A stretch of DNA of 26,672 bases from a virus. The stretch spans positions 1 to 26,672 of IMG/VR virus record IMGVR_UViG_3300017748_000112; one strand, written 5' to 3'. Under the pieces are notes generated by a model. The model saw only the letters and a program-made list of their open reading frames with translations, was not told the DNA's origin and did no database searches. A program made the translations under genes and the position numbers. Positions 1 through 26,672 of the stretch are shown one piece after another. Numbering within the stretch: position 1 is the first letter of the stretch; each line of letters opens with the position of its first letter.

Positions 1-11
1 GGGAGAAGTAA

Positions 12-2234
12 GTGAGTTACGAGCAAACTCTTTGGAAAGAAATTAAGGACGTTGTAAATCCTAAGATATTAGCTAAAAACAATAGATTTAAAAAATGGGA
101 TTATGGTTACAACTCTGATTATGATTTTATAGTAATAAGTAAAACTGGAAAAATTGGACAAATCATTGAAATACAAAATCTCAGGATTGCTTTACCAGCA
201 ACAAATGAACCGTTTAAACGAAGTAAAGAAAAAGCGGAACAATACTGGGAAAAGCAAGAATATCCAAAAGAATTAAGTAGAATTAAAAGTAGGTTTGACT
301 GGGAGGAATATCCAGCTGAATTTAAAGAAAAGTGGTACGATTATATTGATAATGAATTTACTAGACGGGAACAAGGATATTGCTTTTATAACAATGGCAC
401 TCCTACTTACATTACTGGTACTCATTACATGTACTTGCAATGGTCAAAGATTGACGTTGGAGCACCAGACTATAGAGAAGCAAACAGACTCTTCTTTATA
501 TTTTGGGAAGCATGTAAAGCAGATAACAGATGCTACGGGATGTGCTACCTCAAAAACAGACGATCTGGATTTTCGTTTATGTCGTCAGCAGAGCTTGTTA
601 ACCAAGCAACAATATCTAGTGATTCACGATTTGGCATACTTTCTAAATCTGGTGCAGATGCAAAAAAAATGTTTACAGATAAAGTTGTACCAATATCAGT
701 TAACTATCCATTTTTCTTCAAACCAATTCAAGACGGTATGGATCGGCCAAAGACTGAGTTGGCATATAGGGTTCCAGCATCCAAACTTACTAGAAAAAAG
801 TTGGAAAGCAATGAACAGCTTAGAGAATTAGACGGACTTGATACAACTATTGATTGGAAAAATACAGGTGATAACTCTTATGATGGTGAAAAGCTAAAAC
901 TATTAGCTCATGATGAAAGTGGTAAATGGGAAAGACCTGATAATATATTAAACAACTGGAGAGTTACAAAAACTACATTAAGGCTAGGATCAAGAATCGT
1001 AGGTAAATGTATGATGGGCTCAACTTCAAATGCTTTAGATAAAGATGGAGACAATTTTAAAAAATTATACAACAATTCAGACGTTAATAAAAGAAATCGA
1101 AACGGACAAACATCTTCTGGACTCTATAGCTTGTTCGTTCCTATGGAGTGGAACTACGAAGGATTCATCGATACTTATGGATTACCTGTCTTCATTGGAG
1201 GTAAAAATCCAGTCAAAGGAGTTGATGGTTATGAAATTACAACAGGAGTTATTGAACACTGGGAAAACGAAGTTGACGGTTTAAAATCAGATCAAGACAG
1301 TTTAAACGAATACTACCGTCAGTTTCCAAGAACTGAACAACACGCTTTTAGGGATGAAGCTAAATCATCTTTATTTAATCTAACTAAAATATACCAACAA
1401 ATAGATTACAATGAAGAAGCTAATAACAAAGCAGCAATTACAATAGGTAGTTTTTCTTGGGAAAATGGTATTAAAGATTCTAAGGTTTTATTTAAACCTA
1501 ATAAAGATGGAAGATTTAAAATTAGCTGGGTGCCACCAGTTAATATTCAAAATAGAATAATTAACAAAAATGGAGGTAAATATCCTGGTAACGAACATAT
1601 TGGAGCTTTCGGCTGTGATAGTTACGACATTAGCGGTACTGTTGATGGTAAAGGCTCTAATGGAGCTTTACACGGATTAACTAAGTTTTCAATGGAAGAT
1701 GCACCGCCTAATCATTTTTTCTTAGAATATATATCAAGGCCTCAAACAGCTGAAATATTCTTTGAAGATGTTTTAATGGCTTGTGTATTTTATGGCATGC
1801 CAATACTTGCTGAGAATAACAAGCCTAGATTATTGTATTATTTTAAACGTAGAGGTTATAGAGGTTTCTCAATTAATCGTCCTGATAAAATTTGGAACAA
1901 ACTCTCTACAACAGAAAGAGAAATAGGTGGAATACCTAATTCAAGTGAAGATATTAAACAATCACATGCCGCAGCTATAGAGTCTTACATAGAAGAATAT
2001 GTTGGATCTAGTGAATTAGGTCATGGAGATATGTACCATCAAAAAACATTAGAAGACTGGGCAGCGTTCAATATAAATAATAGAACAAAGCACGATGCTT
2101 CGATAAGTTCAGGTTTAGCTATAATGGCTTGTAATAAAAACAGGTATACACCTGTAGCTGTTAGACAAAAAAAATCCATAAACTTAGGTATTAAAAAATA
2201 TGATAACACAGGTTATAATTCAAAAATAAAATAA
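12..2234 (+). CDS. terL: Terminase large subunit (DNA-packaging ATPase/nuclease)
   Basis: The motor that pumps phage DNA into the prohead through the portal and cuts the concatemer. The 740-residue protein shows both terminase domains. An ATPase comes first: a deviant Walker A at about residues 181-188 (KNRRSGFS), a Walker B at 295-302 (LKLLAHDE, with D301/E302) and a coupling-motif-like MMGSTSN stretch near 338-344. An RNase H-like nuclease follows, with candidate metal-binding acids D536 (GAFGCDSYD) and D695 (KHDAS). The start is GTG at 12, preceded directly by an in-frame TAA (9-11), so the gene cannot extend upstream. GGGAGA at 1-6 is the only convincing Shine-Dalgarno-like element in the window, and GTGA would allow overlap with an upstream stop. 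The TAA abuts the portal start codon, so the two are probably co-translated. The length and order fit a TerL; the exact subfamily is not determined. Confidence 0.9.
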   Translation: MSYEQTLWKEIKDVVNPKILAKNNRFKKWDYGYNSDYDFIVISKTGKIGQIIEIQNLRIALPATNEPFKRSKEKAEQYWEKQEYPKELSRIKSRFDWEEYPAEFKEKWYDYIDNEFTRREQGYCFYNNGTPTYITGTHYMYLQWSKIDVGAPDYREANRLFFIFWEACKADNRCYGMCYLKNRRSGFSFMSSAELVNQATISSDSRFGILSKSGADAKKMFTDKVVPISVNYPFFFKPIQDGMDRPKTELAYRVPASKLTRKKLESNEQLRELDGLDTTIDWKNTGDNSYDGEKLKLLAHDESGKWERPDNILNNWRVTKTTLRLGSRIVGKCMMGSTSNALDKDGDNFKKLYNNSDVNKRNRNGQTSSGLYSLFVPMEWNYEGFIDTYGLPVFIGGKNPVKGVDGYEITTGVIEHWENEVDGLKSDQDSLNEYYRQFPRTEQHAFRDEAKSSLFNLTKIYQQIDYNEEANNKAAITIGSFSWENGIKDSKVLFKPNKDGRFKISWVPPVNIQNRIINKNGGKYPGNEHIGAFGCDSYDISGTVDGKGSNGALHGLTKFSMEDAPPNHFFLEYISRPQTAEIFFEDVLMACVFYGMPILAENNKPRLLYYFKRRGYRGFSINRPDKIWNKLSTTEREIGGIPNSSEDIKQSHAAAIESYIEEYVGSSELGHGDMYHQKTLEDWAAFNINNRTKHDASISSGLAIMACNKNRYTPVAVRQKKSINLGIKKYDNTGYNSKIK

Positions 2235-4643
2235 ATGATAAATACTAATTACAATAGTTCTTTTCCAGATCAGGTAGTACCAGATGCAGAAAAAGCTACT
2301 TATGAGTATGGTTTACAGGTTGGTAGAGCTATAGAGTCTGAGTGGTTTACTAATGATAATGGCTTTACGGACAGGTTTGGTAGTAATTATAACTCTTTTC
2401 ACAATTTAAGATTATATGCAAGAGGAGAACAATCTGTACAAAAATATAAAGACGAGCTTTCTATAAATGGTGATTTATCTTATTTAAATTTAGACTGGAA
2501 ACCTGTACCAGTAATTCCTAAGTTTGTTGATATAGTTGTTAATGGTATGTCTCAAAGAAACTATGAGATTAAAGCTTACGCTCAAGATCCTGAATCGCTA
2601 CACAGGAGAACTGCATATGCTGAAGCTTTACAAAAAGATGTAATGCAAAAAGATTTACTAAACAAGATTGCTAATATGACTGGTTTAGATATTTCCGCTT
2701 CTAACGGTAAAGCTGCTGGTATGGAAAGTGAAGAAGACATAGAACTTCACATGCAAATGAGTTATAAAGAATCTATTGAAGTAGCTGAAGAAGAAATAAT
2801 TAATAATGTATTAGCTAATAACAAATACGATTTAATTAGAAGAAGATTAAATTATGATTTAACTGTACTAGGTATATCAGCTGTTAAAACTGATTTTAAT
2901 AGATCTGAAGGGGTTACATTAGATTATGTTGATCCAGCGAGTTTAGTTTACTCATATAGTGAAGATCCTAATTTTGAAGATTTATATTACGTAGGTGAAG
3001 TTAAATCAATTAGCTTACCAGAGCTTAAAAAACAATTTCCTTATTTAACTGCTGAAGAATTAAAAGAAATACAAAAATATCCAGGTAATCAAAACTACAC
3101 TAGAAACTGGAGTGGTCGTTATGATGATAATACGGTTCAAGTAATGTATTTTGAATACAAAACTTATGCTAACCAAGTGTTTAAAATAAAAGAAACAGCT
3201 AATGGTCTTGAAAAAGCTATAGAAAAAACTGATACTTTTAATCCGCCAGAAACAGATTCATTTTCAAAAGCATTTAGAGCTATTGAAGTTCTTTATTCTG
3301 GAGCTAAAATACTAGGTCATAACAAGATATTAAGGTGGGAACTAGCTGAGAATATGACTAGACCTTATGCTGATACTGTTAAAGTTAATATGAACTATAA
3401 CATCGTAGCTCCTAGAATGTACAAAGGTCGTATAGAATCAATTGTAAGCAGGATAACTGGTTTTGCTGATATGATACAACTAACACATTTAAAACTGCAA
3501 CAGGTAATGTCTAGAGTAGTTCCTGATGGGGTTTACTTAGACATGGATGGTTTAGCAGAAGTAGACTTAGGTAATGGTACTAATTATAATCCATCTGAAG
3601 CTTTGAACATGTATTTTCAAACAGGTTCTGTAGTTGGTAGATCAATGACTCAAGACGGTGGTATGAACCCAGGTAAAGTTCCTATACAAGAATTACAGTC
3701 TAGCTCTGGTGGTAATAAAATGCAATCATTAATACAAACTTACGAGTATTATCTTAAAATGATTAGAGACGTAACGGGTCTTAATGAAGCTAGAGATGGT
3801 ACACTGCCAGATAAGCAATCATTAGTTGGTTTACAAAAACTAGCTGCGGCTAACTCAAATGTAGCAACTAGACATATATTACAAGCTAGCTTATACTTAA
3901 CTCTTAGAACTTGTGAAAACATATCATTAAGAATAGCTGATGCTTTAATGTTTCCATTAACTATGCAAACATTAGCCTCTAGTATATCTAGATACAATGT
4001 AGCTACACTGCAAGAGTTATCTAAAGTTAATATGCATGACTTTGGTATTTTCTTAGAATTAGAGCCTGATGAAGAAGAAAAGCAAGTGTTAGAGCAGAAT
4101 ATACAAATAGCCTTAAAAGGTGGTCAAATAGATCTTGAAGATGCAATTGATATTAGACAAGTTAACAATTTAAAGTTAGCTAATCAAATGCTTAAGAAAA
4201 GAAGAAAAGAAAAACAAGTTAAAGATCAGCAAATACAACAGCAGAACATGCAAGCACAAGCTCAAGCGAATGCTCAAGCAGCTGAACAAATATCTTTAGC
4301 AGAGGCTCAAAAGCAACAAGTTATATCTGAACAAAACATTAACTACGAACAAGCTAAATCTCAATTTGCTATACAGAAAATGGAAAGAGAAGCTCAGATC
4401 AAACAACAATTAATGGAATTAGAGTTTAACTACAACATGCAGTTAACTCAAGCTCAGTCTAAAGCTAAGCAGCAAGATGAAGCTTATAAAGAAGATAGAA
4501 AAGATCAAAGAACAGAAATGCAAGCTACGCAACAGTCTGAACTTATAGATCAAAGAAAAAATGATTTATTACCTAAAAACTTTGAATCCGCAGGTAATGA
4601 TACTATGGGCGGTTTTGGTTTAGAGCAGTTTGGCCCTAAATAA
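2235..4643 (+). CDS. Portal protein with long C-terminal coiled coil
   Basis: Forms the dodecameric ring at one capsid vertex, through which DNA enters and leaves and to which the neck attaches. The identification rests on position directly after TerL and on portal-like segments: an N-terminal region with WKPVPVIPKFVDIVVNGM near residues 88-105, and a helical stretch around 495-565 (MIRDVTGLNEARDG, then an A/L/R-rich helix). Residues about 655-776 are a Q/A/K/E-rich, almost purely helical tail. This resembles in character the C-terminal helical barrel of P22-type portals, and it makes the protein (802 residues) longer than many portals. The ATG follows the TerL stop with no spacing and has no Shine-Dalgarno; the upstream sequence is AAATAAAATAA. 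Function is confident; the detailed fold is inferred. Confidence 0.88.
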   Translation: MINTNYNSSFPDQVVPDAEKATYEYGLQVGRAIESEWFTNDNGFTDRFGSNYNSFHNLRLYARGEQSVQKYKDELSINGDLSYLNLDWKPVPVIPKFVDIVVNGMSQRNYEIKAYAQDPESLHRRTAYAEALQKDVMQKDLLNKIANMTGLDISASNGKAAGMESEEDIELHMQMSYKESIEVAEEEIINNVLANNKYDLIRRRLNYDLTVLGISAVKTDFNRSEGVTLDYVDPASLVYSYSEDPNFEDLYYVGEVKSISLPELKKQFPYLTAEELKEIQKYPGNQNYTRNWSGRYDDNTVQVMYFEYKTYANQVFKIKETANGLEKAIEKTDTFNPPETDSFSKAFRAIEVLYSGAKILGHNKILRWELAENMTRPYADTVKVNMNYNIVAPRMYKGRIESIVSRITGFADMIQLTHLKLQQVMSRVVPDGVYLDMDGLAEVDLGNGTNYNPSEALNMYFQTGSVVGRSMTQDGGMNPGKVPIQELQSSSGGNKMQSLIQTYEYYLKMIRDVTGLNEARDGTLPDKQSLVGLQKLAAANSNVATRHILQASLYLTLRTCENISLRIADALMFPLTMQTLASSISRYNVATLQELSKVNMHDFGIFLELEPDEEEKQVLEQNIQIALKGGQIDLEDAIDIRQVNNLKLANQMLKKRRKEKQVKDQQIQQQNMQAQAQANAQAAEQISLAEAQKQQVISEQNINYEQAKSQFAIQKMEREAQIKQQLMELEFNYNMQLTQAQSKAKQQDEAYKEDRKDQRTEMQATQQSELIDQRKNDLLPKNFESAGNDTMGGFGLEQFGPK

Positions 4644-4655
4644 TTTTATATTAAC

Positions 4656-4672
4656 TATTATATTATATTATG
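4656..4672 (+). repeat. TATTA-type pentanucleotide leader running into a start codon
   Basis: A period-5 A/T tract, TATTATATTATATTATG, occupies the short gap before the scaffold gene and includes its ATG at 4670-4672. The same 17 bases recur at 7659-7675 before another gene. It may keep the start codon unstructured or act as a promoter or initiation element; no function is shown by sequence alone. Confidence 0.6.
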
Positions 4673-5830
4673 TCAGAAGAAATAAAAGAAAACCCCAAAG
4701 GGGAATTAGAACAAGGTGAGTTTAAGGTTAAGAAACCTAAAGTAAAAAAACTTACTAATAAAAAAGCAACAACATCTAAAATAGATTTATCTAAAAAAGA
4801 AAAGGTTAAAGAAGAAGAAAAACCTGTAGATAAAGTAACTATTAAAGAAGAACCTGTAATTAAAGAAGAAAAAGTAGAAGCTAAGGAAGAAGTAGTAGAA
4901 ACAAAAGAAGAAACTACATCTCCTATATCTGAAATTACAGAAGAAGAAGTTGCTGAAGAAGTAAAAGCACCTATAGTAGAAGACGTTGCTGAAAGACAAC
5001 CAGAAATAAAACTACCAGAAAACATAGAAAAACTGGTAAGCTTTATGGAAGATACAGGTGGAACAGTTGAGGACTATGTTAGATTAAACGCTGATTACTC
5101 AAATGTAGATAAAGATACTTTATTAAAAGAGTATTACAAACAGACTAAGCCACATCTTGACATGGAGGAAGTTAACTTTTTATTAGAAGATAACTTTTCA
5201 TATGATGAAGATTTGGATGAAGAGCGAGATATAAGAAAGAAAAAACTTGCTTACAAAGAAGAAATTGCCAAAGCCACTAACTTTTTAGAGGAAACCAAGA
5301 GTAAATATTACGACGAGATCAAGTTGAGACCGGGCGTTACTCAGGAACAACAAAAAGCTATGGACTTTTTCAATAGACACAACGAAGAACAAAAAATGGT
5401 TAAACAGCAACACGATACGTTTAAATCAACTACTAAAAATTTCTTTAATAACGAGTTCAAAGGTTTTGAGTTTAATTTAAATGAAAAGAAATTTAGATAC
5501 GGTGTTAATGATATAGAATCTGTTGCTAGTAATCAATCTGATCTTACGAACCTAATCGGGAAGTTCTTAGATAATAAAGGGGAAGTTAAAGACTATAAAG
5601 GTTATCACAAAGCTATTTTTGCAGCACAAAACGCTGATACTATCGCTAATCATTTTTATGAGCAAGGCAAGGCCGATGCTGTTAAAGATGTAATGGCTAA
5701 ATCTAAAAATTTAAACAATGAACTTAGACCAACGTCTACGGGAGATGTTTTTATTGGAGGAATGAAAGTAAAAGCAATTAGTGGTGTGGATAGTTCAAAG
5801 TTAAAATTAAGAATAAATAAAAATAAATAA
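4670..5830 (+). CDS. Probable capsid scaffolding/assembly protein
   Basis: No residue motif identifies it, but its place between portal and major capsid protein and its composition fit a scaffold, which guides capsid assembly inside the prohead and is later lost or cleaved. Residues 1 to about 115 are extremely K/E-rich and low in complexity (runs such as VKEEEKP and KEEVVETKEE) and are probably disordered. Residues about 175-240 form charged helices likely to make coiled coil. The C-terminus is basic and compact (MKVKAISGVDSSKLKLRINKNK region), as expected for a capsid-contacting tail. No protease catalytic motif was recognised. The start sits in a TATTA repeat leader without a Shine-Dalgarno. 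An alternative role as an internal head protein cannot be excluded. Confidence 0.62.
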   Translation: MSEEIKENPKGELEQGEFKVKKPKVKKLTNKKATTSKIDLSKKEKVKEEEKPVDKVTIKEEPVIKEEKVEAKEEVVETKEETTSPISEITEEEVAEEVKAPIVEDVAERQPEIKLPENIEKLVSFMEDTGGTVEDYVRLNADYSNVDKDTLLKEYYKQTKPHLDMEEVNFLLEDNFSYDEDLDEERDIRKKKLAYKEEIAKATNFLEETKSKYYDEIKLRPGVTQEQQKAMDFFNRHNEEQKMVKQQHDTFKSTTKNFFNNEFKGFEFNLNEKKFRYGVNDIESVASNQSDLTNLIGKFLDNKGEVKDYKGYHKAIFAAQNADTIANHFYEQGKADAVKDVMAKSKNLNNELRPTSTGDVFIGGMKVKAISGVDSSKLKLRINKNK

Positions 5831-5847
5831 ACTAAAAACATATAATT

Positions 5848-7314
5848 ATGGCTTTTAATACAAGCGGATCGTTTCCTGCTACTTTAATACCTCATCAAAC
5901 TCAAATGACGTTAGCGTCAAATTACTTGAGTTTTGATAGTGCTACTGGTGGTGGAACTTTCGCACAACAATATCTACCTGAGCTTTATGAAGCTGAAGTA
6001 GAAAGATACGGAAACCGAACTTTAGGTGGTTTCTTGAGAATGGTAGGCGCTGAAATGCCTATGACATCTGATCAAGTAATTTGGTCTGAACAAAATAGAT
6101 TACACGTTTCTTATGAAGCTTGTCTTTTAATAGGTGCTGCACCTGTTTCTATGACTGTTCCGATTGAGACTGGTAAAACTTGCGCTATAAAAATAGGTAA
6201 TACAATAGTTATATCTAATGGATTAGCCACTGTTAAAGCTAGAGTTAGTAATGTTGTCGCTGCTACAGCTACAACTGCTACTGTTACTTTTCAGACTTAC
6301 CAAGTTGCTAGTGCTGCTGCATTAGGAGGCGCTGGAACATCTGTTAAAACTTTTGTATACGGTTCTGAATTTGCTAAAGGTTCTGGTGGTACTGTTGGAG
6401 ATTACCAAAACATGTCAAGTATTGAACCAACTTTAGAACAATTTTCTAACAAACCAATTATATTAAGAGATAAGTTTGAAGTATCAGGTTCTGATACAGC
6501 TCAAATTGGTTGGGTAGAAGTTGCTACTGAAGATGGAACAAATGGATACTTATGGTATTTAAAGTCTGAATCTGAAACAAGATTAAGATTTGAAGATTAC
6601 CTAGAAATGTCTATGGTTGAAGCTGAACTTAACGGTGCTAATGGTCTTGTTAATCCAGGTAATGGTGTTCAAGCTAACAATGGTTCTGAAGGTTTGTTTG
6701 CTGCTATTGAAGCAAGAGGAAACGTTTATAACGATTTTGCTGGTGCTGCTGCTCCTGGAGCTGGTGCATTAGGTGATTTTGATACTATCCTAAAACAATT
6801 AGATACACAAGGTGCTATTGAAGAAAACATGTTATTTTTATCTAGAGCTACTGCTCTTGATTTTGATGATATGATTGCTGCTCAAGCTGGTGGAGGTTAT
6901 GCTGGTACACAAGCTGCTTCTTACGGTCTTTTTGACAACGAAGCTGAAATGGCAATGAATTTTGGATTTTCAGGATTTAGAAGAGGTTCTTATGATTTTT
7001 ATAAGACTGACTGGAAATATCTAAATGATTTTTCAACAAGAGGATTAATCGGAGACATTGACGGAGTTATGATTCCTGCTGGAACATCAACTGTTTATGA
7101 TCAAAGTTTAGGATCTAACATTAGAAGACCTTTCTTACATGTAAGATATAGAGCTTCTGAAGCTGATGATCGTAGAATGAAGTCATGGGTTACTGGATCT
7201 GTTGGAGGTGCTTACACTTCTGATTTAGATGCAATGACTGTTAATTTCTTATCTGAAAGATGTTTAGTTACACAAGCTGCTAATAACTTCGTGTTATTTA
7301 AGTCAACTATATAA
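5848..7314 (+). CDS. Major capsid protein, HK97-fold type
   Basis: The shell-forming protein of the head. At 488 residues it has the alternating Ala/Gly-rich and aromatic composition of HK97-type capsid proteins. A conserved-looking block near residues 355-400 (EAEMAMNFGFSGFRRGSYDF, then KTDWKYLNDFSTRG) and a block near 430-455 (RRPFLHVRYRASEADDRRMK) match the pattern I associate with capsid proteins of crAss-like and marine Bacteroidota podoviruses. Residues about 97-180 are a Thr/Val/Ala-rich beta segment that could be an inserted domain. No N-terminal cleavage propeptide is obvious. The leader ends AATTATG. Codons are regular and Gly/Ala-rich, consistent with a highly expressed gene. It is followed by one small gene and then a strong terminator. 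Confidence 0.85.
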   Translation: MAFNTSGSFPATLIPHQTQMTLASNYLSFDSATGGGTFAQQYLPELYEAEVERYGNRTLGGFLRMVGAEMPMTSDQVIWSEQNRLHVSYEACLLIGAAPVSMTVPIETGKTCAIKIGNTIVISNGLATVKARVSNVVAATATTATVTFQTYQVASAAALGGAGTSVKTFVYGSEFAKGSGGTVGDYQNMSSIEPTLEQFSNKPIILRDKFEVSGSDTAQIGWVEVATEDGTNGYLWYLKSESETRLRFEDYLEMSMVEAELNGANGLVNPGNGVQANNGSEGLFAAIEARGNVYNDFAGAAAPGAGALGDFDTILKQLDTQGAIEENMLFLSRATALDFDDMIAAQAGGGYAGTQAASYGLFDNEAEMAMNFGFSGFRRGSYDFYKTDWKYLNDFSTRGLIGDIDGVMIPAGTSTVYDQSLGSNIRRPFLHVRYRASEADDRRMKSWVTGSVGGAYTSDLDAMTVNFLSERCLVTQAANNFVLFKSTI

Positions 7315-7341
7315 TTATTAACATTTAAAAGAATAGAAATT

Positions 7342-7611
7342 ATGGGACATATAAAATTGAAAAAAGCTGGAACGGCTTTTGATATTGCATCAGCTGATGG
7401 TGTTATAAGTGTAAAAGAAGTCAGTAATAATATTGTAATAGCTTATAGTGGAAGCGCTAAAACAACTATTGCATCTACTGGTGGTAACTTAACTCAAGCT
7501 GACGTACAGTTAGTTGTTGACGCAATTGACATAATGGACGGAGCTGCAGGCCCCGGTAAATTAGTAAAATTAAGTCAGACAGACTTAACTGTTACTGGCG
7601 CGAGCTTGTAA
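7342..7611 (+). CDS. Small protein downstream of capsid gene, unknown function
   Basis: I do not recognise this 89-residue protein. It is predicted beta-rich in the first half (short strands such as GVISVKEV and NIVIAYSG), with a helical stretch around residues 50-67 (TQADVQLVVDAIDIMDG) and a Thr/Ser-rich end. There is no signal peptide, membrane segment or cysteine. It is co-transcribed with the capsid gene 27 bases upstream and lies before the first terminator, so it would be made at capsid-like levels. A capsid decoration, head-fibre base or cement protein is possible, but that is inference from position only. The start is ATG in GAAATTATGG, matching the leader motif of neighbouring genes. 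Confidence 0.72.
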   Translation: MGHIKLKKAGTAFDIASADGVISVKEVSNNIVIAYSGSAKTTIASTGGNLTQADVQLVVDAIDIMDGAAGPGKLVKLSQTDLTVTGASL

Positions 7612-7624
7612 AAAAAAACAATAA

Positions 7625-7650
7625 GATCCCGCTTCGGCGGGGTCTTTTTT
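7625..7650 (+). terminator. Intrinsic terminator after the capsid genes
   Basis: An 8-bp stem (GATCCCGC at 7625-7632 pairing with GCGGGGTC at 7637-7644, one G-T wobble) closes on a TTCG loop and is followed by six T residues. It is unusually GC-rich against the surroundings. It lies between the 89-residue gene and the 258-residue gene, so the capsid transcript can end here. Confidence 0.9.
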
Positions 7651-7658
7651 AATTATTA

Positions 7659-7675
7659 TATTATATTATATTATG
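7659..7675 (+). repeat. Second TATTA-type leader running into a start codon
   Basis: The 17 bases TATTATATTATATTATG are identical to those at 4656-4672 and again end in the start codon (7673-7675). Here the period-5 tract is one unit longer upstream. It lies directly after a terminator, so it could overlap a promoter for the next gene, though no clear Bacteroidota TAnnTTTG box is visible. Confidence 0.6.
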
Positions 7676-8449
7676 GAAACAAAAGAAAATAAAAAACCTC
7701 AAGTAAAAAAAGATACTTGGGAAATAAAAGATAGATACTACCATTTACTTCATGGTCAATCACCTTTAACAACTAGAATAAATTCTAAACACTCTTCAAG
7801 AAAACCTTTAATGTGGTTTGATGAAGAAAAGCAATACAATAGAGAGCTTAGATACGCTACTAATATGAAAAGTCCATTTATGGATGAACAAAAAGGTACA
7901 GCAACACTAGGTCATATTGTTTTTGAAAACGGTGTTTTAATGGTACCTAGAGACAAGCAAGCTTTACAAAAGCTTTTATCATTATATCATCCTAACAAGA
8001 ATAAGATATATGCTGAAAGAGATGAAGTAATTGAAGCAAGTAATGAACTAGATAACTTAGAATTACAAGTTGAAGCAATGGCTATGGCTATAAATATGGA
8101 CGTAGACAAAGCTGAAGCTATATTAAGAGTTGAATTAGGCTCAGGAGTATCTAAAATGAGTTCTAAAGAACTTAAAAGAGATTTACTACTATTTGCTAAG
8201 GGTAATCCAGAATTATTCTTAGAATTAGTTAATGATGAAAACGTTGAACTTAGAAACTTTGGTATACGAGCTGTTGAAGCTGGTATTGTTAGTTTAGCGC
8301 AAGATCAAAGAACTTTTACTTGGGCTAGTAATGGCCGTAAACTAATGAACGTTCCTTTTGATGAAAACCCATATTCAGCAATGGCTGCGTGGTTTAAAAC
8401 AGATGAAGGTGTTGAAGTTTACAAATCAATAGAGAAAAAGTTTAAATAA
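7673..8449 (+). CDS. Conserved-looking phage protein of unknown function, isolated between two terminators
   Basis: I do not know the function of this 258-residue soluble protein. The N-terminus is lysine-rich. Residues about 61-76 (RYATNMKSPFMDEQKG) followed by a short strand pair (HIVFENGVLMVPRD) and HPNKNKIYAERDE near 106-118 form a pattern I have seen in late-gene proteins of marine phages. Residues about 120-200 are helical and charged. There is no membrane segment and no enzyme motif. It is the only gene between the terminator at 7625-7650 and the one at 8467-8495, so it probably has its own transcript or depends on read-through. Its place between capsid and neck genes suggests head maturation, head completion or regulation of assembly, without proof. 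Confidence 0.75.
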   Translation: METKENKKPQVKKDTWEIKDRYYHLLHGQSPLTTRINSKHSSRKPLMWFDEEKQYNRELRYATNMKSPFMDEQKGTATLGHIVFENGVLMVPRDKQALQKLLSLYHPNKNKIYAERDEVIEASNELDNLELQVEAMAMAINMDVDKAEAILRVELGSGVSKMSSKELKRDLLLFAKGNPELFLELVNDENVELRNFGIRAVEAGIVSLAQDQRTFTWASNGRKLMNVPFDENPYSAMAAWFKTDEGVEVYKSIEKKFK

Positions 8450-8466
8450 CAAGTGACTATAAATAT

Positions 8467-8495
8467 GAGGGGTTACACAAGTAACCTCTCTTTTT
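8467..8495 (+). terminator. Intrinsic terminator after the 258-residue gene
   Basis: A 10-bp stem (GAGGGGTTAC at 8467-8476 pairing with GTAACCTCTC at 8481-8490, one G-T wobble) has loop ACAA and is followed by five T residues. It ends 12 bases before the ATG of the first neck gene, which leaves little room for a separate promoter. Confidence 0.87.
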
Positions 8496-8507
8496 AAAAT
8501 ATTAAAA

Positions 8508-9548
8508 ATGGCAATAAGCGTAGATACTGTATATAAAACTGTATTACTTATTTTAAACAAAGAACAAAGGGGCTATATGACTCCTGATGAATTTAATAAA
8601 ATAGGTACTCAAGTTCAAAGAGAACTCTTTGAAAAATGCTTTGAGGATTTAAACCAACAGGTTCGTACTCCTCAAACAGATATGGATTATGCTAATAGAG
8701 TTGCTTTAACTGATGAAAAAATTGCAGAATTTAAAACTGAAAACGATCAAACTGTAGCTGAAAAAGCTATAGGCGTTACAAATCCAACATCTAATATATT
8801 TACAGTTCCTTCTGAGCTGTATAAGCTAGGTTCAGTTACCTATGAACCAAGTTCTAACATCTACCCTGAAATGCAAAGATTAGGTAGATCTGAGTTTTAC
8901 AATATAAGAAAAGCTCCATTAACAACCCCAACAAAGAATTTTCCCGTATATTTATACGAAGACAACAAATGCATAGTTTATCCTACGGATATAATTAATG
9001 TAGACCATATTAAAATGCAATATGTTAAAAAGCCTACAGATATTAGATGGGGATATAACATAGGTGGTTTAGGACAATATGTATTCACTAATTACCCTTA
9101 TGTAGCTACAGCTATCAATATAGGACCTATAACAACTTCTATAACTTCAAACATTGCCTCTGCCACTAACAATACTTACTCTGCAGCCACTTTCACACCT
9201 CCAGCCAGTGGTGGAACAGGTGCTATTTTTGATGTAACTGTAGTTGGAGCTACTGTAACTAATATAACTGTAGTTTCTCAAGGATCTGGGTATATTGCTG
9301 GAGACATTATAACTTTTACGCAAAATTTTGGAGCAAATACAACTGGAACTTTGTCAGTAACACTAACAGAAGCTAACTTATTCTCAGGATCACAACAGGG
9401 TTATATAGATTTTGGATTACAAACATCTGAACAAACAGAACTTATATTAAACATATTATTATACGCTGGAATAGTTATAAGAGATCCTCAAATAATTCAA
9501 GTAGCTCAAAGTGAATTACAACAAGACAAAATTAATGAAAAATCTTAA
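8508..9548 (+). CDS. Ring/neck-type structural protein carrying an inserted beta module
   Basis: Probably part of the neck rings joining portal and tail. The N-terminus (VYKTVLLILNKEQRGYMTPDEF, then helices rich in E/Q) is the pattern I associate with ring or stabilization proteins of crAss-like and related marine phages. The C-terminus (residues about 300-346) is helical again (QTELILNILLYAGIVIRDPQ). Between them, residues about 205-290 form a Thr/Val/Gly-rich beta module with G235-G-T-G and G259-S-G-Y-I-A-G-D266. This looks inserted into an otherwise helical protein, and a related module occurs in the 1332-residue tail protein. The gene starts just after a terminator and is three bases from the next gene. 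Assignment is by resemblance and position. Confidence 0.72.
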   Translation: MAISVDTVYKTVLLILNKEQRGYMTPDEFNKIGTQVQRELFEKCFEDLNQQVRTPQTDMDYANRVALTDEKIAEFKTENDQTVAEKAIGVTNPTSNIFTVPSELYKLGSVTYEPSSNIYPEMQRLGRSEFYNIRKAPLTTPTKNFPVYLYEDNKCIVYPTDIINVDHIKMQYVKKPTDIRWGYNIGGLGQYVFTNYPYVATAINIGPITTSITSNIASATNNTYSAATFTPPASGGTGAIFDVTVVGATVTNITVVSQGSGYIAGDIITFTQNFGANTTGTLSVTLTEANLFSGSQQGYIDFGLQTSEQTELILNILLYAGIVIRDPQIIQVAQSELQQDKINEKS

Positions 9549-9551
9549 TAC

Positions 9552-10658
9552 ATGGGACTATTAACTGAAACAAATGCACAATATTATTCTGGTCAACAAG
9601 CTTTTATAGGTGATGGTGTTAACACAGTATTCACATGTACATTTAACACTGAACTTACTGCTACTAACTTTACAGTAAAAGTAAACAACGCGGCACCAGG
9701 CGCATTTACATTTGTAGGTAATGTTATAACTTTTGCTATTGCGCCAGCTAATCTAGCTACAGTAGTAGTGCAACTAAATCAAGCAGCTATAGATAGCAAC
9801 CACGGCAATTACGAGTATATAAGTTTAAATGATATTATAAATAATTTTATTGTAGCATATATTGGAGTTGGTAAATTAATACCAAACGCTAAAAGAACTG
9901 ATATAATGTTCCACGCTAAAAGAGGTTTACAAGAATTTAGTTATGATACACTAAGAAGCATGAAGTCTCAAGAATTAACTATACCACCTAGTCTTTCTTT
10001 AATAATACCTCAAGATTATGTTAATTATGTTAATTTATCTTGGGTTGATGCAGCAGGTGTTAAACATATAATATATCCAACTACATTAACTTCTAATCCA
10101 ACAGAGCTGCTTATACAAGACGGATCTGGTGTGCCAACTCAAAACGGAAATGGAAGCAATAATTTAGCTGAACAATCAGAAACTGAAACTAAATGGGCTA
10201 ACAATAACTCATTAAATTTAACAGGTGAAATAACTAATGAGATATTTGAAACAGCTAATGTATATAACTGGGGCTGGGACAAGCTGGCTTATGGACAAAG
10301 ATATGGTTTAGAACCTGAAGTTTCACAAAAAAATGGTTGGTTTACTATAAACGAAAGAACAGGGTCTTTTAATTTTTCTAGTGATTTAGCAAATAAATTG
10401 ATAATACTAGAATATATATCAGACGGTTTAGCAATCGATGCAGAAACTAGAGTACCTAAAATGGCAGAACAAGCGATGTACATGCATATAGCTTATTCAA
10501 TACTGTCAGGTAGGGCTAATATTCCTGAGTATATTATAAACAGATTTAAAAGAGATAGATCTAGTGCACTTAGAAACGCTAAAATAAGATTATCTAATAT
10601 AAAATTAAGTGAATTCACTCAAATAATGCGTGGTAAATCTAAATGGATTAAACATTAA
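9552..10658 (+). CDS. Second ring/tail stabilization-type protein with N-terminal beta domain
   Basis: A second probable neck or ring protein. Residues about 87-368 hold the core: YEYISLNDIINNFIVAYIG, then RTDIMFHAKRGLQEFSYDTL, a Pro/Tyr-rich middle (PQDYVNYVNLSWVDAAG), LIILEYISDGLAID, and the basic C-terminus MRGKSKWIKH. I associate this set of signatures with structural proteins of crAss-like and marine podoviruses. Residues about 15-80 precede the core as a separate small beta domain (GDGVNTVFTCTF, then FVGNVITFAIAPA), a pattern typical of phage tail-fibre beta modules. The gene is separated by three bases from its upstream neighbour and two from the next, so the neck proteins are probably made together. 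There are no catalytic motifs. Another name for the family may be stabilization or tail tubular-like protein. Confidence 0.76.
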   Translation: MGLLTETNAQYYSGQQAFIGDGVNTVFTCTFNTELTATNFTVKVNNAAPGAFTFVGNVITFAIAPANLATVVVQLNQAAIDSNHGNYEYISLNDIINNFIVAYIGVGKLIPNAKRTDIMFHAKRGLQEFSYDTLRSMKSQELTIPPSLSLIIPQDYVNYVNLSWVDAAGVKHIIYPTTLTSNPTELLIQDGSGVPTQNGNGSNNLAEQSETETKWANNNSLNLTGEITNEIFETANVYNWGWDKLAYGQRYGLEPEVSQKNGWFTINERTGSFNFSSDLANKLIILEYISDGLAIDAETRVPKMAEQAMYMHIAYSILSGRANIPEYIINRFKRDRSSALRNAKIRLSNIKLSEFTQIMRGKSKWIKH

Positions 10659-10660
10659 TT

Positions 10661-13600
10661 ATGCCAGAAATTAAAAATACTTTTCTTAAGTCTAAAATGA
10701 ATAAAGACTTAGAGGCTAGAATAATGCCTAATGGTGAATATAGAGATGCTCAAAACGCTAGTGTTAGTGCTTCTGAAGATGCTAGTGTAGGATCTTTAGA
10801 AAATATTAGAGGTAATAAATTATTAACTAATTTTGGTTTAACTGATTTTAATTTAGAAATAATAGGACAATATTCTGATTTAGCTAATAATAGAATATTT
10901 TTCTTTTTAACTAATTATACAGATGCTTCAACCGACAGCTTAAGCAATTTAGCTATTGAAAATAAAACAGCCAATGAACCAGGGTATGTTTTTAATAGAA
11001 ATGGAGGAGCTAATTACATATGTTATTGTCAACTACCCAACGTGTCTAGTTCTTCTGAAATAAGTATTAGCAATATTAATTTTAGCGTTTTACTTTCTGG
11101 AACTTTTTTAAATTTTTCTAAAACTCACCCAATTTGTGGAGTTAACATGATTGAAAATTTATTATTTTGGACAGATAATAGAAATCAACCTAGAAAAATA
11201 AACGTAGATAACGCTATTGCCAACCCATTAGTTTACTACACTAATGAAGATCATATATCTGTAGCTAAATATGCTCCATATAAATCTATATCATTTATTA
11301 AAACAGTAAACGGAGTAGTTAAATCTACTTTAAAAAACGAAGTAGATGAATGGTTAGCGCCTTTTTTTGGAGCGCCAGGTCAAATACTACAAGGCTCTGC
11401 AGGCACAGCTGATACATTAGTTTTTGATGAAGAGACTAGTGGAACTAATTTAGCCTACACTAACATTGCAAATCATTTAGGTAGTAATACTCCAACAAAA
11501 CCTATAAGAGTTAAAAGTGCAGACGATTCTGAAAATATTTATGCATATGTACAAAACATAGACATATCAACAGTACCAGCTAAAGTTTTTTTAAAGAAAA
11601 ATGTATCAGGTACTCCTAGTCCTATTTTAGACATAGAAACTGAGCTAGGTTGGAGTAATGGAACTTTTCTTTTTGAAATTCAAAACCCGGACTATAATTC
11701 AGCTTTTAAAGGTGATAAAAAGCTTTTAGAAGATAAATTTGTTAGATTTAGCTATAGATTTAAATACGATGATAATGAGTATTCTTTAACTGCTCCATTT
11801 ACTCAACATGCTTTTATACCAAAACAATATGGGTATTTTATACAAGGTGACGACGAAAGAACAAAAGAGTCTAGTATAGTAAGTTTTATGGAAAATCAAG
11901 TAACTACAGCTGGTTTAGTTATAGATTTACCATATAAAAGCAGCGAACTTGCTGATAAGTTGAAAGTAAGTGAAATACAATTGCTATATAAAGCTTCAGA
12001 CGATTTAAATGTTAAAGTAATAGCAGATGTAAAAGTTAGCAACCTAGCAGGTTCACCTAGCACTATGACTTTAAAATCAGCAGGAAGTGGATTTGCTCCA
12101 GCGCCAGGAACTGTTACAAACAAAGCAACTACTGGAGGCAGTGGATCTGGCTTAACTTTAGACTTAATAGTGAACGCTGCTGGTGAAACAACTTCAGCTA
12201 CTGTTAACAAAAGTGGTGAAGGTTATAGAGTAGGTGATATTATAGAAGTACCTATACAAGGCGATGGCACAGCAGCTGAATACACTGTTGCTTCTCTTAA
12301 CTCTACATACATATATAATTACAGTTCTGAAAAACCTATTAAAGTTTTAACTGACGAAGAGGTTACAAGAGTTAGTGACATAGTGCCAATGAGAGCGCAA
12401 ACACAAGAGGTAGTAGGTAATAGAATAGTATATGGTAATTTTTTGCAAAATAACGAAACTCCTCTTAGTTTAGAATATTCTTTAGGTACTGTTAAAAAAG
12501 GCGATACAACTTTAAATACTAATAAAGAGTTTTTAAACAATACTTTAAAACAAGGCAGATCTTACCAAGTTGGTATAGTTCTTCAAGATAGATATGGTAG
12601 AGCTTCTAATGTTATAATTAATGATAATAGTTCTTCTCTTAGTCTTAATTCTACAATATTTAATGGATACACTGGAGGCGGCACAGATACTTTGTCTTGG
12701 CCAGGTGATTCTCTTCAAATATCTTTTGCAGAAAAAATACCAGAGTTAAAAACTTCAACATATAGTGGAACATGGGTGGAAGGTACAAATCCTTTAGGTT
12801 GGTATACATATAAAATTGTAGTTAAACAACAGGAGCAAGATTATTATAATATTTATGTTCCAGGAGCATTGAGTGGTAATATAATATATACTAAAAACGA
12901 TGCAGTAACAGCTAGCAATGTTAAAGGTTTATTATATTCTCAGACAGGTGAAATTGCTAGTATAGCTTTATTTAACGACAATATAAATAAAATACCAAGA
13001 GATTTAAAAGAAGTTGGGCCTACAGACGAAATATATGGATCTAGTGTAGTTCTTTATAATAGAGTTAAGCAAACGCATGCAGACGTTAAAGACGGGGCGA
13101 CTCCTCCAGTAGTTACAATACCTACTATAAGCGAGCAAAACTTAACAGTATCCAAGCAGGAGGTTACAACTATCAGACCTTTTTCAGAGCTTGGAGAATG
13201 GACTACTAAAAAGAATTTAGATTTATATTATGTAAATATGAATCCAGACCCTAGCGCTGGTGGTGCATCTCAATATGCAGTAGGCACGTTTATATACCCT
13301 GGAGCACAAGGAGAAGTAGATCCTTTTTTCTTAAAAAATAATAAAAATCCACTAATAGCTACTATAGAAGTAGGTGATAGAATGGGTTTTACAGCAACTT
13401 CTCAACAAGACCCTAATTGGGATTTTGCACAAAAACTAATGGTTTTTGAAACAGAGCCTTTTAAATCTAATATAGATATATATTATGAAACTTCTTCAGC
13501 TGGAATTATATCTGAATTAAACTCCAGTATAAACAGTCAAGGAGATTACAACACTAAAGCTCCAAATAGCTTGTCACCAGTAGTAAGTACTGGATGGTTA

Positions 13601-14659
13601 GAAAGCACTTTAGTATCGCAGCCTGTTACTAATGTTTTTCAAATACTAAACTCTGGAGGTACTCCAGTACAAGACTCAACAACTAATATAGTCATAGACA
13701 ACGTTACCAATGGTAATGGCGATCCAGTTTCAAATTCACCATTTGTTATTGATAGAGTTCAAACGCCAGTAGCTCCTAGCACTCCCGCAACATTTAGACT
13801 TATTTCTTCTTCTTTTGGTAGAATACCTTATTTGTCAAATTCTCAAGTAAAAAATACTTACAATGTTACATTTAGGCTTTCTGTAGATGGTCAACCTGAC
13901 AAGCAAGTTACAGAACAAATTGATTTAAGTAATGTTGCTCCATCACTAAATAGAGTCTCTGTATCTGAACTTGCTTTTAATCCAATTTTAAGTAATCCTA
14001 ATTCAGAACTAGTTAACGCATCTACAGCTGCTTTTCTAGCATCAACATCTACCACTAGTATATCAGCTTTAGATATTAATAATCCACAGCCTTATAACTC
14101 TGCTGTCCCTTATAGTGGTGTATATAAATCTTTTTTTACAGAAAACCAAAATGTAAACGATTATACTAATAGTTCTTTTTACCAATACAAGTATCCTATA
14201 TGCACTATATCTCACTCTACTAACGGTTTTGAGGCTGTTACAACGCCTTACAACGCATCTAATGATAGTAAAACTTTAAACTATGCTAGCACTAAAAGAC
14301 TAGAAGGAATGACCTTTTCAATTGACTCAGTTGCTAGATATGATGCTTACTTAGATTATGTATTTTTTAATAGTGAATCAAATGCTAAATACTATTACCA
14401 AGATAACGACAGTTATGTTAGTAAAAAGCAAAACTTTGTTTTAGACGTTAATACGGTTAATGCTCAAGTTGAATTAAACTTTACTATACCTGGAGGAGGT
14501 AAAGTATCTAATGGTGATTTACCAAGTAATAGACCTGGTCAAAACCAGTGGAAAGGAGCTTGGCTATATGCTGTTAATTTAATAGCTAATGATGCTAGCG
14601 GCGCTCCTGGATCACTACCATCTAATACTTACACTGTACACTTTATAATAACTAGATAA
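10661..14659 (+). CDS. Large muzzle/stabilization-type tail protein (N-terminal part of the family)
   Basis: A 1332-residue structural protein, probably of the short tail tube or muzzle. Residues 1-51 (MPEIKNTFLKSKMNKDLEAR, MPNGEYRDAQNASVS, VGSLENIRGN) are a hallmark start I associate with crAss-like muzzle or stabilization proteins. LKQGRSYQVGIVLQDRYGR near 627-645 is another. The rest is beta-rich with many Asn/Ser/Thr. Residues about 462-550 contain a Gly-rich module (GSGFAPAPG, GGSGSG, G519-E-G-Y-R-V-G-D526) like that in the 346-residue ring protein. The C-terminal 500 residues are variable in appearance and may be surface exposed. The leader ends AATTATG. The TAA overlaps the ATG of the next gene (TAATG), and the two genes together may correspond to one protein in relatives. 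Confidence 0.76.
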   Translation: MPEIKNTFLKSKMNKDLEARIMPNGEYRDAQNASVSASEDASVGSLENIRGNKLLTNFGLTDFNLEIIGQYSDLANNRIFFFLTNYTDASTDSLSNLAIENKTANEPGYVFNRNGGANYICYCQLPNVSSSSEISISNINFSVLLSGTFLNFSKTHPICGVNMIENLLFWTDNRNQPRKINVDNAIANPLVYYTNEDHISVAKYAPYKSISFIKTVNGVVKSTLKNEVDEWLAPFFGAPGQILQGSAGTADTLVFDEETSGTNLAYTNIANHLGSNTPTKPIRVKSADDSENIYAYVQNIDISTVPAKVFLKKNVSGTPSPILDIETELGWSNGTFLFEIQNPDYNSAFKGDKKLLEDKFVRFSYRFKYDDNEYSLTAPFTQHAFIPKQYGYFIQGDDERTKESSIVSFMENQVTTAGLVIDLPYKSSELADKLKVSEIQLLYKASDDLNVKVIADVKVSNLAGSPSTMTLKSAGSGFAPAPGTVTNKATTGGSGSGLTLDLIVNAAGETTSATVNKSGEGYRVGDIIEVPIQGDGTAAEYTVASLNSTYIYNYSSEKPIKVLTDEEVTRVSDIVPMRAQTQEVVGNRIVYGNFLQNNETPLSLEYSLGTVKKGDTTLNTNKEFLNNTLKQGRSYQVGIVLQDRYGRASNVIINDNSSSLSLNSTIFNGYTGGGTDTLSWPGDSLQISFAEKIPELKTSTYSGTWVEGTNPLGWYTYKIVVKQQEQDYYNIYVPGALSGNIIYTKNDAVTASNVKGLLYSQTGEIASIALFNDNINKIPRDLKEVGPTDEIYGSSVVLYNRVKQTHADVKDGATPPVVTIPTISEQNLTVSKQEVTTIRPFSELGEWTTKKNLDLYYVNMNPDPSAGGASQYAVGTFIYPGAQGEVDPFFLKNNKNPLIATIEVGDRMGFTATSQQDPNWDFAQKLMVFETEPFKSNIDIYYETSSAGIISELNSSINSQGDYNTKAPNSLSPVVSTGWLESTLVSQPVTNVFQILNSGGTPVQDSTTNIVIDNVTNGNGDPVSNSPFVIDRVQTPVAPSTPATFRLISSSFGRIPYLSNSQVKNTYNVTFRLSVDGQPDKQVTEQIDLSNVAPSLNRVSVSELAFNPILSNPNSELVNASTAAFLASTSTTSISALDINNPQPYNSAVPYSGVYKSFFTENQNVNDYTNSSFYQYKYPICTISHSTNGFEAVTTPYNASNDSKTLNYASTKRLEGMTFSIDSVARYDAYLDYVFFNSESNAKYYYQDNDSYVSKKQNFVLDVNTVNAQVELNFTIPGGGKVSNGDLPSNRPGQNQWKGAWLYAVNLIANDASGAPGSLPSNTYTVHFIITR

Positions 14660-16530
14660 TGGCATTTAATTTAGAGGTAAAATATTACAACTCGTTTTGG
14701 TTAAAACAGATTACAACTCCTAAAATAACTAACAATGGAAATAGTGGCGCTAATCCAAGTAACCCAAGTTTTGTTAGATTATTTCCTGGTATACCTTTTT
14801 TAAGTAATGCAGATGGGTTTCCTAATTGGGCTGGTAGTACAACTTTTTCAACTACAGCTCCTTTTTCAAATGTGTATGAGCAACCAGCTGTAGAATATAA
14901 TGCTGTAAATGGCTCTCCCTGGGTTATTGAAGAATCAAGAATTAGAGGTGGGTACAATAATACTCAAGTTGATTTAGGCGTTAGAGCTTACTTAATGGAA
15001 GATTCTAGTAGCGTTAGATACAGATCTAATGCTTTAGTGTATTCAGGCGTTTTTAATTCTAAAACAAACATAAATAGAACTAATGTTTTTTCTGTAGGTG
15101 AAGATATAACTAAATCTGTTGATCCTCACAATGGATCAATACAACTTATCTATGCTATGGACAATAACTTAACTATATTTCAAGAAAATAAAGTTAGCCA
15201 AGCGTTGATAGATAAAGATGCTATATATTCAGCTGAAGGAACACCTGTGAATACTGTTTCAAACGTAGTAATAGGCCAAGTTACTCCTTATACAGGTGAA
15301 TATGGCATAAGTAGAAACCCTGAAAGCTTTGCTCATTTTGGATTTAGAAGATATTTTGCAGATAAAGACCGAAATGCAATTTTAAGGTTATCTAGAGACG
15401 GTATAACTGAAATATCACAGTATGGCATGAAAGACTTTTTTAGAGACGAATTAGCTAAACTTTCTGATAGACTACAAGTTAATAGCAAATCTTACGTTTT
15501 GGATTATCAATCTGCAAGTGGATTAATAACTCAAGGGCCTCAAGTTTCTCAAGCTGGTGGTGTTGCTATTCCATCTCCAGCCGGACCATGGGTTGCTTTA
15601 GTAAATAGAGGCGCAGATGATTTTAACGATATAACAATTGGTTCTCAAGTTCAAATTAATCTTGATCCTAATAATTCTGGTACTTGGACTACTATAAACT
15701 CCTATGTTACTGGAACTGGTACTGTTGTTATTGGAGGTTCTTCTAAGTTTGCAGTTTATCTAAGTAATGGACCTTTGCAAATATATTCTCCAGGAACTGC
15801 AGCGGTTCCAAATATAAGATTTTTATATTATGAAAAAGATAAAGTAGAAGGTGGTTTTGATAATTATAAAGATAATTATACTATTTCTTTACAGAGAAAC
15901 TCAGGTAGTAAAACAATAGATGAAACAAGTGATTACTATAGTACGCTTACTTTCAATGAAAGAGTTCAAGGTTGGAACACTTTTTATACATATAGACCTG
16001 ATCTTATATTTAGTTTAAAAAACAACTATTTTACAGCTAAAGAAGGTTCTTTGTATATACATTATGACAATTTAGCCAATGCTAATGAGTTTTATGGAGT
16101 TACTAGCCAATCTTCTATAACGTTTATATTTAATCCAGGACCATCAACAAACAAAAATTTTAAAACTATAAACTACGAAGGTAGCAATGGTTGGCAGGTT
16201 GAAAGTTTTGTAACTGATGCTGCTAATATAATTCCTGATATAGACGAGGATTTAGACAAAACTAATTCTGTAAAAAGCTACGACGAAGGTTTGTATGTTG
16301 AAAACGGCATACCTTACAGAGCTGGGTTTACACAGAAAGAAAACAAATATTATGCTAATCTAGTAAACAACACTGCAGCTGCAAGTGGCGAGGTTGTATT
16401 TGGAGACTCTATGACAGGCGTAAAAGGATATTTTGCTACAGTAAAAATGTCAACAGATTTAACTACCAATGTTGGTGGAACTAAAGAAATGTTTGCTGTA
16501 TCATCGGAATTTGTAATATCATCAAGATAA
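14659..16530 (+). CDS. Muzzle/stabilization-type tail protein (C-terminal part of the family)
   Basis: A 623-residue beta-rich structural protein that continues the tail module. Recognisable blocks are W88-VIEESRIRGGYNNTQVDLG, VFSVGEDITKSVDPHNGSIQ, LTIFQENKVSQALIDKD, and residues about 215-263 (YGISRNPESFAHFGF, then DRNAILRLSRDGITEIS and YGMKDFFRD). These match what I recall from the C-terminal half of tail/muzzle proteins in marine Bacteroidota and crAss-like phages. No transmembrane or enzyme motif is present. The start codon overlaps the stop of the 1332-residue gene by one base, so translation is probably coupled and the products likely bind in fixed ratio. Role in the virion tail is well supported by context; the exact position is not. 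Confidence 0.75.
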   Translation: MAFNLEVKYYNSFWLKQITTPKITNNGNSGANPSNPSFVRLFPGIPFLSNADGFPNWAGSTTFSTTAPFSNVYEQPAVEYNAVNGSPWVIEESRIRGGYNNTQVDLGVRAYLMEDSSSVRYRSNALVYSGVFNSKTNINRTNVFSVGEDITKSVDPHNGSIQLIYAMDNNLTIFQENKVSQALIDKDAIYSAEGTPVNTVSNVVIGQVTPYTGEYGISRNPESFAHFGFRRYFADKDRNAILRLSRDGITEISQYGMKDFFRDELAKLSDRLQVNSKSYVLDYQSASGLITQGPQVSQAGGVAIPSPAGPWVALVNRGADDFNDITIGSQVQINLDPNNSGTWTTINSYVTGTGTVVIGGSSKFAVYLSNGPLQIYSPGTAAVPNIRFLYYEKDKVEGGFDNYKDNYTISLQRNSGSKTIDETSDYYSTLTFNERVQGWNTFYTYRPDLIFSLKNNYFTAKEGSLYIHYDNLANANEFYGVTSQSSITFIFNPGPSTNKNFKTINYEGSNGWQVESFVTDAANIIPDIDEDLDKTNSVKSYDEGLYVENGIPYRAGFTQKENKYYANLVNNTAAASGEVVFGDSMTGVKGYFATVKMSTDLTTNVGGTKEMFAVSSEFVISSR

Positions 16531-16536
16531 AAAATT

Positions 16537-17478
16537 ATGAGTAATATATTTAAAGATTTTGACTTAGTAAAAGGGACCGGAATGAAAGCTGGTATAGCTG
16601 GAGCTGGAGCTCTTTTTAACGGTTATCAAGCTATTAGAGCTAGAGTTGATTATGGGAATAAAATGACTGAAATAAAAAACTATGACGACAGAAGGCAAAA
16701 AATAACAAATGCTTTTGGTCAAATAGAAAATCCATATAAAAACTTAGCTGTAGCTACTCAAGCTGCAGAAATAAAAATGGAACAAACAGATCAAGCCTTA
16801 GCTAACACTTTAGACACATTGAGAGAAACTGGAGCTGCTTCTGGTGGAGCAACTGCGATAGCTAACGCCGCATTAAAATCTAAACAAGGTGTAGCTGCTA
16901 GCATTGAACAACAAGAAGTTAACAACCAAAAACTACAAGCTCAAGGCCAGTTACAAGTAGATATTGCTAAAGGTAAAGGTGAAATACAAAGAATGCAAAT
17001 GCAAGAAACTAGAGACGTTGCGAAACTTGATAGATTACAAAGCCAAGCCGACGTGTTAAGAGCTCAACAACAATCTGCAACTTTAGGAGCAATACAAGGA
17101 TTAACTAATGTAGGAAACACTTTAATAGGTGGTATGACAGCTTCTGACTTGCCAGAAAAAGAAACAGATGATGCAATTGTTAAAAATGTAACTAGTCCTA
17201 GAAACAGTGGTTTTGGAATAAAAAAGACTACACCTGAAAGTATAGCTGCTCAAGAACTTAAAGACAGAGAATTTATGAAACAGCAGCTGGCTCGTGGCCC
17301 TGTTGAAGACACAGAAAGTGATGCATATAGATTTGAACAAGGTTTAATGACAAATGAAGAAGTAAGTAATTATTTAAATCCTAGCTCTCAGAGTGGTATA
17401 GTAAGGTGGGATTCAAATGACCCACAATCAAACGCTGAATACGAAGAGTTCATTAGAAACACTAACTTACCAAACTAA
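16537..17478 (+). CDS. Probable internal virion (ejection) protein, small
   Basis: A 313-residue protein with the look of a small ejection protein, by analogy with T7 gp14. A short amphipathic Gly/Ala stretch (residues about 14-32, GMKAGIAGAGALFNGYQAI) could insert in or lie along a membrane. Residues about 63-137 (IENPYKNLAVATQAAE, then QTDQALANTLDTLRETGA, GGATAIANAALKSKQGV) are a conserved-looking helical core, followed by Q/A-rich coiled coil to about 190. The C-terminal third is polar and probably flexible, with an acidic end. Six bases separate it from the tail gene before, eight from the gene after. The leader ends AAATTATG. Placement immediately before two larger internal proteins supports a role in DNA ejection; direct proof is absent. 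Confidence 0.7.
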   Translation: MSNIFKDFDLVKGTGMKAGIAGAGALFNGYQAIRARVDYGNKMTEIKNYDDRRQKITNAFGQIENPYKNLAVATQAAEIKMEQTDQALANTLDTLRETGAASGGATAIANAALKSKQGVAASIEQQEVNNQKLQAQGQLQVDIAKGKGEIQRMQMQETRDVAKLDRLQSQADVLRAQQQSATLGAIQGLTNVGNTLIGGMTASDLPEKETDDAIVKNVTSPRNSGFGIKKTTPESIAAQELKDREFMKQQLARGPVEDTESDAYRFEQGLMTNEEVSNYLNPSSQSGIVRWDSNDPQSNAEYEEFIRNTNLPN

Positions 17479-17486
17479 TAAAAAAT

Positions 17487-18959
17487 ATGGGAACATTTTC
17501 AAAACCAGGATTAACAAGAGGAGAAGAAAGACTAGTAGATCAAAGTGGTATTGCTATAAATCAAGCAATACAAAATCTTGGTACTAGCTTTGAAAATCAA
17601 GTTGCTATGATAAACTTGAATAAAAAAGCTGCTTTAGAACAGCAGATGCAAGTTTACAAACAAGCAAGTGAGATTGAGTCTTCAGATGAATCGTTAGGCA
17701 ATAACTTAGCTCAAGCTCTTAGACTTCAAGCTGATGATCTATATAAAACAACCATAAATACTATGGGTGAAGATCAAACAGAAGCTTTAAGAAAAGAAAA
17801 TAATTTAATAAGCTCTGTAGAAAATTTAGGTGGTAATTTAGAAGTGATAAACATCATGGCTAAAAAGCTTCAACAAATGAATCAAGAAGGTAAAAGTGGT
17901 TTAGTTAGTATTAATTCAAATCCAAAAGCTGCAGAATTTTACAACAACGTAGCTTTATACGGAGGAGCAGGAAGCAAAGCTAATAATGTAAAAGCTGTTA
18001 AATCAAGAATTGAAAACGGTAGCATTATACTTTCGCAAGAAAATTCTAACGGAGAAGTTTTTGAATTTAACATGAAAGGCAATGCAGCAGCTATGGAAAA
18101 TGGTGGAAGACACCACATAGAATTTGTTGACTCAGAAGCTATAAGCGGTGGTTATAAAGCTAATTGGACTGGGCTAACTAAAGACATTCCAGCACTAGTT
18201 AAACAAACAGAAGCTTATAACAAAAGCAGAGGTATAACAACAAGTGTTGATCAAATTTACGAACAACAAAATAGTATAGCTTTTGAAAAAATGAAAAATA
18301 ACAAAGCTGAAATAGCTTTAAACAGCAGTGATGATTTTCAGTTTTTAACATTTACTGGCAACTATAAAGCTAGTCCTGAAGACACTCTTGATAAAGACGG
18401 TAATGCTGTATGGACAGGATCTCAAGAACAAAGAGAAAGAGTTCAGCTAGCTAAAGCTGAATATGCTCAACAACAATTTTCAAATCAAAATGTAAGAACT
18501 AAAGAAAGTATAAAACTTCCTAAACCAAAAACTAAAACTAGTAGTAGTAAAAAAGAAAAACTTAAAACAAAAGTTAAAAAAGATTATTATGACTTAGTAA
18601 AAACAGCCGCTAAACCTGCTTTTTTTGATGCGCCTAGCACTGAGTCTGGTGAAGGACTAATTAAAGTAGATAAGAAATTTGACAAGGGAAAGTTTAAAGA
18701 AAATTTAAAAATTGGTTTATTAAAGGAAAGTCCAGGTGTCATTGTTGAAGGCACAGATGCCGTTTTAAAAGACTGGTTTAAAGAAGATCAAATAAATAAA
18801 AATTCTATTTATATAAAATTACCCGATAATAATATCACAAAGCAACCTACTGGATATAAAATATTAGACGTTGACAATATAAGCGATGATATATTAATGG
18901 ATAGAGAAGCTTTGAACAAGTGGATTATTAACATGTTAAACACTGAATCTCCAATTTAA
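17487..18959 (+). CDS. Probable internal virion protein, unknown fold
   Basis: I do not recognise a domain in this 490-residue protein. The first 160 residues are helical and Q/E/N-rich (EERLVDQSGIAINQAIQNLG, then coiled-coil-like stretches). A mixed alpha/beta region follows. Residues about 344-368 form a basic Lys/Ser/Thr linker (KLPKPKTKTSSSKKEK), and the C-terminal 110 residues look like a separate small folded unit ending in WIINMLNTESPI. No signal peptide or membrane helix is present. It lies between a small ejection-type protein and the 2430-residue protein, the position occupied by the middle of three internal core proteins in T7-like phages, so an ejected core protein is the best guess. 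The leader ACTAATAAAAAATATG has no Shine-Dalgarno. Confidence 0.62.
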   Translation: MGTFSKPGLTRGEERLVDQSGIAINQAIQNLGTSFENQVAMINLNKKAALEQQMQVYKQASEIESSDESLGNNLAQALRLQADDLYKTTINTMGEDQTEALRKENNLISSVENLGGNLEVINIMAKKLQQMNQEGKSGLVSINSNPKAAEFYNNVALYGGAGSKANNVKAVKSRIENGSIILSQENSNGEVFEFNMKGNAAAMENGGRHHIEFVDSEAISGGYKANWTGLTKDIPALVKQTEAYNKSRGITTSVDQIYEQQNSIAFEKMKNNKAEIALNSSDDFQFLTFTGNYKASPEDTLDKDGNAVWTGSQEQRERVQLAKAEYAQQQFSNQNVRTKESIKLPKPKTKTSSSKKEKLKTKVKKDYYDLVKTAAKPAFFDAPSTESGEGLIKVDKKFDKGKFKENLKIGLLKESPGVIVEGTDAVLKDWFKEDQINKNSIYIKLPDNNITKQPTGYKILDVDNISDDILMDREALNKWIINMLNTESPI

Positions 18960-18965
18960 TAAAAT

Positions 18966-21900
18966 ATGCCAATAGAAGATTTTTTAGTAGATTTTTATTC
19001 TAAAAATGCTGATCAAGATATTGATCAAGTTAAAATTGACAGTATAGTGGACTACTATGGTGGAGACAACGTTTCTATGATAAATGATTTATATGAAAAA
19101 TATGATCCTGGAAATATAAACGATGATAAAGTTTTACAAATACAAGAATATTATTCACTTGATCTGCCTGAGCAAAAGCAAGTTATCAAAGAGTCTATTA
19201 CACAAGAAGAAGTTGTTGTAGATAAAGACAATACAATCAAAGACTCTTCAGTAATAAAAGATATTTCTTTAAGTGAGCCTACAAAAGAAGAAATAAAAAT
19301 AGACACCACTAAGAAAAGATTTGACAAAGGTTTGTTTAAAATGGCAGAAAGGCCTGCTTATGATAATTATATAAAAACTAAATCTTTAGATGTAAGCTTG
19401 TTGCCTAAAGAAAAAGAAGAAGAAGTTGGCTTTATACAAGATAAAATAGCTAGATTAGGTAGGGGTATAGCTAGCACAGCTAAAGGATTTGAGCAATTTA
19501 AAACATCTTTAGTTTTAACAGGAGCTGATATTGCTTTAGATGTTTTTAATCCTGAAATAACTACCGAGCAAAAAATACAAAGTTTAAAAGTGTTGAAAGG
19601 AGTTGAAGATGCTTCGTTAGGTGTTGAAACATACGATGCCATTATAAAAGGACTAGGCAACTATGTTAGAGAGTACGATTCTGAAAGCATTACTGATGAC
19701 ATAGCTAATGGTAATTATGCGCAGGCAGCTGATAGAGCTATTGGAGGGGTTTTTGAATCTGCTCCATCATTAGCGCTTGCTTATTTAGGTCCAGGTGGTT
19801 TAATAGCTTTAGGCACAAGCTCTGCTGGTAATAAGTTTGATGAAGAGTTTGAAGAAAACCCTGAAGAAGGAACTAAAACTATATTATTAAACTCTATATT
19901 AGCAGGAACAGCTGAAGCTAGTTTCGAGTTAGTCACTAGAGGAATATTGTCAAAAGCTAGATTGCTTAAAAATTCTGGAAATAATAAAGCTGCAAAAGAC
20001 TTAATAAGCAATTACTCTACAAATGTAATAAAAAGACTTGCAACTGATCCAGCTGCTGAAGGCTTATCTGAAGCTGCTACTGAATTTACAACTGACTTAA
20101 TAGATATAGCCACATTTGAAAAAGATGAATTACCTGATTTATTTACAGAAAAAAACATTAAAAAGTGGGCTGATGCTGGTATAATTGGAACTTTAACTGG
20201 TGGAGGCATAGTTACTACAGGAGCTTTAAAAAGTAGTGAACAATCAGTTAGAACAGCTGCTGAATACACGTTAACTCCAAATTCAGATAAGAAAATAATT
20301 AACGATGCGGCTTTAGAAATAAATAACTTAAATGAACAGATAAAGGAAGTTAATAACCAAGAAGATGTAGATATAATAGAAGCTCAAATAGCTAACGAAG
20401 AAAATAAAATAATAAACACTAAGAAAAAAGTTAGTGAGGAGTTAAACATGATGAATCCTGATGAGTTAAAAGCTTATGCTGATAATATAGATAAAATAAA
20501 TAAAGAAAAGAAAAGAGCACAGTCTAACTCTATTTTTGTAAGAAAAGCTAATGTACAGAATCTTGCTAATTTAGAACTAGAAAATCAAGCTTTAATAAGA
20601 GAGTCTGTAGATAGAAGATTAAATGAAAATATTAAAACAGTAGGTGTTAAAGATTTAGGTAGAACAGTTAATGATTATAACGCTAAAGAAGATTATCAAA
20701 AAGCTTACGACAACACGGAGTTTGGTAAGAAAAACTCTATGAACGTCACAAGTTCTGATGGTTTTATAGACACTGAAGGTGATATATATATTAATAAAGA
20801 AGTTGCACAAAAAGTAAGAAATGTCAACGTTCCTGCTCACGAGTTATTACATGGTATATTAGATAATAATATTAAAGAACCTGGTCAATTAAAAAGATTA
20901 GTAAATGAATTTAAAGCTATATTACCTATAGAAACAGCTAATTTAATTCAAAAAAGAATAGATGATAACTATAGGTTTACTACAGATGAGCGAGGTAACA
21001 GAGTTGAAAGACCAGAGTCTGAATACATGCAAGAATATTTTACAGCTTTTGCAGATTTAATTGGTAATAGAAAAGTTAAATTTAATGAAAATATATTTAC
21101 TAAAGTAGGTGAAAAAATAATACCTATATTTAAAGGTAAAGGATATGGACATATTAAATTTGAAACTGGTAAAGATGTTTACGACTTTATTAAAAGCTAT
21201 CAAAAACAAATATCTAAAGGTGAATTAGCACCTGAAACTATAGAAGCTGCTAAAAAAGTTGCTGATCAAGATGTTAAAACTGAGTTTTCTAAATCTGAAG
21301 TAACAGACTTGGCTAAACAATATAAAGCTGATCCTGCTAATACAGACGTAGAAGAATTAATAAAGCAATACGACAATGTAGCTTTAAAAGCTTTAGGTTA
21401 TGATATATCTAAAGGTACTATAGCTCCAGAAGAAGCTATATCATTTGTTAATAAAGAGTTTGATAGTATATTAAGAAGATATGACGGATCAACAGAGTTT
21501 TCTACTTGGATTAATTCTAATATAAGACCTAAACGTCAAGCTTTTTATGATGAACAAATAGGCAAAGAATCAGAGACTACTAGCATTGACTCAGAACAAG
21601 CTAGACAAGTTGTAGATGACTCAGAAACTACAACTGATGATAGAACTGAAAAAGAAATAAGACAAGCAGAGAGAAAGATTAAAGTAGCAAAAAGATTAAA
21701 CTTAGAAGAGAAAGCTATAAAAGAAGTTAGTGATAAAGTAAAAGATGTTGATTTATCAAAGGTTAATTATAAAACTCTTAAAAACTTAGCTAATGAAACT
21801 ATTGGTGAAGCATTTGGTATATCACCTAATAAAATACTAAGTAATGCTAATTTAACCAAAAGTGAAATAGCTAATGCTCAAAGATACATAAAGAATAATG

Positions 21901-24900
21901 TTGACTTATTAAAAGCTTTATTACCTGATGGCTATAATAAAGATTTTAAATCTACTGGTGTTCCTAAAGTATTACTTGATAAGTTTTACAACAAACGTAG
22001 TGTAAGAGCTAAAACAGGTGCTGGATTAAATGTGCAGATTAAAAAACCTAATATAGGTTCTAATGAGTTTTTAGAAGTGTTTGGGTTTGTAGATGGTAAA
22101 CCAACGAGAGATGATAGAAATATATCTGCTAGAATAATTGCTTTAGCTAATCAAACTGGTAAAGCTATAACTAATCAAACAGTTAGAGAGCAATTACAAA
22201 AAGAAGGTATGCCTGAATCTGCTTTGCAAGACATTAAAAGCGGTACACCAACTGCTATGTTTAGTTTATCTACTAAACCTATACAAAATCAATTAAATGA
22301 ATTAGCTTTATTAAGAGATAAAAAAGCTATAGCTAAAGTTTTAGGATTTAAATCTGAAGCTATAAATGAATCTACTAGACCAAAGCTTCAAGCGTTAATG
22401 CAAGAAGCTGCTAAATACTTAGACATGTCTATAGTTGCTGCTGGTATGATGGGTAGTGGTGGTAGGCAAACTTTTTATGGAGATTTTAAAGATGGAAAAT
22501 TTGTAAGAGATCCTAAAGCTAGTAAAAAGTGGATTAAAAGAACTAATGGTGAATACATTTTATTTGAGCAGAAAAAAGATGGAAAATTTACTAGAGTAAA
22601 TAAAAAACAAGTAGCAGAGTTTGATGATTATGTAGCTAAACCAGGTAGATTGTATTATAGTACAAAAGATCCTGCTTACAAAAAGCTAGTTGAAAATGTT
22701 GAAAAATCTCCATTTGAAGGCACTTTTAAACAAATAAAACTACCAAAAGACGGTAAAATAACAAAAAGTTTTTTAGATAACAAAAAGAAACAAAGTGATT
22801 TAAATATGGAAATTTTAGATCATGTTGTTAATAAACTTGCTCAAGCAGTTCAAGATGGAATGTCTATGGACGTAGCTGGTATGATTATAATACAAAGTTA
22901 TCAAGCGACTAGTGGTCTTATAAAAACAGCTGCGCCTTTTAAATATATGTCTGACGTTTTTGAGTACGGAGACAAGAAAGATGGTACAAAAAAATATAGA
23001 GAAGAGCATAATCCTCCAGCCTCTGTAATTGGCGCTAACTTGTTGTGGGCTATAAAAAATAATGCTGCTAAACCGATAATGAAAGAAGTTAGAAAAAACT
23101 TTCACCAAACAGTATTATCTAAAAAAGATGATTCAAAGTTAGATATAGACTACGCAGCGACTTTACCAAATGGAACTAATATAACTACAGATCCTATTAT
23201 AAGGATGGCAATGGCTGGTATTAATTTAAATACTATAAAAAATGTTGTAACCGGTAAATCTATAATAGAAGAATTTGGACTAGGTATAGATAATAAATTT
23301 AGTTCTATGCAAAATGTTTCAGCTTTTCAAAATAACCTAGTTGAACAAGTAATATTAGAAGATTTAGATATTAAAGAAGCTAAAAAGCAATTAGATCAAT
23401 ACTTAAAAATAGCACCAAGTCAACTAAAAGCTAGTAAAAGTACTAATAAAACTCTTAATGATTCTAAAGTTTTAAATGTAGAAGGTAATTTAAATATTCA
23501 AGATTTACTAAGTAAAGCTGCTAGTATAGATGAAGCTTTAAATATTGCTAGAGATGTCAATGCTCCTGTTAAAAAAATTAGAGTATTTGATTTTGATGAC
23601 ACGTTAGCTACTACTAAATCAGATGTTTTGTTCACAGCGCCTGATGGAACTGAAGGTAAATTAAATGCTGAAGAGTTCGCTAAACGAGGCAAAGAGCTTT
23701 TAGATGAAGGCTATGTGTTTGACTTTTCTGAATTTAATAAAGTAACTAAAGGTAAACCTGGTCCATTGTTAGAAGTAGCTAAAAAAATACAAGCAGCAAG
23801 AGGGACAGAAGATGTATTTGTTTTAACAGCTAGAGCACCTGAAGCTCAAGTAGCTATTAAAGAATTTTTAGATGGTGTAGGATTAAATATACCATTAGAA
23901 AATATAACTGGTTTAGGCAACTCTACAGGTGAAGCTAAAGCTAATTGGATGGTAGATAAAGCAGCGGAAGGCTACAACGACTTTTACTTTGCTGATGATG
24001 CTTATCAAAATGTTAAGGCAGTTAAAGACGTAATGTCTGTGATCGATGTTAAGTCTAAAGTTCAACAAGCTAAATTCTCTTTGTCAAAAGATTTAAACTC
24101 TGACTTTAATAAAATACTAGAAAACAAATCTGGTATTGGTGCGGAAAAAGTTTATTCAGATGCTAGAGCTAAAACAGTTGGAGCTAGTAAAGGTAAGTTT
24201 AAATTCTTTATTCCACCATCAGCTGAAGACTTTGTAGGTTTATTATATCCAACATTAGCTAAAGGTAAACTAGGTGACGATCAAATGGCTTGGTATAAAG
24301 AAAGATTATTAAATCCTTTTGCAAGAGCTTATGAGAACTTATCAAGAGATAGAGTTAATTTGATGAATGATTTTAAAGCTCTTAAAAAAGAACTAGAAGT
24401 ACCTAAAGATTTACGTAAAGAAGCTATTGATGGTTTTACAAACGAACAAGCTGTAAGAGTTTACTTATGGAACAAACAAGGTTTAGAAATACCTGGTATA
24501 TCCAAAAGAGATTTAAAAGATTTAACTGAAGTTATTGATAAAAATCCTAAACTAAAAGTATTTGCAGATCAATTACAAGCTATAAATAAATCAGATGGTT
24601 ATCCAGTGCCGCAAGAATCTTGGTTAGTTGGTACAATAACAACTGATCTAATAAACGGTTTAAACACTGTTAAGCGTGCTAAGTATTTAGAAGAATGGCA
24701 GACAAATGCTGATATAATATTTTCTAAAGAAAATTTAAATAAGATGGAGGCTATATATGGGCCTAAGTATAGAGAAGCTTTGCAAAATGTATTATCAAGA
24801 ATGAAGACTGGTAAAAACAGATTATTCAGCGAAAGCAGAATAGGTAACCAAGTATTAGATTATATTAATGGATCTATTGGAGCTATAATGTTCTTTAACA

Positions 24901-26258
24901 CTAGATCAGCTGTACTTCAAACAATATCTTCTATAAACTTTATTAACTGGAGTGATAATAATATTTACAAAGCTGGTAAAGCATTTGCTAATCAACCTCA
25001 ATACTGGAAAGATTTTACAAAATTAATGAACTCAGACTTTTTAAAAGATAGAAGACAAGGTTTAAAACTTAATATATCTGAGTCTGAAATAGCTGATGCT
25101 GCAGCTACAAGTAAGAACAAGGCTAAAGCTGCTTTAAACTACTTACTTCAAAAAGGATTTTTACCTACTCAAATAGCTGATAGCTTCGCTATTGCTTCAG
25201 GTGGTGCTACTTATTATAGAAATAGAATAAATGTTTCATTAAAAGAAGGCATGTCTCAAAAAGAAGCTGAAGAAAAAGCTTTTAGAGATTTTAGAGAGAT
25301 AGCTGAAGAGTCTCAACAATCAAGTAGACCTGATAGAATATCACAGCAACAAGCAAGTAACGTTGGTAGAGTTATATTAGCATTTGCTAACACACCTTCT
25401 CAATACGCTAGAATAATAAAGAAAGCTGCTAGTGATCTTAAAAACAAAAGAGGTGATTGGAAAAACAATGTATCTAAAATAATATATTATGGAGCTATGC
25501 AAAACCTTGTATTCAATGTACTTCAACAAGCTTTATTTGCTGTAGGCTTTGGAGATGACGATGAGGAGACAGAAAAAAGAGAAAAGAAATATGTTGGTAT
25601 AGCTAATGGTATGGTTGACTCATTGCTCAGGGGATTAGGTTATGGTGGAGCTGCAGTGTCAGTTGCTAAAAACTTACTTCTTGATGTTTACGAAAGATCA
25701 AAAAGAAAAAGACCTGAATATGTTGACTCTGCTTGGAAGTTATTAGATTTTTCTCCACCAATAGACTCTAAAGTTTCTAAATTAAAAGCTGCTGGATATA
25801 TGGTAGACAAATATGGAGACGATATGGTTGAAAAAGGATTTGCTATAGATAATCCAGCTTACGAAGCTGGTTCAAAAGTCGTTTCTGCAACAACTAACAT
25901 ACCTTTAGATAGGCTATTTACTAAAGCAAACAATATAGCTGGAGCTATGGGAGAAGACGCAGAGACATGGCAAAGAGTTGCTATGATGTTAGGTTGGCCA
26001 GAGTGGCAAATAAAAGACAAGAAAAAAATTGTTAAAGCTCCTAAAACAAAAGAAGAAAAAATAAAAATTAAAGAAGAAAGATCTAAAACTAGAGTTAAAG
26101 AAGCTAAAGGTTCTACAGATTATAAAACATTAAAAAAGCTTAATAGGTCTGAACAAATTCAAATGCTAAAAGATTTAGGTTACCCTAGAATGAGAATTAA
26201 AAAGCTAAAAAAAGAATCAGATTTAATAGAAGAAATAATAGAAATGAATAAAAAATAA
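18966..26258 (+). CDS. Giant polyvalent virion protein: HExxH peptidase, HAD phosphatase, membrane-prone C-terminal domain
   Basis: At 2430 residues this is the largest protein here and probably ejected into the host. In order: two short repeats with D..YYGG/EYY motifs (residues 1-65); Gly/Ala-rich hydrophobic segments (about 266-287 and 402-420); a zincin-like site H625-E-L-L-H629 with a possible third ligand E690; a weakly sigma-region-2-like helical segment (about 770-865); an unassigned region with GSGGRQTFYG (about 1163) and EEHNPPAS (1346-1353); a HAD phosphatase with D1542/D1544, T1621, K1658 and D1677/D1678; a large helical domain (about 1740-2300) with NTRSAVLQTISSIN, FLPTQIADSFAIASGG and hydrophobic 2175-2196; and a C-terminal SAP/HeH-like tail (2392-2430). 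I associate the HAD and C-terminal blocks with phage large polyvalent proteins. All HAD motifs are intact. No lytic transglycosylase was recognised. Confidence 0.85.
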   Translation: MPIEDFLVDFYSKNADQDIDQVKIDSIVDYYGGDNVSMINDLYEKYDPGNINDDKVLQIQEYYSLDLPEQKQVIKESITQEEVVVDKDNTIKDSSVIKDISLSEPTKEEIKIDTTKKRFDKGLFKMAERPAYDNYIKTKSLDVSLLPKEKEEEVGFIQDKIARLGRGIASTAKGFEQFKTSLVLTGADIALDVFNPEITTEQKIQSLKVLKGVEDASLGVETYDAIIKGLGNYVREYDSESITDDIANGNYAQAADRAIGGVFESAPSLALAYLGPGGLIALGTSSAGNKFDEEFEENPEEGTKTILLNSILAGTAEASFELVTRGILSKARLLKNSGNNKAAKDLISNYSTNVIKRLATDPAAEGLSEAATEFTTDLIDIATFEKDELPDLFTEKNIKKWADAGIIGTLTGGGIVTTGALKSSEQSVRTAAEYTLTPNSDKKIINDAALEINNLNEQIKEVNNQEDVDIIEAQIANEENKIINTKKKVSEELNMMNPDELKAYADNIDKINKEKKRAQSNSIFVRKANVQNLANLELENQALIRESVDRRLNENIKTVGVKDLGRTVNDYNAKEDYQKAYDNTEFGKKNSMNVTSSDGFIDTEGDIYINKEVAQKVRNVNVPAHELLHGILDNNIKEPGQLKRLVNEFKAILPIETANLIQKRIDDNYRFTTDERGNRVERPESEYMQEYFTAFADLIGNRKVKFNENIFTKVGEKIIPIFKGKGYGHIKFETGKDVYDFIKSYQKQISKGELAPETIEAAKKVADQDVKTEFSKSEVTDLAKQYKADPANTDVEELIKQYDNVALKALGYDISKGTIAPEEAISFVNKEFDSILRRYDGSTEFSTWINSNIRPKRQAFYDEQIGKESETTSIDSEQARQVVDDSETTTDDRTEKEIRQAERKIKVAKRLNLEEKAIKEVSDKVKDVDLSKVNYKTLKNLANETIGEAFGISPNKILSNANLTKSEIANAQRYIKNNVDLLKALLPDGYNKDFKSTGVPKVLLDKFYNKRSVRAKTGAGLNVQIKKPNIGSNEFLEVFGFVDGKPTRDDRNISARIIALANQTGKAITNQTVREQLQKEGMPESALQDIKSGTPTAMFSLSTKPIQNQLNELALLRDKKAIAKVLGFKSEAINESTRPKLQALMQEAAKYLDMSIVAAGMMGSGGRQTFYGDFKDGKFVRDPKASKKWIKRTNGEYILFEQKKDGKFTRVNKKQVAEFDDYVAKPGRLYYSTKDPAYKKLVENVEKSPFEGTFKQIKLPKDGKITKSFLDNKKKQSDLNMEILDHVVNKLAQAVQDGMSMDVAGMIIIQSYQATSGLIKTAAPFKYMSDVFEYGDKKDGTKKYREEHNPPASVIGANLLWAIKNNAAKPIMKEVRKNFHQTVLSKKDDSKLDIDYAATLPNGTNITTDPIIRMAMAGINLNTIKNVVTGKSIIEEFGLGIDNKFSSMQNVSAFQNNLVEQVILEDLDIKEAKKQLDQYLKIAPSQLKASKSTNKTLNDSKVLNVEGNLNIQDLLSKAASIDEALNIARDVNAPVKKIRVFDFDDTLATTKSDVLFTAPDGTEGKLNAEEFAKRGKELLDEGYVFDFSEFNKVTKGKPGPLLEVAKKIQAARGTEDVFVLTARAPEAQVAIKEFLDGVGLNIPLENITGLGNSTGEAKANWMVDKAAEGYNDFYFADDAYQNVKAVKDVMSVIDVKSKVQQAKFSLSKDLNSDFNKILENKSGIGAEKVYSDARAKTVGASKGKFKFFIPPSAEDFVGLLYPTLAKGKLGDDQMAWYKERLLNPFARAYENLSRDRVNLMNDFKALKKELEVPKDLRKEAIDGFTNEQAVRVYLWNKQGLEIPGISKRDLKDLTEVIDKNPKLKVFADQLQAINKSDGYPVPQESWLVGTITTDLINGLNTVKRAKYLEEWQTNADIIFSKENLNKMEAIYGPKYREALQNVLSRMKTGKNRLFSESRIGNQVLDYINGSIGAIMFFNTRSAVLQTISSINFINWSDNNIYKAGKAFANQPQYWKDFTKLMNSDFLKDRRQGLKLNISESEIADAAATSKNKAKAALNYLLQKGFLPTQIADSFAIASGGATYYRNRINVSLKEGMSQKEAEEKAFRDFREIAEESQQSSRPDRISQQQASNVGRVILAFANTPSQYARIIKKAASDLKNKRGDWKNNVSKIIYYGAMQNLVFNVLQQALFAVGFGDDDEETEKREKKYVGIANGMVDSLLRGLGYGGAAVSVAKNLLLDVYERSKRKRPEYVDSAWKLLDFSPPIDSKVSKLKAAGYMVDKYGDDMVEKGFAIDNPAYEAGSKVVSATTNIPLDRLFTKANNIAGAMGEDAETWQRVAMMLGWPEWQIKDKKKIVKAPKTKEEKIKIKEERSKTRVKEAKGSTDYKTLKKLNRSEQIQMLKDLGYPRMRIKKLKKESDLIEEIIEMNKK

Positions 26259-26296
26259 GGAACAATAAAATACTGGGCGCCATACCCAAAGTTCCT
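26258..26296 (+). other. Nested inverted repeat downstream of the giant gene
   Basis: AGGAAC (26258-26263) pairs with GTTCCT (26291-26296), and inside it TGGG (26274-26277) pairs with CCCA (26285-26288), with an asymmetric internal loop. It lacks a T-run, so it is not a terminator on its own. It lies just upstream of the terminator hairpin and could protect the transcript 3' end or be a small structured RNA. Function is unproven. Confidence 0.45.
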
Positions 26297-26303
26297 GTAA
26301 CCA

Positions 26304-26336
26304 AAAAAGGGGAGGTCATTACGACTTCCCCTTTTT
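26304..26336. terminator. Bidirectional terminator between convergent gene sets
   Basis: GGGGAGGTC (26309-26317) pairs with GACTTCCCC (26323-26331), one G-T wobble, around loop ATTAC. The stem is flanked by an A-run (26304-26308) and a T-run (26332-26336) that extend it. The T-run serves plus-strand transcripts from the structural operon and the A-run becomes a U-run for the minus-strand genes, whose last stop codon lies four bases away. Confidence 0.9.
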
Positions 26337-26340
26337 ATAT

Positions 26341-26382
26341 TTAACACCATGGGCAAAATCCACCCGGACAGTTTTCACACAT
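26341..26382 (-). CDS. Putative four-cysteine micropeptide (13 residues)
   Basis: On the minus strand an ATG at 26382-26380 opens a 13-residue reading frame, MCENCPGGFCPWC, ending in TAA. The four cysteines form CxxC-x4-CxxC, a possible metal-binding or redox micro-motif. The start context AAAATTATG matches the AATTATG leader seen before several structural genes here, and the stop is four bases from the terminator, so it would be the last gene of the minus-strand transcript. It is too short for statistical gene calling and may be chance; a host- or metal-related role is speculation. Confidence 0.4.
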   Translation of the reverse strand: MCENCPGGFCPWC

Positions 26383-26392
26383 AATTTTAATT

Positions 26393-26548
26393 TTAGAATC
26401 TATAAGTAATACCAAAAGCAAATATAAAACCTCCACTAACTATAGCTAAAGTGTTAGGATTTAAATTGATTTTTTGTTTATGTAGTATCATATTGCCAGC
26501 TGCAAAGCTAGCTAGGCTTATACCACCTATTATTGCTAATTTTCTCAT
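26393..26548 (-). CDS. Small membrane protein with two predicted helices (possible holin-like)
   Basis: A 51-residue minus-strand gene: MRKLAIIGGISLASFAAGNM forms a basic start and a first membrane helix (about residues 4-21). A short polar loop (HKQKINLNPN) follows, then a second helix (about 33-49, with VSGGFIFAFGI). ATG at 26548-26546 overlaps the TGA of the upstream membrane gene in ATGA, which supports both as a translationally coupled pair. AAAAGG lies right before the start. Size, two helices and position next to the late structural operon would suit a holin or another lysis or envelope-acting protein, but no holin family signature was recognised and there is no endolysin in the window to support it. 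Confidence 0.6.
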   Translation of the reverse strand: MRKLAIIGGISLASFAAGNMILHKQKINLNPNTLAIVSGGFIFAFGITYRF

Positions 26549-26672
26549 CCTTTTATTTTTATTATAAGATAAACGTTTGAAAACATTATACTTATTAAAA
26601 CAATAGCTGCATATATTATAGCGTCGCTTAAATAAGGTTTAACTGCTAAAGTAAAACCGCACAGCGTAACCA
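26545..26672 (-). CDS. Membrane protein, C-terminal fragment running off the window
   Basis: The minus-strand frame is open from the window edge (first full codon 26670-26668) to TGA at 26547-26545, giving 41 residues here. VTLCGFTLAVKPYL is moderately hydrophobic, and DAIIYAAIVLISIMFSNVYL is a clear membrane helix, followed by a basic end (IIKIKG). The first two window bases on this strand read TG, so a start could lie exactly at the edge, or the gene could extend further. It overlaps the 51-residue gene by ATGA. A role with its neighbour at the membrane is likely; no family is recognised. Confidence 0.5.
   Translation of the reverse strand, partial: VTLCGFTLAVKPYLSDAIIYAAIVLISIMFSNVYLIIKIKG

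Follow-up and report, generated by a model that had tools for sequence, protein, structure and literature searches.

Zinc knuckles and zinc ribbons are built on CxxC...CxxC tetrathiolate or CCHC sites, and the ribbons are domains with long linkers. CPYC is the classic glutaredoxin motif. The thioredoxin of phage T4 is a folded thioredoxin and not a 13-residue peptide. Cysteine-responsive short leader ORFs of mycobacteria are rich in Cys codons and precede the genes that they regulate. According to the portion of PMC6459318 drawn on here, T4 thioredoxin serves the phage NrdAB, and the NrdJ of a Thermus phage works with host thioredoxin, such phages encoding no redoxin. Among synthetic peptides, the [4Fe-4S] ferredoxin maquettes are 16-mers with a CxxCxxC spacing that is described as immutable in an excerpt of PMC10946529.

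The window, the whole 26,672-nt stretch of viral DNA analysed (IMG/VR record IMGVR_UViG_3300017748_000112), carries a much smaller four-cysteine product. The first-pass annotation had pointed to a 13-residue peptide with CxxC-x4-CxxC beside a terminator, and the ORF is present as described (Table 1): its codons (ATG TGT GAA AAC TGT CCG GGT GGA TTT TGC CCA TGG TGT TAA) specify MCENCPGGFCPWC, and four nucleotides (26340-26337) separate the stop codon from the first paired base of the hairpin. The AATTATG start context, said to be that of the structural genes, does precede four of the 12 structural-region ORFs (those of the capsid and of the 89-aa, 1332-aa and 313-aa products), but all 12 start in A/T-rich sequence, so this context is typical and weak as evidence. 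ORFs of at most 30 aa that fit C..C.{3,4}C..C occur once in the window and in none of 200 first-order Markov windows.

Table 1. Features of the window around the micropeptide ORF, with the relatives in which a tRNA gene intervenes
Feature	Coordinates	Strand	Description
Convergent late operon, final gene (2430-aa product)	18966..26258	+	ORF reading
Conserved noncoding element GGAACA-(A-rich)-CTGGGCRCCATACCCAAAGTTCCTGTAACC	26259..26302	+	44 nt, immediately follows the convergent late gene's stop codon
Hairpin with A/T tracts, terminator-like on both strands	26303..26336	.	34 nt; T run on either strand
Micropeptide ORF, MCENCPGGFCPWC	26341..26382	-	42 nt with stop, 13 codons
51-aa small membrane-like protein (MRKLAIIGGISLAS...FAFGITYRF)	26393..26548	-	Gene preceding the micropeptide
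Small hydrophobic protein gene, 3' end, clipped by the contig end	26545..26672	-	~86 aa in relatives
tRNA gene between micropeptide and terminator			L014, L017, L019, L029, L031, L032, L036, L056, L071, L072, L078, L098, L109

The exact peptide, searched as a degenerate back-translation (36-base pattern, without codon preference), was found in eight IMG/VR contigs; all eight have ATG before it, TAA after it and the hairpin behind, and one of them (L004) has a different upstream gene. With the noncoding element as bait, at least 118 stretches were recovered, including these eight contigs, and a micropeptide of 11-16 aa lies within 800 nt in 76 of the 119 element loci (the window and the 118 stretches listed). 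A locus was counted when an ORF of 9-22 codons fitting C..C.{3,4}C.{1,2}[CY] lay no more than 800 nt from the element, and 357 control readings (reverse complement, reverse and complement of each region) gave no such ORF. Products of 11, 12, 13, 14, 15 and 16 aa occur in 1, 21, 25, 2, 21 and 6 of the 76 loci, respectively. Their spacing is nearly always CxxC-x3/4-CxxC, and the usual form is M-C-x2-C-x3/4-C-x2-C with up to three further residues and sometimes a second Met.

Patterns that do not involve the element were also used. MCxxCxGGxCx-x-C retrieved 54 stretches, 51 of them already known and three new, the latter also with the element, and a pattern for the 12-aa form retrieved 56 stretches as against two for its reversed version. 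A broad pattern matched 41 of 50 records, many of which had been picked for holding the peptide, and its reversal matched none; in one of the 50 there was a second broad-pattern match, with an in-frame stop. A regular expression that required the cysteines collected 47 different peptide strings with the Cys4 frame, a set that takes in one Halobacillus ORF and two strings with Shine-Dalgarno starts, perhaps unrelated. Peptides of the type MCEYCGGGCGGC/RGC in L209, L217 and L225, with a Shine-Dalgarno-like AGGAGG ahead, may be unrelated or due to chance, and the L218 stretch ends early. The pattern scan of genome contigs returned eight stretches: two, from one Flavobacteriaceae MAG, have NrdJ and the element; five open into longer ORFs; and the 13-aa Halobacillus ORF is probably a chance match.

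Named phages gave little. Megablast of positions 20000-26672 of the window against them found no match, blastn of the junction found weak partial matches (at most 27% query cover among the best 20 of 111), and no such 11-16-mer was present in the three named relatives scanned (Panino, MW202828 and elemoF). MW202828 does encode, at 416-517 (L247), a 33-aa protein with two CxxC pairs at its early/late junction, deposited as 'A2l zinc ribbon domain'; its Pfam match is weak and below cut-off (TiaS zinc ribbon, E 0.049), so that kinship with the micropeptide is no more than a speculation. Among its tRNAs, Panino carries a Cys-rich ORF, also of 33 aa, of another pattern.

Codon-level comparison drew on 112 element loci (110 recovered with the element as sole bait, and L001 and L002, first recovered with the peptide), in which 66 ORFs, 48 of them unique, fit the alignment regular expression. 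Taken together, the two spacing classes (26 and 16 unique cores) have eight Cys columns; these contain Cys in 167 of their 168 cells and Tyr in the remaining one, a near-total conservation that is partly conditioned because the expression allowed only Cys or Tyr there. Cys codons kept with synonymous changes had been proposed as a check on the peptide in related phages, and the third position of these codons does switch between TGT and TGC at seven of the eight columns. Codons for the other residues vary at all three positions, and pN/pS is 0.48 and 0.47. An ORF without coding function might instead be carried along by selection on the hairpin, the element or the DNA as such, and hairpin and element are indeed conserved far more strongly as DNA than the ORF is, the element having served as the search bait. 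Conservation in the ORF, however, follows codons and not bases, the peptide is also found without the element, and neither the control readings nor the Markov windows yielded one hit. This codon pattern leaves a non-coding origin very improbable, the least probable of the readings weighed here. A chance ORF was rejected on the same two controls together with the reversed-pattern comparison; conservation beyond the window settles that the ORF is not an accident. It is, by its pattern of substitutions, a conserved and selected micropeptide gene, and we are highly confident that it is a functional coding one.

The gene is not universal. No micropeptide lies within 800 nt in 43 of the 119 element loci; 13 of the 43 have less than 300 nt of upstream sequence, and in one of these (L080) a cut micropeptide is visible, while in L114 and in the records of L053 and L070 it is farther off than 800 nt. 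Of 11 loci read for decayed copies, three hold variants and eight lack the peptide, with no decayed remnant visible in those eight. Among the 76 peptide loci we noticed a change of the last Cys to Tyr (L099) and altered spacing (L041, L071). The first-pass annotation had held that related phages keeping the hairpin and membrane gene while losing the peptide would speak against it. Such phages exist: in L057 and L064 the membrane gene is joined directly to the hairpin. The loss is a clean absence, and, with 43 element loci lacking a peptide in range, it indicates that the gene is dispensable in some phages. The remark that micropeptides of this size are invisible to gene callers is too strong, since the GMSC catalogue, by the part of PMC11364881 consulted, called ORFs from 30 nt, and members of the Cys4 family may therefore sit there unnamed.

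In relatives of the window the micropeptide stands mostly just before the terminator. Its stop codon is 8-23 nt from the GGG of the terminator hairpin in 63 of the 76 loci (8-11 nt in 62 of these), and the remaining 13 have a gene for tRNA-Ala or tRNA-Arg, identified with ARAGORN, between peptide and terminator (Table 1). The junction site can also hold other small genes in place of the micropeptide. Four Cys codons ending so near a hairpin recall a cysteine-sensing leader ORF, in which the position of the ribosome on the Cys codons would set the folding of the adjacent terminator. In the window, however, no same-strand gene follows the terminator, the next gene being convergent. Other last genes also end near the same hairpin (4-9 nt in eight of 18 non-peptide loci measured), tRNA genes intervene in the 13 loci just mentioned, copies in the late operon are for the most part closely followed by a gene instead, and the non-Cys residues are constrained as well. 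An attenuator leader was rejected on these grounds, and the first three of them make a leader-peptide role highly unlikely.

Hairpin and element were folded as single structures. On the plus strand the element forms nested stems, GGAAC/GTTCC and TGGG/CCCA, and it is highly conserved, with at least 118 IMG/VR stretches recovered. No Rfam family matched it at gathering score; the best match below that score, MicX (28.4 bits against a threshold of 75, E 1e-4), was taken as chance. The element may be a 3'-end RNA structure or a recombination anchor. In L224 a variant of it also stands behind a late-operon micropeptide. The 51-aa membrane-like protein had no match in Pfam or PHROG, and in relatives nrdJ precedes the small hydrophobic gene.

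In the best 20 of 77 matches, the capsid protein of the window shares 39-47% identity with its counterparts in Flavobacterium elemo phages, Maribacter phage Panino and MW202828. The phages belong to the podoviruses and have Flavobacterium, Cellulophaga and Maribacter phages as relatives. In one Flavobacteriaceae MAG, two contigs contain NrdJ together with the peptide and the element. Because of this and of the capsid kinship, a marine member of the Bacteroidota is the probable host. The protein encoded upstream, of 620 aa, is a class II ribonucleotide reductase, NrdJ (PHROG 367, E 3.8e-130; Pfam RNR-II insertion domain), and the micropeptide follows it at the end of the operon, with a gap of 17 nt in several loci and with one or two small genes between elsewhere. 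In most loci the NrdJ product ends in ...ACxxxxCE. We searched 50 of the 118 records, many of them fragments (43 with the peptide and seven without it by the 800-nt criterion), and found NrdJ in 43. Thioredoxin (PF00085) and glutaredoxin (PF00462) were each found in none of these 50, often fragmentary, records; each family was detected in 13 of 14 control genomes.

The micropeptide also occurs in a second setting. Thirty-five new stretches came from the 12-aa-form pattern: seven are nrdJ and/or element loci, one ends early and 27 are others. Fifteen of the 27 stand alone, including three in contigs with a Shine-Dalgarno start that are perhaps unrelated, and at the remaining 12 selection is unassignable because a signal-peptide ORF overlaps in another frame. 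Apparent overprinting with the signal-peptide-like start of a longer gene (CVLF...) was seen in L203, L204, L207, L208, L213, L220-L222, L226, L230, L235 and L237. A search for capsid and NrdJ covered L038, L111 and 30 of the 35 stretches; of these 32 records, 16 have a window-type capsid, at 54-71% identity, and three have NrdJ. A search of 26 records for class I NrdA found it in 11, all without an NrdJ match and nine of them with the peptide; neither enzyme turned up in L216 (60.5 kb) and L215 (44.6 kb), two records that do carry the peptide. In L223, L224, L038 and L111, class I NrdA takes the place that class II NrdJ has in others, near the early/late junction. In several phages of this group a peptidase gene follows closely on the late-operon copy of the peptide; of its products, the one from L205 was scanned and is a Peptidase_M15_3 (E 3.1e-13). 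Since it occurs in the late operon of phages in which no NrdJ was found, the micropeptide gene is a unit of its own.

These two settings bear on the main rival to metal binding, in which the peptide would be a minimal thiol-redox partner whose CxxC pairs pass electrons to the C-terminal Cys pair of the ribonucleotide reductase. The gene order beside nrdJ and the missing redoxins make this attractive, as do the reductase tail with its two cysteines, the class I enzyme in the nine peptide-bearing records without an NrdJ match, and one subgroup of peptides with CPYC. Still, among 80 NrdJ loci taken from viral contigs, of which 10 have less than 600 nt of downstream sequence, only nine show the peptide inside that distance, all nine with the element, so that a general companion of NrdJ was rejected; L131, L136 and L146 have NrdJ and the element and lack the peptide. 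L216 and L215 have the peptide without either reductase, CPYC is missing from most peptide types, and one pair would be enough for redox chemistry, yet four cysteines are kept. The use of host thioredoxin by a Thermus phage NrdJ, as reported in the portion of PMC6459318 cited above, also means that the absence of a phage redoxin leaves no gap to fill. We consider a redox role unlikely, though it is the strongest competitor.

The gene was followed on a tree built from the last 240 residues of 123 NrdJ rows (bootstrap not fully settled). Presence of the peptide requires nine changes as against 38 in shuffles (55 rows with it and 59 without; nine short rows left out), and peptide types require 32 changes for six labels, where the minimum is five and the shuffled mean 59. 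By these counts the gene clusters in one part of the tree and its types swap among close relatives, which would be explained most simply by recombination between shared flanks. Interchange of a few discrete types (CPWC, CEYC, 12-mers) between close NrdJ backgrounds, patchy presence even within a clade, and a site that may hold other small genes or add a tRNA gene could alternatively reflect host-specific or counter-defence selection on a peptide that binds a host target (a defence, RNA polymerase or another protein), with metal perhaps only shaping it. No host target is known, however, 12 residues offer little surface, pN/pS is below 1, and recombination at the flanks could swap types unaided. 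We judge host-target binding improbable, to about the same degree as the redox role.

The reading that we prefer is metal binding. The first-pass annotation had suggested binding of one zinc or iron ion, or thiol exchange, and either would be compatible with the sequence. The peptide would be made as written, without a precursor, as a free-standing Cys4 knuckle in which a short turn, usually with Gly (GGF, GGI, NGY, GGL), would join the two CxxC pairs round one metal ion, most likely Zn2+ or Fe2+. In infection, the metal-peptide would then bind a protein of phage or host or donate its metal to one. A tetrathiolate site appears to suit the peptide better than a single redox pair because four cysteines are kept in two CxxC pairs, and a single Zn2+ or Fe2+ would suit because the spacing departs from the [4Fe-4S] maquette pattern (PMC10946529, in the part seen). 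From sequence comparison, we give an even chance that the micropeptide is genuine and binds a single metal ion through its two CxxC pairs, and slightly less than that to metal binding as its main mode. More tentatively, the whole family of precursor-free, 11-16-residue Cys4 peptides may fold round one metal ion, as a minimal metalloprotein of marine Bacteroidota phages and possibly a thiol or metal partner of the phage reductase.

At the level of codons, the locus makes the case that selection acts on a phage gene of 11-16 residues, shorter than those that most annotation considers. It also points to a variable site where the early and late regions meet in these marine phages, a poorly known group. 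Natural peptides such as MCENCPGGFCPWC, MCGLCLGGICEYCNS and MCPYCNGYCGSC are small enough to synthesise and assay for metal binding or redox activity. If the metal-binding reading is true, the family would rank with the smallest metalloproteins in nature, and its gene with the smallest conserved genes for proteins. A limited literature search found no earlier description of such a Cys4 micropeptide family. The phage small-protein catalogues and reviews likewise deal with conserved tiny ORFs, and no such peptide was met in the partial texts, as distinct from the catalogue entries, of PMC11364881 and PMC11323111.

Several described systems resemble the micropeptide in one respect and differ in another. 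Mycobacterial cysteine leader ORFs are similarly short and rich in Cys codons; the window micropeptide has no same-strand gene after it. T4 thioredoxin, a phage thiol protein serving a phage ribonucleotide reductase (PMC6459318, in part), has the role that the redox rival would assign to the peptide, and length alone separates the peptide from the thioredoxin fold (13 aa, where the profiles have 103 and 60 positions). The [4Fe-4S] maquettes are alike in size and, according to the excerpt of PMC10946529, demonstrate that a four-Cys peptide can hold a metal cluster by itself; assignment to them was rejected on spacing, which is CxxCx4CxxC in the window and CxxC-x3/4-CxxC in the family in place of CxxCxxC. 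Zinc ribbons and rubredoxin-type sites share the two CxxC pairs, present in the window peptide and, as conditioned by the regular expression, in the family; their long linker and beta-ribbon domain are absent, the linker being four residues in the window. With zinc knuckles and ribbons the micropeptide has in common two CxxC pairs, a short chain and a Gly turn between them, and it differs from them in that 11-16 residues are the whole product, all four candidate ligands are Cys and the linker spans three to four residues.
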